64,000 nucleotides of DNA from an uncultured Mycoplasmatota bacterium. GTDB lineage: Bacteria; Bacillota_I; Bacilli_A; RF39; UBA660. The DNA lies in NCBI GenBank assembly GCA_946403755.1, contig CAMJBC010000002.1, positions 1 to 64,000 on the forward strand. The letters are read 5' to 3'. The translations under genes and the position numbers were made by a program. Shown here piece after piece: positions 1-64,000 of this stretch (its first letter is position 1; each line of letters starts with the position of its first letter). The notes below the pieces were generated by a model. It searched no databases. It was not told the DNA's origin and saw only the letters and a program-made list of their open reading frames with translations.

Positions 1-83
1 CCACATCTTGTACATCTAGTATAATTTCTAGTAGAGAATTTGCTACCTCTTGCTTGAGATACTAATTTACTTTTCTTTGCCAT
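1..83 (-). CDS. rpsN: Ribosomal protein S14, zinc type (5' part only)
   Basis: Only the first 27 or so codons lie in the window; the gene runs off the left edge. The translation begins MAKKSKLVSQ and reaches the first Cys-x-x-Cys pair (CTRC) of the zinc-binding type of S14, a small-subunit head protein. It follows rplE directly, the normal spc-operon order. A GGAAAT-type ribosome binding site precedes the ATG. The Cys pair marks the zinc-dependent form; whether a zinc-free paralogue exists elsewhere cannot be seen here. Confidence 0.93.
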   Translation of the reverse strand, partial: MAKKSKLVSQARGSKFSTRNYTRCTRC

Positions 84-97
84 AAATATTTCCTTTC

Positions 98-637
98 TTA
101 CTTTCTAAAAGGTAACCCAAACTCAGTTAATAAAGCTAAAGCTTCTTCATTAGTGTTAGCAGTTGTAACAATAACGATATCTAAACCTCTAACTTTAACA
201 ACTTGATCGTATTCTACTTCAGGAAATACTAATTGCTCTTTGATACCAAGAGTATAATTACCTCTTCCATCAAAACTATTTTTAGATATTCCTCTAAAAT
301 CTCTAACTCTAGGAAGTGCGATTGTAATTAATTTATTTAAGAAGTTATACATATTATCTCCTCTTAAAGTAACTTTACAACCAATTTTGTTTCCTTCTCT
401 AAGTTTGAAACCTGCAATTGACTTTTTAGCAGTTGTAATAACAGGTTTTTGTCCAGATAATGCTTCTAAATCTTTAACAGCAGCATCTAAATATTTTTGA
501 TCTACTGTAGCATCACCTACACCCATATTTAATACAATCTTTTCTATTTTAGGCACTTGCATTTTAGTAGTGTAGTTAAACTTTTTAGTTAAATTTGGAA
601 CTATTTCTTCTTCGTATAATTTTTTTAATGTTTCCAT
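98..637 (-). CDS. rplE: 50S ribosomal protein L5
   Basis: A 179-residue protein matching L5 over its whole length, the usual family size. L5 binds 5S rRNA and helps place it in the central protuberance of the large subunit. Recognisable segments are NMGVGDA near residue 40, the [11 protein letters not shown] stretch near 72-82 and the C-terminal [13 protein letters not shown] helix. It lies 7 bases after rplX and 14 before rpsN in the spc part of the operon. Nothing unusual was seen. Confidence 0.98.
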
Positions 638-644
638 AATTCAC

Positions 645-956
645 CTACTTACTTTCTTTTTCTTCTTTTTTCTTAGAAGCTTTCTTTTCTTTTACTTCTT
701 TTACTTCTTTAACCTTTTTAGTTTCTTTTTTCTTTTCAGCTTTATCTAGTACTTTAACATTTGAAATATGAATTGGTGCTTCTACTTCAAGAATTCCACC
801 AGTTTCATTAGTACGATTTGGTTTAACATGTTTTTTAACAACGTTAACTCCATCAACGATTACTTTATTATCAGCTCTAAGTACTTTTAAAACTTTTCCT
901 TCTTTACCTTTATTACTTCCAGTAATAACACGAACATTGTCTCCAACTTTTATCAT
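645..956 (-). CDS. rplX: 50S ribosomal protein L24 with Lys/Glu-rich tail
   Basis: L24 is an early-assembly large-subunit protein. Residues 1-70 hold the KOW fold ([16 protein letters not shown] and the [11 protein letters not shown] segment). From about residue 71 the chain becomes a low-complexity Lys/Glu tail with 16 Lys in the last 33 residues. In Bacillus-type L24 this part normally continues as a conserved segment of the PxTGxxxRVGY kind, which I do not see. The total length (103) is normal, so the tail replaces rather than adds. The gene sits between rplN and rplE with short gaps and a good GGAGG ribosome binding site. Confidence 0.95.
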
Positions 957-965
957 TATTACCTC

Positions 966-1334
966 CTATAATACTTCTGGAGCTAGTGAAACAATCTTCA
1001 TATAATCTTTATCTCTTAATTCTCTAGCTACAGGTCCTAAAACACGAGTTCCAACAGGACTCTTGTCATCCTTAATTAGTACGCAAGCATTGTCATCAAA
1101 TTTAATATGACTTCCATCTGGTCTTGCTACACCTTGAACTGTTCTTACAATAACAGCTTTTACTACTTTTCCTTTAGGAGTGTTTGAATTTGGAATAGCT
1201 TTTTTAACAGTTCCAACTACTACATCTCCGATATTTCCGCTTTTAACTTTGCTTCCACCAAGTACTCTGATTACTAAGATTTCACGAGCGCCTGAATTGT
1301 CAGCTACCTTTAAACGGGTTTCTGGTTGTATCAT
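966..1334 (-). CDS. rplN: 50S ribosomal protein L14
   Basis: A 122-residue protein, exactly the family length. L14 sits at the subunit interface and contacts the small subunit. The start [17 protein letters not shown] and the central [16 protein letters not shown] stretch are diagnostic. It follows rpsQ by 17 bases in normal order. Full length, with no odd features. Confidence 0.98.
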
Positions 1335-1351
1335 AACTCTCTCCTTTCCTA

Positions 1352-1609
1352 TTAAAGAATAACAGCTTCTTCTACAATGCTATCTAATACATATCTTTTT
1401 GTTTTAGATAGAGGTCTTGAAGACACAACTTTAACAATATCTCCAACCTTAGCTTTATTCTCCTCATCATGTACTGCATATTTTTTAGTACTGTGTACTG
1501 TTTTATGGTAAAGTGGATGCTTTTTAGCAGTAACTACAGCAATTGTTATAGTTTTATTATTAGCTGTACTAACAACTTTTCCTATTAATTCTTGTTTAGC
1601 CTTTTCCAT
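1352..1609 (-). CDS. rpsQ: 30S ribosomal protein S17
   Basis: An 85-residue OB-fold protein that binds 16S rRNA early in small-subunit assembly. [16 protein letters not shown], the HPLYHKT motif and [12 protein letters not shown] are family signatures. Its start overlaps the stop of rpmC by one base (TAATG), implying translational coupling. Length is normal. Confidence 0.97.
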
Positions 1610-1821
1610 TATTTAACTTCCTCCTTACCTTCATTTAATTCTCTTTCTCTGATAACTGTTTTAATTTTAGCAACATCATGTCTTAATTCTTTAATTCTAT
1701 GAGGTTTTTCTAAATTACCAGTTGCAGAAGCAAATTTTAAATTAAATAATTCCTTTTTATTTTCTTCTAATTTTTTGTTTAAATCTTCAGTGGTTAATTT
1801 TCTAATATCTACCATTTTCAT
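1609..1821 (-). CDS. rpmC: 50S ribosomal protein L29
   Basis: A 70-residue helical-hairpin protein near the peptide exit tunnel. The pattern DIRKLTTEDLNKKLEENKKELFNLKFASATG, followed by a basic second helix, identifies L29. The first of two close ATGs is chosen because GAGGTGG lies seven bases ahead of it. One-base overlaps on both sides (with rplP and rpsQ) suggest coupled translation. Confidence 0.96.
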   Translation of the reverse strand: MKMVDIRKLTTEDLNKKLEENKKELFNLKFASATGNLEKPHRIKELRHDVAKIKTVIRERELNEGKEEVK

Positions 1822-2243
1822 TATTTAGCCACCTCTTTCATAACAAATTTTGTTTTGATTGGTAATTTATGACCAGCTAATCTAAATGCTTCTCTAGCTA
1901 TTTCTTCAGTAACATCAGTCATTTCGAACATAATTTTACCTTCTTTAACTACAGCTGCCCATTCTTCAACATTACCTTTTCCACTTCCCATACGAACTTC
2001 AGCAGGTTTCTTAGTTCTTGCTAAGTGTGGGAATATATTAATGAATACTTTTCCTCTTTTAAAAGATTTCATATAACGAGTCATAGCAATTCTTGCTGCC
2101 TCGATTTGTTGAGCAGTAATATATGCTCCTTCTTTAGCCATTAATCCGTATTCGCCTTGAGTAAGTACAGTATTACCTTTAGCTTTTCCTTCATAACTAA
2201 CTCTATGAGGTTTTCTATATTTAGTTCTCTTTGGAATTAACAT
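1821..2243 (-). CDS. rplP: 50S ribosomal protein L16
   Basis: A 140-residue L16 that shapes the A-site tRNA region of the large subunit. [14 protein letters not shown] at the start, the [14 protein letters not shown]-like segment (here [16 protein letters not shown]) and [11 protein letters not shown] are diagnostic. Its first 23 bases overlap the end of rpsC, and its ribosome binding site GGAGG lies inside rpsC. This is a longer overlap than at other junctions of the operon and makes coupling likely. Confidence 0.97.
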
Positions 2244-2898
2244 CTTTATTACCTCCTATTTTCTTTTTAGCAGGAAGTATTTCACCTTTATAGATCCAAA
2301 CTTTTACACCTATTTTTCCATAGATTGTATCAGCTTCTTTATGAGCATAATCTATATCAGCTCTAATAGTATGTAGTGGTACAGTTCCTTCTGTATATCC
2401 TTCAGTACGAGCCATTTCAGCTCCAGCTAAACGACCAGATACAGCAACTTTAATACCAACTGCTCCTGCTTTCATTGTATTTCTAATAGCTCTCTTTTGA
2501 ACTGCTCTAAATGAAGCTCTATTTTGAATTTGCATAGCAATTGATTCAGCTACTAATGCAGCATTTAAATCTGGATTTTTAACTTCAACAATATTTAAAT
2601 AGATTTCTTCACCAGTTAGTTTTTGTAAAGCTTTTTTATGTTTTTCAATATCAGCTCCACCTTTACCAATTACGATACCAGGTTTTGATGTATTGATTAC
2701 AACATTAGTTCTTTTATTATTTCTTTCAATTACGATAGAAGCAACTGAACATCCTTTTAATTCTTTATCTAAATATTTTCTAATCTTAAGATCAGCATTT
2801 AAATATTTAGCAAAATCTTTAGTAGGTGCATACCATTTACTTTCCCAGTCTCTGTTAACACCAACTCTAAGTCCGATTGGACTTACCTTTTGTCCCAT
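2221..2898 (-). CDS. rpsC: 30S ribosomal protein S3
   Basis: S3 lines the mRNA entry channel of the 30S head. The protein (225 residues) starts [13 protein letters not shown]. An upstream in-frame extension of 19 codons exists but is rejected, because GGAGG lies a few bases before the chosen ATG and all family members start here. The KH domain is visible as [14 protein letters not shown] near residues 73-86, and the C-terminal domain contains [20 protein letters not shown]. The 3' end overlaps rplP. Confidence 0.97.
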
Positions 2899-2900
2899 GT

Positions 2901-3254
2901 TTAGTCCTCCTTCTTCTCTGTCATATTGTCTGTTACACAAACATAAATATGACAAGTTCTATGATAATTTTTAGCTACTCTTGAATGAGATGCAGCTTTT
3001 CTTCTCTTTAAAGTTCTTCCTTCATTTATATAAGTTTCTTTAATAACTAAATCTTCTTTTTTAGCTCCAAAGTTGTTAACAGCGTTAGCAACAGCAGAAT
3101 TAAGAACTTTTATAATTAATCTACTTGCTTTAGTATTTGTAGTAAGTAGTATTGCTTCAGCTTGAGATACATTTTTACCTCTAATAAGATCAAGAGTCAT
3201 TCTTGCTTTTCTTGGTGCCATCATAGCACCTTTATGTATACTATAAGTTTCCAT
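2901..3254 (-). CDS. rplV: 50S ribosomal protein L22
   Basis: A 117-residue L22, a globular domain plus a beta-hairpin that reaches into the exit tunnel near the macrolide site. [15 protein letters not shown] and the [20 protein letters not shown] end are typical. It follows rpsS by 10 bases and is followed by rpsC after 2 bases. I cannot judge resistance-associated hairpin changes without an alignment. Confidence 0.97.
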
Positions 3255-3264
3255 CTCTTACCTC

Positions 3265-3534
3265 CTATTTTTTACCGCTTCCAGCATGGCCATTAAACTT
3301 ACGAGTTAATGCAAACTCGCCTAGTTTATGTCCTACCATATCTTCAGTTACATATACAGGAATAAATTCACGTCCATTATGAACAGCGAATGTGTGTCCT
3401 ACAAATTCAGGATAAATAGTAGAACGTCTTGACCAAGTTTTTATAACTTCTTTTTTACCTGTTTCATTTAATGCTCTTACTCTTTTAAGTAATCTATTAA
3501 ATGTATAAGGTCCTTTTTTCAAACTTCTTGACAT
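3265..3534 (-). CDS. rpsS: 30S ribosomal protein S19
   Basis: An 89-residue S19, a 30S head protein forming a complex with S13. [10 protein letters not shown] at the start, [22 protein letters not shown] in the middle and [14 protein letters not shown] near the end match the family closely. It sits between rplB and rplV in normal order. Full length, no anomalies. Confidence 0.98.
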
Positions 3535-3553
3535 TTTACGGTTCCTTTCTTAA

Positions 3554-4384
3554 TTATTTCTTACGTCTAGTCATTATTAATTTAGTACTAGCTTTCTTAT
3601 TCTTTCTAGTCTTAAGTCCTAGAGCTGGTTTACCCCAAGGAGTCATTGGTTGAGCACGTCCAACTGGAGCTCTACCTTCACCACCACCATGTGGGTGATC
3701 ATTAGGGTTCATAACGCTACCACGAACTGTAGGTCTAATTCCCATATGTCTTTTTCTTCCTGCTTTTCCTAAACTTACTAACTCATAATCTAAATTTCCA
3801 ACTTCACCAATAGTTGCACGGCATGTTCCAAGAACTTTTCTTGTTTCACCGCTCTTTAATCTGATAATAATGTATTTTCCTTCTTTACCAAGGATTTGAA
3901 CTCCACTACCAGCACTTCTTGCTAATTTAGCACCAGCACCTGGGTTTAATTCAACATTATGTACCATAGTACCTACTGGGATGTTTTCAAGTGGTAATGC
4001 ATTACCAGTTTTGATATCAGCATTAACTCCACTTTCAATTTTGTCTCCTACTTTTAATCCAAGAGGAGCAATTATATATCTCTTTTCTCCATCAACGTAA
4101 TTTACAAGTGCAATATTTGCGCTTCTATTTGGATCATATTCGATAGTAGCTACTCTACCTTCAATACCGTCTTTATTTCTTTTGAAATCAATTACACGAT
4201 ATTTTCTTCTAACTCCACCACCAATATGACGAACAGTTATCTTACCTTGATTATTTCTTCCGCCTGTTTTACTTTTTTTAACAAGAAGACTTTTAGTTGG
4301 AGTACTTGTAGTAATTTCATCATTAACTAGAGTACTCATTCCTCTTGTTCCAGGAGTATTAGGCTTAAAATTCTTTATTGGCAT
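3554..4384 (-). CDS. rplB: 50S ribosomal protein L2
   Basis: A 276-residue L2, one of the most conserved large-subunit proteins, required for subunit joining and near the peptidyl transferase centre. Motifs include [29 protein letters not shown] and the C-terminal [19 protein letters not shown], which carries the conserved active-centre His. Length is standard. Preceded by rplW after 10 bases and followed by rpsS. Confidence 0.98.
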
Positions 4385-4394
4385 ATTATCCCTC

Positions 4395-4658
4395 CTAGTA
4401 TTCTATAGAAGAGCCTTCTGCAAGTTTTACATATGCTTTCTTATAAGCAGTTGTAAGACCTGTATATCTTCCTACTCTTCTACTCTTTTGTACAGCATTA
4501 ACTGTATTTACATTAAGAACTTTAACTTTGAATTGTTTCTCTATTTCATTCTTAATTTGAGTTTTATTTGCTTTTTTGTCTACTTTAAATACATAAACAT
4601 TATTAGCTTTTAAGCTTTCACTTTTTTCAGTAATAACTGGTGCTAATATAATATTCAT
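4395..4658 (-). CDS. rplW: 50S ribosomal protein L23
   Basis: An 87-residue L23, located at the exit tunnel and the docking point for trigger factor and SRP. The opening [11 protein letters not shown], the [27 protein letters not shown] segment and YKKAYVKL identify it. It overlaps the stop of rplD by one base. It is slightly shorter than the common length of about 95 residues. Confidence 0.96.
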
Positions 4659-5281
4659 TAGTTAAGCACCTCCTCAATTTTCTTTACTGAAGATTCATCT
4701 ATTAATAAGTAATCAGTAGCAACTAAATCTAATACATTGATTTCATTTGCTGCAACAACTGCAACTTTATTATTATTACCAGCTGCTAAGAATAAATTTT
4801 CATTTTCTTCTCCATATACAACTAATACTTTTCCATCAATCTTAAGATTTTTTAACATTGCATTGAAATCTCTAGTTTTGCTAGTAGCAAGATTTAAGTT
4901 TTCAACTACTACTAATTCTTTATCTTGTAATTTACTTGATAAAACACTTCTTAATGCTAATCTTCTTTCTTTTCTATTTTGTTTTAAATCATATTTTCTT
5001 GGTTTAGGTCCAAATACAATTCCACCACCTGGCCATTGTGGGCTTCTAGTAGATCCTTGTCTTGCATTACCTGTACCTTTTTGTTTCCATGGCTTTCTTC
5101 CGCCACCACTAACTTCACTTCTAGTTTTTGTACTAGCTGTTCCTTGTCTTAAACTTGCTTGAGCAAGAACAATTGCGTCCTTAACAACAGGAGCATTTAC
5201 TTCAGTTTTCCAAACGCTATCTTTTAAAGTTAATTCTTTAACTTGTTCACCTTTAAGGTTTAATACTTTAGTCTTTGCCAT
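4658..5281 (-). CDS. rplD: 50S ribosomal protein L4
   Basis: A 207-residue L4, an exit-tunnel protein and, in gammaproteobacteria, the repressor of the S10 operon. The loop GGGRKPWKQKGTGNARQGS and the PRKYDLKQNRKERRLAL segment are diagnostic. One-base overlaps with rplC upstream and rplW downstream suggest coupled translation. Whether L4 represses this operon through the leader ahead of rpsJ is unknown. Confidence 0.97.
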   Translation of the reverse strand: MAKTKVLNLKGEQVKELTLKDSVWKTEVNAPVVKDAIVLAQASLRQGTASTKTRSEVSGGGRKPWKQKGTGNARQGSTRSPQWPGGGIVFGPKPRKYDLKQNRKERRLALRSVLSSKLQDKELVVVENLNLATSKTRDFNAMLKNLKIDGKVLVVYGEENENLFLAAGNNNKVAVVAANEINVLDLVATDYLLIDESSVKKIEEVLN

Positions 5282-6102
5282 TATTCTTGAACCTCCTCTT
5301 CTTCACTTGGAGTTTCAGTTTCTTCTGTTTCTACAGCAGCTTCTTCTTCAGCAGTTTCAGTTTCTTCTACAACAGCATTATTTTCAACGACTTCTTCAGC
5401 TGGTACTTCAGCTTCAACTACTTCAGTATTTTCTGCTCCTTCTTCATATGAAACTAATTCAATAGGTCCATTACCTTTACTTCCCTTTATAGCTTCTCTA
5501 ACAAACACGAATGAATTTTTAGCACCTGGAACATTTCCACTTACTAAAATGTATTTGTTTTCTAAATCAACATCAACAATTACTAAATTTTGAATAGTAA
5601 TTTGTTCATTTCCCATATGTCCTGGTAATTTCTTACCTTTTAAAACTCTCATTGGTCTCATTGTACCAAGTGATCCAACTCTTCTATGATATGTTGAACC
5701 GTGAGTTTCAGGTCCACGAGATTGATTCCATCTCTTTATAACTCCTTGGAAACCTTTACCTTTTGATGTACCAGTAACATCAACAGTGTCTCCACTTTGA
5801 AATACATCTGCTTCAATTACTTGACCAAGAGTATAAGAATTTGTATCTATCCCTCTGATTTCTTTTACGAAGCGCTTAGGTGATGTATTTGCTTTTTTAG
5901 CATGTCCCATTTCTGGTTTACTAGATGCTTTTTCTTTTTTATCGAAAGCACCTAATTGAATTGCGTTATACCCATCTTTTTCAGTAGTCTTAATTTGAGT
6001 TACAACATTTGGTTCTACAGAAATAACTGTAACAGGTATTAACTTTCCGTCAGTTGTGAAGACTTCAGTCATTCCAACTTTACGTCCTAAGATTCCTTTC
6101 AT
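5281..6102 (-). CDS. rplC: 50S ribosomal protein L3 with acidic C-terminal tail
   Basis: L3 is an early-assembly protein reaching the peptidyl transferase centre. The core (about 1-219) begins [13 protein letters not shown] and contains [13 protein letters not shown] and [13 protein letters not shown]. After it comes an extra 54-residue tail with 24 Glu and no Lys or Arg, ending EEEEVQE. Most bacterial L3 proteins are about 205-220 residues, so this tail is an addition. The reading frame is open to the stop at the junction with rplD (one-base overlap), so the tail is not a frameshift artefact. Confidence 0.96.
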
Positions 6103-6120
6103 CTTTTACTTTTCCTTTCC

Positions 6121-6429
6121 TTATTTCTTGATTTCGATGTCTACACCACTTGGTAAATCTAAGTGAGCTAAAGCATCTATTGTTTCTTTACTTGGATTAT
6201 CGATATCGATTAATCTCTTGTGAGTTCTGATTTCGAATTGTTCACGAGAGTCTTTATATTTGTGAACAGCTCTTAATATTGTGATCTTTTCGATCTCAGT
6301 TGGTAGTGGAACAGGTCCACTAACAATTCCGCCAGTTCTCTTAACAGTCTCAACAATTTTAGCAGCAGCAGCATCTACACTTCTGTGCTCGAATGATTTT
6401 AATCTAATTCTTACTTTGTCTTTAGACAT
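6121..6429 (-). CDS. rpsJ: 30S ribosomal protein S10
   Basis: A 102-residue S10, a 30S head protein that also acts in transcription antitermination with Nus[34 protein letters not shown] and [16 protein letters not shown] are family signatures. It is the first gene of the S10-spc operon here. Its start is set by GGAGGATATTA ahead of the ATG. A consensus-like promoter and a structured leader of about 130 nucleotides lie upstream. Confidence 0.98.
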
Positions 6430-6462
6430 ATTAATATCCTCCTTCGCCTATAATATTTTTTA

Positions 6463-6506
6463 TAGACTTGCTCCGCGCAAATTACCTGATTTGCTAATTA
6501 AGTCTA
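6463..6506 (-). promoter_or_regulatory. Structured S10-operon leader hairpin
   Basis: The leader between the promoter and rpsJ contains two nested inverted repeats. The outer arms are TAGACTT and AAGTCTA (6463-6469 with 6500-6506). The inner arms are GCAAAT and ATTTGC (6477-6482 with 6489-6494), with a six-base loop. Together they form one long stem with an asymmetric internal loop. It ends about 30 bases before the rpsJ ribosome binding site. Position and structure suggest control by a ribosomal protein such as L4; this is inference, and no known family motif was identified. Confidence 0.6.
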
Positions 6507-6565
6507 ATTCAACCTAACCTGGTGTATCAGCAACCTTGCACATCCCAGCCAGTCGTTTACAATTA

Positions 6566-6594
6566 ATTATATGCCATAAATACGCAAAAATCAA
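6566..6594 (-). promoter_or_regulatory. Promoter of the S10-spc operon
   Basis: On the minus strand TTGATT is followed after exactly 17 bases by a perfect TATAAT. Transcription would start near 6559 and give a leader of about 130 nucleotides before rpsJ. No other gene lies between this site and rpsJ. Confidence 0.8.
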
Positions 6595-6640
6595 GCATTT
6601 TTTTCTTAAAATTTAAATAATTTTACTAAGTTTTTAAAAG

Positions 6641-6673
6641 AAAAATAAAAAAGATGTGTAAATTTACACACCT
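6641..6673 (-). terminator. Terminator of the Big2 membrane protein gene
   Basis: Arms 6652-6662 and 6663-6673 form an 11-base stem with one G-U pair and almost no loop, so the functional stem is probably 8-9 pairs. A run of T on the minus strand follows. It lies just after the stop of the 816-residue gene and ahead of the S10 promoter. Confidence 0.75.
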
Positions 6674-6686
6674 TTTATTTTAAACT

Positions 6687-9137
6687 TTATTCTTCTGAAG
6701 TAGAATTTGTCGTTTCTTCAGCTATTACTTTAATTGTAGTACTAGCTTCTTTTCCACTTTCAGATTTAACTGTTATCTTAGCATTACCTACCGCAATAGC
6801 TTTAACATTACCTTCTGAATCTACTGTAGCTACTTTAGTATTACTACTTTTCCAAGTCATTTTAGTTTTAGTAGCATTGCTTGGTTCATAAGCACTTAAT
6901 ATTTTATAAGTTTGACCTACTTTAAGATCTTTACTAGTTGGTGTTACTGTAACACTTTCTACTTCAACTGTCTTTTTAGTAGGTGTTACTTTTAATTCAG
7001 CTAGTTTATTATTAATTATTTTTTCTATTTCAGTATAATTTAGTGATTCAGGAGCATCAAAGCTTAATTCTTTTTCTTCATCTTCATCTAATTGACCAAA
7101 TAAGCAAATCCAATCAAATACACTATCTTCCATATCTGGGAATCCGTCAAATTGACCTGTAGTCTTAGATCCACCATTTAGTAAGTATGCATATGTTCCT
7201 GTTCTAGAACAATAATTCTTAGCTTCCTCTACTTCAGCTTTAATATCGCTTATATCTAAATAATCTTCACCATTTTTATTTTGTTTTTCAATCTTCTTTT
7301 CAATTGCTCTCTTACGCATTTCAGAAGCATATTTTTTATCCTCCCACTTACTATATAATAATGTTCTGAATACATAATTTACATAGTGAGTAAGTCTATT
7401 CATACTAACATTAATTCCATTTTGTATTTCTTCTGTCTTATCAATTGCTTCTTTTTTACCTAGTATTGTAAGTTTTGGATTATCATCATCTATATCTAAC
7501 GTACAATCTAATCTAGCAATAATATTCTTTTTATTTGCTTGTTCAGCTTCAGTACTTACTACTTTATTAAAGAAATTAATATGTAGTGAGTTACCTACTT
7601 TTTTACCTGAATCGTCAACTGATCTTGTATAATCGAATAATGAATAAATAAAGTCTTGTCCAGGTTTATCAATTTGACCATATCCATTTAATAAACCTTT
7701 ATTAGCATCATATTCAAATGAAATAATAAATTCTGGTGCATCAAAACTATCTTTAACACCTTTGTATTTAACTACTCCGAAGAAATATCCATTTAAGTTA
7801 TCAATTTCTACAAAATAATCATCAACTGTAACATCTAATGATATTAATTGAGTATTAGCAAGATTCATGTATAAGTTAACATCTATATTTTGTGTTACTA
7901 CATCTCTTTCATATAATCTTTTAATTTCATCTTTTACTTCTTGTTCCGTTACAGAACCAATAGCAGATGCAATCTTTTTAATAAACTCTTCATCATTTAA
8001 ATATTCTTCAAATATTGGTTTATATATATCAGCTACGCCTTTATTATCTAAAGTACAACTAGCTTTTAATGCTATTGTTGTTTGATTATTAACCTTTTTA
8101 ATAGCAATTGTCCTTTTTAATTGCTCATCTTTAATAATTTCAACAATTTCATTTTTAGTTCTTTCAACTATTTCTATAATATCATCTACTCTATCATAAC
8201 TTATATCAGTAAAATCTGAATCAGTATATAGAGCAACATTTCCAGGGAAAGTCTTTTCTAATACATCATTAGTTACATATACTCCACCATCTTTTACATA
8301 AACAGTTGAATCAAATTTATCTTCTTCTGTGAGGTTTGTATCACCTGCATCAGTTTCAATACGTAATCCTAATTCTAAGTCTTTTAAATTTGCACCTATT
8401 TCAGCATCAAATTTAACACCATCTAAATATTCATTAATGTCACCATCAGTTTCCATTTTAACACCAATTTTAAACTTCATGGTGTCTGATTTATTATTTT
8501 GTATTGAATCAACCACTCCAGTAACAGTATCAAATATATTATCAATAGCTTTATCAAATACCTTTGTAGGAGTCATAACAATAAAGTAGTAAATAACTAC
8601 TACGATTAATAACAATACAAAAATTATTAAAACTGCAATTGGTAATTTTTTATTTTCTTTTTCTTCTACAAAATCTTCTCCATTAGAAGATTGACCTGAA
8701 GATTCTTTTTTACTTGAAGAACTATTAGGATCATCAGGAACAGCTAAATCTGAAGAAATTGAATCTGTTGATTTAGATTCAACTGGTCCAGAGAATAAAT
8801 TTCCTTCACTTCCTATTTCTTCTTTTACTACCACATTTTCAGCTGGCTTTGCTTCTACAACTGGTGCTGTAGCTTCTGCTGGTGCAGTTGGTACTGCCAC
8901 AGGCGCTACTGGTGCCACGGGTGTTGTAGGAACACTAATTGCAACTGGAGGTTGTGGTTGTTCTGGAGCTGGAGTAACTGGTGCTGCTACAACTGGTTGT
9001 GCAGGTGTCACAGGAACACTTGAAACAGCCGGTGCTACAGTTTGCACAGGCGCTACAGTTGGTGTAACTGCTGGTGTTGGTTGTACAGCATCAGTAGTTA
9101 CTGCAGGAGTTACTTCATTATTATTAGTATCACTCAT
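6687..9137 (-). CDS. Membrane-anchored protein with C-terminal Big2 domain
   Basis: An 816-residue protein of unknown function. Residues 1-110 are a Pro/Val/Ala/Thr-rich low-complexity segment and 110-165 are acidic and Ser-rich. One membrane helix (LPIAVLIIFVLLLIVVVIYY) lies near 166-188. A long extracytoplasmic region follows, and a bacterial Ig-like group 2 domain spans about 722-806 (SVTVTPTSKDLKVGQTY, MTWKSSNTKVATVD, GNAKITV). No N-terminal signal peptide is seen, so the proline-rich part should be cytoplasmic with the Ig domain outside. It has its own promoter and terminator. A surface role is inferred. Confidence 0.8.
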   Translation of the reverse strand: MSDTNNNEVTPAVTTDAVQPTPAVTPTVAPVQTVAPAVSSVPVTPAQPVVAAPVTPAPEQPQPPVAISVPTTPVAPVAPVAVPTAPAEATAPVVEAKPAENVVVKEEIGSEGNLFSGPVESKSTDSISSDLAVPDDPNSSSSKKESSGQSSNGEDFVEEKENKKLPIAVLIIFVLLLIVVVIYYFIVMTPTKVFDKAIDNIFDTVTGVVDSIQNNKSDTMKFKIGVKMETDGDINEYLDGVKFDAEIGANLKDLELGLRIETDAGDTNLTEEDKFDSTVYVKDGGVYVTNDVLEKTFPGNVALYTDSDFTDISYDRVDDIIEIVERTKNEIVEIIKDEQLKRTIAIKKVNNQTTIALKASCTLDNKGVADIYKPIFEEYLNDEEFIKKIASAIGSVTEQEVKDEIKRLYERDVVTQNIDVNLYMNLANTQLISLDVTVDDYFVEIDNLNGYFFGVVKYKGVKDSFDAPEFIISFEYDANKGLLNGYGQIDKPGQDFIYSLFDYTRSVDDSGKKVGNSLHINFFNKVVSTEAEQANKKNIIARLDCTLDIDDDNPKLTILGKKEAIDKTEEIQNGINVSMNRLTHYVNYVFRTLLYSKWEDKKYASEMRKRAIEKKIEKQNKNGEDYLDISDIKAEVEEAKNYCSRTGTYAYLLNGGSKTTGQFDGFPDMEDSVFDWICLFGQLDEDEEKELSFDAPESLNYTEIEKIINNKLAELKVTPTKKTVEVESVTVTPTSKDLKVGQTYKILSAYEPSNATKTKMTWKSSNTKVATVDSEGNVKAIAVGNAKITVKSESGKEASTTIKVIAEETTNSTSEE

Positions 9138-9175
9138 ACTTATCCCTTACCTTTTTATCCATGTTATACAAAATT

Positions 9176-9204
9176 ATTTTATCATACAATTATATTCTTG
9201 TAAA
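9176..9204 (-). promoter_or_regulatory. Promoter of the Big2 protein gene
   Basis: TTTACA and TAAAAT on the minus strand are separated by 17 bases, about 38 bases ahead of the ATG. It begins right after the gpmI terminator, consistent with a single-gene transcript. Confidence 0.6.
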
Positions 9205-9232
9205 TAAAAAACAATTCACATAAATGTGAATT
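9205..9232 (-). terminator. gpmI terminator
   Basis: AATTCACAT (9213-9221) and ATGTGAATT (9224-9232) form a nine-base stem that overlaps the gpmI stop codon, followed on the minus strand by GTTTTTT. Confidence 0.85.
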
Positions 9233-10730
9233 ATTTTATTATTAAACTATTACCTGTCATCTCTTTTGGTTTGCTTATTTCAAACACATCAATTAACGTT
9301 GGAATTACATCAGCTAGAGTACCTTCTTCTTTTAATTTTATACTATCATCACATATCACAAAAGGTACTTTATTATTAGTATGTCCTGTTATTATATTGT
9401 TGTCTTCATCTTTCATACATTCAACATTTCCATGATCAGATGTTATTGCTAGTTGATAGAAGTTTTCATTTGCTTTTTCAAGTATTTTTCCTAAACATAT
9501 ATCACATGCTTCTAAAGCTCTTACTATTGCAGGTAAATTGCCTGTATGACCTACTATATCTGGATTACAGAAGTTAACTAATATGAAATCATAATCTTCA
9601 TCCATTGCATTTAATACAGTTGTAGTAACTTCAGCTATATTCATTTCAGGTTTCATATCAAACCTAGGAACATTTGGAGAAGAAACTAACATTTTATACA
9701 TATTTTTATCTGAAAATTCTTCAGCACCATCAAAGAAATAAGTTACTTGTTGATATCTTGGTATTTCAGCTATTCTAGCTTGTTTAAAATCTAAATCTGC
9801 TAAATATTTACCAAATGTATTTAATAATACTTCATTAGTATAGGCTCCTTCAATTTTATCAGATGTACTATATAATGACATGTATTTAACATTATTAAAT
9901 TTTTTTGTTGAAAACATGTTAAATGATGGGTCTACAAAAGATGATACTAATTCATCAATTCTTTCTGGTCTAAAATCAACAAATAATACTCCATCTCCAT
10001 CAACTATATTACTTCCTTTAGTAATAATACTAGGATTTATATATTCATCAGTTATATTATTCTTATAATGTAAATCTAAACATCTTTGATAATCTGCAAA
10101 TGTATTTCCTATTCCATATACTAAAGCATCATATGCTTTTTTAACTCTATCATAGTTACCATCACTATTCATAGCATAATATCTACCACTAATAGTTCCA
10201 ACTATACCAATACCTAACTTTTTAGCTTTTTCCATAAATGAATTCATATGTTCAATAGCCGCAGTATTAGCTTCATCACATCCATCTGTTATAAAATGAA
10301 ATACTACATTTTCGACCCCACATTTTCTTGCTAAAGCTAAAACTGCATAGAAATGTTCTATACTTGAATGACTACCTGAACTTGATAATAAACCTATTAA
10401 ATGTAATTTAGATTTATTATCTTTAACATGATCCATCATATCTAATAAATGATCATTTTCAAAAAAAGTTTTATCTATAATACTTTCATTAATAATAGTA
10501 TATGGTTGTTTAACAATTCTTCCACTACCAAGAATAATATGACCAGTTTCACTATTACCAACCACATTTCTAGGTAATCCAACGCTTTCAGCATCACAAG
10601 ATAACTTACTAACTGAATATTTATTCATAATTTCAGTAATATTTGGCAAACTAGACATTTTGATAGCATTTCCATTTTCACTATCTCTTATTCCAAAGCC
10701 ATCTAATATTAATAAAATAACCTTTTTCAT
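9231..10730 (-). CDS. gpmI: 2,3-bisphosphoglycerate-independent phosphoglycerate mutase
   Basis: This enzyme interconverts 3- and 2-phosphoglycerate in glycolysis and uses two manganese ions. The 499-residue chain shows LILDGFGIRDSENGNA at the start, the phosphoserine motif GNSETGH near residue 60, and the C-terminal TSDHGNVE metal motif, all typical of the alkaline-phosphatase-like family. A 15-codon upstream extension is rejected because GGAG precedes the chosen ATG. It follows spo0A after 50 bases and ends at a strong terminator. Confidence 0.96.
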   Translation of the reverse strand: MKKVILLILDGFGIRDSENGNAIKMSSLPNITEIMNKYSVSKLSCDAESVGLPRNVVGNSETGHIILGSGRIVKQPYTIINESIIDKTFFENDHLLDMMDHVKDNKSKLHLIGLLSSSGSHSSIEHFYAVLALARKCGVENVVFHFITDGCDEANTAAIEHMNSFMEKAKKLGIGIVGTISGRYYAMNSDGNYDRVKKAYDALVYGIGNTFADYQRCLDLHYKNNITDEYINPSIITKGSNIVDGDGVLFVDFRPERIDELVSSFVDPSFNMFSTKKFNNVKYMSLYSTSDKIEGAYTNEVLLNTFGKYLADLDFKQARIAEIPRYQQVTYFFDGAEEFSDKNMYKMLVSSPNVPRFDMKPEMNIAEVTTTVLNAMDEDYDFILVNFCNPDIVGHTGNLPAIVRALEACDICLGKILEKANENFYQLAITSDHGNVECMKDEDNNIITGHTNNKVPFVICDDSIKLKEEGTLADVIPTLIDVFEISKPKEMTGNSLIIK

Positions 10731-10780
10731 AAATTTCTCCTGTAAATATTCTAACACAAGATAAATAAAAAGCAAAATAA

Positions 10781-11503
10781 TTATTTAACCGCTTCTATCT
10801 TGATTCTATCTGATAAAGTAAAAATATATTCTGAATTCGTTGGTTTTGATTTATTAATATCTACACTACTACCAAATAATTCATCAATTAAATCTAAGTC
10901 TCCCCTAGTCCACGATATATCAATCGCATGCCTAATACATCTTTCTACATTTTCCTTAGTTGTTTTAAACTTAGAAGATACAAAATCATATACTTCACTT
11001 ATAGAAATATCTATATTATCCGCATTATATAAGTATAAGATTGCATTTCTTATATAATGAAAACCATTTATATTAGTTGGTACTCCTAAATCACATAATA
11101 ATTTAGTTATTTTATGAAATAGTTTTTTGTTTTCATCAAGGATATTTTTATTATTTATCTCAATTAATACAGTTTTTAAATCATTATAATTGATTGGCTT
11201 TAAAAAGAAATAATCAACCCTAACTCCTACCATAGATATCATATTTGTTAAATTAGAAGATGAAACAAGTACTACCTTTTTATTTATATTGTTTTCTTTT
11301 AAGTATTTTAGTAAACCATATCCATCTTTATTAGGCATAATTAAATCAAGAATAATAATATCTATTTCATCAGATATGTACTTAATAGCTTCATTTCCAT
11401 CACTAGCAGTTCCCATAATTAAAACTTCTTTATCATTTTTAAAGAAGTCATTTATTTCACTAACAAATAATTCATCATCATCTACTACTAGTACCTTAAT
11501 CAT
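10781..11503 (-). CDS. spo0A: Spo0A-type response regulator
   Basis: A 240-residue protein with two domains. The receiver domain (1-115) has the acidic triad VVDDDE near 7-11, the phosphoacceptor Asp53 in ILDLIMP, and Lys102 in FFLKPI. The C-terminal domain (130-240) matches the Spo0A DNA-binding domain: ITKLLCDLGVPTNINGFHYIR, VERCIRHAIDISWTRGD and KPTNSEYIFTLSDRIK. In Bacilli and Clostridia Spo0A is the master regulator of entry into sporulation and is usually next to spoIVB. Here it lies between tpiA and gpmI, behind a terminator. The start is set by GGAG four bases before the ATG. Whether the organism sporulates is not shown. Confidence 0.93.
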   Translation of the reverse strand: MIKVLVVDDDELFVSEINDFFKNDKEVLIMGTASDGNEAIKYISDEIDIIILDLIMPNKDGYGLLKYLKENNINKKVVLVSSSNLTNMISMVGVRVDYFFLKPINYNDLKTVLIEINNKNILDENKKLFHKITKLLCDLGVPTNINGFHYIRNAILYLYNADNIDISISEVYDFVSSKFKTTKENVERCIRHAIDISWTRGDLDLIDELFGSSVDINKSKPTNSEYIFTLSDRIKIEAVK

Positions 11504-11514
11504 ATTACTCCGTA

Positions 11515-11538
11515 TAAAAAAGAACATTTAAAATGTTC
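11515..11538 (-). terminator. tpiA terminator
   Basis: The inverted repeat GAACATTT/AAATGTTC (11522-11538) overlaps the tpiA stop codon and is followed by TTTTTT on the minus strand. It separates the long cotH-to-tpiA operon from spo0A-gpmI, so those two genes need read-through or a weak promoter not recognised here. Confidence 0.8.
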
Positions 11539-12244
11539 ATTCTATAATAAAACTTAATAATTTTCTTAATTCATTAATATTAGTACTAACCTTACCTAGT
11601 ACTATACCATCACATATATCATATACGCTTTTTATATTATCTTTATTTACTACTCCACCATAAAGTACAGAAATATTCACATGATATATGTTTTTTATGT
11701 ATATTTTTATACGTTTTATCATTTTAGATATCTTATTTACATCAACTACATCATATCCACCTATAGCCCAATTAGGGTCATATACAATAGAAAGATATTT
11801 TAAATCATTTTTATCTAAACCTTTTAAATATAGATTTAATTCTCTTTTAACATGACTAAATGCAAATTTAGTTTTTGTATTCTCACCAATATATAATAAA
11901 GTATTAAAATGATTATTTAATGATTTAAATAATTTCTCTTTGGTATCAAAAGAAGTTTCATTCATTAATTTTCTTCTTTCATGATGAGCTATCATAGTAT
12001 ATTTAACATTTGAATCTTTTAATTGTTCTAAATTTATTTCACCAGTGAAACTACCTCTCTTAGAACTATAAAAGTTTTGTGAACCAAGCAAAAAATCAGT
12101 ATTTCTAAACATTGGTATATATATTACAGGTGGAAATAAAACTACCTCACAGTCTTTAAATTTCATCTTTTCAAACTCATGTTTAAATAATACCATCTCA
12201 TCATAAAGAAAATAACTTTTTTGATTAAGAATTATTCTTTTCAT
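11537..12244 (-). CDS. tpiA: Divergent triosephosphate isomerase
   Basis: Triosephosphate isomerase interconverts dihydroxyacetone phosphate and glyceraldehyde 3-phosphate. The 235-residue barrel keeps Asn7 and Lys9 (LNQKS), a GSFTGE segment and His87 (IAHHERR). The catalytic Glu of YEPxWAIG is Asp156 here (VYDPNWAIGG). The Ser following the catalytic His is His88, and the phosphate-loop GG pair reads GK (LGKVS). GGSV is GGVV. Position between pgk and gpmI, with one base to pgk, says the gene serves glycolysis. Reduced or altered activity is possible; a second isomerase elsewhere cannot be excluded. Confidence 0.9.
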   Translation of the reverse strand: MKRIILNQKSYFLYDEMVLFKHEFEKMKFKDCEVVLFPPVIYIPMFRNTDFLLGSQNFYSSKRGSFTGEINLEQLKDSNVKYTMIAHHERRKLMNETSFDTKEKLFKSLNNHFNTLLYIGENTKTKFAFSHVKRELNLYLKGLDKNDLKYLSIVYDPNWAIGGYDVVDVNKISKMIKRIKIYIKNIYHVNISVLYGGVVNKDNIKSVYDICDGIVLGKVSTNINELRKLLSFIIE

Positions 12245-12245
12245 T

Positions 12246-13385
12246 TTACCCTTTTAATCTTTCTAATGTTTTAAATCTTTTTCCTTCTAAATATTCTAGT
12301 GTTGATCCACCACCAGTTGATGCATAATATAAATCTATTTTAAAGTATTTAGAAGCACTAACAATGTCTCCTCCTGCTAAAATAGTTTTATATTTTTTAG
12401 TTTTAAGATACTTCATTATAGATTTAGTACCTTTTTCATAATCTTTTTCTTCATACATTCCAAGAGGCCCATTCCATAATACCATCTTAGCTTTATCAAG
12501 TTCTGCTTTAAACATTTTTATTGTTTTAGGTCCTATATCATAACCAATATCTTTTTTATTTAATTTATCTATATCTTTTACTCCATTTTGAGTAACTACA
12601 TCTACAGGTAATAATATCTTATCACCATATTTTTTTAATACTTTAGAAGCATAATCTATTTTATCTTCAGATACTATTGAAGATCCTACTTCAATTCCTA
12701 ATGCTTTTAAGAAAGTAAAGCACATAGCGCCACCAATTAATAGTTTATTTGATTTAGTAATAAGATTATCTATAACCCCAATCTTATCATCTACTTTAGC
12801 TCCACCCATAATTAGTGTTTTATTTTTAGCCATTACATCATCTAATACTTTAGTTTCTTCTTCTACAAGAAAACCTGCATAAGAAGGTAAATATTTAGAT
12901 ATACCATATGTAGAAGCATGACATCTATGAGCTGTTCCAAATGCATCTAGAACAAATATATTTCCAAGGCTAGCCCAATATTTAGATAAGTTTTCATCGC
13001 AAGAACTTTCTAAAGTTTTAGGAACATCTTCAAATCTAGTATTTTCTACCAATACTATTTCTCCTTCTAACATGTTATTAACAGTCTCTATTAATATTTC
13101 TCCACGAGTTACTGGAACAAAATAAACAGGAGTATTAACTAATGTAGATAAATGTTTTGCTACTTCTCTTAAAGAATTAGTTTCCTTATCTTCATTTGTT
13201 TTTACCCTTCCTAAATGTGATAATAATATTACCTTAGCTTTATGTTCTATTAAATAATTAATTGTTTTTAAACTAGCAACTATTCTATTATCATCAAGAA
13301 TTTTTCCATTTTTCATAGGAACATTATAATCTACTCTTACTATTACCTTTTTTCCTTTTAATTTAGCACTTGCTAACCCCTTCAT
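12246..13385 (-). CDS. pgk: Phosphoglycerate kinase
   Basis: It transfers phosphate from 1,3-bisphosphoglycerate to ADP. The 379-residue protein shows VRVDYNVP with its substrate-binding Asp/Asn, LLSHLGR, the hinge region and the C-terminal nucleotide loop GGGSTLEYLEGK. It is slightly shorter than the usual 390-400 residues. The start at MKGLASAKLKG is chosen over an upstream ATG by alignment to the family. It lies 7 bases after the dNMP-kinase-like gene and one base before tpiA, so it is part of the cotH-to-tpiA transcript. Confidence 0.96.
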   Translation of the reverse strand: MKGLASAKLKGKKVIVRVDYNVPMKNGKILDDNRIVASLKTINYLIEHKAKVILLSHLGRVKTNEDKETNSLREVAKHLSTLVNTPVYFVPVTRGEILIETVNNMLEGEIVLVENTRFEDVPKTLESSCDENLSKYWASLGNIFVLDAFGTAHRCHASTYGISKYLPSYAGFLVEEETKVLDDVMAKNKTLIMGGAKVDDKIGVIDNLITKSNKLLIGGAMCFTFLKALGIEVGSSIVSEDKIDYASKVLKKYGDKILLPVDVVTQNGVKDIDKLNKKDIGYDIGPKTIKMFKAELDKAKMVLWNGPLGMYEEKDYEKGTKSIMKYLKTKKYKTILAGGDIVSASKYFKIDLYYASTGGGSTLEYLEGKRFKTLERLKG

Positions 13386-13392
13386 ATACTCA

Positions 13393-13950
13393 CTACCCTT
13401 CGTATTTTGTATATATTCTTTTTGCATCCTCTTTTAAATTATCAAATGTTGTATTAATAATTTCTTCATCAAAATCATTAAAATCATCTAAATCTATTTC
13501 AGTTCTATGACGTTTTTGTTCTTCAGTTAAACCATTATCAAAATTAGGTCTAAACATATGAATTGTAACAACTTCAGGATGAGCTGCTTTAATATCCAAT
13601 ATTTCTTTTTTAAATCTAACATCGCTTACAATAATAGCGTCATAAAAGCATGAATATACATCAAAATCATCTATCATTCTTTTAATGAATAAATCATCTT
13701 TACCAAGTTGTTCTCTTATTACATTTGTACCTAATTGTTGTAATAATTCTCTTGGTTTATCTTCCTCTGTTAAATTCCATCCTGTCATTTCTCTAGCATA
13801 ATATTTAATGTATTTAGATAATTGAGTTACAATTACCTCTTTTCCATTAGCTTCATATACTTCTTTTAAGAAAGATGAAAAAGTATCTTTTCCATGTTTT
13901 GCTTTTCCACCTATTAAATAAATTGTTGGTTTTCTTAATTTGACTTCCAT
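13393..13950 (-). CDS. P-loop deoxynucleotide monophosphate kinase-like protein
   Basis: A 185-residue P-loop protein with Walker A GGKAKHGKDTFSSFL near residues 14-28 and a conserved Asp in VSDVRFKKEI near 109. The Gly-Lys-Asp-Thr form of the loop resembles deoxynucleoside monophosphate kinases of phage and bacterial type and dephospho-CoA-kinase-like folds. Substrate cannot be assigned from sequence. Its start overlaps the stop of the glycosidase gene by one base (TAATG), so translation is probably coupled. No phage genes are nearby. Confidence 0.65.
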   Translation of the reverse strand: MEVKLRKPTIYLIGGKAKHGKDTFSSFLKEVYEANGKEVIVTQLSKYIKYYAREMTGWNLTEEDKPRELLQQLGTNVIREQLGKDDLFIKRMIDDFDVYSCFYDAIIVSDVRFKKEILDIKAAHPEVVTIHMFRPNFDNGLTEEQKRHRTEIDLDDFNDFDEEIINTTFDNLKEDAKRIYTKYEG

Positions 13951-15035
13951 TATTCCTCCCCTGTGGCATTAGTTTCTGTTTTATGTTTTTCAAATGCTTC
14001 TGGTAATACCATCCATGCATTTGGTAAATATCTTTCTCCAGAATATCCATATCCAACTGGATTATTAATTAATTGGCCTTTAGAAGTTGGTGTCTTTCTA
14101 GCATATAAAGCACTAGATCCTCCACCATCAAGGTTAGCAGCATTAACACAACCATATTTAACAAATAAATCTGCTAAATCTACCATACTAATACCAACTG
14201 ATTTTGAACTTCTACCATCAATTACAATAAATAGTACAATTCCATCTTGTCTTTGACCAATAGCACTTCTATTAGCTATTCCCCATCCACCATTTCCTTT
14301 AAATGTTGATTTAACACCATTTACTACAAGGAAAGGTCCAAATTCAACAGCTCTATCCATACCATTAGCAATTGCTTGTTGTGCACTATCTTTTGTTAAC
14401 ATAAGAACATTATCTTTTGTAAATCCGATAAGTCCTCCACCTTTATTAATTTTTCTACCTTTATAATATACTTTACCATCTTTAATAGCAGTTCCAGTAT
14501 TTCTATTACCATATGTGTTATAAACACCACTAGCATTCATAGCAACATATGCTTTATTGTTTTTAGCCATTGTTGATAAATATTCTCCAGATCCTCCAAA
14601 TTTCTTAGAGAAAACTAATTTGATGTCAGCTGGATCATAGATAACAATCATATATCCACTCCATCCATCTCCAGAGATTTTTACATATTTATAAACATCA
14701 TTTCCTTCATCTTTTTCAAGAACATCTCTTTCATAACTAGAGCTATATTCACCTTTTCCGAAATCAGGATTAAATGTAATAGCACTAGTATCAGTTCCTT
14801 CATCAGATTCAATTATCTTATTATTATCAAGTACTTTATCAACAGTTTCTTCACTATATAAAACATATGCAAAATACTTATGATTCATTGTAGTCATAGC
14901 AGTAGTAACAAGTAAATCTCTAAAATAAGAAATTGGACCATATGCTAAAAAGAAACATATTACAGCGCATACGTCTATAAATATTACTAGCTTAGCTACA
15001 AAACTCATTTTTTTCTTATTCTTCTTTGTTTTCAT
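13950..15035 (-). CDS. Membrane-anchored phosphodiester glycosidase (NAGPA-like)
   Basis: A 361-residue protein with an N-terminal membrane segment (about 9-33) and an extracytoplasmic phosphodiester glycosidase domain (about 130-345). Family signatures are AMNASGVYNTYG, the GPFLVVNG stretch and the near-C-terminal NLDGGGSSALYAR. The family includes the mammalian uncovering enzyme, which removes GlcNAc from a phosphodiester, and bacterial exopolysaccharide-associated proteins. Its first 20 bases overlap the DUF6273-like gene. In this operon it may cleave a sugar-phosphodiester linkage in a surface polymer; that is inference. Confidence 0.85.
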   Translation of the reverse strand: MKTKKNKKKMSFVAKLVIFIDVCAVICFFLAYGPISYFRDLLVTTAMTTMNHKYFAYVLYSEETVDKVLDNNKIIESDEGTDTSAITFNPDFGKGEYSSSYERDVLEKDEGNDVYKYVKISGDGWSGYMIVIYDPADIKLVFSKKFGGSGEYLSTMAKNNKAYVAMNASGVYNTYGNRNTGTAIKDGKVYYKGRKINKGGGLIGFTKDNVLMLTKDSAQQAIANGMDRAVEFGPFLVVNGVKSTFKGNGGWGIANRSAIGQRQDGIVLFIVIDGRSSKSVGISMVDLADLFVKYGCVNAANLDGGGSSALYARKTPTSKGQLINNPVGYGYSGERYLPNAWMVLPEAFEKHKTETNATGEE

Positions 15036-16398
15036 TATCAGCTTCTCCTAATACATATGGTGTCTCTAAAGTACCATCTCCACTAGTTACTTTCATACTT
15101 GATTTTAAGAAGAAAGAACTTCTAACATTATGTTCACTACTTATTGAATCACTATAAATACTTCCATCTTCAGTAATAACTATTACTACATCAGATGATT
15201 CAATACCTCTAGAAATTGTTAATATATTGTTTAAATCTTGAACATACATATCTGCTAAAGATAACATACCAACTTTATATGTAACACTAGAATTATATTT
15301 ATTAGCATAATCTAAGTTACCTAATTCAAGATTTCCAATATACCATTTTCCATCTACTATATTTTCATTATTTTCAATAGATTTAAAATATTCATCATTT
15401 AAATATCTACCAATAGTTTTACTATTATTAGAATATTTGTTGTTATATCCACCAAATGATTTAGATAGCTTTCCTTCATCATCACTTAGTACTTCGACTC
15501 CAGCTACTTTAGTAGCTTCTTCAGTCCTATTAACTACTCTATATTTAACCCCATTAAAACTTACATAGTTTCCTACATATACATCTGCTAAAGTTTTAAT
15601 ATCATGTTTTTCTATAATATATGGATCAGTTTTAGTACCTTTTCCATCTAATAATTCAGTATTATAGTTTATTGTTATAACAGGTCTAACTCCACTAACT
15701 GTAGCCACATTCTTAATAACACTAATGTCTCCAGAAGGAGTAATATAATATACTTCTTTTGAATCATTCATTGTTCCAAGATAATAGCTTTCTCCATTAT
15801 TTAAGAAACTTGATTTTCCACCAGCTTCTTTATAATCATATAATGATAATAAAGTTATTCTATTGTCATCATTTATTTCATGGCATTCAATATTTTCTAG
15901 ATCATTAACATTATCACTACACATATTTGTATAATCTAATAATTCAGTATTAAATAATAAATTTTCAAATATACCACTATGGTCTTTTTCAGACATATTT
16001 AACCATTTATTAATATATGAGTCATTAAATCCTTTTTCTAGACCAGAATACATTAAAGTAACATTTTTTTCACTAACTGCATAAATATTATTTCTTGAAT
16101 CAACACCTAATATTCTATAAGTGTTTCCAGAATAAGTTAAATAATTATCATTAACTTCACCCTTATACCTACAAGTATTAGTATCATCATCACATACTAA
16201 ACCTTTAGTTAAATCTACATAACTTCTCTTTTTTCTTAAACTATCAACCAAAAGAACTGTAGAATTTTCCTCTTTATCTGCATGTTCTAGTTTATAATAT
16301 TTTATTAGTCTTCCAGTATAAAAACCAATTATAACCATCAAAACTAAAATATTAATAAATAATACTACTCTTCCAACGTTAAGCTTTCTTTGGGTCAT
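15016..16398 (-). CDS. Membrane-anchored DUF6273-like protein
   Basis: A 460-residue protein with one N-terminal membrane helix (VVLFINILVLMVIIGFYTG, about 10-28) and a large outside region. Two related segments are visible: YSGNTYRILGVDSRNNIYAVSE (about 88-110) and FNGVKYRVVN with IGRYLNDEY (about 275-340). Both resemble the DUF6273 pattern of a beta-rich domain with a short Y/W-rich helix (INKWLN, IGRYLND). Function is unknown. It lies 11 bases after DUF4956 and overlaps the glycosidase gene, so it is part of the CotH/VTC operon. Confidence 0.6.
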   Translation of the reverse strand: MTQRKLNVGRVVLFINILVLMVIIGFYTGRLIKYYKLEHADKEENSTVLLVDSLRKKRSYVDLTKGLVCDDDTNTCRYKGEVNDNYLTYSGNTYRILGVDSRNNIYAVSEKNVTLMYSGLEKGFNDSYINKWLNMSEKDHSGIFENLLFNTELLDYTNMCSDNVNDLENIECHEINDDNRITLLSLYDYKEAGGKSSFLNNGESYYLGTMNDSKEVYYITPSGDISVIKNVATVSGVRPVITINYNTELLDGKGTKTDPYIIEKHDIKTLADVYVGNYVSFNGVKYRVVNRTEEATKVAGVEVLSDDEGKLSKSFGGYNNKYSNNSKTIGRYLNDEYFKSIENNENIVDGKWYIGNLELGNLDYANKYNSSVTYKVGMLSLADMYVQDLNNILTISRGIESSDVVIVITEDGSIYSDSISSEHNVRSSFFLKSSMKVTSGDGTLETPYVLGEADNENKEE

Positions 16399-16409
16399 TT
16401 TTTGTACTC

Positions 16410-17090
16410 CTAATCTCCGAAATCATTTTGATATGCTATTAAACTAGCATTAATTACTCCATCTACCCCACTAAATTGATCTACTATATTAGTATCAACT
16501 CTTCCATTATCTTTTATATCTAATTCTATAGATAATTCAACTTCTTTACCAAAAATTGATTTACTTCTAACTTTAAATTTATGTAATTTCTTTAATCTAG
16601 CTAATACATCTTGATGTGCTTTTTCATTATATTTAATTACTAATAAGTATCTGTTTGATACTCTGAATCCCATTAAATAAGCAATAAAATATAATACACC
16701 AATTGCAGCAGATGCGATTAGTGATGGAACATATAATCCAGCACCAGTCATAATACCAGCTGAAATAGCCCAGAACATAAAACTTGTATCTACAGGTTCT
16801 TTAATAGCTGTTCTAAATCTTACAATAGATAAAGCACCAACCATACCTAAAGATAATGATATGTTAGAACTAATTGTTCTAATAATCATAGCTGTTACCA
16901 TAGCAAGCATTATAATACATAATGAATATGCTTTTGAATAAACAACTCCTGTATAAGTTTTTCTATAAACATATACAATAAATAAACCAATAGCGAATGC
17001 TAATAATAATGATATTAACATAGCTCCTACTGATACTGTACCAGTAAAGTTTTCAAGTACAGATTTTTTAATTGTGTCTACTACACTCAT
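16410..17090 (-). CDS. DUF4956 membrane protein
   Basis: A 226-residue protein with four to five membrane helices in the first 150 residues (ISLLLAFAIGLFIVYVY, SLCIIMLAMVTAMII, LIASAAIGVLYFIAYL) and a cytoplasmic C-terminal domain of ferredoxin-like composition. The loop SLSLGMVGALSIVRFRTAIKEP is the hallmark of DUF4956. In many genomes this family lies next to VTC-domain polyphosphate polymerases and CotH kinases, as here. It could be a membrane partner or channel for the polymerase; its activity is not known. Confidence 0.88.
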   Translation of the reverse strand: MSVVDTIKKSVLENFTGTVSVGAMLISLLLAFAIGLFIVYVYRKTYTGVVYSKAYSLCIIMLAMVTAMIIRTISSNISLSLGMVGALSIVRFRTAIKEPVDTSFMFWAISAGIMTGAGLYVPSLIASAAIGVLYFIAYLMGFRVSNRYLLVIKYNEKAHQDVLARLKKLHKFKVRSKSIFGKEVELSIELDIKDNGRVDTNIVDQFSGVDGVINASLIAYQNDFGD

Positions 17091-17103
17091 TTCTACACAC
17101 TCC

Positions 17104-17796
17104 TTACTTTATACTTCTACATAATGCAAATTTACTAACTGCTTCCCTACAAGAAGGAATATCATTTAATATATGTGCTATATGTAGTGGTAATACTTCA
17201 TTAAATTTTACTTCTAAAACTTGTTTACCTTTTTCATCCAAATTATATGTTGGCATCTGTGAATCAAATAAATCATAATTATATAATCCACTTTCTATAT
17301 TAGAATCAAAAGTAATTCTAACATCACTTACAGGATACGTAAATGCAATTCTGTGATATCCAACTATAATAGATGGAACAAGTCCTTTTGTTTTTGAATC
17401 ATAAATAAACTCTTCTAATAAACCTTTTGGTTCTTCAATTTCATCTAGTTTACCTTCTAATATTTTACAATATATGTCTTCTGAAATCAACATTTGTTCC
17501 TTAGCTGTATAGTTATTATGTTTCATCTTTTTTTCTAGTCTTATAAAGCTTTTATCATCATTATAGATTCTAATTCTATATTTTTTTCTATATAAAACTC
17601 CATCCATTTTTTCATAATATGATTTAGATTCTCTATCATCAAAATATAAACTTTTTATAACATAAGAACCATCAGTATAATAAGCAAATTTATCAGGTTG
17701 CATAATTAATGATAATTTTTGTTGTAATACTTTAGCAGCACTATTAGAAATCTTAAATTTTAATTCATGTCTATATTTATATTTCTTCTTTTCCAT
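17104..17796 (-). CDS. VTC-domain polyphosphate polymerase
   Basis: A 230-residue soluble protein matching the VTC catalytic domain, which in yeast Vtc4 makes polyphosphate from ATP inside a basic tunnel barrel. The expected pattern is present: YRHELKFKI, SLYFDD, YRKKYRIRIY, LEKKMK, AKEQMLI and a late Glu in VLEVKFNEVLP. The start at MEKKKYKYRHE is chosen from the GGTGAG ribosome binding site and family alignment. It begins one base after cotH and 13 bases before DUF4956. No membrane segment, so it probably works with DUF4956 at the membrane. Confidence 0.88.
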   Translation of the reverse strand: MEKKKYKYRHELKFKISNSAAKVLQQKLSLIMQPDKFAYYTDGSYVIKSLYFDDRESKSYYEKMDGVLYRKKYRIRIYNDDKSFIRLEKKMKHNNYTAKEQMLISEDIYCKILEGKLDEIEEPKGLLEEFIYDSKTKGLVPSIIVGYHRIAFTYPVSDVRITFDSNIESGLYNYDLFDSQMPTYNLDEKGKQVLEVKFNEVLPLHIAHILNDIPSCREAVSKFALCRSIK

Positions 17797-17797
17797 A

Positions 17798-20707
17798 CTA
17801 CTCACCAAAATATTTCTTATATTCAGCATTAGATAAATTGAAGTATGATTTAGCCTGACTCTTCATATAAGAATTCCTTTTCTTAGCAAAATTTTTAACA
17901 TAATTAACATTGGTTTTATATTCGGAATATGAAATATTATCCCATCTATTAAGATTTCTTTTTATTTCATCTTCTCCAACTTCTTTAATTATTTCATCTA
18001 ATCTTTTACTTACTGTATTGTAATTCCAAGTGTTTTTTAAATTATATGATAATCTTTCTAAGAATGTTTTCTTAAATTCACTACTCTTCATCATATTTCT
18101 AAGTAATGTTGTTGGAAAATTCCAACCACCCATTCCACCAGGATTAGTATAAAATTGATAATAATTTAAATTAACATTGTAATATGCTGAATCCATATCG
18201 AAGAAAATAAATTTCCATTTTCCATTGTCTACTTCAGGATTAGAAAAATATCTAACATTAAGAATGTCGTAATTAGTTGCATAAATTTCACCAATCCAAA
18301 AATCACACATATTCTCTATATCAATTTGTTCTTTTATCTTAGCATAATTATTTTTATTAGACATTGAGTTATTAGTAATCCAATTAATCATACTATTATA
18401 TTTCTTATTAGTACCAGTTTTAACTTCGCCATCTACTCTTAAAATATCTGTATTTGTTTTAGTAGCATTAACATTATAATGATTTGCCACAAAAGTTTCA
18501 TCTATTTTTTCACGTAAGAAATATAATCCCCAATATCTACCATTTATATAAACAACAACAGGTTTATAAGCTTGAACATCTACATCAGTATGCTCACCCA
18601 TTAAAGATGTTGCCATTATATCTCTAATCATAATTCTTTTTGACCATTGAAATTCATCCTGAGATCCAGTACGAAGTACAAGTGAATTATATCTAGCACT
18701 ATCAACATCATCAAATACTTGATAATTTAATTCAGCAGGACCATATTGTTTTTTAAATTTAAGTTCATAACTCTTTTTCCTATAACTTCTAGTAGAACCA
18801 CCAAATAATTTAAGGCCTGCATCAATTTGAAAGCCTCCACCATCTTGTTCTAATAATTCAGCATTAACCTTTCTAGTTATTTTAGACTCAGTAGAAATAT
18901 TTGAATTAATTGTGTTTAAATCACCTGGATTAATAGCTAAACTTATAATATCAAGTTTATGATTTTCATTTACTATATATGAATAAGTTTCAACCTTACT
19001 TTTAAGTCTACCACTTTCTTTACTCATAATTCTTAAAACAGTAGTCTTCTTTATATTAAGAGGACTACTGTAAACTCTTGAATCTGTAGTTGGTGTTGAA
19101 CCATCTAACGTATAATAAATTTTTCCGCTCCCTAACAGAGCAACATCAAAGCCCTTCGAATCATTAAATATACCACTACCCACTGAAGCATGAGGTACAT
19201 ATGATACTGAAGCAGTACCACTACCATTCTCACTTCCTGGTGTTGGAGTACTATAATAATAACATCCCCAATTCTTATCTTTTCCATAAGAATAACCTTT
19301 TGGAATATCATTTAAGAATAATGTATCAATTATTTTTCTATCTTTTGATAAATATATACTTTCAACATCACCTAATTTAAATCCAGCATGTTTATAAGAA
19401 CTATTAGATAAGTTTTCATCTCCAGAAGCCATTATTACATAATATTGACCACTTTCTAATTCTTTCTTAGGTAATTTATAAGCACATATATTATTTGTTG
19501 TTGTACTTAAACAATAATCACTTAAATTAATTGTTTCACTTGAATTATTATATAATTCTATCCAATCATAATATTCTCCACCATTTTGTTTTAAATGAGA
19601 ATAATTTGAATTCATTGCTTCATTTATAACTAATGTTTTAGGAACACTCATATATCTCTTTTGGAATCCTTCAATACCTTCATTATCATTTAGATATCCA
19701 GGAGATATAGCACTACTTACATTAAATGATGTACCCTCTCTTATATAAGCAACGCCATTTCCAATATTATCATATTTAACTTTATCAATTACTTGTCCCT
19801 TATCATTAGTTAGAATAACAACACCAGATTTATTATGTAATTTAAATGATGTAGACATTTCTCCTTCAGTTCTACTCTTTCCTGAAGTAAATACTACTAA
19901 TACTTCGCTAGGTCCTAGAACTGTATTTGGTATTTGCCATTTAAAACTAACACTTTCATCATTTGATAAACTATAATTAGTAATATTAACAGATTTATCT
20001 CCATTATTAATTATTTCAATATATCCACTATATTCACCATTTTTATTAATAAAGTTTCCTCTATTTTCAGGTAATATTTCATTTATAACAATATCACTTG
20101 GTTCTTCAGATATTAATGATTTAACAAAAGCATCATATCCTTCATTAGTATTAGCAAATCCAGGTGTTGGTTTTAATTGTGTAACCCATTTACCATCAGT
20201 ATTTCTAGCCATAACAGTATTTGAATCTAAAGCAGTTGTTTCAATAGCATCTACTACTTTACCATTTGGTTTAAATAATGTTAGTATTTCTCCACCTGCA
20301 CTTTTTAATTTAAAGTTTGTGATTAATCCTTTTTCCATTATTCCACCAAGATGAACAACTACATATCCTTTAGCAGGTATTATAGTTTCAGGAAATACCC
20401 ATTTAACACTAGCTTCATCACTTAATCCATAATCTTTAAGATTAATTTCATGTTCATTACCATTATATATTTCAACATAATCATATAGTTTTCCATTTGG
20501 ACTAGTAATAACACCTTTATTAGAAGTCATTATCTCATTTAATACTAATTTATTAATATTAACGTCTCCATCACCAAGATCTTCTTCTTTAAGTTTTTTA
20601 GTGTTTGTTCCAAACAAAACACTTGCTAATAATAAGATTATTATTAACAATATACTAAACATAAAAAATTTAATATTTTTGAAAAAATTCTTAGTATCAA
20701 ACTTCAT
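17798..20707 (-). CDS. Secreted CotH kinase with three lamin-tail domains
   Basis: A 969-residue exported protein and first gene of a long operon. A signal/anchor helix spans about 13-33. Three lamin-tail-like beta domains follow (about 48-190, 205-345, 357-495), each with the VEIYNG/IEIINN/IELYNN and LSDYCLS-type motifs. A chitobiase-type domain (KIYYTLDGSTPTTDS, about 525-580) precedes the CotH kinase domain (about 595-930), with YINGRYWGLYFLREKIDE and FFDMDSAYYN carrying the presumed catalytic residues. CotH of Bacillus phosphorylates spore-coat proteins. Targets here are unknown but should be outside the membrane. Confidence 0.9.
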   Translation of the reverse strand: MKFDTKNFFKNIKFFMFSILLIIILLLASVLFGTNTKKLKEEDLGDGDVNINKLVLNEIMTSNKGVITSPNGKLYDYVEIYNGNEHEINLKDYGLSDEASVKWVFPETIIPAKGYVVVHLGGIMEKGLITNFKLKSAGGEILTLFKPNGKVVDAIETTALDSNTVMARNTDGKWVTQLKPTPGFANTNEGYDAFVKSLISEEPSDIVINEILPENRGNFINKNGEYSGYIEIINNGDKSVNITNYSLSNDESVSFKWQIPNTVLGPSEVLVVFTSGKSRTEGEMSTSFKLHNKSGVVILTNDKGQVIDKVKYDNIGNGVAYIREGTSFNVSSAISPGYLNDNEGIEGFQKRYMSVPKTLVINEAMNSNYSHLKQNGGEYYDWIELYNNSSETINLSDYCLSTTTNNICAYKLPKKELESGQYYVIMASGDENLSNSSYKHAGFKLGDVESIYLSKDRKIIDTLFLNDIPKGYSYGKDKNWGCYYYSTPTPGSENGSGTASVSYVPHASVGSGIFNDSKGFDVALLGSGKIYYTLDGSTPTTDSRVYSSPLNIKKTTVLRIMSKESGRLKSKVETYSYIVNENHKLDIISLAINPGDLNTINSNISTESKITRKVNAELLEQDGGGFQIDAGLKLFGGSTRSYRKKSYELKFKKQYGPAELNYQVFDDVDSARYNSLVLRTGSQDEFQWSKRIMIRDIMATSLMGEHTDVDVQAYKPVVVYINGRYWGLYFLREKIDETFVANHYNVNATKTNTDILRVDGEVKTGTNKKYNSMINWITNNSMSNKNNYAKIKEQIDIENMCDFWIGEIYATNYDILNVRYFSNPEVDNGKWKFIFFDMDSAYYNVNLNYYQFYTNPGGMGGWNFPTTLLRNMMKSSEFKKTFLERLSYNLKNTWNYNTVSKRLDEIIKEVGEDEIKRNLNRWDNISYSEYKTNVNYVKNFAKKRNSYMKSQAKSYFNLSNAEYKKYFGE

Positions 20708-20724
20708 ATTTAAACTCCTATATT

Positions 20725-20730
20725 ATTATA
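20725..20730 (-). promoter_or_regulatory. Possible -10 element ahead of cotH
   Basis: TATAAT lies about 17 bases before the cotH start, just after the preceding gene's terminator. No good -35 is visible, so this is tentative. It would give a very short leader that still contains the GGAG site. Confidence 0.35.
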
Positions 20731-20772
20731 CAATATAAAGCACTATAATTCTACCCAAAATAAGAAAAAAGA

Positions 20773-20797
20773 ATAAAAAAAGCATCAAGTTGATGCT
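20773..20797 (-). terminator. Terminator ahead of cotH
   Basis: AGCATCAA and TTGATGCT form an eight-base stem directly at the stop codon of the 88-residue gene, followed by TTTTTTT on the minus strand. It marks the upstream boundary of the cotH operon. Confidence 0.85.
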
Positions 20798-21063
20798 TAC
20801 ATAGACATATTATTATTCATACTTTGTTGTTGAACTTGTTGTATTTGTTCATAATAGCTTTTTGTTTTTTCTAAACTAGCTAAATTCTCTTGAGCAACGC
20901 GCTTTAACCCAGGCCCTAAATTAAAATCAGTTAATATTTTTTTAGCTTGTTCTATTCTTCTATATATATCGGTTAAATATCTAGATACTTGTTCTTTAGG
21001 TACTTTAATTTTTGGTAATTGATCTGTTCTACCATTAAATTCGCCTATAATATCTTTATTCAT
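20797..21063 (-). CDS. Small Gln-rich protein of unknown function
   Basis: An 88-residue soluble protein, mostly helical, with a Gln/Met/Asn-rich end (QIQQVQQQSMNNNMSM). Two in-frame ATGs are close together; the second is chosen because GGAGG is only two bases from the first but eight from the second. The gene overlaps the preceding 89-residue gene by eight bases, so the two are coupled. I do not recognise the family. Confidence 0.75.
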   Translation of the reverse strand: MNKDIIGEFNGRTDQLPKIKVPKEQVSRYLTDIYRRIEQAKKILTDFNLGPGLKRVAQENLASLEKTKSYYEQIQQVQQQSMNNNMSM

Positions 21064-21325
21064 TTGCATAACCTCCTATTGCTTCATAAACCAAATTCTT
21101 AGCATATGTTATTTCATCTTCATTTTGAATAGTAGATATTGATAACTGATTATTCTTTTCATGAGCTTCTGCTATAGTTAAATTAACAAAATCACTTGGG
21201 CCATCCAAATCTTCAGAAAAAACAATATATAATTTGTTAGTTTCTTTACCAGAAACAATAGATATTAAATCAACTTCTTTTTTATTACTTAATTCATCAA
21301 TTACAGTAATTATTTGTCTTGGCAT
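21056..21325 (-). CDS. Small acidic protein, possibly DUF1292-like
   Basis: An 89-residue acidic soluble protein. The opening IITVIDELSNKKEVDLISIV, followed by a beta strand with LYIVFSED, resembles the small DUF1292 (YrzB) family, but the match is by eye and weak. It lies 10 bases after a membrane-anchored protein gene and overlaps the next gene, forming a three-gene transcript from an extended -10 promoter. Confidence 0.6.
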   Translation of the reverse strand: MPRQIITVIDELSNKKEVDLISIVSGKETNKLYIVFSEDLDGPSDFVNLTIAEAHEKNNQLSISTIQNEDEITYAKNLVYEAIGGYANE

Positions 21326-21335
21326 ATAAACCTCC

Positions 21336-21866
21336 CTATTTAATTCTAAGTGAAGATATTATTCTATTTTCAAATCCATAGCATGGGTTTGAATCTCTAT
21401 CTAACTCTTCTCCATTAGTATAATCACTTATCCTAAATTTAATATAATGGAAATAATCTTTTGATTCAAAACCATAATAGTTTTCAAAACCATATTTATC
21501 TTTTACTTGTATTACATAAACTTTATTACCATTTATTTCCTTCTCCTCTAATTCACCTACTTCATCATTTAAATTAACAATAATTTTAGATTTAAACCAG
21601 TCTTTAAGATTATCTTCAAATTTTTCATCTGAATAAACATTAAAATAACATGAATTACCAGAGTTATAATAACTATATGAACCTAAAACACTCTTTTCAA
21701 ATTCTTCTGGTATATCAAATTCTATATATTTTAATTGATCTTCAAGTTCTTTATCATATCTTCTATCTCTTATTTTTTCTTCTAATATAGACCATATAAT
21801 AAATACAATTATTACTATACCTACTATTGCAAAAAACATTAATGGAATAGCTACTTTCTTTTTCAT
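21336..21866 (-). CDS. Membrane-anchored protein of unknown function
   Basis: A 176-residue protein with one N-terminal membrane helix (VAIPLMFFAIVGIVIIVFIIWSIL, about 4-27) and a mixed outside domain rich in Tyr, Asp and Glu. Two Cys (NSCYF and NPCYG) could form a disulfide outside the cell. The ATG is preferred over an in-frame GTG three codons upstream; neither has a strong ribosome binding site. First gene of a three-gene unit. Confidence 0.65.
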   Translation of the reverse strand: MKKKVAIPLMFFAIVGIVIIVFIIWSILEEKIRDRRYDKELEDQLKYIEFDIPEEFEKSVLGSYSYYNSGNSCYFNVYSDEKFEDNLKDWFKSKIIVNLNDEVGELEEKEINGNKVYVIQVKDKYGFENYYGFESKDYFHYIKFRISDYTNGEELDRDSNPCYGFENRIISSLRIK

Positions 21867-21882
21867 ATATACCACTATTTAT

Positions 21883-21891
21883 AGTATAACA
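21883..21891 (-). promoter_or_regulatory. Extended -10 promoter
   Basis: TGTTATACT on the minus strand matches the extended -10 form (TGnTATAAT) 16 bases before the chosen ATG. No convincing -35 is seen. Confidence 0.55.
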
Positions 21892-21932
21892 TAAAAATAT
21901 TACATTAACATAATTTTTAAAAAACAGTTTAC

Positions 21933-21961
21933 AAATAAAAAAGCAAGTTTAACTTGCTTTT
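21933..21961 (-). terminator. Terminator after gap and the 44-residue protein
   Basis: AAAAGCAAGTT and AACTTGCTTTT form an 11-base stem with a one-base centre, so the hairpin closes with a few unpaired bases. A run of T on the minus strand follows. It overlaps the stop of the small membrane protein. Confidence 0.85.
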
Positions 21962-22094
21962 ATTTACCAAATGAAAGTAAAAAATAAATCATTATTCCTG
22001 TTGATATTAACATAGCAAAAATAGAAATTATAGAAAAAGTATCTATTTCTATCTTTTTCTTGTCTTTTTTATCCTTTACTTCATTTTCTTCCAT
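21960..22094 (-). CDS. 44-residue membrane protein downstream of gap
   Basis: A short gene with AGGAG five bases before its ATG, eight bases after the gap stop codon. The product has a charged N-terminal half (MEENEVKDKKDKKKIE) and a single membrane helix (about 20-41, TFSIISIFAMLISTGIMIYF). It ends exactly at a strong terminator, so it should be the last gene of the gap transcript. Function unknown. Confidence 0.7.
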   Translation of the reverse strand: MEENEVKDKKDKKKIEIDTFSIISIFAMLISTGIMIYFLLSFGK

Positions 22095-22102
22095 ATTGTC
22101 TC

Positions 22103-23101
22103 CTACATAAATAGTTTCATTGTTCTGATCATTTGAGCAGTATAACCTACTTCATTATCATACCAAGCTACTACTTTTAATAATTGTTTTCCATTATCTT
22201 CAACAACATTAGTAAGAAGTCCATCTACCATACTACCACATTGTTCACCAATAATATCTGAACTAACTACAGGTTCTTTAGTAAATCTTAATGTCTTACT
22301 TTGATTATTAAAGAATGTTTTATTTACTTCCTCAACTGTAACATGCTTTTCTAATTCTAATGTTACATCTACTACACTACCATCACCTACAGGTACTCTA
22401 AATGCAATTCCATCCATTTTACCACTTAAATGAGGTATAACTTTTCCAATTTGGCTAGCTGCTCCTGTACTTGTTGGAATAATATTTAATGATGCAGCTC
22501 TACCACGTCTAGAATAGATACCTTTTTTATGAGCAATATCCAATGTTTCTTGATCATTTGTCATAGCATGAACTGTTGTCATAAATCCTTTTACAATATG
22601 ATATTTATCATCTATAACTTTTAATACAGGTGCTAAGCAATTTGTAGTACAAGATGCTGCACTTATAATTTTGTCTTTCTTAGTTAATGATTTATGATTA
22701 ACCCCATATACTATAGTTTTAGCATCATCTTTAGCAGGTGCACTTATAATTACATGTTTAGCTCCAGCGTTTATATGAGCTTGGCATGCTTCTTTAGAAG
22801 TAAATGCTCCTGTACATTCTAAAACTACATCAACTCTTAATTTAGCCCAAGGTAATTTAGATGGATCTTCTTCAGCAAAAACTTTTATCTTTTTACCTTT
22901 AATAATTAATCCTTCATCATCATACCCAATTTTAGTTTTTAAAGTTCTATGAGATGAATCATATCTATAAAGATATGCTAGTTGTTCATTACCTGGTGTT
23001 CTATTATTAATTGCTACTACTTGAACATTTTTCTCATCTTGTAATAATCTTAATGCTACTCTACCTATTCGACCAAACCCATTAATTGCTACTCTAAGCA
23101 T
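22103..23101 (-). CDS. gap: Glyceraldehyde-3-phosphate dehydrogenase
   Basis: The 332-residue enzyme oxidises glyceraldehyde 3-phosphate to 1,3-bisphosphoglycerate. The Rossmann motif INGFGRIGR is at 6-14, the catalytic Cys is near 151 in ASCTTNCLAP, and the catalytic His near 178 in TTVHAMTNDQ. The residue after the second strand that is Asp in NAD-specific enzymes is Asn here (AINNRTP), which may loosen the choice between NAD and NADP. It is encoded away from the pgk-tpiA-gpmI group, between a nucleoside kinase and a 44-residue membrane protein. Confidence 0.96.
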   Translation of the reverse strand: MLRVAINGFGRIGRVALRLLQDEKNVQVVAINNRTPGNEQLAYLYRYDSSHRTLKTKIGYDDEGLIIKGKKIKVFAEEDPSKLPWAKLRVDVVLECTGAFTSKEACQAHINAGAKHVIISAPAKDDAKTIVYGVNHKSLTKKDKIISAASCTTNCLAPVLKVIDDKYHIVKGFMTTVHAMTNDQETLDIAHKKGIYSRRGRAASLNIIPTSTGAASQIGKVIPHLSGKMDGIAFRVPVGDGSVVDVTLELEKHVTVEEVNKTFFNNQSKTLRFTKEPVVSSDIIGEQCGSMVDGLLTNVVEDNGKQLLKVVAWYDNEVGYTAQMIRTMKLFM

Positions 23102-23115
23102 ATTCTTCTTTCCTC

Positions 23116-24765
23116 CTACTCGTAATAACTATTTCCAATAAATTCTCTTAATACGCTAACATTAGGTACATATTCACTAGGTATATTTAAAAATCCTTTT
23201 AAGAAATTTAATATTCTAATTGCTTCTTCGTAATTAGATGAACCTTTATCAATTGAATATAATAATGGTTCTGCATATGTTCTTAATACACCAATTTCAT
23301 AAGCAAGAGCTGTATTTACAACCATATCAGCTTCTCTTTGATGTGGATAAACATATTTACTTTCACTACTTCTCATACTAGCCCAATTAGTTAATGTCTG
23401 TTCTGCTGAATATCCTCTTGTTCTATAATCTCTAACTAATCTTCTTAATAATCTTACATCAGTAGTAGGCATATGATTATGTCTATCTAATCTAATTGGA
23501 GTAAATGGACTTATATATAATCTTAACTTATTCTTTTTAGGAATAGCATGATTTAATTTCTCACTAATAGCATGTAATCCTTCAACCACTAATACTTGAT
23601 TCTTTTCAAGTTTAATAGGAGGTGTTTTATATTCTTTTTTACCTGTTATGAAGTTAAATGTAGGCATTTTAACAGATTTACCATCTAATAAAGCTTTCAT
23701 CTGAGTATTAAATAATTTAATATCTAATGCTTCTACACATTCAAATTCATATGTTCCATCTTCTTTTTTAGGTGTATCTTCTCTTTCTAAGAAATAATCA
23801 TCAGTAGATAGAACTAAAACATCTTTACCCATACTCTTTAAGTACATAGCTAATTTTTTAGATGTTGTTGTTTTACCACTTGAAGATGGTCCTGAAATAA
23901 ATACAGACTTAATATTTCTATTATTTACTATTTTTAATGCTATATTTTCTAAATTTTGATTATAAAGTATCTCATTTTGTTGAATAAAATCAGATATTGT
24001 TCCTTCAACAATCATTTTATTTAGATCTCCAGCATATCTAACACCTAATCCACTTAATTTCTTATCATATTCTTTAAATGCATCCAATACTTTAGGAATA
24101 GATTGAAATTTTGGAACTATATTATCTATAGGATAACTTAGTGCCACTCCATTAGGAGCAACATAACTTAAATCAAATCTCTTTAATAATCCAGTTGATG
24201 GTGGCATAACGTAGTAAAAATAATTATACTCATTATCAAGTTCATATAATGTAACAGTATCATTAGTCATATAAGTATAATTTAATACTTTTTCTGTTTC
24301 ACCAACACTATCTACATAATCATAAGCATCTTCTCTATCAACACTTACTCTTCTGAAAGGAATATCTCTATTACATATTTCTTTCATTTTCTTTTTGATA
24401 TTTAAAACTACATCACGATTTACATCTCTTTTAATTTGTAATTCAGTATATATAGCTTTATCAAGAGCATGTTTAATATTAATATCTGCTTTATCACCAT
24501 ATAATTCTTTAACAGCTAAAATATATACATATTGTAATCCTTTTATGTATATTTTTGTACCAATTTTATCACTTGCTAATATATACTTTACATATGAATC
24601 ATCTACTATTTCATAGTCAGCATCAACAAGTTCTCCATTAATTCTAAGAGCAATAATTGAATCATCATTTATTTCCTTTAGTACTTCTCTAACAGTAGTA
24701 CCTTTATAAATCTCCATGATTCGACTATCTTCAAAAATAAGTTTTACATCTTTCACATTTATCAC
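23116..24765 (-). CDS. Uridine kinase-like nucleoside kinase with TGS domain
   Basis: A 549-residue three-part protein. Residues 1-65 resemble a TGS domain, about 66-200 resemble the threonyl-tRNA synthetase second domain (IKHALDKAIY, RVSVDREDAYDY), and about 285-500 hold a uridine kinase/phosphoribulokinase fold with Walker A GPSSSGKTTTSKKL and VVEGLHAISEKL. This architecture is a known Bacillota nucleoside kinase family whose substrate is not settled by sequence. It follows whiA by 48 bases and precedes gap by 14. Confidence 0.88.
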   Translation of the reverse strand: MINVKDVKLIFEDSRIMEIYKGTTVREVLKEINDDSIIALRINGELVDADYEIVDDSYVKYILASDKIGTKIYIKGLQYVYILAVKELYGDKADINIKHALDKAIYTELQIKRDVNRDVVLNIKKKMKEICNRDIPFRRVSVDREDAYDYVDSVGETEKVLNYTYMTNDTVTLYELDNEYNYFYYVMPPSTGLLKRFDLSYVAPNGVALSYPIDNIVPKFQSIPKVLDAFKEYDKKLSGLGVRYAGDLNKMIVEGTISDFIQQNEILYNQNLENIALKIVNNRNIKSVFISGPSSSGKTTTSKKLAMYLKSMGKDVLVLSTDDYFLEREDTPKKEDGTYEFECVEALDIKLFNTQMKALLDGKSVKMPTFNFITGKKEYKTPPIKLEKNQVLVVEGLHAISEKLNHAIPKKNKLRLYISPFTPIRLDRHNHMPTTDVRLLRRLVRDYRTRGYSAEQTLTNWASMRSSESKYVYPHQREADMVVNTALAYEIGVLRTYAEPLLYSIDKGSSNYEEAIRILNFLKGFLNIPSEYVPNVSVLREFIGNSYYE

Positions 24766-24790
24766 CCTTTATTATATATTTATATTATCA

Positions 24791-24815
24791 AATTATTCAC
24801 AAATTGTGAATAATT
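24791..24815 (-). repeat. Hairpin at the whiA stop codon without U-run
   Basis: AATTATTCACAA and TTGTGAATAATT form a perfect 12-base inverted repeat around one base, overlapping the whiA stop. No T-run follows on the minus strand, so it is not a standard terminator. It may stabilise the upstream mRNA or reduce read-through into the kinase gene. Confidence 0.55.
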
Positions 24816-25743
24816 AATCACCATTTTCACACTTCTCAATAATTTCTCTAATTTTTCTAAATCTATGATTAATACAACTTTTAGTTATTCTTTTTTCTGT
24901 TTCACTACTTATAATATCCGCTAATTCTTGCATAGAACTATCAGGATACTTCTCTTTATATATACATATTGTTTTGATTTTATCATCTAATAAATCAAAA
25001 TCTGTTATTTCTTTTAATTTACTTATTAATTCTAATTGTTCTTGGCTAGCATTAAATATTTTATCAACATTAGCTTGTTCACAATTATTAAGTCTATTAG
25101 TCATATTCTTATGATCTCTATATATTCTAATATCTTCATAATAGAATAATGAATTAGTGGCATTTAGCATTCTAATAAAATCACTAATCTTTTCAGCTTC
25201 TTTTATATAAACCATATAGTTTTTATCTCTTTTAATTAATTTACTATTTAAATATAATTCATTTAATAAATCATTAACATAAGAAGCTGTATCATAATTA
25301 TTAATAACAAATTCTAAATGATATCTACTTGTTTTAGGATCATTTATACTACCACACATCTCAAATATACCTCTAAGATATGCTATTTTATCTCTTTCCT
25401 CATCTACTAAGTATGATTCTGGAACATATAGTCTTTCCTTACCACTTACTATAGATAAATCATTTAAGATTAAATCCATTTTTTCATTTACAGTTAATGT
25501 AACTATTTTATTTTTTCTTAAGGAATTAATTCCGCTATTATCCATATCTATTTCAACATGATAAATATCTTTAATTAACTTATATATTCTTCTAGCAACA
25601 CTTAGATTTTCAAGTATTACTTCAAAATTATTATCATATATTTTAATACCAATATTTAACATTGCTGATAATTCTGACATTTTTTCAGAATCAGAATATT
25701 CTATAGAACTAATCTCACTTTTTATATTAGTTGTAAATGACAT
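24814..25743 (-). CDS. whiA: WhiA-family DNA-binding regulator
   Basis: A 309-residue protein with a degenerate LAGLIDADG homing-endonuclease-like domain (about 85-190, YLRGIFEMCGSIN) and a C-terminal helix-turn-helix (about 225-300, SMQELADIISSETEKRITKSCINHRFRKI). WhiA controls sporulation genes in Streptomyces and affects division and chromosome segregation in Bacillus. It starts after GGGGTGAAAAT. Its usual partners yvcK and rapZ are not adjacent here; the upstream neighbour is the M23 hydrolase. Confidence 0.93.
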   Translation of the reverse strand: MSFTTNIKSEISSIEYSDSEKMSELSAMLNIGIKIYDNNFEVILENLSVARRIYKLIKDIYHVEIDMDNSGINSLRKNKIVTLTVNEKMDLILNDLSIVSGKERLYVPESYLVDEERDKIAYLRGIFEMCGSINDPKTSRYHLEFVINNYDTASYVNDLLNELYLNSKLIKRDKNYMVYIKEAEKISDFIRMLNATNSLFYYEDIRIYRDHKNMTNRLNNCEQANVDKIFNASQEQLELISKLKEITDFDLLDDKIKTICIYKEKYPDSSMQELADIISSETEKRITKSCINHRFRKIREIIEKCENGD

Positions 25744-25757
25744 ATTTTCACCCCTAG

Positions 25758-25784
25758 AATAAAAGGTAGATGGTTACCATCTAC
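25758..25784 (-). terminator. Terminator of the yitT-ftsEX-M23 operon
   Basis: GTAGATGGT and ACCATCTAC form a nine-base stem at the stop codon of the M23 gene. Only four T follow before the run is broken, so termination may be partial and whiA could be read through. Confidence 0.6.
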
Positions 25785-26958
25785 TTGTAAATTTCTTTCC
25801 TTTAGCAGGAAAACTTATATAATTTCTTGGATTTACGTAACTTCCACCTTTCATTATACCAAAGTGTAAGTGAGGTCCAGTTGTACAATAATCATAACTT
25901 TCTCCTCCACCACTTTTACCTACTACTGTAGCCATAGTTACAAAATCATTTAATTTAACATTTATAGAATGTAAATGCATATATGCTGTAGTATATTCTT
26001 TTCCATTTACTCTATGTTTAACATAAACAACATTTCCACCACAACTAGAATTTCTCTTATTAGGATTAGAAACTCTTGTTATCTTAGTAACAATTCCAGC
26101 TGCTGCTGCATAAACAGGAGTATTTGTTGGAACACCAATATCTATACCATTATGCATTCTATAATAATGTAGAGTTGGATGATATCTAAGTCCATATTCA
26201 CTTGTTATAGTACCTTTATATAAAGGTCTTACAAAACCATCAGCATATGGAATATCAATACAATCTAATATTGAAGTTTCATCACTACATCCATATTTTT
26301 TATATAGTTTTTCATAAGCTTCAACTTCTTTTTTACTAGCTTCATAATCAGCTTTAGCATCTTTATGATCATCTACTAAATCTTCCATAGATAAATTATA
26401 TTTTGCTAAAGTTTTATTTAACTTAACAATAGCATCTTCAGATTTATCTATTTCTTTAGCAAGTCTTTCTTGCTCTTTTTTATTTTCGTCAATTAAATTA
26501 TACATTTCTTCAATTAACTCATCATTATACTTAGTTAATTGTTCAACTACTGCTGATCTATAAATAAAATCAGTAAATGATTTAGCTTTAAATATATATT
26601 CTAAATAAACATTTTCACCATCAGAAACTTGCAAAAAATTAAGTAAATTATTTATTTCTACTTGTTTATTATTAATTTCAGTTTCTAATGATACAACTTT
26701 TTCTTTAGATTCTTTTATATTTAATTCACATTGATCTATTTCATCAGCTACATCATCTAATTCTTTTTCTATCTTTTTAATATTAGCTTGAACAGTCTTT
26801 TGTTTATTAGCAATAGCATTTACAGTTTGTTTTTCTTTAGCTAATTTATCTTTTAAATCCTTAAGTGATGTATTTCCTGAAGTTGCAGCAAAAACATTAC
26901 TTGCAAATAAGAAAGTAATAAATATTGTAAATAAAATTTTTGCTACTTTTTTAAACAT
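25774..26958 (-). CDS. Secreted M23 (LytM) peptidoglycan hydrolase with coiled coil
   Basis: A 394-residue exported protein. A signal peptide (about 1-24) is followed by long coiled coils (about 28-125 and 140-215), then an M23 domain (about 265-385). The zinc ligands appear intact in MHNGIDIG and GPHLHFG, so it should be an active endopeptidase rather than a degenerate activator. FtsX and FtsE are encoded immediately upstream, as for the FtsEX-controlled hydrolases CwlO and PcsB, so its activity is probably gated by FtsEX during cell-wall growth or division. Confidence 0.92.
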   Translation of the reverse strand: MFKKVAKILFTIFITFLFASNVFAATSGNTSLKDLKDKLAKEKQTVNAIANKQKTVQANIKKIEKELDDVADEIDQCELNIKESKEKVVSLETEINNKQVEINNLLNFLQVSDGENVYLEYIFKAKSFTDFIYRSAVVEQLTKYNDELIEEMYNLIDENKKEQERLAKEIDKSEDAIVKLNKTLAKYNLSMEDLVDDHKDAKADYEASKKEVEAYEKLYKKYGCSDETSILDCIDIPYADGFVRPLYKGTITSEYGLRYHPTLHYYRMHNGIDIGVPTNTPVYAAAAGIVTKITRVSNPNKRNSSCGGNVVYVKHRVNGKEYTTAYMHLHSINVKLNDFVTMATVVGKSGGGESYDYCTTGPHLHFGIMKGGSYVNPRNYISFPAKGKKFTSRW

Positions 26959-26967
26959 ATTTTCTCC

Positions 26968-27867
26968 TTATATCTTTAAGTACTTCCTAACAGCTCTATA
27001 ACTACCAAAGGCTCCTACTACTATACCAATAGCAAATAATGAAACTACAAGCATCTTTATAACACTACCAGGTGTTACTAATCTAATAATATCAGTAAAT
27101 ACTCTACCGCCTAATTTTTCATATAAATACTTATATCCAAAACAACAACCTGCTACTGGAATTACTGCTCCTAAGAAACCTAGAATAATTCCTTCAAAGA
27201 AGAAAGGTTGTCTAATAAATGCATTAGAAGCACCTACTAATCTTCTTATTTCTATTTCTCTACTTCTTGATTGAATAGTTATTTTAATAGTATTTGCTAT
27301 TAAGAAAGCAGTTACTACTATTAAAGCTATTACTATTGCATACATAATCTTTTTAACTAAGTCGAATATTTTAATTAGTTCTTCTACAGAACCTTCTCCA
27401 TATTTAACTACATCAACATGTTCTAATTTATTTATTTCGTCTGCTGTTTTACCAATACTATTTAAATCTTTTACTTTAACTAAATATGTATCTTGTAAAG
27501 GATTTGTTTCATCACTATATTGAGCAAGTATACTATTAAATATTTCAGAATCTTGTTGCATAGCTAATTTAACATCATTTTTTGAATCAAATTCTATGCT
27601 TTTAATATTATCTAATCCTTCAATAGCTGTTTTAACTGAACCAATAGTTTCTTCATCTATCTTTCTTTCTAAAAATACAACTATTGTCATATCATTTTCT
27701 ACACCTTCAGTAAAATAATTAACATTCTCAGTAAGAAGAATACTAAATCCTACTAACAATAGTGTGATTGTTATACAAGATATACTTGCTAAAGATAATG
27801 AAAAGTTTCTAAATACACCTTGAAAAGATTCAATAATATTACTTTTTAATATTCTAATCGCTTTCAT
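26968..27867 (-). CDS. ftsX: Cell-division ABC transporter permease FtsX
   Basis: A 299-residue membrane protein with one helix at the N-terminus (about 22-45), a large outside loop (45-165), then three further helices (near 172-192, 218-238, 270-290). SRSREIEIRRLVGAS in the cytoplasmic loop is a strong FtsX signature. It passes signals from FtsE to periplasmic or wall hydrolases. The gene overlaps ftsE by 14 bases and precedes the M23 hydrolase by 9. Confidence 0.94.
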   Translation of the reverse strand: MKAIRILKSNIIESFQGVFRNFSLSLASISCITITLLLVGFSILLTENVNYFTEGVENDMTIVVFLERKIDEETIGSVKTAIEGLDNIKSIEFDSKNDVKLAMQQDSEIFNSILAQYSDETNPLQDTYLVKVKDLNSIGKTADEINKLEHVDVVKYGEGSVEELIKIFDLVKKIMYAIVIALIVVTAFLIANTIKITIQSRSREIEIRRLVGASNAFIRQPFFFEGIILGFLGAVIPVAGCCFGYKYLYEKLGGRVFTDIIRLVTPGSVIKMLVVSLFAIGIVVGAFGSYRAVRKYLKI

Positions 27868-28555
27868 CTACTTTATATCTTCCTTTCATATTATCTCCTG
27901 CAACCATACCTTTTTTGATATATATAACTCTTTTTTTCATTTTATTAACTATATCTTTGTCGTGTGTTGCCATAATTATTGTAGTACCTAAATCTTTATT
28001 AATTGATTCAATTACTCCCATAACTTCCATAGACATATCAGGATCTAAGTTACCAGTTGGTTCATCACAAATAAGTATTTTAGGATCATTAACAATTGCT
28101 CTTGCAATACTAACTCTTTGTTGTTCTCCACCAGATAATTCACTAGGATAACTTCTAACTTTGTCTTTTAATCCAACTTGTTCAATTGCCTTTAGAGTTC
28201 TTCTTCTTACTTCACTAGTTTTTAATCCATAAACTTCTAAAGCAAAAGCAACATTTTCATAAACTGTCTTCTTAGGTAATAATTTATAATCTTGGAATAC
28301 TACTCCTAATTTTCTTCTTAATTTATATACTTTACCATTTCTTAATTTAGCTACATTAATACCACCAACAAAGATTTCTCCACTCGTTGGTTTTTCTTGT
28401 CTATAAAGTAATTTAATTAATGTAGATTTACCACTTCCTGAAGCACCTATTACAAATACAAACTCACCCTTTGATATTGTTAGAGATACATCATTTAAAG
28501 CAGGTACACCATTACTATATCTTTTATATACACTTTTAAGTTCAATTAATTGCAT
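27854..28555 (-). CDS. ftsE: Cell-division ATP-binding protein FtsE
   Basis: A 233-residue ABC ATPase and partner of FtsX. Walker A GASGSGKST is near residues 37-45, the signature LSGGEQQR near 139-146 and Walker B ILICDEPTGNLD near 159-170. The VYKRYSNGVPALNDVSL opening and VVFQDYKLLP Q-loop are typical of FtsE. Operon order is yitT, ftsE, ftsX, M23 hydrolase with 8-9 base gaps or overlaps. Confidence 0.95.
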   Translation of the reverse strand: MQLIELKSVYKRYSNGVPALNDVSLTISKGEFVFVIGASGSGKSTLIKLLYRQEKPTSGEIFVGGINVAKLRNGKVYKLRRKLGVVFQDYKLLPKKTVYENVAFALEVYGLKTSEVRRRTLKAIEQVGLKDKVRSYPSELSGGEQQRVSIARAIVNDPKILICDEPTGNLDPDMSMEVMGVIESINKDLGTTIIMATHDKDIVNKMKKRVIYIKKGMVAGDNMKGRYKVDESD

Positions 28556-28563
28556 ATAACCTC

Positions 28564-29490
28564 CTATACCTCTTCAATAGAAATAGCACTTTTTTTAGTT
28601 CCACCAAGTACTTCATAGCAATCACTAACTACTATAAAAGCATTCTCATCTATTTCTTTTATAGCACTTTTAAGTAATGAATATTTTTCTTTAGGAACTA
28701 CACACATAAGCATTTTATTTCTTTTGTGAGAAAAAGCTCCTTTAGTTTCTAATTCAGTTACTCCACTACCAATTACACTTAGTATAAAATCAGTTACTTC
28801 ATCTATTTTATCAGTTTGAATAAAGAATGTTTTAGCATAATTTATTCCTATTAATATTTTATCTACCATTTGGGTGCTTATAACAGTTATTATAAGTGAA
28901 TACATAATAGCTGTATATCCCATTATTACTCCACCGGCTAATATTATTATATAAGCCATATATCTTAATAATTCACCCATATTAATTTTAATATATTTAG
29001 ATAATACTACAGCTAATATACTAGTTCCTCCAGTATTGAATCCAGATTTATATACTAATCCTTCACCAAAACCTCCAACTAAACCTGCTGCAAGTACATA
29101 TAATAGTATATTATCAAAATGGAAATTAATCATAGCAGGAAAATCACTAGTAAAATATACAAATGCTGTATAAACCATAGCTCCCACTATACTTAATAAA
29201 GATTTTTTAGCTCCTATTGTAAAAATACTTATAATTACAAATATAACATTTCCTATTAATATTACTAATGTAGAATTAATCTCAAATAGTTTATTTAAAA
29301 TAATAGCTATACCACCAAGACCACCTAATACAAAATTATTTTGTACACAAAAAAGATTAAATGATAAAGCAGATATTAAAGCACCTATTACAAATAATGT
29401 TGTTTTAACAAAAATAGTTTTATTTATTACTTTAAGTTCTACTTCCTTACTATTAATTTTCTTTTTAAAAATTCTTTTGAAAATACCCAT
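28564..29490 (-). CDS. yitT: YitT-family membrane protein (DUF161/DUF2179)
   Basis: A 308-residue protein with about five or six membrane helices in the first 210 residues and a soluble DUF2179 domain (about 222-300, ITELE-like GVTELETKGAFSHKRNKMLMCVV and DENAFIVVSDCYEVLG). The FGEGLVYKSGFNTGGTSILA loop is a family hallmark. Members are abundant in Bacillota but their transport role is not established. It is first in the ftsEX transcript and has its own extended -10 promoter. Confidence 0.9.
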   Translation of the reverse strand: MGIFKRIFKKKINSKEVELKVINKTIFVKTTLFVIGALISALSFNLFCVQNNFVLGGLGGIAIILNKLFEINSTLVILIGNVIFVIISIFTIGAKKSLLSIVGAMVYTAFVYFTSDFPAMINFHFDNILLYVLAAGLVGGFGEGLVYKSGFNTGGTSILAVVLSKYIKINMGELLRYMAYIIILAGGVIMGYTAIMYSLIITVISTQMVDKILIGINYAKTFFIQTDKIDEVTDFILSVIGSGVTELETKGAFSHKRNKMLMCVVPKEKYSLLKSAIKEIDENAFIVVSDCYEVLGGTKKSAISIEEV

Positions 29491-29509
29491 TTTAATCTTC
29501 CTCTTATTA

Positions 29510-29518
29510 ATTATAACA
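29510..29518 (-). promoter_or_regulatory. Extended -10 promoter of yitT-ftsEX
   Basis: TGTTATAAT is a perfect extended -10, placed directly after the T-run of the prfB terminator and 19 bases before the yitT ATG. The -35 region would fall in the terminator stem and is not convincing. Confidence 0.6.
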
Positions 29519-29555
29519 AAAAAATACCCATAATTCTATAAATTATAGGTATTTT
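29517..29555 (-). terminator. prfB terminator
   Basis: Arms 29521-29535 and 29541-29555 form a 15-base stem with one mismatch and a five-base loop. Seven T follow on the minus strand. Confidence 0.88.
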
Positions 29556-29559
29556 ACAA

Positions 29560-30630
29560 TTATAGCTTTAAGTATTCTTCTAAAAATTCTTGTATTTCTC
29601 CATCTAAAACTTTATCAACACTAGACGTTTCATAATTAGTTCTAGTGTCTTTAACTAAGGTATATGGACACATTACATAACTCCTAATAGCGCTTCCAAA
29701 GTTAACATCCATTACTTCTCCCTTTAATTCTTTAACTTTATCATTAAATTCTTTTAAATTAGCAAGAAATAATTTATTTTGTAACATTTGCATACATCTT
29801 TCTTTATTCTTCATTTGGCTTCTTTCAACTTGGCAAGATACAACTATACCAGTTGGTAAGTGAGTTATTCTAACTGCAGAGTCTGTTGTATTAACACTTT
29901 GTCCACCTGCTCCACTAGAATGATATACATCTATTTTAAGATCACTTTCTTTAATATCTACATTTAAATCTTTATTAATTTCTGGTGTGATAAGTACTGA
30001 TGCAAATGAAGTATGTCTTCTTTTATTACTATCAAAAGGACTTATTCTAACTAATCTATGTACTCCAGTTTCTCCTTTTAAATAACCAAAAGGATAATAA
30101 CCTTTAACAAGTAAAACAACTCCTTTAATTCCTACTTCTTCACCTTCATTTTTACTAATAACTTCATATTTATAATCATGACTATCAAAATATCTAGTAT
30201 ACATTCTTAGTAACATATTGGCCCAATCATTACTTTCAGTACCACCTGCTCCAGAGTGTATTTCTACATATGCATTAGCTGAATCATACTCTCCACTTAA
30301 AAATGTAGATAATTTCATTTCATCTAATTCTTTTTCGATAGTACTAATTTCACTAACTATTTCATTATCATCCATTCCTAATTCAAATAATTCTTTTAAT
30401 GTATTAATACTATCATTTAAAGAATTATATTTATTAACAATTGTATTTAAATTCTTTTGTTCAGTTAATACATCTTTAGTATCACTACCATTCCAAAAAT
30501 CAGGATTATTAATTATTTTAGATAATTCATCTAATCTAGATAATTTTTCACCAATAAAAAGCTTACTCTTCAAATCATCAAGAGTACTTTGAAATTCAAT
30601 TAATTTTCTTTCTATTTCTTTTGTTTCCAT
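29560..30630 (-). CDS. prfB: Peptide chain release factor 2
   Basis: RF2 releases peptides at UAA and UGA codons. The 356-residue protein has the stop-recognition tripeptide SPF (RISPFDSNKRR) and the catalytic GGQ (SGAGGQSVNTTDSAVR). Its presence agrees with TGA being a stop codon in this genome. The N-terminal part is in one continuous frame, so the programmed +1 frameshift common in prfB is absent. The start has no ribosome binding site, and a TATAAT lies six bases before the ATG, which predicts a leaderless mRNA. Confidence 0.95.
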   Translation of the reverse strand: METKEIERKLIEFQSTLDDLKSKLFIGEKLSRLDELSKIINNPDFWNGSDTKDVLTEQKNLNTIVNKYNSLNDSINTLKELFELGMDDNEIVSEISTIEKELDEMKLSTFLSGEYDSANAYVEIHSGAGGTESNDWANMLLRMYTRYFDSHDYKYEVISKNEGEEVGIKGVVLLVKGYYPFGYLKGETGVHRLVRISPFDSNKRRHTSFASVLITPEINKDLNVDIKESDLKIDVYHSSGAGGQSVNTTDSAVRITHLPTGIVVSCQVERSQMKNKERCMQMLQNKLFLANLKEFNDKVKELKGEVMDVNFGSAIRSYVMCPYTLVKDTRTNYETSSVDKVLDGEIQEFLEEYLKL

Positions 30631-30636
30631 AATTTA

Positions 30637-30642
30637 ATTATA
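30637..30642 (-). promoter_or_regulatory. -10 element placing the start site at the prfB ATG
   Basis: TATAAT followed by six bases and then ATG. Transcription normally starts about seven bases past the hexamer, that is at or next to the A of the ATG. The T-run of the ppa terminator fills the spacer; no clear -35. Confidence 0.5.
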
Positions 30643-30668
30643 CAAAAAAACTAGTCAAATGACTAGTT
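30643..30668 (-). terminator. ppa terminator
   Basis: AACTAGTC and GACTAGTT form an eight-base stem with loop AAAT, overlapping the ppa stop, followed by TTTTTTT on the minus strand. Confidence 0.9.
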
Positions 30669-31152
30669 ATCTTTCATTATATGCTTTTATACAATCTTCA
30701 TATAATTTTAAAGCTTCTTCTTTACCATGAAAACCTCTTACTTCAACTTTAATGTTTTGTAATTGTTTATAGTTTTCAAAGAAGTTTCTAATTTCAGATA
30801 ATGTAAATTCTGGTACATCTTCTAATGTTTGAATATAATCATATCTTGGATCACAATCAACAACAGAAATTAATTTATAATCACCTTTTCCATCATCAGA
30901 CATATCTAAATAACCTACTACTCTAGCAGGTACAATACATCCTGGATAAGTTGGTTCTGTTGCGATTACTAAAATATCTAATGGATCTCCATCAGGAGCA
31001 AGAGTTCCTTCAATAGTTCCATATTCAGTTGGATATCCCATGGCAGAATATAAAACTCTATTTAGTCTTATTTTACCATCTTCTCCTTCTTCATACTTAT
31101 TTCTAGATCTATATGGTATTTCTATAACTGCTTCAACTACATCTTTTTTCAT
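30667..31152 (-). CDS. ppa: Family I inorganic pyrophosphatase
   Basis: It hydrolyses pyrophosphate from biosynthetic reactions and drives them forward. The 161-residue protein shows the metal-binding core DGDPLDILV and DCDPRYDYI, and YPTEYGTIEGT near residue 40. It is the last gene of the glyA transcript, 8 bases after a membrane protein gene, and ends at a strong terminator. Confidence 0.95.
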   Translation of the reverse strand: MKKDVVEAVIEIPYRSRNKYEEGEDGKIRLNRVLYSAMGYPTEYGTIEGTLAPDGDPLDILVIATEPTYPGCIVPARVVGYLDMSDDGKGDYKLISVVDCDPRYDYIQTLEDVPEFTLSEIRNFFENYKQLQNIKVEVRGFHGKEEALKLYEDCIKAYNER

Positions 31153-31160
31153 TCTTCCTC

Positions 31161-31817
31161 CTAAAAATCCTTATATTTTTTATCATCTTGTTTATCAACA
31201 ACAAGATTTATTATTGATATTATAACTATTAATAATATTAAACCAACACCACCAATTATACAATATGATATATTTTTATACTCTTTACAACATATTGATA
31301 AACCAAGAAAACAAGTATTCTTTTTTTCTACTACTTCTGGTTCATCTGGAATAGCTTCAAATTTATTTTCATCTATTTTTTTTACTTTTGGCATAGTATA
31401 TTCAACACTAAGCACATTTTCAGATATACTAATTTTTAAATTATCACTAGTTTGTTCTGAAGTATTAATTAAAACTTTAGATATATCATTTATATTCATA
31501 GTTGCATTATTATTAGGTTTTATATCATTTAAAGTAAAACTATATGTTTCATCATTTCTTAATATATATGATGAAGGCAATAATTCACGAGAATTATCTT
31601 CATTTACTTTATATAAACTTATATTACTAGTAAATTCACTAGTTCTATCTTTTAATATTTCACTTTCATTAGTATTAGCATAAATAGAATATGTTAATTT
31701 ATCTACTTGAGTTCCAATTTCAAAATTAAATTTAATATCTAATTTTTCATATGAAGTTGTCTCAGCAAATACTATAAATGGTATAAACAATAATATACTA
31801 ACTAATAGTTTTTTCAT
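31161..31817 (-). CDS. Signal-peptide protein with C-terminal membrane anchor
   Basis: A 218-residue protein with a signal peptide (MKKLLVSILLFIPFIVFAET), an outside beta-rich region (about 20-165) and a C-terminal membrane helix (CIIGGVGLILLIVIISIINLV, about 184-206) with a charged tail. Four closely spaced Cys (NTCFLGLSICC, ISYC) lie just before the helix. I do not recognise the family. It lies between glyA and ppa with 8-base gaps on both sides. Confidence 0.7.
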   Translation of the reverse strand: MKKLLVSILLFIPFIVFAETTSYEKLDIKFNFEIGTQVDKLTYSIYANTNESEILKDRTSEFTSNISLYKVNEDNSRELLPSSYILRNDETYSFTLNDIKPNNNATMNINDISKVLINTSEQTSDNLKISISENVLSVEYTMPKVKKIDENKFEAIPDEPEVVEKKNTCFLGLSICCKEYKNISYCIIGGVGLILLIVIISIINLVVDKQDDKKYKDF

Positions 31818-31825
31818 AAAACCTC

Positions 31826-33067
31826 CTATTTTAGTTTGCTTAAAGGATGAGCTTTAGTTAATTCTAAAACTTCTTTCTTTAATTCTCTTAACACCTCTTT
31901 ATTATTATAATTACTTAATGCTTCAACTATAATATCTGCTATATATCTAGCATCTTTATCATTAAATCCTCTTGTTGTCATAGCAGGAGTTCCAATTCTT
32001 AAACCACTTGTAGTTCTAGGACCTTCTGTATCAAAAGGAATAGAATTTTTATTAACAGTAATGCAAATATCATCTAATGTTTTTTCAGCTATATCACCAG
32101 TAATACCAAAAGTTGATTTAACATCTATTAACATTAAGTGATTGTCTGTTCCACCAGATATTACTCTAACACCTTTTTTAATGAATTCATCACACATAGC
32201 TGCAGCATTTTTAATAATGTTTTTAGCATATGTTTTAAATTCAGGTTGTAATGCTTCATAGAAACATTGTGCTTTAGCACCAATAACATGCATTAATGGT
32301 CCACCTTGAATACCAGGGAATATAGTTTTATTTATTTTCTTAATAATTTCTTCATCATTAGTTAAAATAATTCCACCTCTAGGACCTCTTAAAGTCTTAT
32401 GAGTAGTTGATGTAACTACATCAGCATATGGGAATGGATTCATATGACATCCTGCTGCTATTAAACCTGCTATATGTGCCATATCTACCATTAATATTGC
32501 CCCTACTTCATCAGCAATACGTCTAAATTCTTTAAAATCAATACTTCCTGCATATGCACTAGAGCCAGCTATTATCATTTTAGGTTTAAACTCTTTAGCT
32601 TGTTTCATTATTTTGTCATAATCTAATTTTTCAGTTTTAGGATCTAATTCATATCCTTCAATAATATAATCTTGTCCACTAAAACTTACCTTACTACCAT
32701 GAGTTAAATGTCCTCCTTGAGCAAGACTCATTCCAAGAACTTTATCTCCTTTTTCTAATAATGCTCTATATACTGCCATATTAGCAGAACTTCCACTATG
32801 TGGTTGAACATTAGCATATTTACAATTAAATAACTTGCAAACATATTCAATAGCTTTGTTTTCAAAAATATCTACATTTTCACAACCACCATAATATCTT
32901 TTAGATGGGTATCCTTCAGCATACTTATTAGTAAGTATACTTCCTTGCAACTTTAATACAGCTTTACTTACATAGTTTTCACTAGCAATTAACTCTATAT
33001 TGTTTTGTTGTCTTTTTTTCTCTTTAGCAAGAGCCTTTCTCAATTCAAAATCCATAATATTACTCAC
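31826..33067 (-). CDS. glyA: Serine hydroxymethyltransferase
   Basis: A PLP enzyme that converts serine and tetrahydrofolate to glycine and methylene-tetrahydrofolate. The 413-residue protein contains [10 protein letters not shown] near the N-terminus, [13 protein letters not shown], and the PLP-lysine motif [14 protein letters not shown]. Length is standard. It has its own extended -10 promoter behind the preceding terminator, and leads a three-gene transcript with a membrane protein and ppa. No riboswitch was seen in the short leader. Confidence 0.97.
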
Positions 33068-33077
33068 CTCACAAATT

Positions 33078-33086
33078 ATTATATCA
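33078..33086 (-). promoter_or_regulatory. Extended -10 promoter of glyA
   Basis: TGATATAAT directly follows the T-run of the upstream terminator; the same nine bases recur ahead of the LppM-like lipoprotein gene, the RNA methyltransferase and the first HExxH gene. No clear -35. Confidence 0.55.
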
Positions 33087-33124
33087 AAAAAAATGATATT
33101 TCATATTGTTTTGAAACATCATTT
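33085..33124 (-). terminator. Terminator of the lipoprotein gene
   Basis: AAATGATATTTC and GAAACATCATTT form a 12-base stem with one G-U pair and a ten-base loop, overlapping the stop codon, followed by eight T on the minus strand. Confidence 0.85.
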
Positions 33125-34120
33125 TACATTATTATTTGAATTATTAAAATCAACTACCTCATCTACTGAATTAGTAGTAATAAATTTAGGTTGTTGTTTT
33201 ACTTCTTTTGACACTTTTGCTGCTTCAACAATAGCAACTTTAGCTTTCTCTTCTTCTTCTAATTTAAATTCAAAAGATCCATCATTTATTTGATTATTAA
33301 TAGATTCACCAGCTACTTCAGGAGCAGTTTCAGGTTCAACTTCAAAAGCATCTAGTTTATCTTCTATGCTAGGATCATAATCAACATGAATTGGTCCTTT
33401 ATTCTTATCTTCTTCTCTTTTCTTTTTAATAGCTCTAATTACTAAAATCAATATAATAACAAATACTGCTATTCCAACACCACCAACTATATAAACATTA
33501 GTTAAATTAAGTAATGTAAAAGTAAACTTAATATCAGTATCTTGGCTTCTATTTAAATTCCAAGTTAATGTCTTACCATCTTTACTTACTTCATTAGCAT
33601 TATTTTGAATAGTTCCATATGGTACTTCAAGAATAAATTTATAAAACATTTCGCCATCTAAAGTAATCATTCTATCAGTGGATAAATCTACTTCATCTCC
33701 ACCATTAGCAAATATTTCACTTCTTAATCTATATGAAAAATCTGCATAATATGTATTTTTAAAGAAAGATTTTTCGACTTTAAATAATTTCTTATCATCC
33801 ATAGTACCTTTTAATAAATCAGATAATACAACTTTTTCAGCATTTGGTGTTGATACTCTATCTATACTAGAATATCTTTTAGTAACTTTAAGACCACTAT
33901 ATCCATCTTCTTTAACAGTACTAATATTATATCCATTAGAAGCAAGTTTCTTTTGATCTATTTTGTCTAAAGATGTACCATTATCAAGTTCAGTAGAAAT
34001 TAAAAAATCACTTTCAAAATTTATGCTTTTAGTAGGACTAATTTTCATAGTAGTAGTAGATTTAACACAACCACTAAGCATTATCAATATAAAAAATAAT
34101 AATATGATTTTCTTTTTCAT
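33119..34120 (-). CDS. LppM-like lipoprotein with C-terminal membrane helix
   Basis: A 333-residue lipoprotein. The lipobox LSGC is at 15-18 after a hydrophobic signal. An outside domain (about 20-205) starts TMKISPTKSINFESDFLI and resembles LppM-type domains. A second membrane helix (VYIVGGVGIAVFVIILILVI, about 209-228) precedes a charged cytoplasmic tail of about 100 residues. It has a strong promoter and a single-gene transcript. Family assignment is by eye. Confidence 0.7.
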   Translation of the reverse strand: MKKKIILLFFILIMLSGCVKSTTTMKISPTKSINFESDFLISTELDNGTSLDKIDQKKLASNGYNISTVKEDGYSGLKVTKRYSSIDRVSTPNAEKVVLSDLLKGTMDDKKLFKVEKSFFKNTYYADFSYRLRSEIFANGGDEVDLSTDRMITLDGEMFYKFILEVPYGTIQNNANEVSKDGKTLTWNLNRSQDTDIKFTFTLLNLTNVYIVGGVGIAVFVIILILVIRAIKKKREEDKNKGPIHVDYDPSIEDKLDAFEVEPETAPEVAGESINNQINDGSFEFKLEEEEKAKVAIVEAAKVSKEVKQQPKFITTNSVDEVVDFNNSNNNVK

Positions 34121-34144
34121 ATTAGCTCCTTATTCTTAAAATTA

Positions 34145-34173
34145 ATTATATCATTTTTACTCAATATTGTAAA
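34145..34173 (-). promoter_or_regulatory. Promoter of the lipoprotein gene
   Basis: TTTACA, 17 bases, TATAAT, with the TG of an extended -10 (TGATATAAT). One of the best promoters in the window; it is divergent to that of murD. Confidence 0.75.
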
Positions 34174-34189
34174 AATATTATATCACATA

Positions 34190-34218
34190 TTAATAAAAAA
34201 TGATATTTATTGTATAAT
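34190..34218 (+). promoter_or_regulatory. Promoter of murD
   Basis: TTAATA, 17 bases, TATAAT, about 18 bases before the murD ATG. The two divergent promoters sit back to back within 75 bases. Confidence 0.65.
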
Positions 34219-34235
34219 AATTTTAGGTGAGAAAA

Positions 34236-35579
34236 ATGTATGAAAATAAAAAAATATTTATACTAGGAATGGCTAGAAGTGGTTATCATGCCGCTAGAAT
34301 ACTAGCTAAAATGAATAATGAAATTTACCTAAGCGATATTAATGCTAATCAAGATGAAGATCATATAAAAGAATTAGAGAGTTTAGGAGTTAAATTATTA
34401 TTAGGTCCTGATCAAGAAGAAGTTTTTGATGAATCTTTTGATTTAATGGTTAAAAATCCTGGTGTTAAATTTGATAATAAATATGTTAAATATGCAGTAG
34501 AACATAATATAAAAATAATTAATGAAATAGAAATGGCTTATCATTTATTACCAAAAGGAGTTAAATTAATAGCAATTACTGGTACTAATGGTAAAACTAC
34601 TACAGCATCATTAACTTATGAAATAGTATCAAGAGCATTCCCAGGAAGAACAAACTTAGCAGGTAATATTGGTTTTCCATTATGTGAAGTACTTCCAAAC
34701 ATTAAAGAAAATGATTATCTAGTTATGGAAATAGGTGTTCCTCAACTACATGATTTTTATGATTTTAATCCAGATATTGGAGTACTAACAAATATTTATG
34801 AAGCTCATTTAGATATGTTTGGTACAAGAGAATATTATAATGAAAATAAATTAAGATTATTCCAAAATCATACTAAAAAGAATATAGCTATCATTAATCA
34901 AGGTAATGAAGATGCATTTAGAATAACTAAAGATATAAAAAGTACTAAGAAATACTTCTCAAGTAAAGAAAAAATAGATGGTGCTTATCTAGAAAATGAT
35001 GCATTATATTATTACGGAGAAAAAATAATAGATACTAAAGATATTAAATTGCAAGGTGTACATAATTATGAAAATATTATGTGTGCTATTATGATTGCTA
35101 AAGAATTAAATATTTCAAATGAAATAATGTGTGACGTTATAAAAGAATTTAGTGGTGTAGAACATAGAATAGAATATGTAAGAACACTAAATGGTGTAGA
35201 ATATTATAATGATTCAAAAGCAACTAACGTTACTTCTACACAAATAGCACTAAGTGCATTTAAAAAACCAACTATATTAATATTAGGTGGTTTAGATAGA
35301 GGTCACTCATTTGATGGACTAAAAGAATATATGACTAATGTTAAATTAGTATGTAGTTTAGGACAAACAAGTAAAAGAATTAAAGAGTGGTGTGATAATT
35401 TAAATATACCATGTAATTCATTTGAAACATTGAAAGAAGCTACTTCAAATGCCTATGAAAATGCTAATAAAGGAGATGTAGTATTATTAAGTCCTGCATG
35501 TGCATCATGGGATCAATACAAAAAGTTTGAAGACAGAGGCGATGAATTTAAAAATATTGTTAAAGGTTTGGATGAATAA
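34236..35579 (+). CDS. murD: UDP-N-acetylmuramoylalanine-D-glutamate ligase
   Basis: MurD adds D-glutamate to UDP-MurNAc-L-Ala in peptidoglycan synthesis, so the cell makes a wall. The 447-residue protein shows the ATP loop ITGTNGKTTTASL near 115-127, NIGFPLCE, the carbamoylated-Lys/His region NIYEAHLDMFGT and YNDSKATNVTS. The ATG is chosen over an upstream GTG because AGGTGAG lies five bases before it. It is the first of two genes on the plus strand. Confidence 0.95.
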   Translation: MYENKKIFILGMARSGYHAARILAKMNNEIYLSDINANQDEDHIKELESLGVKLLLGPDQEEVFDESFDLMVKNPGVKFDNKYVKYAVEHNIKIINEIEMAYHLLPKGVKLIAITGTNGKTTTASLTYEIVSRAFPGRTNLAGNIGFPLCEVLPNIKENDYLVMEIGVPQLHDFYDFNPDIGVLTNIYEAHLDMFGTREYYNENKLRLFQNHTKKNIAIINQGNEDAFRITKDIKSTKKYFSSKEKIDGAYLENDALYYYGEKIIDTKDIKLQGVHNYENIMCAIMIAKELNISNEIMCDVIKEFSGVEHRIEYVRTLNGVEYYNDSKATNVTSTQIALSAFKKPTILILGGLDRGHSFDGLKEYMTNVKLVCSLGQTSKRIKEWCDNLNIPCNSFETLKEATSNAYENANKGDVVLLSPACASWDQYKKFEDRGDEFKNIVKGLDE

Positions 35580-35919
35580 TATGATAACATGTGAACATTG
35601 TGGAACAGCAATAGATATAGAAAAAAATAAAAGATGTCCTAATTGTGGAGCATCTTATGCAAGAAATAAAGATTATACTGAATATAAAAATAATGTTAAA
35701 AAAGAAAAAGAATATGACTTTAGAGAAAGAGAAGCTGATATAAAAACAAAAGAAATAACAAACGATATATTAGAAAAACAAACTAATATGGTAAATAATC
35801 ATTTTGATTTTACAAAGAAAACTTTCTCAGTACTTTTAATAATATTTGCTATTATATTTGTAGCTTCACTAATATTTATTATCTTTGTATCAAAAAATAT
35901 GTTTGATTTTATAAAATAA
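35572..35919 (+). CDS. Zinc-ribbon membrane protein
   Basis: A 115-residue protein. A zinc ribbon (CEHC and CPNC, about residues 7-27) is followed by a charged helical region and a C-terminal membrane helix (FSVLLIIFAIIFVASLIFIIFV). The start at MNNMITCEHC overlaps murD by eight bases and is supported by AAAGG five bases ahead; a start at the next Met is also possible. Such proteins occur widely in Bacillota without known function. It is coupled to murD and ends at a bidirectional terminator. Confidence 0.75.
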   Translation: MNNMITCEHCGTAIDIEKNKRCPNCGASYARNKDYTEYKNNVKKEKEYDFREREADIKTKEITNDILEKQTNMVNNHFDFTKKTFSVLLIIFAIIFVASLIFIIFVSKNMFDFIK

Positions 35920-35943
35920 AAAGCACTTATTAGTGCTTTTTTA
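35919..35943 (+). terminator. Bidirectional terminator between convergent genes
   Basis: AAAAGCACT and AGTGCTTTT form a nine-base stem with loop TATT and A/T runs on both sides. It serves the murD transcript and the convergent minus-strand gene, whose stop codon it touches. Confidence 0.88.
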
Positions 35944-36969
35944 ATTATTATAAAGACCACAGTCACCAACGATATTTGTAAAATCTTCTATTAATAATTC
36001 ATCCTTTTTATCATTAAATGCTATAGTTAATAAAACTTTTGTATCAATTGGAATATTATAATATCCATATTCCTTATAATAATAAACATTTTTACCATTT
36101 ACTACTCTTAATTCATATTTATCATTTAACTTATTATTTTCATCATATGGATAAAATGTAAATATATTTGGAGTAACAGGATTAAATAACATTGCTCCTT
36201 CATGATTTGGATTTGCAGTAAAATATAATTCAATATTTTCACTATTATCAGTTCTAACAGTAGTTCTATTTTGAGTATTTAAACCATATTCAACTTCTTT
36301 ATATTTGTTAGCATCCAATGTTAAATCTAAATAAGCATATGATTCTTCATTAGTATCAGGAGTAAAATGAATGAATAATTTATCATCTTTTATTTGCCCT
36401 ATAGTATATGTAGCATCATAACTAATTTTAATATTGTTTAATATGTAATCCAAATATTCATCTATAGACCCATTAGATACCCTATAATTAGCATCTATGT
36501 ATTCATCATCGCTAACATTTCCTATAAACATATGAAATTCTTCATCTGAATTTTTATTTTTTATTTTAAAGCAAATAGAATTTTCTAAACATTTATCTAC
36601 ATAACTAATAGAAACAGTATTTCCATTTTCACTGTAAAAACTATATGACTCAGTTGCTATAGATTCATAATTTTTAGTTTTACTTTGTAACATTTCTGCA
36701 GAAAAATGTATAAATTTTCCACTACAATCACCAGAAAAATCATTTCCAGCATTACATGATAAACCTTCATCACCTATTAATGGAAAAGTAATTTTGTATC
36801 TTGAATTCATATCCCTACTTTTTAAAGAATATGTTTTTTTAAATTCTCCACCATTGAATTGATTTTCATTATTACTATTATTTTTTTTACTACTATACAA
36901 TCCAACAGCAAAAAATATTATAGATATTATAAATAAAATGGATACAATTATAATTATTCCTTTTTTCAT
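35941..36969 (-). CDS. Membrane-anchored protein of unknown function
   Basis: A 342-residue protein with an N-terminal membrane helix (about 4-25) and an outside domain. Four Cys occur in two near pairs (LSCNAG, GDCSG; KCLENSICFK), plus one near the end, suggesting disulfides. No known family was recognised. It lies 8 bases after the DUF1846 gene with AGGTGATTAA before the ATG, so the two are co-transcribed. Confidence 0.7.
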   Translation of the reverse strand: MKKGIIIIVSILFIISIIFFAVGLYSSKKNNSNNENQFNGGEFKKTYSLKSRDMNSRYKITFPLIGDEGLSCNAGNDFSGDCSGKFIHFSAEMLQSKTKNYESIATESYSFYSENGNTVSISYVDKCLENSICFKIKNKNSDEEFHMFIGNVSDDEYIDANYRVSNGSIDEYLDYILNNIKISYDATYTIGQIKDDKLFIHFTPDTNEESYAYLDLTLDANKYKEVEYGLNTQNRTTVRTDNSENIELYFTANPNHEGAMLFNPVTPNIFTFYPYDENNKLNDKYELRVVNGKNVYYYKEYGYYNIPIDTKVLLTIAFNDKKDELLIEDFTNIVGDCGLYNN

Positions 36970-36977
36970 TTAATCAC

Positions 36978-38450
36978 CTAATCTAAATTAGCATCATCAC
37001 TTAACATATATTCTGGTTCACAAGATAAATTAATTTTTAAACTCTTAAGAGTTTTCTTATCACCATTATCAACAATGTACGTAGCATGTGCTTCACAACC
37101 ATTTAATTTTTTCAAATTAGCTAAAGCTTTTTCAATTATTGGATTAGTTGTAGAACAAATTGAAAGAGCAGTTAATATTTCTGGCAAAGTTAATCTATTT
37201 CCACTATGTAATTCTTCTTTTAGTTTTAACATTGGGTCTAATACATTAGGACTTAATAAATTAATTTTATCAGGTATTTTAGTTAGTTCTTTAATAGCAT
37301 TTAATATTAATGATCCAGCTGGTGTTAATAAGTCTGTTTGTTTACCTGTAAGAATCTTTCTTCCTACCTTCATTGATATTACAGGTACTCCTTCTTTATC
37401 ACGTTTTTCTAATGCTGGTTCAATAACATCAAGATAATTTTCATCTATATTAAGTTCATTCATTAATAACTTAATTCTTTTAAATGCATCTTCGTCGCCA
37501 GTACCAAGTTTATATTCATTAGTAGCTTGATAATAACGTCTAACTATTTCTTTTTTAGCAGCTTCTTGTACTACTTCATCATCAATAATACAAGAACCTA
37601 TTACATTTACTCCCATATCAGTTGGAGAAAAATAAATATCTTTACCTGTTACTTTATTTAATATTGCTTTTAATACAGGAAATACTTCTATATCTCTATT
37701 ATAGTTAACTGCTGTTATACCATATTTTTCTAAATGGAAAGGATCTATCATATTAACATCTTTTAAGTCAGCAGTAGCAGCTTCATAAGCTAAATTAACT
37801 GGATGTTTAAGTGGTAAACTCCATACTGGGAATGTTTCAAACTTAGCATATCCAGCATTAACTCCTCTTTTATGCTCATGATAAATCTGTGATAAACTTG
37901 TTGCTAGTTTACCACTACCTGGTCCTGGTGCATTTACAAGAATTAGTGGTTTAGTTGTTTCAATATATGGATTAGCTCCATAACCTTCATCACTAACAAT
38001 TGTATCTACATCAGTAGGATATCCTTTTGTAAAAGTATGTATATATGTTTTAATACCATTTCTATTTAATTTTTTAATAAATTTATCTACACTAGGCTGA
38101 TTCTTATATAAAGTTATAACAACACTATTAACACTAAATCCCATCTTTCTAGAATTATTAATTAATTTAATAATTTCAGTGTCATATGTTATACCATATT
38201 CAGCTCTAGTTTTATTCTTTTCAATGTCACCAGCATTAATACAATAAATGATTTCTAAATCATCTTTTAATTCTTGAAACATTTTGATTTTAACATCATT
38301 TTCAAACCCTGGTAAAACCCTCGCAGCATGCGAGTCATCAAATAACTTTCCCCCTATTTCTAAATATAATTTGTCAAATAATTTGAATCTTTCCCTAATT
38401 TTTTGACTTTGTACTTTTACGTACTTCTTATTATCAAATCCCTTCTTCAT
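36978..38450 (-). CDS. DUF1846 family protein
   Basis: A 490-residue protein matching DUF1846 along its length: GFDNKKYVKVQSQKIRERF at the start, the glycine-rich APGPGSGKLATSLSQIYHEH near 175-195 and FSPTDMGVNVIGSCIIDD. The glycine-rich segment suggests nucleotide binding. The family is common in Bacillota and structurally known, but its reaction is not assigned. The ATG is chosen over a GTG five codons upstream. A promoter with TTGTTA and TATAAT lies ahead. Confidence 0.92.
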   Translation of the reverse strand: MKKGFDNKKYVKVQSQKIRERFKLFDKLYLEIGGKLFDDSHAARVLPGFENDVKIKMFQELKDDLEIIYCINAGDIEKNKTRAEYGITYDTEIIKLINNSRKMGFSVNSVVITLYKNQPSVDKFIKKLNRNGIKTYIHTFTKGYPTDVDTIVSDEGYGANPYIETTKPLILVNAPGPGSGKLATSLSQIYHEHKRGVNAGYAKFETFPVWSLPLKHPVNLAYEAATADLKDVNMIDPFHLEKYGITAVNYNRDIEVFPVLKAILNKVTGKDIYFSPTDMGVNVIGSCIIDDEVVQEAAKKEIVRRYYQATNEYKLGTGDEDAFKRIKLLMNELNIDENYLDVIEPALEKRDKEGVPVISMKVGRKILTGKQTDLLTPAGSLILNAIKELTKIPDKINLLSPNVLDPMLKLKEELHSGNRLTLPEILTALSICSTTNPIIEKALANLKKLNGCEAHATYIVDNGDKKTLKSLKINLSCEPEYMLSDDANLD

Positions 38451-38476
38451 AAAATATTTCCTCACCTATTATAATT

Positions 38477-38506
38477 ATTATATAAAAAATATTTTATATC
38501 TAACAA
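38477..38506 (-). promoter_or_regulatory. Promoter of the DUF1846 gene
   Basis: TTGTTA, 18 bases, TATAAT on the minus strand, ending 26 bases before the ATG. Confidence 0.6.
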
Positions 38507-38523
38507 GCAAACAATAATAAAAA

Positions 38524-38554
38524 ATAAAAAAGTTTTACATATTAATGTAAAACT
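38524..38554 (-). terminator. Terminator of the Sel1-repeat gene
   Basis: AGTTTTACAT and ATGTAAAACT form a ten-base stem with loop ATTA, followed by TTTTTT on the minus strand. Confidence 0.88.
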
Positions 38555-38561
38555 TAAAATA

Positions 38562-39707
38562 TTAATAATATTTTGCTAAATTAAATTTAGCAAACTTGCT
38601 TCTTTCACTTATTGGGCATTCATCAGCTTTTTTATAATACATATAGGCTGTATCTAAATCCTTTTTAACTATTCTATAGTATTCTCCTACTTTATTTAAA
38701 GCCCAACTATTTCCCATATCAGCACTAATTTTATAATATTTAATAGCTTCTTCTATATCATTATCTTCTTCATATAATTTACCTAGATTATTAAATGCAA
38801 ATGTATCTCCAAGTTCACTAGATAAATTAAAATAATATTTTGCTTTTTCTAAATCAACTTTATTTTCTTGATTTATTCCTCTTTTATAACATAAACCTAA
38901 TGTATTATATCCAGCAGCACTACCTAATTCTATAGATTTATTTAAATATTTCCACATAGTATCAAAATTTTTATCTACTTTTTTATTAAGAATTAGATTA
39001 GCTACCATCCAACATCCTTTAGGATGATTTTTATTTGCTGCTTTTAAATAATATTCATATGATTTTTCATAGTTAGGTTTACCATTTATTAAACCATCAT
39101 ATTCCATACTGCCAAGTTCAGCACAAGCATACATATTATTTTTATTTGCAAGTTCAATTAAATCACTAATATGACTATGTCCCATATATAATTTAATTTT
39201 CATATATTCTTCTAACTCATCTTTATTAATTTTAATGTTAATATCTTGTTTATATATAGGTTGTTTATTTTCAAGTATTGCATAATATAATAGTTCAATA
39301 AATGTATGATAATTATCTTCTTTAATAAATCTATCTTTTTCAATATGAGGATCATTTGAAACAATTGTTAATAATTCGTTAATAGCTTCTTCTAATTTAG
39401 AACTTTTATTTAAATCATCATCATATATTTTATTTTCTAATATACTTACTACAGATCTAATATTATCTTCTAATTCATTTTTTTCATATTTCTTTTTAAA
39501 TAATTCTCTATATTCTAAACCTATAGCTCTAATACCAATACAATAATTATTAATTGTTGTAGTTCCAACATTATTAACACCAAAAATACTGCAAAAGATT
39601 TCTGTTTGCATTGCATTTTTATTATTAGAAACTTTCTTAATTACATTAATAACATTTCCTAATGATAAATAATTTCCATCATTCATTTTGAGGTAATTTT
39701 TTTTCAT
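38562..39707 (-). CDS. Sel1-repeat protein with unknown N-terminal domain
   Basis: A 381-residue soluble protein. The N-terminal 180 residues form an unrecognised helical domain (FGVNNVGTTTINNYCIGIRAIG). From about 190 to 370 there are at least five Sel1-type repeats, for example YEKSYEYYLKAANKNHPKGCWMVA, SAAGYNTLGLCYKRG and DTFAFNNLGKLYEE. Such repeats form protein-binding solenoids. It overlaps the upstream 154-residue gene by 29 bases, so the two probably act together. Confidence 0.82.
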   Translation of the reverse strand: MKKNYLKMNDGNYLSLGNVINVIKKVSNNKNAMQTEIFCSIFGVNNVGTTTINNYCIGIRAIGLEYRELFKKKYEKNELEDNIRSVVSILENKIYDDDLNKSSKLEEAINELLTIVSNDPHIEKDRFIKEDNYHTFIELLYYAILENKQPIYKQDINIKINKDELEEYMKIKLYMGHSHISDLIELANKNNMYACAELGSMEYDGLINGKPNYEKSYEYYLKAANKNHPKGCWMVANLILNKKVDKNFDTMWKYLNKSIELGSAAGYNTLGLCYKRGINQENKVDLEKAKYYFNLSSELGDTFAFNNLGKLYEEDNDIEEAIKYYKISADMGNSWALNKVGEYYRIVKKDLDTAYMYYKKADECPISERSKFAKFNLAKYY

Positions 39708-40143
39708 ATTTTATCCCACTATCTTTTTTATAAACTCTTTCTATCATTGGTGCATAATCACCATATGCATAATCTTCATAATCTATATATTCTAGTATTC
39801 TATTCATTTCATCTAAATACTCAAATTTAATTTGACTAGATTCAATTACATATTCTTCTACTTCATCTGGTTTTTTAAATGAAACATAATCCATATATGA
39901 TCCATAACAAGGAGATGGCACTAATTCATCAGGTATATCATATTCACATATAAAATATCCTTCACATAAATTTAAATAATGAATATCACTAAAATATCTA
40001 AAAAAATGTAAATATCTTTTCCCTGGTTCATAATGAAAACCATTTAAATTTCTATTACCATAATTAGAACCTAAACTTGAGAATTCCCCTGTTTCTAATA
40101 TAGTCTTTCCCTCATTTTCTTTGCATACTCTATATAATTTCAT
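39679..40143 (-). CDS. Protein of unknown function coupled to a Sel1 gene
   Basis: A 154-residue soluble acidic protein. Its opening MKLYRVCKENEGKTILETGE, a GxRYLHFF segment near residues 42-49 and ICEYDIP strand give a faint resemblance to small ADP-ribosyltransferase-like folds such as RES, but the catalytic set cannot be shown. It is first in a two-gene transcript from a good promoter, and its 3' end overlaps the Sel1 gene. Possible effector/partner pair; this is inference. Confidence 0.65.
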   Translation of the reverse strand: MKLYRVCKENEGKTILETGEFSSLGSNYGNRNLNGFHYEPGKRYLHFFRYFSDIHYLNLCEGYFICEYDIPDELVPSPCYGSYMDYVSFKKPDEVEEYVIESSQIKFEYLDEMNRILEYIDYEDYAYGDYAPMIERVYKKDSGIKYEKKLPQNE

Positions 40144-40163
40144 ACTTATCCCCTATATAGAAT

Positions 40164-40191
40164 ATTATATTTATTTTTAATATTTTATCAA
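40164..40191 (-). promoter_or_regulatory. Promoter of the two-gene Sel1 unit
   Basis: TTGATA, 16 bases, TATAAT on the minus strand, 20 bases before the ATG, which has AGGGG as ribosome binding site. Confidence 0.65.
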
Positions 40192-40274
40192 CTAAAATGT
40201 GGATTTGTTGTGGAGTATGAAATATAGACATTTTAAAACAATTAAAGAATAATTATTACTAGGAGGAGATAAAA

Positions 40275-41528
40275 ATGAAAAAGTTTTTCAAAAATTACAA
40301 ATCAACTTTAATATTATTAGGAGCTATTATAGTTGGTACTATTGTGGGATTAATATTTGGTGAAAAAACTAAAATATTAAGTCCATTTGGAGATTTATTC
40401 TTAAATCTATTATTAGTTATCATTATACCTTTGATATTCCTAACTATTTCAACATCAATAGGTAGAATGGAACAACCTAAAAGAATTGGTAAAATTCTTG
40501 CTGTAATAATTGGTGTATTTTTAGTAACATCAGTTATTAGCTGTTTTGTAGGTATAGGAACTACTAAAATGTTTAACTTAGTTAAACTAAGTGATACAGA
40601 AGCAATTAAAGAAGTACTTGCAGAAGAAGTAGTAGCTGAAGAAACAAGTGTTAATTTTTTAGAAAGAACTGTGGAAGCTATTAGTGTTAATGATTTTTCT
40701 AAAATATTAACAAGAGACAATATGATAGCATGTATTGTATTTGCTATATTAATAGGTATTAGTATTAACCTAACTAAAGGTAAATCAGATAAATTCTTAG
40801 AAGTATTAGAATCAGCTAATCATGTTGTACAAGGATTTATTAAAGTAATTATGTATTATGCTCCAATAGGACTTGGATGTTATTTTGCAACATTAGTTGG
40901 TACTTTTGGAGGAGAAATAGCACTAGGTTATGGTAAAATATTTATTATTTATACAGTAGTTGCAGTATTATTCTACTTTATATTCTATTCATTATATGCA
41001 TACATTGCTGCTGGTAAGAGAGGATTTAAAGCATATTGGAGTAATATACTACCTGCTACTCTTACATCAATAGCAACATGTTCATCAGCTGCATCTATTC
41101 CAGTTAACACTGATTGTGCTAAAAAGATTGGAGTACCAGAAGAAATAGCTGATACAACTATTCCACTAGGAACTAGTTTCCATAAAGATGGTTCAATTAT
41201 AGGTAGTGTATTTAAAATAATGTTCTTAGTTAACTTATTTAATGCAGATGTTAGTACATTTAAAGTACTTGGTATTGCACTTTTAGCTACATTACTTGTA
41301 ACAGCTGTACCAATTGGAGGAGGAACTATTTCAGAAGCATTAATTATTTCAATGTTAGGATTCCCAGCATCATGTATTGGAATGTTAACAATAATTGCTA
41401 CTATTATAGATCCACCTGCTACTATGTTAAATGTTGTTGGTGATAGTGCTTCATCAATGTTAGTAGCTAGAATAGTTGATGGTAAAAATTGGTTAAAAGA
41501 AAAAACTAAATTAAAAAGAAGTAAATAA
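40275..41528 (+). CDS. Dicarboxylate/amino acid:cation symporter (DAACS)
   Basis: A 417-residue transporter of the GltP/GltPh type with about eight membrane helices and two re-entrant loops. The first re-entrant loop holds ATCSSAASIP (serine-rich motif), and the helix after it reads PLGTSFHKDGSIIG in place of the common NMDGT form. The second loop contains PIGGGTISEALIIS, and helix 8 contains DPPATMLNVVGDS. Substrate is probably an acidic amino acid or dicarboxylate. AGGAGGAG precedes the ATG. It is monocistronic and ends at a terminator shared with the convergent ABC-F gene. Confidence 0.93.
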   Translation: MKKFFKNYKSTLILLGAIIVGTIVGLIFGEKTKILSPFGDLFLNLLLVIIIPLIFLTISTSIGRMEQPKRIGKILAVIIGVFLVTSVISCFVGIGTTKMFNLVKLSDTEAIKEVLAEEVVAEETSVNFLERTVEAISVNDFSKILTRDNMIACIVFAILIGISINLTKGKSDKFLEVLESANHVVQGFIKVIMYYAPIGLGCYFATLVGTFGGEIALGYGKIFIIYTVVAVLFYFIFYSLYAYIAAGKRGFKAYWSNILPATLTSIATCSSAASIPVNTDCAKKIGVPEEIADTTIPLGTSFHKDGSIIGSVFKIMFLVNLFNADVSTFKVLGIALLATLLVTAVPIGGGTISEALIISMLGFPASCIGMLTIIATIIDPPATMLNVVGDSASSMLVARIVDGKNWLKEKTKLKRSK

Positions 41529-41542
41529 TTACTTCTTTTTTT
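41513..41542 (+). terminator. Bidirectional terminator between symporter and ABC-F gene
   Basis: AAAAAGAAGTAA and TTACTTCTTTTT form a 12-base stem with loop ATAA that contains the symporter stop codon. T-runs on both strands let it also terminate the convergent minus-strand gene. Confidence 0.85.
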
Positions 41543-43916
41543 ATAGACTCATTAATATTCTATAATAGTCACTTTTAAATTCATCTTTTTCAATTCCAAG
41601 TTTTTCATAGAAAGTATCTATGTATTCTTTACCGTAATTTCTTTCAATAGACATTTCACATATAACTAAATCAAAATAAATATCACTTAATCCAGCATTA
41701 CCTACATCAATTAATCCACTAAAATGCCCATCTAATGCAAATATATTAGGTAAAGACATATCTCCATGAGTAAATCCTATTATTTGTTTAGGTTTATTAC
41801 CTTTTAAATATTTAAGAATCATATCTTTATTATGAAATCTATTTAATACTTTTTCATCAATATCTTCATTTTTAATAGAACTAAATCTACTTTCAATTTC
41901 CTTTATTTTAGTATCAATAGTTTCATCTATTATACAATCTGAATAATCTATATTATATAAAGCATTAAATGCTTCAACTATAATATCTATTCCTTCTAAA
42001 GGATGTTCTTCAAAGTAATCATCACATAACATAATTCCCCTAACTTCTTTAGTAAGAATATATGATTTACCATTATACTTTTCATAGAATATTTTTTCAG
42101 GAACACTTATTTTTCCCTGTAAATAATCTAATGCTATAGATTCTTTGCTTAAATGATTAGCTTCTTTTAAATAGAATACTTTACTCTTTTTTCTAATTTT
42201 ATATACTTTAGAATTACACCCAATAGTTATTTCTTCTATTTTATTAGCGTCCTTAATAAATTCTTTTAATCTATTACTACCATTAATAACTATTTTATGT
42301 TCTTTTTCTTCTTTTACAGGTTCTTTAACACTAATAGACTTAATATCATCATAGTTGCCATCATAAGTAACTAATTTTTTATTTTCAATTCTAACTATTT
42401 TAGTAGCAATTTTATTAATAAAGTATCTATCGTGTGAAATAAATAATATAGTCCCATCATAATCAAGTAAAGATTCTTCTAATATTTCTTTAGTATCTAT
42501 ATCAATATGATTAGTTGGTTCATCAAGTATTAGAAAATTAGATTTTTTAAGAATTAATTCTAATAACTTAATTCTTACCTTTTCTCCACCACTAATACTT
42601 TTTAATTTTTTATTAATTGATTCACTTGAAAAATAAAATCTATTTAATTTACTTCTTAATTCACTTTCACTACCTATAAAGAATGATCTAACATAATCAT
42701 AAACTGTCAACTCTTCATCATCAAATCTAATTTCTTGTGGTAAATAACCAATTTGAATATTAACACCTAATTTAATATTATCGTGTGTATTATTTATTAT
42801 ATTTTTAATTAAAGTGGTCTTTCCAGTACCATTCTTACCCATCAAACAAACTCTTTCTTGATAATAAATTTCCATATTAGATTTGACAAGTAACTCTTTA
42901 CTGTCAACACTTAAATTTAAATTCTCAATAGTTAATACATGATTAGCACTTCTACTAGAAACAGATAAATTTATTTTTAAATCTGACTTAGTTTTTGGTT
43001 TTTCTAACATATCCATTCTTTCTAATCTTTTTTCTAAAGCGTGTGCTCTTTTAAAGAATATTGGATTATCTGCTTTTTCACCCCAAGCTTTATATCTAGC
43101 TATTGCTTCTTTGATTGCTTTTATTTCTTTTTGTTGATTATTATAGTTTTTAAACTCTAATAATAATCTTTTTTCAGATTCTTTCATATAATATGAATAA
43201 TTCCCATAATAAATATCTTCTTTACCATGTTCTATACATATTATTTTATTAACAACTCTATCCAAAAAGTATCTATCATGGCTCACTATTAAAACACTAC
43301 CATTATAGCTTCTTAAATAATCTTCAAACCATTCTAAAGTATCTACATCTAAATGATTAGTTGGTTCATCTAAAAGTAATATATCTGGATTAGAAAGAAT
43401 TAAAGATGCTAAATTAACAATAGTTTTTTCTCCACCACTAAGATTATTATAATTAGTTTGTAACATTTCATTTGATAATTTAAATCCATATTTAATTTTT
43501 TCTATTTTTTCATTTAAATTATATCCACCAAGTATTCTAAATTCTTCTTGTAATCTATCTAACTCTTTAATATCTTTTTCACTTGAAGACATATTTTCTA
43601 CAAATGATTTTATTTTATTATCAAGTTCTATTAAATGAGATACTCCTCTTAAATATACTTCACTTGCAGTAACTCCATCCTTTTCAAGAGGAGGTATTTG
43701 AGTTAAATAACCTATAGTAGATCCTTTTCTTATATTAATTGTTCCACTATCAGGTAATTCTTCTCCCATAATTAAACGAAGTGTTGTTGTTTTACCACAC
43801 CCATTACTTCCTATTAAAGCTATTTTTTCATTTGTTTTTATATCAAAAGATAAATCTTTTAAAACACTATTAAAACCATAGTTTTTATTTATTTTATTTA
43901 AACTTATTTCTATCAT
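41541..43916 (-). CDS. ABC-F ATPase fused to APH(3')-type phosphotransferase
   Basis: One 791-residue chain with two complete modules. ABC-F part (1-530): Walker A GSNGCGKTT (36-44) and GKNGTGKTT (360-368), signatures LSGGEKT and ISGGEKV, two LDEPTNH motifs and a linker (245-310) with RYKAWGEKADNP. No membrane segments, as expected for ribosome-acting ABC-F. APH part (about 548-791): VYKIRKKSKVFYLK with the ATP Lys, IGFTHGDMSLPNIF with Asp719 and Asn724, LIDVGNAGLSD with Asp737. It follows APH(3')-III to the C-terminus. The linker between modules (530-548) is short and charged. An attenuator leader precedes the gene. A drug-resistance role is likely but unproven. Confidence 0.92.
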   Translation of the reverse strand: MIEISLNKINKNYGFNSVLKDLSFDIKTNEKIALIGSNGCGKTTTLRLIMGEELPDSGTINIRKGSTIGYLTQIPPLEKDGVTASEVYLRGVSHLIELDNKIKSFVENMSSSEKDIKELDRLQEEFRILGGYNLNEKIEKIKYGFKLSNEMLQTNYNNLSGGEKTIVNLASLILSNPDILLLDEPTNHLDVDTLEWFEDYLRSYNGSVLIVSHDRYFLDRVVNKIICIEHGKEDIYYGNYSYYMKESEKRLLLEFKNYNNQQKEIKAIKEAIARYKAWGEKADNPIFFKRAHALEKRLERMDMLEKPKTKSDLKINLSVSSRSANHVLTIENLNLSVDSKELLVKSNMEIYYQERVCLMGKNGTGKTTLIKNIINNTHDNIKLGVNIQIGYLPQEIRFDDEELTVYDYVRSFFIGSESELRSKLNRFYFSSESINKKLKSISGGEKVRIKLLELILKKSNFLILDEPTNHIDIDTKEILEESLLDYDGTILFISHDRYFINKIATKIVRIENKKLVTYDGNYDDIKSISVKEPVKEEKEHKIVINGSNRLKEFIKDANKIEEITIGCNSKVYKIRKKSKVFYLKEANHLSKESIALDYLQGKISVPEKIFYEKYNGKSYILTKEVRGIMLCDDYFEEHPLEGIDIIVEAFNALYNIDYSDCIIDETIDTKIKEIESRFSSIKNEDIDEKVLNRFHNKDMILKYLKGNKPKQIIGFTHGDMSLPNIFALDGHFSGLIDVGNAGLSDIYFDLVICEMSIERNYGKEYIDTFYEKLGIEKDEFKSDYYRILMSL

Positions 43917-43945
43917 AATAATTCTCCTTTAAATTTTTAACATGC

Positions 43946-43995
43946 AAAAAAATTCACACTTGTTATATCTTTTTAAAGGATCTAAGCAAGTGTGA
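43946..43995 (-). terminator. Attenuator terminator ahead of the ABC-F/APH gene
   Basis: RNA arms TCACACTTG (43995-43987) and CAAGTGTGA (43962-43954) pair over nine bases and are followed by seven U. The 5' arm lies inside the last codons of the leader peptide. The same 5' arm can instead pair through ACTTG with CAAGT at 44004-44000, and bases 43999-43992 (AATATCAC) can pair with GTGATATT at the leader ribosome binding site. These pairings exclude one another. Confidence 0.8.
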
Positions 43996-44038
43996 TATTA
44001 CTTGTATAAATAATTACTGTTTGTTTATATATACACAT
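43982..44038 (-). CDS. 18-residue leader peptide of the ABC-F/APH gene
   Basis: A short reading frame encoding MCIYKQTVIIYTSNITLA, preceded by AAAGGTGAT as ribosome binding site. It begins about 12 bases after the predicted transcription start and its last codons form the 5' arm of the attenuator. This is the layout seen for leader peptides of antibiotic-induced genes such as vmlR and erm. Translation is not proven. Confidence 0.7.
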   Translation of the reverse strand: MCIYKQTVIIYTSNITLA

Positions 44039-44062
44039 AATATCACCTTTCAGTGATATTAT
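44037..44062 (-). promoter_or_regulatory. Ten-base palindrome over the promoter and leader start
   Basis: ATAATATCAC (44037-44046) and GTGATATTAT (44053-44062) are perfect inverted repeats around six bases. They span the -10, the transcription start and the leader ATG. It could be a repressor operator in addition to supplying one strand of the RNA pairing described for the attenuator. Confidence 0.5.
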
Positions 44063-44085
44063 AGCACTTTTTTCTTTTATTTCAA
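44058..44085 (-). promoter_or_regulatory. Promoter of the ABC-F/APH gene
   Basis: TTGAAA, 16 bases, TATAAT with the TG of an extended -10 (TGCTATAAT). The -35 lies in the last codons of the KsgA-like gene. Transcription should start near 44051. Confidence 0.78.
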
Positions 44086-44871
44086 GGCATCATATATGAT
44101 TTTAAATTCTTCGTTAGATAGATTTTCCATTTTTTTATTTAAAATATCTTTATCAATATTATATCCATCTAGTACAGATTTACTTTCTTTTTTAGTTAAT
44201 TTAGTTCCATGTACTTTAGCAAATTCTATTAAAGATTCCATTAAATTATTTTTAAGTTTTCTATCTCTTTTAAAGAACATTTCTCTAAATACAAATTTCT
44301 TAAAATTATTTTTAAGTTCACTTCTAAGCATAGGAGTTAATTTAATCATAGAAGACATTACCCTAGGTTGTGGATTAAAAGCTTTTGGTTCAATATCAAA
44401 TACTTTTTCTACTTTAAAGAAAGAATTTGTTAATAAAGGCAATTTTTCTATTTTATTTTCAACTACTGCATCTGCAAAACGTTTACCTACTATTAAATCA
44501 GCTTCTTCAAAATTACATCTTAATAACTTTTCAATAAATGGTTCTGTTATTGAATATGGAAGTGCTGAAATTATCTTATTACAATCAGGAATAAATACAT
44601 TTAATGCATTTCCATAGATTATATCTATATTAGAATGTCTTTCTTTTAAAATATTTATAAATGGTTCTAAATCCCTATCTATTTCAATACATGTTAAATG
44701 TTTAACTCTTCTTGCTATTGTATCAGTTAAATCTCCTTTTCCAGGTCCTATTTCAACTGCTATATCAGTTATACCTAAATTACATGCATCAATAAATGCA
44801 TTAATAACACTTTTATCAATTAAAAAGTGTTGATCTAAATAATTAGTATCATTAACAAATTTTTCTATCAT
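44077..44871 (-). CDS. KsgA/Erm-type rRNA adenine methyltransferase, divergent
   Basis: A 264-residue Rossmann methyltransferase of the RsmA/KsgA/Erm family. DQHFLID near the start, VEIGPGKGDLT (motif I), CIEIDRDL (motif II) and the C-terminal FFKRDRKLKNNL fit KsgA. Two catalytic-site positions differ: the GDAL Asp is Asn (YGNALNV), and the NLPY Asn of motif IV is Ala (SALPYSIT). KsgA dimethylates two adenines near the 3' end of 16S rRNA; these changes could lower or retarget activity. It is last in a four-gene RNA-modification operon and borders the ABC-F/APH promoter. Confidence 0.82.
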   Translation of the reverse strand: MIEKFVNDTNYLDQHFLIDKSVINAFIDACNLGITDIAVEIGPGKGDLTDTIARRVKHLTCIEIDRDLEPFINILKERHSNIDIIYGNALNVFIPDCNKIISALPYSITEPFIEKLLRCNFEEADLIVGKRFADAVVENKIEKLPLLTNSFFKVEKVFDIEPKAFNPQPRVMSSMIKLTPMLRSELKNNFKKFVFREMFFKRDRKLKNNLMESLIEFAKVHGTKLTKKESKSVLDGYNIDKDILNKKMENLSNEEFKIIYDALK

Positions 44872-44879
44872 AACAACTC

Positions 44880-45533
44880 CTATTTAAACTTTTTAAATGG
44901 TTCTCTATCAGGTAAAGGTAATTCAAATATCAAATGGTCTTTAGTAGTAGGATGATCAAATTCTAATCTTTTAGCAAATAAAGCTATTTGTTCACCCACT
45001 TTAGCATTTTTATTATATTTTTGATCTCCATATAATGGATTACCATTATGTGACATTTGAACTCTTATTTGATGAGAACGCCCTGTTTCTAATCTTATTT
45101 CCACTAAAGATAAATTATCTTTATAATCTAATCTTTTATAATTTAATATACATAATTTACCTTTTTCATTAACACTTACTGTGTTAGTTTTATTATTTTT
45201 TAATAAATAATCTTCTAATCTACCTTTTTTATCTATTTTATTTTCTACTACTGCATTATATATTTTAACTAATTTATTTTCTCTTATCTGATTTGATAAT
45301 CTTGATGCAGCTTTACTAGTTTTAGCAAATACCATTACTCCAGATACAGGTCTATCTAATCTATGAACTAATCCCAAATATACATTACCAGGTTTTTTAT
45401 ATTCCTCTTTAATATATTCTTTTAACATAGTTAATAAATCTTTATCTTTACTATTATCTTCTTGAACGGGAATATTTATAGGTTTTTCTACTACTAATAA
45501 ATGATTATCTTCATAAAGAATATTAATCTTCAT
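44880..45533 (-). CDS. RluA-family pseudouridine synthase
   Basis: A 217-residue enzyme that isomerises uridine in rRNA or tRNA. The catalytic motif HRLDRPVSGVMVF carries the essential Asp, and RLETGRSHQIRVQM is the second family signature. No S4 domain is present at the N-terminus. The start MKINILYEDNHLL is chosen by family alignment; an ATG seven codons upstream has a better ribosome binding site (GAGG, nine bases) and cannot be excluded. It overlaps the preceding gene and lies 8 bases before the KsgA-like gene. Target uridine is unknown. Confidence 0.88.
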   Translation of the reverse strand: MKINILYEDNHLLVVEKPINIPVQEDNSKDKDLLTMLKEYIKEEYKKPGNVYLGLVHRLDRPVSGVMVFAKTSKAASRLSNQIRENKLVKIYNAVVENKIDKKGRLEDYLLKNNKTNTVSVNEKGKLCILNYKRLDYKDNLSLVEIRLETGRSHQIRVQMSHNGNPLYGDQKYNKNAKVGEQIALFAKRLEFDHPTTKDHLIFELPLPDREPFKKFK

Positions 45534-45975
45534 CTGTTTTATTCTCTTGAGCATCTTCACTATCCTCTAAAACATCTGTTTCATTATCATTAAGTGTAGC
45601 ATTATCATTTAATACATATTCTTTTTCACATTTTAAACCATGATTTAATAAAGATTCTAAACTAACATTTCCATTATTTAATTCTTCTTTCATAGGTTTA
45701 ATAGTTCCATCTTCATATTCAAGATATATAAGATTACTTTTTCTACAATTGAAATAATAAATATACTCTTCATCAGAATAAAAATCTTCTCTACTATCAT
45801 TACATTCTTCTATTTTATCAATAATATTGTAATCTTGTTTTTTAAAAATATCTTTGATATTTTTAGGCATGTAATCTTCTTCACCTAAATCAGCAAAATG
45901 AATATAAAGGAGACCTCCTCCAATTAAAATTAATAAACATATAAATATTACTTCAAATTTTTCTTTTGCTTTCAT
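45523..45975 (-). CDS. Small membrane-anchored acidic protein
   Basis: A 150-residue protein with one N-terminal membrane helix (VIFICLLILIGGGLLYIHFA, about 9-28) and an acidic outside region ending in a Asp/Glu/Asn-rich tail. Three Cys (EECND, YFNCRK, GLKCEK) are spaced along it. No family was recognised. It overlaps the methyltransferase gene by four bases (ATGA) and the pseudouridine synthase gene by eleven, so it is embedded in that operon. Confidence 0.68.
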   Translation of the reverse strand: MKAKEKFEVIFICLLILIGGGLLYIHFADLGEEDYMPKNIKDIFKKQDYNIIDKIEECNDSREDFYSDEEYIYYFNCRKSNLIYLEYEDGTIKPMKEELNNGNVSLESLLNHGLKCEKEYVLNDNATLNDNETDVLEDSEDAQENKTDED

Positions 45976-46841
45976 TTACTCTCCCACCTTCCATATACAC
46001 CACAAGGTAGTACCATATTTGATTTAGTTATATTTAAACCTATTTCATCAGTAGTAATAATTCCGTTACTTAATTTACCTTCAATACTTGTATTTAATAC
46101 ATTTTTTAATATTTCAGGTGTTATTCCTTTAGTATAAGAACTAATAAGTAAAAATAATGGTTTATCACTTAATATTTCTAAACATGACTCTATTAATATA
46201 TTTAAACTATCTTCAAATTTCCATAATTCTTTTGAAGGACCTCTTCCATATGTAGGAGGATCCATTATAATAGCATCATATTTATTTTCTCTTCTAATTT
46301 CTCTTTGAACAAATTTTAAACAATCATCACATATATATCTAATTTTATTATTTTCTAAGTGAGATAATTTAGCATTTTCTTTAGCCCATTCATTCATTCC
46401 TTGTGATGCATCTACATGAACTACTTCAGTAGCACCAGCATAAGATGCTGCCATAGTAGCTCCTCCAGTATATGCAAATAAATTTAATACTTTAATTGGT
46501 CTATTAGCATTTTTAATTTTATCTATAATAAAATCCCAATTAGCAGCTTGTTCTGGAAATAGACCAGTATGTTTAAATCCAGTTGGACTAACTTTAAAAG
46601 TAAGTTCTTTATAATTAACAGTCCAAAAATCAGGAAACTTTTTTCTATTTTCCCAAAAACCTCCACCTTTATCATTTCTATGATATATAGCATGGAAATT
46701 ATTCCAATAATCTTCATCTTTATGAGTCCATAATGCCCATGGATCAGGTCTTCTTAAAATAACGTCTTTCCAACGTTCTAACTTTTCACCATTGCCAGCA
46801 TCAATGCATTCATAATCTTTCCAACTATTACTTACTAACAT
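45972..46841 (-). CDS. Class I SAM-dependent RNA methyltransferase (RlmI-like)
   Basis: A 289-residue methyltransferase. The SAM-binding motif VLNLFAYTGGATMAA is near 117-131, and the catalytic MDPPTYGRG near 190-198 resembles those of RlmI/RlmK-type 23S rRNA methyltransferases, without the PUA domain. The N-terminal part (WALWTHKDEDYW) is typical of this compact subgroup. It is first gene of an operon with a membrane protein, a pseudouridine synthase and a KsgA-like enzyme. The exact target is unknown. Confidence 0.82.
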   Translation of the reverse strand: MLVSNSWKDYECIDAGNGEKLERWKDVILRRPDPWALWTHKDEDYWNNFHAIYHRNDKGGGFWENRKKFPDFWTVNYKELTFKVSPTGFKHTGLFPEQAANWDFIIDKIKNANRPIKVLNLFAYTGGATMAASYAGATEVVHVDASQGMNEWAKENAKLSHLENNKIRYICDDCLKFVQREIRRENKYDAIIMDPPTYGRGPSKELWKFEDSLNILIESCLEILSDKPLFLLISSYTKGITPEILKNVLNTSIEGKLSNGIITTDEIGLNITKSNMVLPCGVYGRWESK

Positions 46842-46861
46842 ATATCCTCCATACTGAGTTT

Positions 46862-46870
46862 ATTATATCA
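46862..46870 (-). promoter_or_regulatory. Extended -10 promoter of the RNA-modification operon
   Basis: TGATATAAT lies 20 bases before the methyltransferase ATG, after the T-run that follows the rhodanese terminator. Confidence 0.5.
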
Positions 46871-46882
46871 AATTTTATGCAA

Positions 46883-46906
46883 TAAAAAAATAACTATTAA
46901 GTTATT
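46883..46906 (-). terminator. Terminator of the rhodanese lipoprotein gene
   Basis: AATAACT and AGTTATT form a seven-base stem with loop ATTA at the stop codon, followed by TTTTTTT on the minus strand. Confidence 0.8.
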
Positions 46907-47276
46907 CTTTTTCTAATTTCAAATCACTAAATGCTCCCATATTATATGCATTATATCCAAGAGATGTTAAAGTATCAAAAGCTTTAGTACTTCTTTTACC
47001 TGTTCTACAATAAACAAGTATAGTTTTAGTCTTATCTAAATTAGTATTTTCATCTATTTCATCATATGGAATATTAATAGAACCCTTTACATGTGATTCA
47101 TCATATTCTTCTTTAGTTCTAACATCAACAATAATATAATTACCGCCTTCAATAATAGAATCTATTTCATCGTAATCTATAACTGGATCTGAAAAAATTC
47201 TTACTTCTTTTGGTTCATATTTAGAACACCCAAATAGTAATAATGATATTAATAAGAATAATACTAATTTTTTCAT
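46902..47276 (-). CDS. Rhodanese-domain lipoprotein
   Basis: A 124-residue lipoprotein. The signal and lipobox LLLFGC are at about 12-17; the rest is a single rhodanese domain with VDVRTKEEY and the active-site loop YCRTGKRS carrying the catalytic Cys. Rhodaneses transfer sulfane sulfur; the outside location points to redox or sulfur handling at the surface. It is a single-gene transcript on the minus strand, divergent from the HExxH genes. Confidence 0.88.
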   Translation of the reverse strand: MKKLVLFLLISLLLFGCSKYEPKEVRIFSDPVIDYDEIDSIIEGGNYIIVDVRTKEEYDESHVKGSINIPYDEIDENTNLDKTKTILVYCRTGKRSTKAFDTLTSLGYNAYNMGAFSDLKLEKE

Positions 47277-47330
47277 GTTTACACCTCTTATAAATATTTT
47301 ATCATAAAAATGATAATTAAAAAAAATAAA

Positions 47331-47339
47331 TGATATAAT
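47331..47339 (+). promoter_or_regulatory. Extended -10 promoter of the HExxH gene pair
   Basis: TGATATAAT 18 bases before the ATG, which has GGGAG as ribosome binding site. No clear -35. Confidence 0.5.
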
Positions 47340-47357
47340 AATAATTGGGAGACTATT

Positions 47358-48536
47358 ATGACTGATAATGAGAAATTAGAAGCAGTTTTAACTGAACTTG
47401 CTAAAGTATATAGTTTAACTAGTGAATATATTAGCTTCATTAAAGATAATATTGTTTTAAGATGTGTTTATTATAGAAAAATGAATCTTAATTTTGATAA
47501 TGAAACTATATATATAAATAATAGTTCAACTATTATGGATTTCTTTTTAAATAGAATTCTCCATAACATTAGAGGATATGATGTTAATAAAGTATATAAT
47601 CCAAATAATACTGAAGAGGAAGAATATAGTATAGATAATCAAAGACTAAAACTATCTACTCAAAAAGTATTTGGTGAAATAGTTACTAAAAAATTACAAA
47701 ATAGAATTGAAAATATAACTGATGATTTAGCTAAATTAATAGATAAAAAAATAATTTGTCATGAATTTGGTCATGTATTTCAAACAGCATATAGTGGAAT
47801 TGTTGGTAAAGATGATACTAAATATAAACAAGTAATAAACAATTTACATGAAAAATATCCAAACACATTTATAATTCCATACTATGAACAAAAATTAGTA
47901 ATAAGACAAAATGGATTAATACCTACTACTATTGATGATGGCAAAGATGGTATAAGAGAATATTATGCTAATAAAGATAGAATAGTATTAATAGATGATA
48001 TATTTAATGAAGATGAAGCTTTAGAATTATATAGAACACATGTAATTCAAGGTAAAAATGAATTAGGAAAAGATTGTTATAAAAATATATTTAATTATGA
48101 ATCAACTAACTATAAAATAACTTCTTATGCTAGAATGATGAAATTAATACTAGGAAATAATAAATCATTTAGAGCAATGTATCAAAATGGAATAGAATTT
48201 TTTGAATTCTTTGATCAATTTGAAAAATTATCAACAGAAGTATTTAAAAATGGAAATGAAAGTAAAAAGCCAGTTGTTTCATGTATATTAGATGCTTTAG
48301 AAAGAATAAAAAGAAATAATTCATTAACAGATACATTAAATTTAGATTTATTTTTTACTAAATGTTTAGAAAAAAGAATTAAATATTTTTTAAAAGATAA
48401 TGTAACTAAAGATGATATTATAGAAATGAAAAAAATAGTTAATGAATTTGTTATTAGATTAACTAAATGTAAAAGTGGCAAATTAGATCATGATTTTGTA
48501 ATAGATAATATTAAGAAAATGATAGATGCTTATTAG
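47358..48536 (+). CDS. Putative metallopeptidase with HEFGH motif
   Basis: A 392-residue soluble protein. KKIICHEFGHVFQTAYSG near residues 131-148 is an HExxH zinc site in a helix, as in metallopeptidases. The rest is helical with many charged residues and no signal peptide, so it should act in the cytoplasm. No family was recognised, and the third zinc ligand could not be located. The next gene, 8 bases downstream, also has an HExxH site. Confidence 0.65.
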   Translation: MTDNEKLEAVLTELAKVYSLTSEYISFIKDNIVLRCVYYRKMNLNFDNETIYINNSSTIMDFFLNRILHNIRGYDVNKVYNPNNTEEEEYSIDNQRLKLSTQKVFGEIVTKKLQNRIENITDDLAKLIDKKIICHEFGHVFQTAYSGIVGKDDTKYKQVINNLHEKYPNTFIIPYYEQKLVIRQNGLIPTTIDDGKDGIREYYANKDRIVLIDDIFNEDEALELYRTHVIQGKNELGKDCYKNIFNYESTNYKITSYARMMKLILGNNKSFRAMYQNGIEFFEFFDQFEKLSTEVFKNGNESKKPVVSCILDALERIKRNNSLTDTLNLDLFFTKCLEKRIKYFLKDNVTKDDIIEMKKIVNEFVIRLTKCKSGKLDHDFVIDNIKKMIDAY

Positions 48537-48544
48537 GAGTAATT

Positions 48545-49327
48545 ATGGAAGAAAGTATATATAATTTATACCAAGCATATGAAGGAAAATTAATTGATGA
48601 TGATTTCATAAATAAAGTTTTTGAAATTATGATTCATAGAGAACCATGCCTACTACCATATATAAATGATTTTATTATTGATGAAAATGAATCTAAAAAT
48701 AGAGGTGAATATTCTACTAAAGATAGAAAAATAACCATATATAAAAACATGATTAATGGTATTCACTATGATCAAAAAGCTTTACTTGGTATAGAAACAA
48801 TAAGACATGAAATGGAACATGCTAGAAATGTTAGAAAATTAGAAGAAAGAAGAAATGACATAGAATCAAGAGTCCTACGTCCATCAGCGGCATTTTATTC
48901 ACAAATAATGGATTTAGTTAAAACTAAAGATCCAAAAGATATAGAATTATTAATGTTATTGTGTACTAAAGCAATAAATTATGATTATGATCCAGATGAA
49001 AGATTAGCTGCTATTAGAGCATGGAAATATATGGTTAATTTATTAAAAAGTCAATTAAAATCAAGAGATATAATATTCTCTAGACAAAACTTATATGGAG
49101 TATATGCAAGAGGTTATCAAGATAATGGATGTTACGTAGAATGCCCAACATATAGATATTTATTAAATACAGATCAAATAAAAGATTTAAAAGCATTAAA
49201 ACGTGATTTTCCAAATAAACATTATTCTTTTGAAACAAGACTTACATATGGTTTACCAATAACATATCAAGAATATGAACAAGGTATACTTGATAAAGTA
49301 TTACTTCAAAGAAAAAAATCAATCTAA
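48545..49327 (+). CDS. Second putative metalloprotein with HEMEH motif
   Basis: A 260-residue soluble protein. ETIRHEMEHARNVRK near residues 83-97 is another HExxH zinc site; it is preceded by a short beta segment (STKDRKITIYKNMI), a layout common to small zincin-like folds. DPDERLAAIRAW further on could supply a third ligand. GGAGTAATT precedes the ATG. It is the second gene of a two-gene unit ending at a terminator. Function unknown. Confidence 0.65.
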   Translation: MEESIYNLYQAYEGKLIDDDFINKVFEIMIHREPCLLPYINDFIIDENESKNRGEYSTKDRKITIYKNMINGIHYDQKALLGIETIRHEMEHARNVRKLEERRNDIESRVLRPSAAFYSQIMDLVKTKDPKDIELLMLLCTKAINYDYDPDERLAAIRAWKYMVNLLKSQLKSRDIIFSRQNLYGVYARGYQDNGCYVECPTYRYLLNTDQIKDLKALKRDFPNKHYSFETRLTYGLPITYQEYEQGILDKVLLQRKKSI

Positions 49328-49340
49328 TGATTGATTTTTA
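49314..49340 (+). terminator. Terminator of the HExxH gene pair
   Basis: AAAAATCAATC and GATTGATTTTT form an 11-base stem with loop TAAT, which is part of the stop codon region. Confidence 0.85.
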
Positions 49341-49360
49341 TTTGCAATAACTTGTATAAT
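49331..49360 (+). promoter_or_regulatory. Promoter of the HD-domain gene
   Basis: TTGATT, which is itself part of the terminator stem, 18 bases, TATAAT. It ends 24 bases before the ATG. Confidence 0.5.
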
Positions 49361-49384
49361 AAATAATGCTTTGCAGGAGGGTTT

Positions 49385-50479
49385 ATGGACAATTATTTAG
49401 ATACACTTAATGAAGAAACAAAAGAATATTTTAGTATTTTATCACCTGAATTTCCAGAATGGTTATTAGAATATATTAATACACCTGAAATGAGAAGAAT
49501 ATCTAAAATAAGTATGAGTTGTGGAACAGATTATTCAAAATGCTTTAATATTAGATATTGGTATTCTAACTTAGATCATAGTGTTGGTGTTGCTTTAATA
49601 ATATGGCATTTTACACATGATAAAAAGCAAACTCTAGCAGGACTATTTCATGACATAGCAACTCCAGTATTTAAACATTGTATAGATTTTATGAATGGAG
49701 ACTCAGAAACACAAGAATCTACCGAAGAAAGAACAACTGATATTATTAGAAATTCAAAAGAAATAATGTCTTTGTTACAAAGAGATGGTATTAAATTAGA
49801 AGAAGTTTGTGACTATAAAATATACCCTATAGCTGATAATGATACACCAAAATTATCAGCAGATAGATTTGAATATACATTCTCAAGTGGTTTAACATTT
49901 TTTAGAGTATGGGATTTAGAAACAATAAGAAAAATGTATAATAATATAACTGTTTCTAAAAATGAAGAAGGAAAAGATGAATTGGCTTTTAAAGATAAAG
50001 AAGTTTGTGAAGAATACATTCATATAATAACAAGATTATGGCCCGAATGGGTAAGCGATAGAGATAGAACAGTTATGCAATTCCTAGCAGATATATGTAA
50101 ATCTATGAATGAAGCAGGATATCTAACAATAGATGATTTATATACCCTATCAGAAAAAGAAATAATAGATAAGATAATAAATTGTGAAGATAAATATTTA
50201 GCTGAATCATTTAGAAAATTTCAAGAAGCAAATCAAGTGTTTCAAAGTGAAGACAAGTTAAAAGATAAATATAGTGTAAATGTTAATGCTAAAACAAGAT
50301 ATGTTAATCCATTAGTTCAAACACAAAATGGTCCAATAAGAATTAGTAGACTATCTAAACAAGCTAATGTAGATATTAATAATTATTTAAATCTACCTAA
50401 AGGTGGATATTATACATATTTTGATTTTAATTTTGTTCCATATGATTCAGGAATGAAAAAACAATTAGAAATGAATTAA
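49385..50479 (+). CDS. HD-domain phosphohydrolase
   Basis: A 364-residue soluble protein. The HD metal motif is intact: NLDHSVGVALIIWHF near 60-75, AGLFHDIATPVFKH near 84-97 and a later Asp in SADRFEYTFS. The pattern resembles the dGTPase/COG1078 class of HD hydrolases. Substrate is unknown. GGAGG precedes the ATG. It is a single-gene transcript between the HExxH pair and a small helical protein. Confidence 0.82.
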   Translation: MDNYLDTLNEETKEYFSILSPEFPEWLLEYINTPEMRRISKISMSCGTDYSKCFNIRYWYSNLDHSVGVALIIWHFTHDKKQTLAGLFHDIATPVFKHCIDFMNGDSETQESTEERTTDIIRNSKEIMSLLQRDGIKLEEVCDYKIYPIADNDTPKLSADRFEYTFSSGLTFFRVWDLETIRKMYNNITVSKNEEGKDELAFKDKEVCEEYIHIITRLWPEWVSDRDRTVMQFLADICKSMNEAGYLTIDDLYTLSEKEIIDKIINCEDKYLAESFRKFQEANQVFQSEDKLKDKYSVNVNAKTRYVNPLVQTQNGPIRISRLSKQANVDINNYLNLPKGGYYTYFDFNFVPYDSGMKKQLEMN

Positions 50480-50504
50480 AAAACTCGTTTTTGACGAGTT
50501 TTTG
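50479..50504 (+). terminator. Terminator of the HD-domain gene
   Basis: AAAAACTCGT and ACGAGTTTTT form a ten-base stem with loop TTTTG. Confidence 0.9.
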
Positions 50505-50527
50505 TGTCCAATTTTACACCAATATTA

Positions 50528-50554
50528 TTGATATTTATTAAAATATGATAAAAT
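50528..50554 (+). promoter_or_regulatory. Promoter of the 96-residue protein gene
   Basis: TGATAAAAT as an extended -10, with TTGATA 15 bases upstream of the hexamer. The ATG follows 24 bases later, with GGAGG in between. Confidence 0.45.
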
Positions 50555-50578
50555 GATATTAGTGTATGGAGGTTTATT

Positions 50579-50869
50579 ATGAATAATGCTTTTGACAACA
50601 TATATGATGGAATGAATTTTAACTATGGTAAGTTAGAAGGTGTATTAGCAGATTTATATACACGTTTACAAGAAGATCCTAGTGATGATTTTACAAAAGA
50701 TATGTTTACTAGATTATCAACTGTTGCTGAAAATATGATTTTTTCACAAAAAGAATTAACTACTTACTATGGTGATCCATCAATTAAAAATAGTTTAATA
50801 GGTCAATTAGATTCTAAAGTGACTGCTTTGCATCAAGGATTAGACCAAGTAAGACAACATGATTTATAA
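50579..50869 (+). CDS. Small helical protein of unknown function
   Basis: A 96-residue soluble, mostly helical protein (YGKLEGVLADLYTRLQEDP, TRLSTVAENMIFSQKELTTYY) with no Cys. It has a good ribosome binding site, its own promoter and a strong terminator, so it is very probably expressed. I recognise no family; it could form a helical bundle or act as a small partner protein. Confidence 0.75.
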   Translation: MNNAFDNIYDGMNFNYGKLEGVLADLYTRLQEDPSDDFTKDMFTRLSTVAENMIFSQKELTTYYGDPSIKNSLIGQLDSKVTALHQGLDQVRQHDL

Positions 50870-50870
50870 A

Positions 50871-50898
50871 AAAAACTCATCATAAGATGAGTTTTTTT
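50871..50898 (+). terminator. Bidirectional terminator
   Basis: AAAAACTCATC and GATGAGTTTTT form an 11-base stem with loop ATAA and T-runs on both strands. It serves the 96-residue gene and the convergent Sel1 gene. Confidence 0.9.
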
Positions 50899-50911
50899 AT
50901 TACTATTATAT

Positions 50912-51439
50912 CTACATTTTTGGTGAATCATCTTCAACAAATAATTGTTCTCTTATATATTCTAAATTATCTTTAGCATCTGAATGTCCTTGTTTTGCTG
51001 CTTTTTCAAAATAATAAGCTGCTCTTATATAATCTTTCTCCATTCCTTGACCTACTAAATACATATAGCCTAAGGTAAATTGTGCTTCAGCTTGACCTAG
51101 TTCTGCAGCTTTTTCAAAATATTGTGCTGCTTTTTTATAATCTAGTTCTACACCTTTTCCATAGTAATATAATATTCCAAGATTATGTGTAGCATCAGCA
51201 TTTCCTTGACTTGATGATAATTCAAGATTTTCTATAGCTTTATGAAAATTTTGTTCTACACCTAAACCTCTTTGATACATAAGTGCCAGATTTAATTGAG
51301 CTTGAGCATGTCCTTTTCTCGCTGCTTTAGCAAAATATTGTGCTGCTTTTTTATAATCTTTTTCTACACCCAATCCGTTGAAATAAATCATTCCTAAATC
51401 AAAGTCATTAAATTGATTTTTATGCTTAAATAAATTCAT
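50912..51439 (-). CDS. Sel1-repeat protein
   Basis: A 175-residue protein made almost entirely of four Sel1 repeats of 36 residues, for example GLGVEKDYKKAAQYFAKAARKGHAQAQ and KGVELDYKKAAQYFEKAAELGQAEAQ. The repeats are much closer to consensus than in the other Sel1 gene of the window. The solenoid probably binds protein partners. The start is chosen from GAGGGGG before the ATG; a longer frame of 19 codons upstream is rejected because it would overlap the promoter. Confidence 0.88.
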   Translation of the reverse strand: MNLFKHKNQFNDFDLGMIYFNGLGVEKDYKKAAQYFAKAARKGHAQAQLNLALMYQRGLGVEQNFHKAIENLELSSSQGNADATHNLGILYYYGKGVELDYKKAAQYFEKAAELGQAEAQFTLGYMYLVGQGMEKDYIRAAYYFEKAAKQGHSDAKDNLEYIREQLFVEDDSPKM

Positions 51440-51467
51440 TATTTTCCCCCTCATTAAAAGTGCATAT

Positions 51468-51496
51468 ATTATACTAAATTTTGCTCTAAAAGTCAA
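51468..51496 (-). promoter_or_regulatory. Promoter of the Sel1 gene
   Basis: TTGACT, 17 bases, TATAAT on the minus strand. It begins at the T-run of the tRNA-Gly terminator. Confidence 0.78.
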
Positions 51497-51529
51497 AAAA
51501 ATCGAACTATTTCTAGTTCGATTTTTTTT
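51495..51529 (-). terminator. tRNA-Gly terminator
   Basis: ATCGAACTA and TAGTTCGAT, extended by A/T runs, form a long stem with loop TTTC just after the tRNA. Confidence 0.9.
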
Positions 51530-51534
51530 ACATA

Positions 51535-51609
51535 TGGAGCAAGTGAAGGGAATCGAACCCTCGTCTCAGCCTTGGCAAGGCCGCGTACTAGCCGTTGTAC
51601 TACACCTGC
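51535..51609 (-). tRNA. tRNA-Gly (anticodon GCC)
   Basis: A 75-base cloverleaf read on the minus strand. The acceptor arms GCAGGTG and CACTTGC pair with one G-T, the anticodon arm is CCTTGCCAAGG with GCC, the T-loop contains GGTTCGATTCC, and the 3' CCA is encoded. A terminator follows directly. Confidence 0.97.
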
Positions 51610-51621
51610 ATCAGTAGTAAT

Positions 51622-51650
51622 ATATTAACATATCACTACTCTTTTTTCAA
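51622..51650 (-). promoter_or_regulatory. tRNA-Gly promoter
   Basis: TTGAAA, 17 bases, TAATAT with an upstream TG (extended -10), 13 bases before the mature 5' end. Confidence 0.6.
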
Positions 51651-51656
51651 CAATTT

Positions 51657-52718
51657 TTACTCAAAATCTATCTTAATATTCTTAATAAAATAATAATATT
51701 TATTATTTTGGTTATTAACTACTTTTAATTTTAATTTTGTTAATAAATATGGCATATTATATATTTTAAATCTTTCAATATTTAAGTCTTCACATGCTTG
51801 TTCAATAATTTTTATAATAAACTCTTTATCATTTTTAATTGGTAAACCTTTATTATATTTTTTTATTATTCCTCTTTTAGCAAATGAATCAAATAAATGA
51901 GAATAATATTCTTTACTATAATGTTTAAAATAATACTTATTTCCATCTAATTGATCTATATATTTAATAGTGTCATAATATCCTAAATTCATTTTATATT
52001 CTGCTGATGCTTTAGTAAATCTCATTATAGAACCCAAATCTTCTCTAGGAGTAATTATATGTACTCTTACTCCTTTTCTATTTTTATATTTCAATTTACT
52101 TTGCCAGTTTCTAATAACATATATTTCATCATATCCAGCATCTACAAAACTATCTATAGGACAGTTTTCATGTAAACCACCATCTAAATAATATTTATCA
52201 TCAATTATTTTTTCTAATTTAAAGAATGGTAAATATGCACTTGATAGAATACATTCACTTAATTTACCTTTTGGAATATCTTTTTTAAACATCATTACTG
52301 GTTTTCTATCGGATAAATTATAAGTATTAATACCATATTCTATTTTACTTCTCATAAATCTATCTTCTTTAATGTATCTAGATATTAATTTTTTCATATT
52401 TGTAGTATCTATTCCCCTAGATTTAACAATATTAACTATTGTAGTAAAACCTTTTTTTAATTCATCTATTGTTAATTTACCATCAGATAGTTGGTCTAAT
52501 AATTTAGGATCTATTCCAAATAATTCATTACTACTCGTACTTGACCATAATTTATATAAAGCATCAAAACTATGTATAACATAAAATGCAGCATTTATTG
52601 CTCCGATAGATGTTCCTCCAGCAGCATCAAAAACCAAACCTTTTTTATTTAAGGCTTTAATTGCTCCTACTTGATAAGCTCCTCTTGCTCCCCCACCTTC
52701 TAATAATAATGCTTTCAT
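51657..52718 (-). CDS. Patatin-like phospholipase
   Basis: A 353-residue lipid acyl hydrolase. The oxyanion motif GGGARGAYQVGA is at 7-18, the nucleophile Ser in GTSIGAINA near 36-44, and the catalytic Asp in YLDGGLHEN near 180. The remainder is a C-terminal helical extension typical of the RssA/YjjU type. No signal peptide. Its first four bases overlap the PAP2 gene, suggesting linked roles in membrane lipid turnover. Confidence 0.93.
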   Translation of the reverse strand: MKALLLEGGGARGAYQVGAIKALNKKGLVFDAAGGTSIGAINAAFYVIHSFDALYKLWSSTSSNELFGIDPKLLDQLSDGKLTIDELKKGFTTIVNIVKSRGIDTTNMKKLISRYIKEDRFMRSKIEYGINTYNLSDRKPVMMFKKDIPKGKLSECILSSAYLPFFKLEKIIDDKYYLDGGLHENCPIDSFVDAGYDEIYVIRNWQSKLKYKNRKGVRVHIITPREDLGSIMRFTKASAEYKMNLGYYDTIKYIDQLDGNKYYFKHYSKEYYSHLFDSFAKRGIIKKYNKGLPIKNDKEFIIKIIEQACEDLNIERFKIYNMPYLLTKLKLKVVNNQNNKYYYFIKNIKIDFE

Positions 52719-53341
52719 TGTAATTTCTCCTTTACATATTTATTAAAAATATTAATATTCATTATTAATAATGGAATAGCTAACATAATAGCTCCTACTA
52801 CATCAGAAAAATAATGAACTCCTAGATATATCCTTGATAAGCTAATACCAAAAACTAAAAATATAACTATTGGCATTAAGTATTTTCTACTCTCTTTATT
52901 AATAGTAGCTACATAACAAAGAAATATATAGAAAACTATAGATGTAAGAGTATGCCCACTTGGAAAACTATATCTATCTGGATATGGAATCAAATTAAAT
53001 TCAGGTCTAACTCTATCAACAATAATTTTTGTTAAATAAGCAACTAGTCCACATGATGCATAATTATATGTATTAATGTAAAAATAGTTTTTATTCTTAA
53101 TAAATATAAAAATACACACAAGAATTAAAATTGGTATATAATATTCTCCTAAAAATGTTAAATTTCTAAATAATAATGTAAACTTTTCATCTACTATAAA
53201 ATCTCTATAAGATAATATTCTATAATCAAAACTTATTATTTTATCATACAAAAAAGAATTTTTTAATAAATAAAATATTATTATTAAAATTACTTCTATA
53301 AGAATATAAAATAAATTATCTTTTAGGATTTTCTTTATCAT
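52715..53341 (-). CDS. PAP2-family membrane phosphatase
   Basis: A 208-residue membrane protein with five to six helices. The three phosphatase motifs are present: KIIVDRVRP, FPSGHT and SRIYLGVHYFSDV. The family removes phosphate from undecaprenyl pyrophosphate or phosphatidic acid; substrate cannot be told. It is co-transcribed with the patatin gene. There is no ribosome binding site, and an extended -10 lies six bases before the ATG, predicting a leaderless mRNA. Confidence 0.93.
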   Translation of the reverse strand: MIKKILKDNLFYILIEVILIIIFYLLKNSFLYDKIISFDYRILSYRDFIVDEKFTLLFRNLTFLGEYYIPILILVCIFIFIKNKNYFYINTYNYASCGLVAYLTKIIVDRVRPEFNLIPYPDRYSFPSGHTLTSIVFYIFLCYVATINKESRKYLMPIVIFLVFGISLSRIYLGVHYFSDVVGAIMLAIPLLIMNINIFNKYVKEKLQ

Positions 53342-53347
53342 ATTGTA

Positions 53348-53356
53348 ATTATAGCA
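53348..53356 (-). promoter_or_regulatory. Extended -10 placing the start site at the PAP2 ATG
   Basis: TGCTATAAT followed by six bases and ATG, the same spacing as ahead of prfB. Confidence 0.6.
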
Positions 53357-53362
53357 CTTAAC

Positions 53363-53395
53363 AATAAAAAATAGTACTATTTCTAGTACTATTTT
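53363..53395 (-). terminator. uraA-upp terminator
   Basis: AAAATAGTACT and AGTACTATTTT form an 11-base stem at the upp stop, followed by TTTTTT. The nine-base arm AATAGTACT is the same as in the hairpin inside the uraA leader. Confidence 0.9.
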
Positions 53396-54015
53396 GTTCC
53401 ATATACTCTATCCCCTGCATCTCCAAGTCCTGGAAGTATATATCCAATATCATTTAATTGTCTATCTACACTAGCACAATATATTTGAACATCTTTATGT
53501 GCTTTTTTAAGTGCATTTAAGCCCTCTGGTGCAGCGATTACACATAAGAACTTAATCTTCTTTACACCATCTTGTTTAAGCCTATTTATTGTTGCTATTG
53601 CGCTTCCTCCAGTTGCAAGCATTGGATCTAATACTAAGACTTCTCTATTCTTAATATTTTTAGGCATTTTATAATAATATTCTACTGGTTCTAAAGTTTC
53701 TTCATTTCTATATAAACCTATATGTCCAATTTTAGCATTTGGTACTACTGGTAATACTCCATCTATCATACTCATTCCTGCTCTTAAAATTGGTACAAAT
53801 GCATAATTATCTTCATTTATACATTTAGTTTTATATTCTTCTAATGGTGTATTAATAGTTGTATCTTCTAATTTAGCATCTTTTAATGCTTCATAACATA
53901 ATAATACAGCTATTTCTCCAACTAATTCTCTAAATTCTTTAGTTCCAGTTCTTTTATCTCTTAATATTGATAATTTATGTGTTATAAGTGGATGATTTAA
54001 TACTACCTCTTTCAA
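53389..54015 (-). CDS. upp: Uracil phosphoribosyltransferase
   Basis: Upp makes UMP from uracil and PRPP in pyrimidine salvage. The 208-residue protein shows HPLITHKLSILRDKRT at the start, the PRPP motif LVLDPMLATGGSA near 127-139 and the uracil-binding end DRQLNDIGYILPGLGDAGDR. It overlaps uraA by four bases, so import and capture of uracil are made together. Confidence 0.97.
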   Translation of the reverse strand: MKEVVLNHPLITHKLSILRDKRTGTKEFRELVGEIAVLLCYEALKDAKLEDTTINTPLEEYKTKCINEDNYAFVPILRAGMSMIDGVLPVVPNAKIGHIGLYRNEETLEPVEYYYKMPKNIKNREVLVLDPMLATGGSAIATINRLKQDGVKKIKFLCVIAAPEGLNALKKAHKDVQIYCASVDRQLNDIGYILPGLGDAGDRVYGTK

Positions 54016-55295
54016 TCTTCTCTCTCCCTAATTAATAAATTTAATAAGATACCTACTACTGCTGCTAAACTCATTCCTGATAATGATACAGAAATATTTT
54101 TAGTAATTAATGATATAGCTGCTCCACCTAGTCCTAATACTAACATTGATGATGCTACTATTACATTTTTAGGTCTTGAGAAATCTACATTATTATCTAT
54201 TAAAGTTTTTAAACCATTTACTGAAATAAATCCATAAAGAAGAATTGAAATTCCTCCAAGTACTGGATTTGGTATTGATGATATTAATGCAGTTAATTTT
54301 CCTAAGAACCCAAATATTATAGCAAATACTGCTGCTAATCCTGTTACCCATACTGAAGCTACTTTAGTCATACCTACTACTGAAGTATTTTCTCCATATG
54401 ATGTATTAGCTGGTCCACCAATAAATCCAGCTGCCATAGTTGCAAGACCATCACCCATAAGAGTTTTATCTAGTCCTGGATCTTCAATTAAGTCTCTATC
54501 AATAATAGCACTTAATACTTTATGATCTCCAATATGTTCTGCCATTGTAACTAATGCTATTGGTACTATTGTTAATATTGCACCAAAATTTAATTTGTAA
54601 TGTACAAATGGAATATAGAATGCTGGTTTTTGTAAGAACTTAGCAGCTTCTACTCCACCAAAATCCACAACTCCTAAAATACATGCACATATATAACCTG
54701 CTACTATTCCACATAAGAATGGTATTACTTTAAAGAATCCTTTTGCTTTAATAGCTAGTAATGCAGTTGTTAAAAATGCAACTAATGCTATTACTAAATT
54801 CTTCCAAGGAACTACTTCTAAATCTAATCCAACTTGTGATACAGCTGAAGAAGCTAATCCTAAACCTATAATCATAATCATAGGTCCTACTATAATAGGT
54901 GGTAATAATTTATTAAGCCATTTTTTACCTACTAGCTTAATAATTAAAGCAACTATTACATATACTAAACCTACTCCCATAAGTCCAGTAAATACACTTG
55001 CTTTTCCACATTTTAGAAATCCTACTATCATTGGTGAAATGAAAGCAAATGAACTTCCTAAATAAATAGGACTTTTTCCTCTAGTACATATAATATAAAT
55101 TAATGTACCAATACCAGAAGCTATTAATGCAACTGATATAGATAATACTTCTTCACCAGCAGCTTTATTTACTAATATTGGAACTAATACAGTAGCACCA
55201 AACATTGCAAATACGTGTTGAAGTGATAAAAGTAGCCATTTTCCTAGTGGCGGTTTGTCATTAACATCAAGTAACATTTTACTGTTTTTCTTCAT
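54012..55295 (-). CDS. uraA: Uracil permease (NCS2 family)
   Basis: A 427-residue transporter with about 12-14 membrane segments. LSLQHVFAMFGATVLVPIL at the start, the ALVTMAEHIGDHKV segment with the substrate-binding Glu, and GGPANTSYGENT (NCS2 signature) identify a uracil:proton symporter. GGGAGG precedes the ATG. It is the first structural gene after an attenuator with its own leader peptide, described separately. Confidence 0.96.
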   Translation of the reverse strand: MKKNSKMLLDVNDKPPLGKWLLLSLQHVFAMFGATVLVPILVNKAAGEEVLSISVALIASGIGTLIYIICTRGKSPIYLGSSFAFISPMIVGFLKCGKASVFTGLMGVGLVYVIVALIIKLVGKKWLNKLLPPIIVGPMIMIIGLGLASSAVSQVGLDLEVVPWKNLVIALVAFLTTALLAIKAKGFFKVIPFLCGIVAGYICACILGVVDFGGVEAAKFLQKPAFYIPFVHYKLNFGAILTIVPIALVTMAEHIGDHKVLSAIIDRDLIEDPGLDKTLMGDGLATMAAGFIGGPANTSYGENTSVVGMTKVASVWVTGLAAVFAIIFGFLGKLTALISSIPNPVLGGISILLYGFISVNGLKTLIDNNVDFSRPKNVIVASSMLVLGLGGAAISLITKNISVSLSGMSLAAVVGILLNLLIRERED

Positions 55296-55328
55296 TTTTA
55301 ATCCTCCCTATAAAACAATAAATTAAGC

Positions 55329-55360
55329 AAAAAAAAGTCTCACCAATAAATGATGAGACT
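55329..55360 (-). terminator. Attenuator terminator ahead of uraA
   Basis: RNA arms AGTCTCATCA (55360-55351) and TGGTGAGACT (55345-55336) form a ten-base stem with one U-G pair and a five-base loop, followed by eight U. It lies 34 bases before the uraA ATG, so it would stop transcription before the operon. The first base of the stem is the middle base of the leader-peptide stop codon. Confidence 0.85.
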
Positions 55361-55442
55361 AAATATCAAAGAAATTAACAACAATAGTACTACTTTCAGT
55401 ACTATTAAAAATAATTTTATTTTTTAGTGCTAATTCTCTCAT
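55359..55442 (-). CDS. 27-residue leader peptide of uraA-upp
   Basis: A short frame preceded by AGAGG ten bases before its ATG. The product begins MRELALKNKIIF and ends VNFFDI. Its stop TAG overlaps the first bases of the attenuator stem, so a ribosome reaching the stop would cover the stem. The middle codons form the hairpin at 55383-55406. Translation is inferred from layout. Confidence 0.7.
   Translation of the reverse strand: MRELALKNKIIFNSTESSTIVVNFFDI
55383..55406 (-). promoter_or_regulatory. Leader hairpin, candidate RNA polymerase pause
   Basis: AATAGTACT and AGTACTATT form a perfect nine-base stem with a six-base loop, inside the leader-peptide frame. About 20 bases of U-rich RNA follow before the terminator. 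In pyrBI-type control a pause in such a region depends on UTP level. Confidence 0.6.
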
Positions 55443-55463
55443 ATATTTTTTTCCTCTTTTAAA

Positions 55464-55492
55464 AGAATAACACAACTATTTGTTAAATGCAA
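55464..55492 (-). promoter_or_regulatory. Promoter of uraA-upp
   Basis: TTGCAT, 17 bases, TATTCT with an upstream TG (TGTTATTCT). It starts one base after the stop codon of the upstream HD gene and 22 bases before the leader ATG. Confidence 0.6.
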
Positions 55493-56467
55493 CTAATAAT
55501 TTTTAGTTTCTTCTAAAAGTCTTCTAAATACAGGAACTCTAGAATATTTGTCTTTATCTGTAAGATAATGAACATCAAACACACTTTGTGCTTCTTCTCT
55601 CATTATTCTCATTATTTCAGGATCAGTAGTAACTATATTTTGTGGAACATTAGGATAATCATAAAGTCCTTCTTTTTCATTTAATTTTACTTCTATATCA
55701 TATTGTTCTTTATCTGTTAAATATGAAAATTCTGATACTAGTGAAACTTTTGCTTCAAATTCATCCCATAAATCAACTAATTCTTTTCCATTAGGTAAAG
55801 TAGAAGCTATTTTAATAACTGCTCTTCTTTCTCTTTCATGTCTTTCTTTAGCAGATATATCCCAAGCAGTTTCATCTTTTTCTATTATTTCACCTGTTTC
55901 ATGTATTAATAACATTCTTCTCATTTTATTAAAATCAACACAATAATTATATTCAGATTCTAATCCAGTTGCTAGTACTAAACAACCATAAATGTGTTCT
56001 AATACATTTTCTACTCTATTAGATTTATTTCCCCAATATATATGTCCTTTTCTAGTTGTATCATGTAATTTTAAATTTCTAAAAACAAATTGTTCTTCAG
56101 GATAAATTGGATTTAAATATGATTTAAAACCATTAAGCATTCTATCATATACTGTTTTAGCTCCAAAACCTTCCTCAGTTTCTAATTCTTTGCTTTCTCT
56201 AATTAATTCTTCAAATTCAGTTTGCTTTTTTAAACCATCTAATTTTCCATCTAAGCTATTAAGAATAATTGTTTTAATAACTTTATCATAATCTATATTT
56301 GAATCTTTATCTTCTAATGATCTTACAAAAACAGCCATACAAGCTAGTACAACCATTTCTGCTTTACTAAATTCTCTTCCATCTTCAGTTCTTAATACAA
56401 TTTCATTTTTATTTTCTCTTGCTCTTGTATAAAAGTCTAATAATTTTTTTGTTCCTTTATCTTCCAT
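55493..56467 (-). CDS. HD-domain protein with His-Glu variant
   Basis: A 324-residue soluble protein. A helical domain (1-150) is followed by an HD-type core: ENVLEHIYGCLVLA near 154-167 and MLLIHETGEIIEKDETAWD near 187-205. The doublet that is His-Asp in most of the superfamily is His-Glu here, while the downstream Glu and Asp of the YfbR-like nucleotidase pattern remain. Nucleotide hydrolysis is possible but uncertain. The start is set by GGGGG before the ATG; 20 upstream codons are rejected. Confidence 0.75.
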   Translation of the reverse strand: MEDKGTKKLLDFYTRARENKNEIVLRTEDGREFSKAEMVVLACMAVFVRSLEDKDSNIDYDKVIKTIILNSLDGKLDGLKKQTEFEELIRESKELETEEGFGAKTVYDRMLNGFKSYLNPIYPEEQFVFRNLKLHDTTRKGHIYWGNKSNRVENVLEHIYGCLVLATGLESEYNYCVDFNKMRRMLLIHETGEIIEKDETAWDISAKERHERERRAVIKIASTLPNGKELVDLWDEFEAKVSLVSEFSYLTDKEQYDIEVKLNEKEGLYDYPNVPQNIVTTDPEIMRIMREEAQSVFDVHYLTDKDKYSRVPVFRRLLEETKNY

Positions 56468-56498
56468 AATATTACCCCCATAACATAAAGTAATATTT

Positions 56499-56527
56499 AT
56501 TATATTATTAATACTTTTAATAAGCAA
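56499..56527 (-). promoter_or_regulatory. Promoter of the HD-variant gene
   Basis: TTGCTT, 17 bases, TATAAT on the minus strand, 31 bases before the ATG and just after the glycosylase terminator. Confidence 0.7.
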
Positions 56528-56557
56528 TAAAAAAGAAATATTATTTAATATTTCTTT
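56526..56557 (-). terminator. Terminator of the DNA glycosylase gene
   Basis: AAAGAAATATT and AATATTTCTTT form an 11-base stem with loop ATTT at the stop codon, followed by TTTTTT on the minus strand. Confidence 0.88.
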
Positions 56558-57359
56558 GACTATGGAACATATATTGAATAATTAATCCTGAATAAGGACT
56601 AAAATGTTCTTGCGAATACTTTTTAATTTCATTAGTTTTATCACTAGTTAAAAAGTTTTCTTTCATATATTTTTTAACCCATGTATCTATTGGAAATACA
56701 TCTAATCTATGGTATCCAAATAATAGGATACATGATGCTACTTTAAGGCCAATACCTTTTATACTAGTTAATAATTCAATAGCTTCACTATCATTAAGTT
56801 TATCTATATCTTTTAGTTTATTATAATCATTTAAATAATTAATAATATATTTATCTCTAAAACCAAGTTTAAATTCTTTTAAATCATCTATTGTTACATT
56901 TTTTAATTGTTCATATCTTGGAAATAAATGATATTCTTTATCATTAAATATAACCTTATCTCCATATTTATTAGCTATACCATTAACCATATAAGATATT
57001 CTTTCTACTTTATTAGCAGAACTTAATATATAGCTAATTCCCATCTCAAATGGATCTTGATTTAATATTCTATATTTACTACATTTATTAACCATATCTT
57101 TTAAATCAGGATTCTTTTTAACTATTTCATTATTTATATAATCATAATCTTTATTCAAATCAAAATAATTGATAATAACTTCTTTTAAATTATCTTTTTT
57201 AGAAGAATTAACAATTATCTTATCGCCTTCTTGTTTTAGATTTACTACTCTATCACTTAATATATTAGTAAAACTACCATCCTGTTCTTCAATCACCCTA
57301 AAACAAGCTCCACTTAATAATATACTTTTAATGTCTATATTCTTTACTTCAATTATCAT
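56541..57359 (-). CDS. OGG1-type 8-oxoguanine DNA glycosylase
   Basis: A 272-residue repair enzyme of the helix-hairpin-helix GPD superfamily. An N-terminal TBP-like region precedes DPFEMGISYILSSANKVERI near 103-122. The catalytic part LTSIKGIGLKVASCILLFGYHRLDVFPIDTW near 200-230 has the Schiff-base Lys and the Asp. It follows the OGG1 layout and excises oxidised guanine opposite C. The ATG overlaps the stop of a 48-residue membrane protein (ATGA). Confidence 0.9.
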   Translation of the reverse strand: MIIEVKNIDIKSILLSGACFRVIEEQDGSFTNILSDRVVNLKQEGDKIIVNSSKKDNLKEVIINYFDLNKDYDYINNEIVKKNPDLKDMVNKCSKYRILNQDPFEMGISYILSSANKVERISYMVNGIANKYGDKVIFNDKEYHLFPRYEQLKNVTIDDLKEFKLGFRDKYIINYLNDYNKLKDIDKLNDSEAIELLTSIKGIGLKVASCILLFGYHRLDVFPIDTWVKKYMKENFLTSDKTNEIKKYSQEHFSPYSGLIIQYMFHSQRNIK

Positions 57360-57502
57360 TTTTCAGCTAATTCTTTAATAATTTTAGAAATTGATAAAGC
57401 TAGTACAACTATAACTAAAATAATTAATAGACATACAAAAAATAATACTTGAAATCTGTGACTTACATCTAATAATAAATAATCTGCATATAATTGTTGC
57501 AT
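57356..57502 (-). CDS. 48-residue membrane protein ahead of the glycosylase
   Basis: A short gene preceded by GGTGAAATA and overlapping the glycosylase start by four bases. The product MQQLYADYLLLDVSHRFQVL continues into a membrane helix (about 18-38, LFFVCLLIILVIVVLALSI) and ends with a charged helix (SKIIKELAEK). It is the first gene after the strongest promoter in the window. No homologue is known to me. Confidence 0.68.
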   Translation of the reverse strand: MQQLYADYLLLDVSHRFQVLFFVCLLIILVIVVLALSISKIIKELAEK

Positions 57503-57555
57503 TATTTCACCACTTTCTATTTTTTATCTTCTACCTCTTCTTAAAAATCGCCCAT

Positions 57556-57584
57556 ATTATACCATTTTTAAAGCTTTTTGTCAA
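57556..57584 (-). promoter_or_regulatory. Perfect consensus promoter of the small protein and glycosylase
   Basis: TTGACA, 17 bases, TATAAT, with TG of an extended -10 (TGGTATAAT). All twelve hexamer bases match the sigma-A consensus. It begins just after the stop of the phosphoesterase gene. Confidence 0.85.
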
Positions 57585-57589
57585 TTAAA

Positions 57590-58276
57590 CTACAATCCAA
57601 AGAAAATATTCTCTATGGCTTTTTTATCAGGATAATTAATACTCTTCATTCTATTAACAAAACTTCTTCTATCATATTTAACACTAACTTTTTTGACTGA
57701 TACATTCTTATCCTTAATAATAACTGAATAAAAATATGTTTTTCCATTCTTAGTACATCCACTAGATCCTACTCCATAGTATTTAGTTCCATCTATTTCT
57801 CTAAATTCTTCATCATGATTATGTCCATAAAATACATATTTAGCTTTTTCTTTTTTAAAAACATTTACGTATCTATTATCATTAAATATATCTAAATGTT
57901 CAAAAGGATATTCTTCATTATTTATAAAAAAATGAAAGAATGAAAAACTAACTCCACCATAATTATGATCATATCTTAAATTATCTTCTATACTTATTCC
58001 TTTTAAAGTTTTAGTAACCCAATTATGATGTTCTAATTGTAAACCTTTTAAATCTTCATCAATTTGTGGACCTCTTATATAATATAAATCATGATTACCT
58101 GATATAAATCTTACTTTCTTTTCTTGTAATAATTTTACACATTCATAAGAATCAGGTCCTATACCAATAGCATCACCTAAAAATATTACTTCATCATAAT
58201 CATTACCTATTTTCTTAAAAATAGCTTTTAATGCTTGATAATTACCATGTATATCCGAAAAAATAGCTAGTTTCAT
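57590..58276 (-). CDS. Calcineurin-like metallophosphoesterase
   Basis: A 228-residue soluble enzyme with the full set of metal motifs: FSDIHGN (6-12), GDAIGIGPDSYECV (33-46), SGNHDLYY (58-65) and YGHNHDEEF near 148-156. It belongs to the broad YfcE/MJ0936-like group, which acts on phosphodiesters. The substrate is unknown. GGTGATAAT precedes the ATG. It forms a single-gene unit between tRNA-Cys and the glycosylase pair. Confidence 0.9.
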   Translation of the reverse strand: MKLAIFSDIHGNYQALKAIFKKIGNDYDEVIFLGDAIGIGPDSYECVKLLQEKKVRFISGNHDLYYIRGPQIDEDLKGLQLEHHNWVTKTLKGISIEDNLRYDHNYGGVSFSFFHFFINNEEYPFEHLDIFNDNRYVNVFKKEKAKYVFYGHNHDEEFREIDGTKYYGVGSSGCTKNGKTYFYSVIIKDKNVSVKKVSVKYDRRSFVNRMKSINYPDKKAIENIFFGL

Positions 58277-58304
58277 ATTATCACCAATATTATTTTATCA
58301 CAAA

Positions 58305-58329
58305 ATAAAAAAACTCGAAATATCGAGTT
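58305..58329 (-). terminator. tRNA-Cys terminator
   Basis: AACTCGA and TCGAGTT form a seven-base stem with loop AATA, followed by TTTTTTT on the minus strand. Confidence 0.85.
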
Positions 58330-58340
58330 ATTTTACATAT

Positions 58341-58414
58341 TGGAGGAACCAGTCGGATTTGAACCGACGATGACGGTGTTGCAGACCGGTGCCTTACCAC
58401 TTGGCTATGGTTCC
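58341..58414 (-). tRNA. tRNA-Cys (anticodon GCA)
   Basis: A 74-base cloverleaf on the minus strand: acceptor GGAACCA with TGGTTCC, anticodon loop CTGCAAC with GCA, T-loop GTTCAAATC, and an encoded 3' CCA. It has a terminator and promoter of its own. Confidence 0.97.
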
Positions 58415-58425
58415 ACATGCATATA

Positions 58426-58454
58426 ATTATACCAAACTATATGCCTTATTTCAA
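58426..58454 (-). promoter_or_regulatory. tRNA-Cys promoter
   Basis: TTGAAA, 17 bases, TATAAT with an upstream TG (TGGTATAAT). The -35 overlaps the last codons of the preceding membrane protein gene. Confidence 0.75.
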
Positions 58455-60029
58455 GATAAATGTGTACTTTTGGCCCCTAACTAAAAGAATTAATTCAATT
58501 TTGTCTGCATCCTTTATATTTGATGGAACTTCAAAATATGTTAATTTAGATTTTTCAAAAATAACGTCTTTTGGTTCTATTTTAGTTTCATAGCTTTCAC
58601 CCATTGATCTATAACTAATAAATCCATAATATTTATATAAATCAGCAGGAATAGAAATATACTTACTTAAATTAGATTCTTCATCTATAGTAATATTAGA
58701 ATCAACTTTCATAATTATATTATTTCCTAAAGATAATTTATCAGGTAATACTGTATATGTACCTACTTTTTGCTCACCATCAAAATCATAATTATATTTT
58801 TCCATAAATTTATCTGCTATTTCATATGAAGAGAATGTTAATGTAGATTTTCCAAGTAATGATTTTGAAAAATCTATCATATTTGGTATGGCTTTACTAC
58901 CATTATCATGTTGTTCATCTAAGTTTTCAGGTGCTACTATTTTTTCTTTATATCCTTCTTTTGTATTAGTTAATACTTTTAATACATATTCACTTTCTAA
59001 CTCAGATTTATCTATTTCAAACACAACATAACAATCATATACTAATCCAGAATCAATAGTTCTAGATTTATATACACTACCCATATCCATAAATCTATCA
59101 TGTAAAGCCATATCTGGATATAATAATTTATCTTTAACTACTAATCTAAATGTTTCTCTATTAACATTAATTTTAGATGTTGTTTTATTTGATATTTTTG
59201 CTTTTACTAATAAGTAAAATTTGCCTTTATTAATTATCTTATTATTTCTATCAGATTCAGTTATATAACAATCAGTTATATCATATGTTAAACCATTTGC
59301 TATAAATTCTGCTTTTTCATAATTATTATCTTTATACACATTTAATTTAGAAAATAAATAAAATGATAAACTAAATACTAATATAGATGAAAGAATAATT
59401 ACAAATAATTTATTCTCTAAGAAGAAGTATTTACTAAGTCTTAAGAATTTTCTAAATCCTCTCATATATTTATATGAACTACTACCAAAAGTAACCTCTA
59501 CTTCTTCACTATCAGAAACATCTATATTCATTTCTTCTAGATCACGTTTAAATTCAAATTGTTTAATATTAAATCCTATTGTTCTACCAAACATTAAGAA
59601 TATAATTACTAATTGAGGTATTAAGAATATCAATGATACATCTCTATAAACTCTGGTTGTTTCTACTGTAAATGGTGCTGATTGTAATTCTTTAAATGAT
59701 ACCGCCATTACTACAAAGTAAACTAGTAAACAAATATAAAATAATAAAGAGAAAAAATATAATTTTCTACTTTTATTTTTTAAATATAAAATATAATAAA
59801 TAGTTAGACACACCAAAATACTCAATACACATACAATATACATCAATATATTGACATATTGAGCAGATAATGTCCCAGTTGGCACATAAGAATGTTGACT
59901 AACATAACTACTATAAAAATCATATATATCTAAGCTTTCTTTTCCTAAATATAATGCTAATGCTAATAGTACACCATGTATTAGTCTAAAATTCTTAATT
60001 AAAAAAGCATACGGTTTTCTAATTAACAA
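58446..60029 (-). CDS. Multi-helix membrane protein with DUF4352-like outside domain
   Basis: A 527-residue protein. Four helices lie in the first 160 residues and a fifth near 207-229, followed by an outside region. Part of that (about 240-355, ANGLTYDITDCYI, GKFYLLVKAKISNKT) resembles DUF4352/telokin-like beta domains. The start is a TTG: AGGAG lies nine bases before it, while a TTG three codons earlier touches the AGGAG directly. Function unknown. Confidence 0.72.
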   Translation of the reverse strand: MLIRKPYAFLIKNFRLIHGVLLALALYLGKESLDIYDFYSSYVSQHSYVPTGTLSAQYVNILMYIVCVLSILVCLTIYYILYLKNKSRKLYFFSLLFYICLLVYFVVMAVSFKELQSAPFTVETTRVYRDVSLIFLIPQLVIIFLMFGRTIGFNIKQFEFKRDLEEMNIDVSDSEEVEVTFGSSSYKYMRGFRKFLRLSKYFFLENKLFVIILSSILVFSLSFYLFSKLNVYKDNNYEKAEFIANGLTYDITDCYITESDRNNKIINKGKFYLLVKAKISNKTTSKINVNRETFRLVVKDKLLYPDMALHDRFMDMGSVYKSRTIDSGLVYDCYVVFEIDKSELESEYVLKVLTNTKEGYKEKIVAPENLDEQHDNGSKAIPNMIDFSKSLLGKSTLTFSSYEIADKFMEKYNYDFDGEQKVGTYTVLPDKLSLGNNIIMKVDSNITIDEESNLSKYISIPADLYKYYGFISYRSMGESYETKIEPKDVIFEKSKLTYFEVPSNIKDADKIELILLVRGQKYTFILK

Positions 60030-60069
60030 CCTAACCAACTCCTATTATAGATACATTATAGCACGGACT

Positions 60070-60094
60070 AAAAAAAAAGACTAGTATTAGTCTT
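60070..60094 (-). terminator. Terminator of the 367-residue gene
   Basis: AAGACTA and TAGTCTT form a seven-base stem with loop GTAT at the stop codon, followed by eight or nine T on the minus strand. Confidence 0.85.
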
Positions 60095-61196
60095 ATTTAT
60101 GATATACAAACATTGTATTACTATCATTGAAATTTAATTCATAATTATAAAAAATTTCTTCGCTACCTTTATTAGGTACATATTTATAGAATTTTTCACC
60201 TAAATAATAGTATATTTCATTTTTATATTCACTAACAATTTTAATACTGTCTTTTGATAATAATTGTTTAATTTTTTTATTATCATTAATTGATTTATAA
60301 ACCATATTATCTTTCAATTCATAATTATATATTGAATTATTAACATCAAATGTTATTTTATCATTTTTAAATTCGGTCTTACTACATGAAACAAATTCAC
60401 CATTTTCATATTTGACATAACCAGTTTCATTATTACTTTTAATTTTAACTTTTTTAGTTTTAGTATTTATTTCATATAAAATAGAATTTTTATTATCAAA
60501 TAAATATATATATTTACCAACTGATCCTACAAAATATGAATCAAAATCTAATGTATAACCTAAATCAAATGAATTAGTTTCTTTAGTTAATAAATTAAAG
60601 TAATATAATTTATTATATTCATATTCAGAATTATAATCAGCCATATATATTACATTTTTATATAGATAAGATAAAGAATTATCATATCTATCTTTATCAA
60701 ATATATTTATATTTTCATATTCTTTACCATTCATAAGAATATAACCCTTATAATTCCATAAAGCTATATATTCATCATCTGATAAGTTATTATTATATGA
60801 AAAATCATTTTTAGTTTTATCAATTATTACTTTTTCTTCTTTATATTCTTCTAATAATTCACTATCTATTAAATTATAATCAGTAAATGTTTCATTTTCA
60901 TAACAAAGAGGATAAGTATCTACATCTTTAATTTTAAAATATATGCATTTAAAATTATCTCCACTTATTTCTTCTATTTTATTAATTCTTGTTTTATTAA
61001 AACTTCTTACTTTATAAAAATCAAAATTATAATGATATTTTCCTTCTTTTATTTCATAATAAAACCTTTTCTTTGCATATTTAACTTTAATATCATAATT
61101 ATTTAACTTATATTCTATTTCATAATTTGAAAAATAATATTTGCAAAGAATTAATACTAAACATATTATTATGGAATATATCAATTTCTTTTTCAT
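60093..61196 (-). CDS. Signal-anchored Tyr/Asn-rich protein of unknown function
   Basis: A 367-residue protein with an N-terminal hydrophobic segment (LIYSIIICLVLILCKYYF, about 4-21) and an outside region very rich in Tyr, Asn, Asp and Lys. Repeating strand patterns such as YIYLFDNKNSILYEINTKTKK suggest a propeller-like beta fold. No family was recognised. The ATG has no ribosome binding site; TATAAT lies six bases before it. Confidence 0.68.
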   Translation of the reverse strand: MKKKLIYSIIICLVLILCKYYFSNYEIEYKLNNYDIKVKYAKKRFYYEIKEGKYHYNFDFYKVRSFNKTRINKIEEISGDNFKCIYFKIKDVDTYPLCYENETFTDYNLIDSELLEEYKEEKVIIDKTKNDFSYNNNLSDDEYIALWNYKGYILMNGKEYENINIFDKDRYDNSLSYLYKNVIYMADYNSEYEYNKLYYFNLLTKETNSFDLGYTLDFDSYFVGSVGKYIYLFDNKNSILYEINTKTKKVKIKSNNETGYVKYENGEFVSCSKTEFKNDKITFDVNNSIYNYELKDNMVYKSINDNKKIKQLLSKDSIKIVSEYKNEIYYYLGEKFYKYVPNKGSEEIFYNYELNFNDSNTMFVYHK

Positions 61197-61202
61197 ATTA
61201 TA

Positions 61203-61208
61203 ATTATA
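61203..61208 (-). promoter_or_regulatory. -10 element placing the start site at an ATG
   Basis: TATAAT followed by a second TATAAT and then ATG. The upstream hexamer has the six-base spacing seen ahead of prfB and the PAP2 gene. Confidence 0.5.
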
Positions 61209-61221
61209 CTATATACCAAAT

Positions 61222-61242
61222 AAAAAAACTAGTTTCCTAGTT
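61222..61242 (-). terminator. Terminator of the thioredoxin-like gene
   Basis: AACTAG and CTAGTT form a six-base stem with loop TTTC at the stop codon, followed by seven T on the minus strand. Confidence 0.75.
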
Positions 61243-61819
61243 ATTTTATTATTTCATTAGTTTTTAAGAATTTGATTACTGAATCTTCAGTAGAATATCC
61301 AGTTGTATCAGATACTACTTTTCCATCTTTAACTATAAATGTGAATGGAACTCCTCCATCAAAGTTTTCTAACTCAAATGTACCTAAGACAACATTTTTT
61401 TCATCTTCAGATAATTCTTCCATTTCGAAGAAATATAGTAAGAAATCATTTTCTTTTGCTAATTTTTTAATTACAGGTTTGTAATCTTGACAATGTGGAC
61501 AAGTTGTTGATCCTATAACAGTTACTACTGTTTTAGTTTTTACATCATCAGCCCAATCTTTAACAGTTCTACTTTCTTCTTTTTCACCATTAGATGGTAA
61601 TATAATTGATATTATAAAGAATGCTACTACACATACTATTGCTATTAACCATCCTTTACCTTTAGATTGTTTAGAAGATTTTTTAGGTTTTACCACTTCT
61701 TTTTCTTCTTCTATATCTTCTGCTTCTTCTAATTCAATTTCTTTTTCTACTATTTCTTTCTTAGTTGCTACTTTCTTTTTAGTAGTTGTTTTTTTCTTTG
61801 TATTTTTCTTATTTGCCAT
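61241..61819 (-). CDS. Membrane-anchored thioredoxin-like protein
   Basis: A 192-residue protein. Residues 1-60 are a Lys-rich then Glu-rich cytoplasmic segment, followed by a membrane helix (GWLIAIVCVVAFFIISIIL, about 60-78) and a thioredoxin fold outside with the active site TTCPHCQDY and the cis-Pro loop GVPFTFIV. It should act in disulfide exchange at the cell surface. GAGGTG before the ATG fixes the start; 16 upstream codons are rejected. Its neighbour is a protein with many Cys, a possible substrate. Confidence 0.88.
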   Translation of the reverse strand: MANKKNTKKKTTTKKKVATKKEIVEKEIELEEAEDIEEEKEVVKPKKSSKQSKGKGWLIAIVCVVAFFIISIILPSNGEKEESRTVKDWADDVKTKTVVTVIGSTTCPHCQDYKPVIKKLAKENDFLLYFFEMEELSEDEKNVVLGTFELENFDGGVPFTFIVKDGKVVSDTTGYSTEDSVIKFLKTNEIIK

Positions 61820-61863
61820 TCTTAACACCTCATATATTATTTTACTCAAAATGCCTTTAAAAG

Positions 61864-61896
61864 GCAAGAAAAAAGAGATTTTAATAAATCTCTTTT
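61864..61896 (-). terminator. Terminator of the pilin-like gene
   Basis: AAAAGAGATTT and AAATCTCTTTT form an 11-base stem with loop TAAT; a T-rich stretch follows on the minus strand. Confidence 0.8.
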
Positions 61897-61902
61897 AACC
61901 TA

Positions 61903-63543
61903 TTATTTACAAACTTTTTTACCATTTACAGTTTTAGTTTTTCCAGTAAATGTCCAACCGCTTAATGAAGATTTAGAACTCCACTTATATTCATATTTAC
62001 TTGTAGTAACTTTCTTTTCAGTAGCTTTCTTCTTTTCTTCATCATATTTGTTACATGTTGTTTTTTCTAATTTATATCCAGATGGACAACTATAAGTTGT
62101 TGTTCCAGATACTGTTCTAGTACATTCTTTACCTTCTAATTTCCATCCTGAATCACATGAGTACTTAATGCTTCCACTAGTTACTTTATAACATTTTAAG
62201 TTAGCTCCTGTACCTTCTTTAATTGTTGTTTCAGCAGGACAACTATAAGTTTTAACTTCTTTAGTACATTTTGTACTTGTTCCATCTCCACTCTTAGTAT
62301 ATCCAGATGGACAACTTGTTTTATAACACTTTAAGTTAGCTCCTGTACCTTCTTTAATAGATGTTCCAGATGGACAACTATATGTTGTTGTTGACTTAGT
62401 ACATTTTGTACTTGTTCCATCTCCACTCTTAGTATATCCAGATGGACAACTTGTTTTATAACATTTTAATGATGCTCCTGATCCTTCTTTAATAGAAGTT
62501 CCTGATGGGCAACTATAAACATCTTGAGTTTCTGGACAGCTTCCAGTATATGGTACAGATACTGTTCTACAAGTTTCTACTGGTACAGTGTAATAACATG
62601 TACTACATCTTGAGAAAGGCATTCCTGTAGAATCTACACCAGATGTACAGTTACAAGAATAACTACGAGTTTCATTATGAGTAGAACACTGTCTTTCATC
62701 TTTATATTTTGTACAATCCTTATAAACTGTTGTTGTAGTATGACTTGTAGGTAATTGTGACTTAATATAAGGTTGACTATCAGTTGATGTACTTGTTTGT
62801 GTATTTAATTTTTCTTTATTATAATTAGTACTTTCAGTTTTTGTATCAACGATAGTAGTTAATTGGATTTTCTTACCATCAATTACTGTAGCTTTAGCAG
62901 GTATTCTTTCAATCTTAGTTCCTGTTGTTTCTGTAGCAGGTTTAGAATCTACTAATACAGTTTTATAACAATATTTACCTTTTAATTTATATCCACTAGC
63001 ACAACTATAAGTTGAACTTGTTTTCTTTACTAGTTTTTTAAATTGATATTGAGTTATTTTTTCAGTTGTACATTCTTTTTCTTCATCAGGTTCAACATTT
63101 GGATTACAAGATCCATTTGGACAGTAAGTATGACAACCTAACATTTTTAAAGTATAATTTGTTTCTTTAGGACAAACTAAGTTAGTTTTTAGTTCATATC
63201 CTTCTTCTAATTTAGTAATACTTACATAAGATTCTTCAGTATTACATTCTTTTCCATCTTCATCAACGAAAGGTAAAATTAAATTACTATCAATCATTTC
63301 TTTTAATGATAATTTTTTACTTTCACCTATTTCAGATGGCATTCTATCATCAGTGAAATAATTTTCACCAGCTTCTTGCATATATTTAATATTTTCTCTA
63401 AACACATTACTATAGAATGGTTTCATATTTGGTACTTTCTTTTGGAATAACCAAATAAGGATGAAAATAAATAAACCAGCAAATATAATTTTAACAATTA
63501 GATCTAATATACTAAATCCTTTTTTGCTATTATTGCTATACAT
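61903..63543 (-). CDS. Pilin-like membrane protein with Cys-rich repeats
   Basis: A 546-residue protein. The N-terminus KKGFSILDLIVKIIFAGLFIFIL looks like a type IV pilin leader and helix, with Asp in place of the usual Glu at position five after the cleavage site. A pilin-like domain (to about 150) is followed by Thr/Ser-rich and Cys-rich segments. Two near-identical 45-residue repeats with four Cys each (YSCPSGTSIKEG, CPSGYTKSGDGTSTKC) and degenerate copies lie near 343-490. Likely surface-exposed and disulfide-rich; the downstream thioredoxin-like protein may assist folding. Confidence 0.75.
   Translation of the reverse strand: MYSNNSKKGFSILDLIVKIIFAGLFIFILIWLFQKKVPNMKPFYSNVFRENIKYMQEAGENYFTDDRMPSEIGESKKLSLKEMIDSNLILPFVDEDGKECNTEESYVSITKLEEGYELKTNLVCPKETNYTLKMLGCHTYCPNGSCNPNVEPDEEKECTTEKITQYQFKKLVKKTSSTYSCASGYKLKGKYCYKTVLVDSKPATETTGTKIERIPAKATVIDGKKIQLTTIVDTKTESTNYNKEKLNTQTSTSTDSQPYIKSQLPTSHTTTTVYKDCTKYKDERQCSTHNETRSYSCNCTSGVDSTGMPFSRCSTCYYTVPVETCRTVSVPYTGSCPETQDVYSCPSGTSIKEGSGASLKCYKTSCPSGYTKSGDGTSTKCTKSTTTYSCPSGTSIKEGTGANLKCYKTSCPSGYTKSGDGTSTKCTKEVKTYSCPAETTIKEGTGANLKCYKVTSGSIKYSCDSGWKLEGKECTRTVSGTTTYSCPSGYKLEKTTCNKYDEEKKKATEKKVTTSKYEYKWSSKSSLSGWTFTGKTKTVNGKKVCK
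62248..62517 (-). repeat. Two 135-base tandem repeats in the pilin-like gene
   Basis: Copy one spans 62383-62517, copy two 62248-62382, with the same length and near-identical bases including the stretch around TCCATCTCCACTCTTAGT on the plus strand. A third, truncated copy continues below 62248. Each encodes a 45-residue unit with four Cys. Confidence 0.85.
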
Positions 63544-63564
63544 ATTTAAAACCCCCTTTATTAA

Positions 63565-64000
63565 TTATTGTTCTGGTGTTAGTCTTGGTACAAAACCACT
63601 TGGCTCTTTATCAAATTTATCTTCGAAATAAATTTCATATCTATCAGCAAAATCTCTATATAATGAATGTCCTCTATGTGCTTCAATGTATTGAGCTAAA
63701 GTTCCAGCTCTAGCAGCAACATGATCAGGAATTACTCCATTTACTAACATATCGAATAGTTCTGATAATGACATTTTATCAACTTCTTCTGTATTGTTGT
63801 TGTAACAATAATCGAAACAAATATCTATATTATATTTTTGAGAATATTCAAAGATTGTTGAAATATATTGAGCATACCATCCGATAAGTGCTGAATATCC
63901 ATGTGATGCATCAGTATGATACATATTAACATATTGACCATCGAAATCTATATATACACACATATTTAACATTGCAGTTCCAAAATCTTCTGCAGCTGCT
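63565..64000 (-). CDS. Unknown protein, 5' end outside the window
   Basis: The visible 145 or so residues are the C-terminal part; the frame stays open to the window edge (AAAEDFGTAMLNMCVYIDFDG), so the real start is beyond it. The sequence is soluble in character, rich in aromatic and acidic residues (FDGQYVNMYHTDASHGYSALIGWYAQYI). No family was recognised. It ends 21 bases before the pilin-like gene, so the two may share a transcript. Confidence 0.65.
   Translation of the reverse strand, partial: AAAEDFGTAMLNMCVYIDFDGQYVNMYHTDASHGYSALIGWYAQYISTIFEYSQKYNIDICFDYCYNNNTEEVDKMSLSELFDMLVNGVIPDHVAARAGTLAQYIEAHRGHSLYRDFADRYEIYFEDKFDKEPSGFVPRLTPEQ

Follow-up and report, generated by a model that had tools for sequence, protein, structure and literature searches.

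Control of the pyrBI type is textbook E. coli biology, whereas in the Bacillota the model for pyrimidine regulation is the PyrR protein. In the 64,000-nucleotide stretch of DNA analysed here (the window), from an uncultured gut-type member of the Bacilli, the uracil genes uraA and upp are preceded by a leader that probably follows the pyrBI logic. A sequence-only reading of the locus had proposed a pyrBI-like, translation-coupled attenuator that responds to UTP. This reading gains support from the conservation of the leader frame and of its stop position, from an excess of U that is evident at the level of the RNA and from the absence of PyrR, and on these grounds we infer the UTP dependence; it is likely that the window leader is a UTP-sensing, translation-coupled transcription attenuator of the pyrBI type.

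All elements of the leader lie on the minus strand. A promoter (55464..55492; TTGCAT-17-TATTCT, with TG before the -10 box), resembling the TTG...-17-TA...T boxes present at most relatives' leaders, is followed by a ribosome-binding site (RBS), AGAGG, with the leader start codon (55440..55460) and by a frame of 27 codons (55359..55442) that runs from ATG at 55442 to TAG at 55359 and encodes the peptide MRELALKNKIIFNSTESSTIVVNFFDI. The last 30 nt ahead of the terminator stem (55361..55390) form a tail of 60% U, and the intrinsic terminator (55329..55360) consists of a stem of ten pairs (55360-55336; -13.3 kcal/mol) and a U tract of eight T after the last C, of which the first T is paired in the stem. 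After a gap of only about 40 nt comes uraA, encoding a uracil permease of the NCS2 family (54012..55295), the end of which is overlapped by four bases by upp, encoding uracil phosphoribosyltransferase (53389..54015). Promoter, RBS-preceded frame, U-rich stretch and ten-pair terminator were all located as originally described. The perfect nine-pair hairpin of the sequence-only reading is likewise present in the window, 5' of the U-rich tail (55383..55406; nine Watson-Crick pairs plus one G-U), as a possible pause hairpin, but it does not seem to be a general feature: among the sister species a counterpart at the same place was found only in L011, L012 and L013, and local folding had a z-score of -0.45 over 60 leaders. 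A general pause hairpin 5' of the tail is not supported beyond some sister species.

The leader RNA as a whole folds with a z-score of -4.0, four terminator-like sites were observed where 0.5 would be expected by chance, and no second genomic copy of the leader terminator was found. Among 118 terminator-like sites in 462 kb from the window's genome and one sister, only two combine a short RBS-preceded frame ending in the stem, a U content of 0.5 or more and a downstream gene, the second of these being an ordinary gene for a small membrane protein that closes an operon. In the window, a 44-codon membrane-peptide gene after gap (GAPDH), at 21960-22094 on the minus strand, has a stop that abuts a terminator; it has a leader-like look, but it stands at an operon end and without a nearby promoter of its own.

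The overlap between the leader's stop codon and the terminator, another element of the sequence-only reading, is real, in that two bases of TAG lie in the stem and the stop falls at +1 of the stem start. It is not diagnostic, however. Of 59 gene terminators detected in 462 kb from the window's genome and one sister, 28 overlap a stop codon, with a median distance of about 0, compared with 0 of 15 (median 18 nt) in a control of 196 kb from E. coli; since ordinary genes of the genus so often show it, the overlap on its own proves nothing, and we rejected it as evidence for an attenuator. The terminators of these ordinary genes presumably function despite the nearby stops. A short distance between stop and terminator is a published proxy for runaway transcription (PMC7858274), and the gene ends suggest that polymerase probably outruns ribosomes by default in the host genus. 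The purine content of genes is 58.5% in the window's genome and its sister versus 51.4% in E. coli. Rho was not found in 14 genomes of the family, in which NusG is present, despite this strong purine bias, a bias that a 2026 paper ties to Rho avoidance (PMC13323073). The frequency of stop-terminator overlaps in the genus, together with the small membrane-protein gene in the window that ends likewise, would also fit an ordinary architecture, in which a small-protein gene carries its own terminator and transcription of uraA relies on leakage or on a promoter that overlaps this terminator. This explanation has to be weighed against the gap of about 40 nt between terminator and uraA, for which no strong promoter was reported, and against what is conserved among relatives.

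Comparison with relatives had been proposed as a check, the expectation being that frame and stop position, but not the peptide, would be conserved; the relatives agree with this expectation. We located uraA in nine sister species and in 39 genomes of the family. All ten leaders of the genus (10/10) have the same promoter, RBS and short frame, and in nine of the ten the stop is at the identical point of the terminator, that of L014 lying 9 nt further in; the middle of the frame cannot be recognised from one species of the genus to the next, and the indels within it, of 6 or 9 nt, are multiples of three. Of 47 uraA loci in the family, 45 had enough upstream sequence, and 40 of these, spanning 23 genera, carry a leader frame that extends to or into the terminator. 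The count leaves out L063, in which the frame ends a small upstream gene; among the five loci without a leader by script, L044 seems to have one by eye, its terminator having been missed by the script. Contigs of named genomes added more Bacilli and Clostridia metagenome-assembled genomes (MAGs) with the same leader design. When the start was set at the first start codon past the promoter with an RBS ahead of it, picked blind to where the frame ends, frame 0 was open up to the stem in 59 of the 62 leaders that remained after removal of duplicates of more than 75% identity (leaders of related species are still not independent), against one of 62 for frame +1, eight of 62 for frame +2 and 3.9 expected from shuffling. 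The stop falls within -9 to +25 nt of the stem start in 53 of the 62. The terminator finder and the promoter rule were simple and some starts were misassigned, for example in L053 and L054, so that the real frame scores lower than it should.

The leader peptides, by comparison, have no amino acid conserved along them and are unlike between genera, whereas frame, U tail and stop position are kept. Such conservation counts against a small-protein gene with its own terminator, and we regard the ordinary architecture described above as having only a very slim chance of being correct. Outside the window's genus the RBS is mostly an AGGGTG or AGGTG box just after the promoter (L035-L067, L082-L157), and a box of this type also precedes pyrB in L282. 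The Mycoplasma-like uraA loci L271 and L272, from a family in which TGA encodes tryptophan (f4), may likewise have a short frame ending at the terminator, a provisional reading from two members that depends on using the right genetic code. No leader was found ahead of upp in two sister genomes without uraA, or ahead of pyrB in four family members with aspartate transcarbamylase (ATCase).

The tail of the leader provides evidence of a different kind. Over all leaders, U accounts for 58% of the last 30 nt before the stem and for 31% at ordinary gene terminators of the genus (medians 0.60 and 0.30, p 7e-18), the leaders in this comparison coming from two classes and the controls from two genomes of a single genus; the first 30 nt after the start contain 28% U, and 0 of 384 gene ends reach the value of the window leader tail. 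When the encoded amino acids and genome codon usage are taken into account, the last ten codons contain 421 U compared with 374.5 expected (z 7.1), the genus alone gives a z-score of 3.4 and the family-only test agrees, while there is no excess of U in the first ten codons. Judged by codon choice, selection is acting on the leader RNA rather than on the peptide, since an excess beyond what the peptide demands favours a U tract over a functional peptide or a sensor of amino acids. TTNTTT, the pause motif of NusG, was no more enriched in the tail than composition predicts, and we dropped it as a tail feature.

These data bear directly on whether the attenuator might read another signal, for instance the speed of translation, charged tRNA or an inhibitor of the ribosome, with the U-rich tail serving only as a constitutive pause. 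A leader built from these parts would respond to any change in the speed of ribosome or polymerase, and vmlR of B. subtilis senses antibiotics by means of a leader frame, pausing and attenuation (PMC9226507); on the other hand, the absence of a conserved amino acid from the leader peptides, the U excess beyond peptide requirement and the identity of the downstream genes as uracil genes all speak against a signal other than UTP, which we consider rather unlikely.

The UTP-sensing reading also depends on whether PyrR could be responsible instead. The sequence-only reading had reported no PyrR-type site, and a covariance search, named in advance as the means of refuting it, has turned up none. 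The PyrR loop (RF00515) had no match in the window leader even at a permissive threshold, nor in the leaders of 20 relatives, and no other Rfam family matched the window leader at such a threshold. The PyrR protein itself was below cut-off in the window's genome (G000, 88.6% complete) and in all 51 genomes tested from the family, as well as in 14 leader-bearing MAG genomes of Clostridia type (0/14 above cut-off). It was above cut-off in six relatives from the class (G043, G046, G047, G050, G057 and G058), all with PyrR-type sites in their uraA leaders by eye or motif; as a positive control, the RF00515 loop was recovered at or above the gathering score at uraA of G043 and G050 and at L213, from the family of G050. 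Beyond the family the class is patchy: some families have PyrR sites, f6 and part of f16 have leader frames, and others have neither. At L210 (G641, family f19), uraA has no leader frame upstream and is 65% identical to that of the window in a PyrR-bearing genome of another family, which suggests horizontal transfer of this gene.

The only phosphoribosyltransferases found in the window's genome are hpt, apt, prs and upp, and no relative of ATCase or PyrE was found in this genome at 88.6% completeness, so that the bacterium probably obtains its pyrimidines mainly through uracil import and salvage. An unusual 577-aa frame elsewhere in the genome (L003 913-2643; G000:C7) fuses phosphoribosylpyrophosphate synthetase with an L-threonylcarbamoyladenylate synthase domain.

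Within the genus, the leader RNA has one further conserved element. RNAalifold analysis of the ten genus leaders predicted a 13-bp helix, P1, between codons 2-6 (5' arm, 55427..55439) and the U-rich tail (3' arm, 55368..55383), both arms on the minus strand. Across the window leader and L006-L014, 90.8% of cells pair and six of the 13 pairs have compensatory changes on both sides; the covariation score was 0.438 versus 0.293, with 0 of 500 shuffles reaching the P1 score and slid versions of the helix scoring only 0.08-0.19. Such values could be taken to mean that P1 belongs to a fold that binds a ligand or a protein, with the frame being incidental. P1 does not compete with the terminator, however, and the absence of an Rfam match also counts against such a fold. 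Moreover, pairing between start and tail weakens outside the genus, with mean z-scores of -2.0 in the genus, -1.1 in other family members and -0.4 at named loci, and the open frame persists even in leaders where no RNA structure does. A structured-RNA attenuator therefore appears very unlikely, and start-tail pairing was rejected as a family-wide feature, being clear in the genus only. An initiating ribosome would occupy the region of the P1 5' arm, and for this reason P1 would be expected to form only when the tail emerges before any ribosome has loaded.

Our working model for the UTP-sensing attenuator is that, when UTP is ample, polymerase would cross the U-rich tail before the ribosome, so that the terminator would fold and uraA-upp would be off. 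At low UTP, polymerase would dwell in the tail, the ribosome would reach the stop and cover the 5' arm of the stem, and readthrough into uraA-upp would follow. With polymerase leading by default, termination would be the ground state and slowing on U would let the ribosome interfere, and helix P1, by forming only where no ribosome is loaded before the tail emerges, may turn the switch into a race. A ribosome covering 9-12 nt past the stop leaves no foldable terminator stem. In E. coli, a terminator lying a few bases beyond a stop codon is suppressed by ribosomes near that stop (PMC4824070), and termination on pyrL in vitro falls by half when a ribosome is coupled (PMC10135430). The occurrence of the same design in many PyrR-less relatives makes sensing of UTP through the speed of polymerase relative to the ribosome probable. 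UTP sensing at the initiation site, as at upp and codBA of E. coli, is not favoured, since the likely transcript start is A-rich and without a T run.

The E. coli pyrBI leader (pyrL) shares with the window leader a promoter, a translated leader, a U-rich stretch, a terminator before the first gene, a link to pyrimidine genes and the lack of a regulatory protein. Analysed with the same scripts, the pyrL frame runs into the stem and has 40% U in the 30 nt before it, in a GC-richer genome. The differences are that pyrL has 44 codons and a stop that lies 46 nt beyond the start of the stem, which places the whole terminator within the translated region, whereas the window leader stops at the stem base; that the pyrBI genes serve synthesis and those in the window uptake and salvage; and that the window leader has P1 at genus level and a host without PyrR or Rho and with runaway-type gene ends. 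A hairpin pause has been described in the literature for the pyrBI leader. The two leaders have no sequence resemblance by eye, and we assume that the window leader arose independently of gammaproteobacterial pyrL, by convergence. PyrR attenuation of Bacillota pyr operons and uraA/pyrP (RF00515) likewise places an intrinsic attenuator ahead of this permease gene within the class; in the window a translated frame stands in place of the PyrR protein and PyrR loop. Closer in host, the leaders of B. subtilis vmlR and the predicted leaders of hisS/hisZ (PMC2965389) also control an intrinsic terminator through a translated frame in Bacillota, but they sense antibiotics or an amino acid via ribosome stalling, whereas the window leader probably relies on slowing of polymerase on U.

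We found no prior description of such uraA leaders in the open-access papers that we searched. They indicate that the logic of pyrBI, applied to uracil import, is widespread in a large uncultured family of the Bacilli and in Clostridia MAGs, where it is tied to the absence of PyrR. We offer only tentatively, as an idea more doubtful than the attenuator itself, that PyrR may have been replaced throughout the lineage by a UTP-sensing race between ribosome and polymerase, in which termination would be the default, only UTP starvation would restore coupling and P1 would close the loading window. The leaders illustrate how a metabolite may be sensed with neither a protein nor an aptamer. As they sit in genomes with runaway-type gene ends, where ribosome-coupled attenuation is not expected, they offer a direct test of whether local slowing of polymerase can restore coupling in bacteria of the runaway type.
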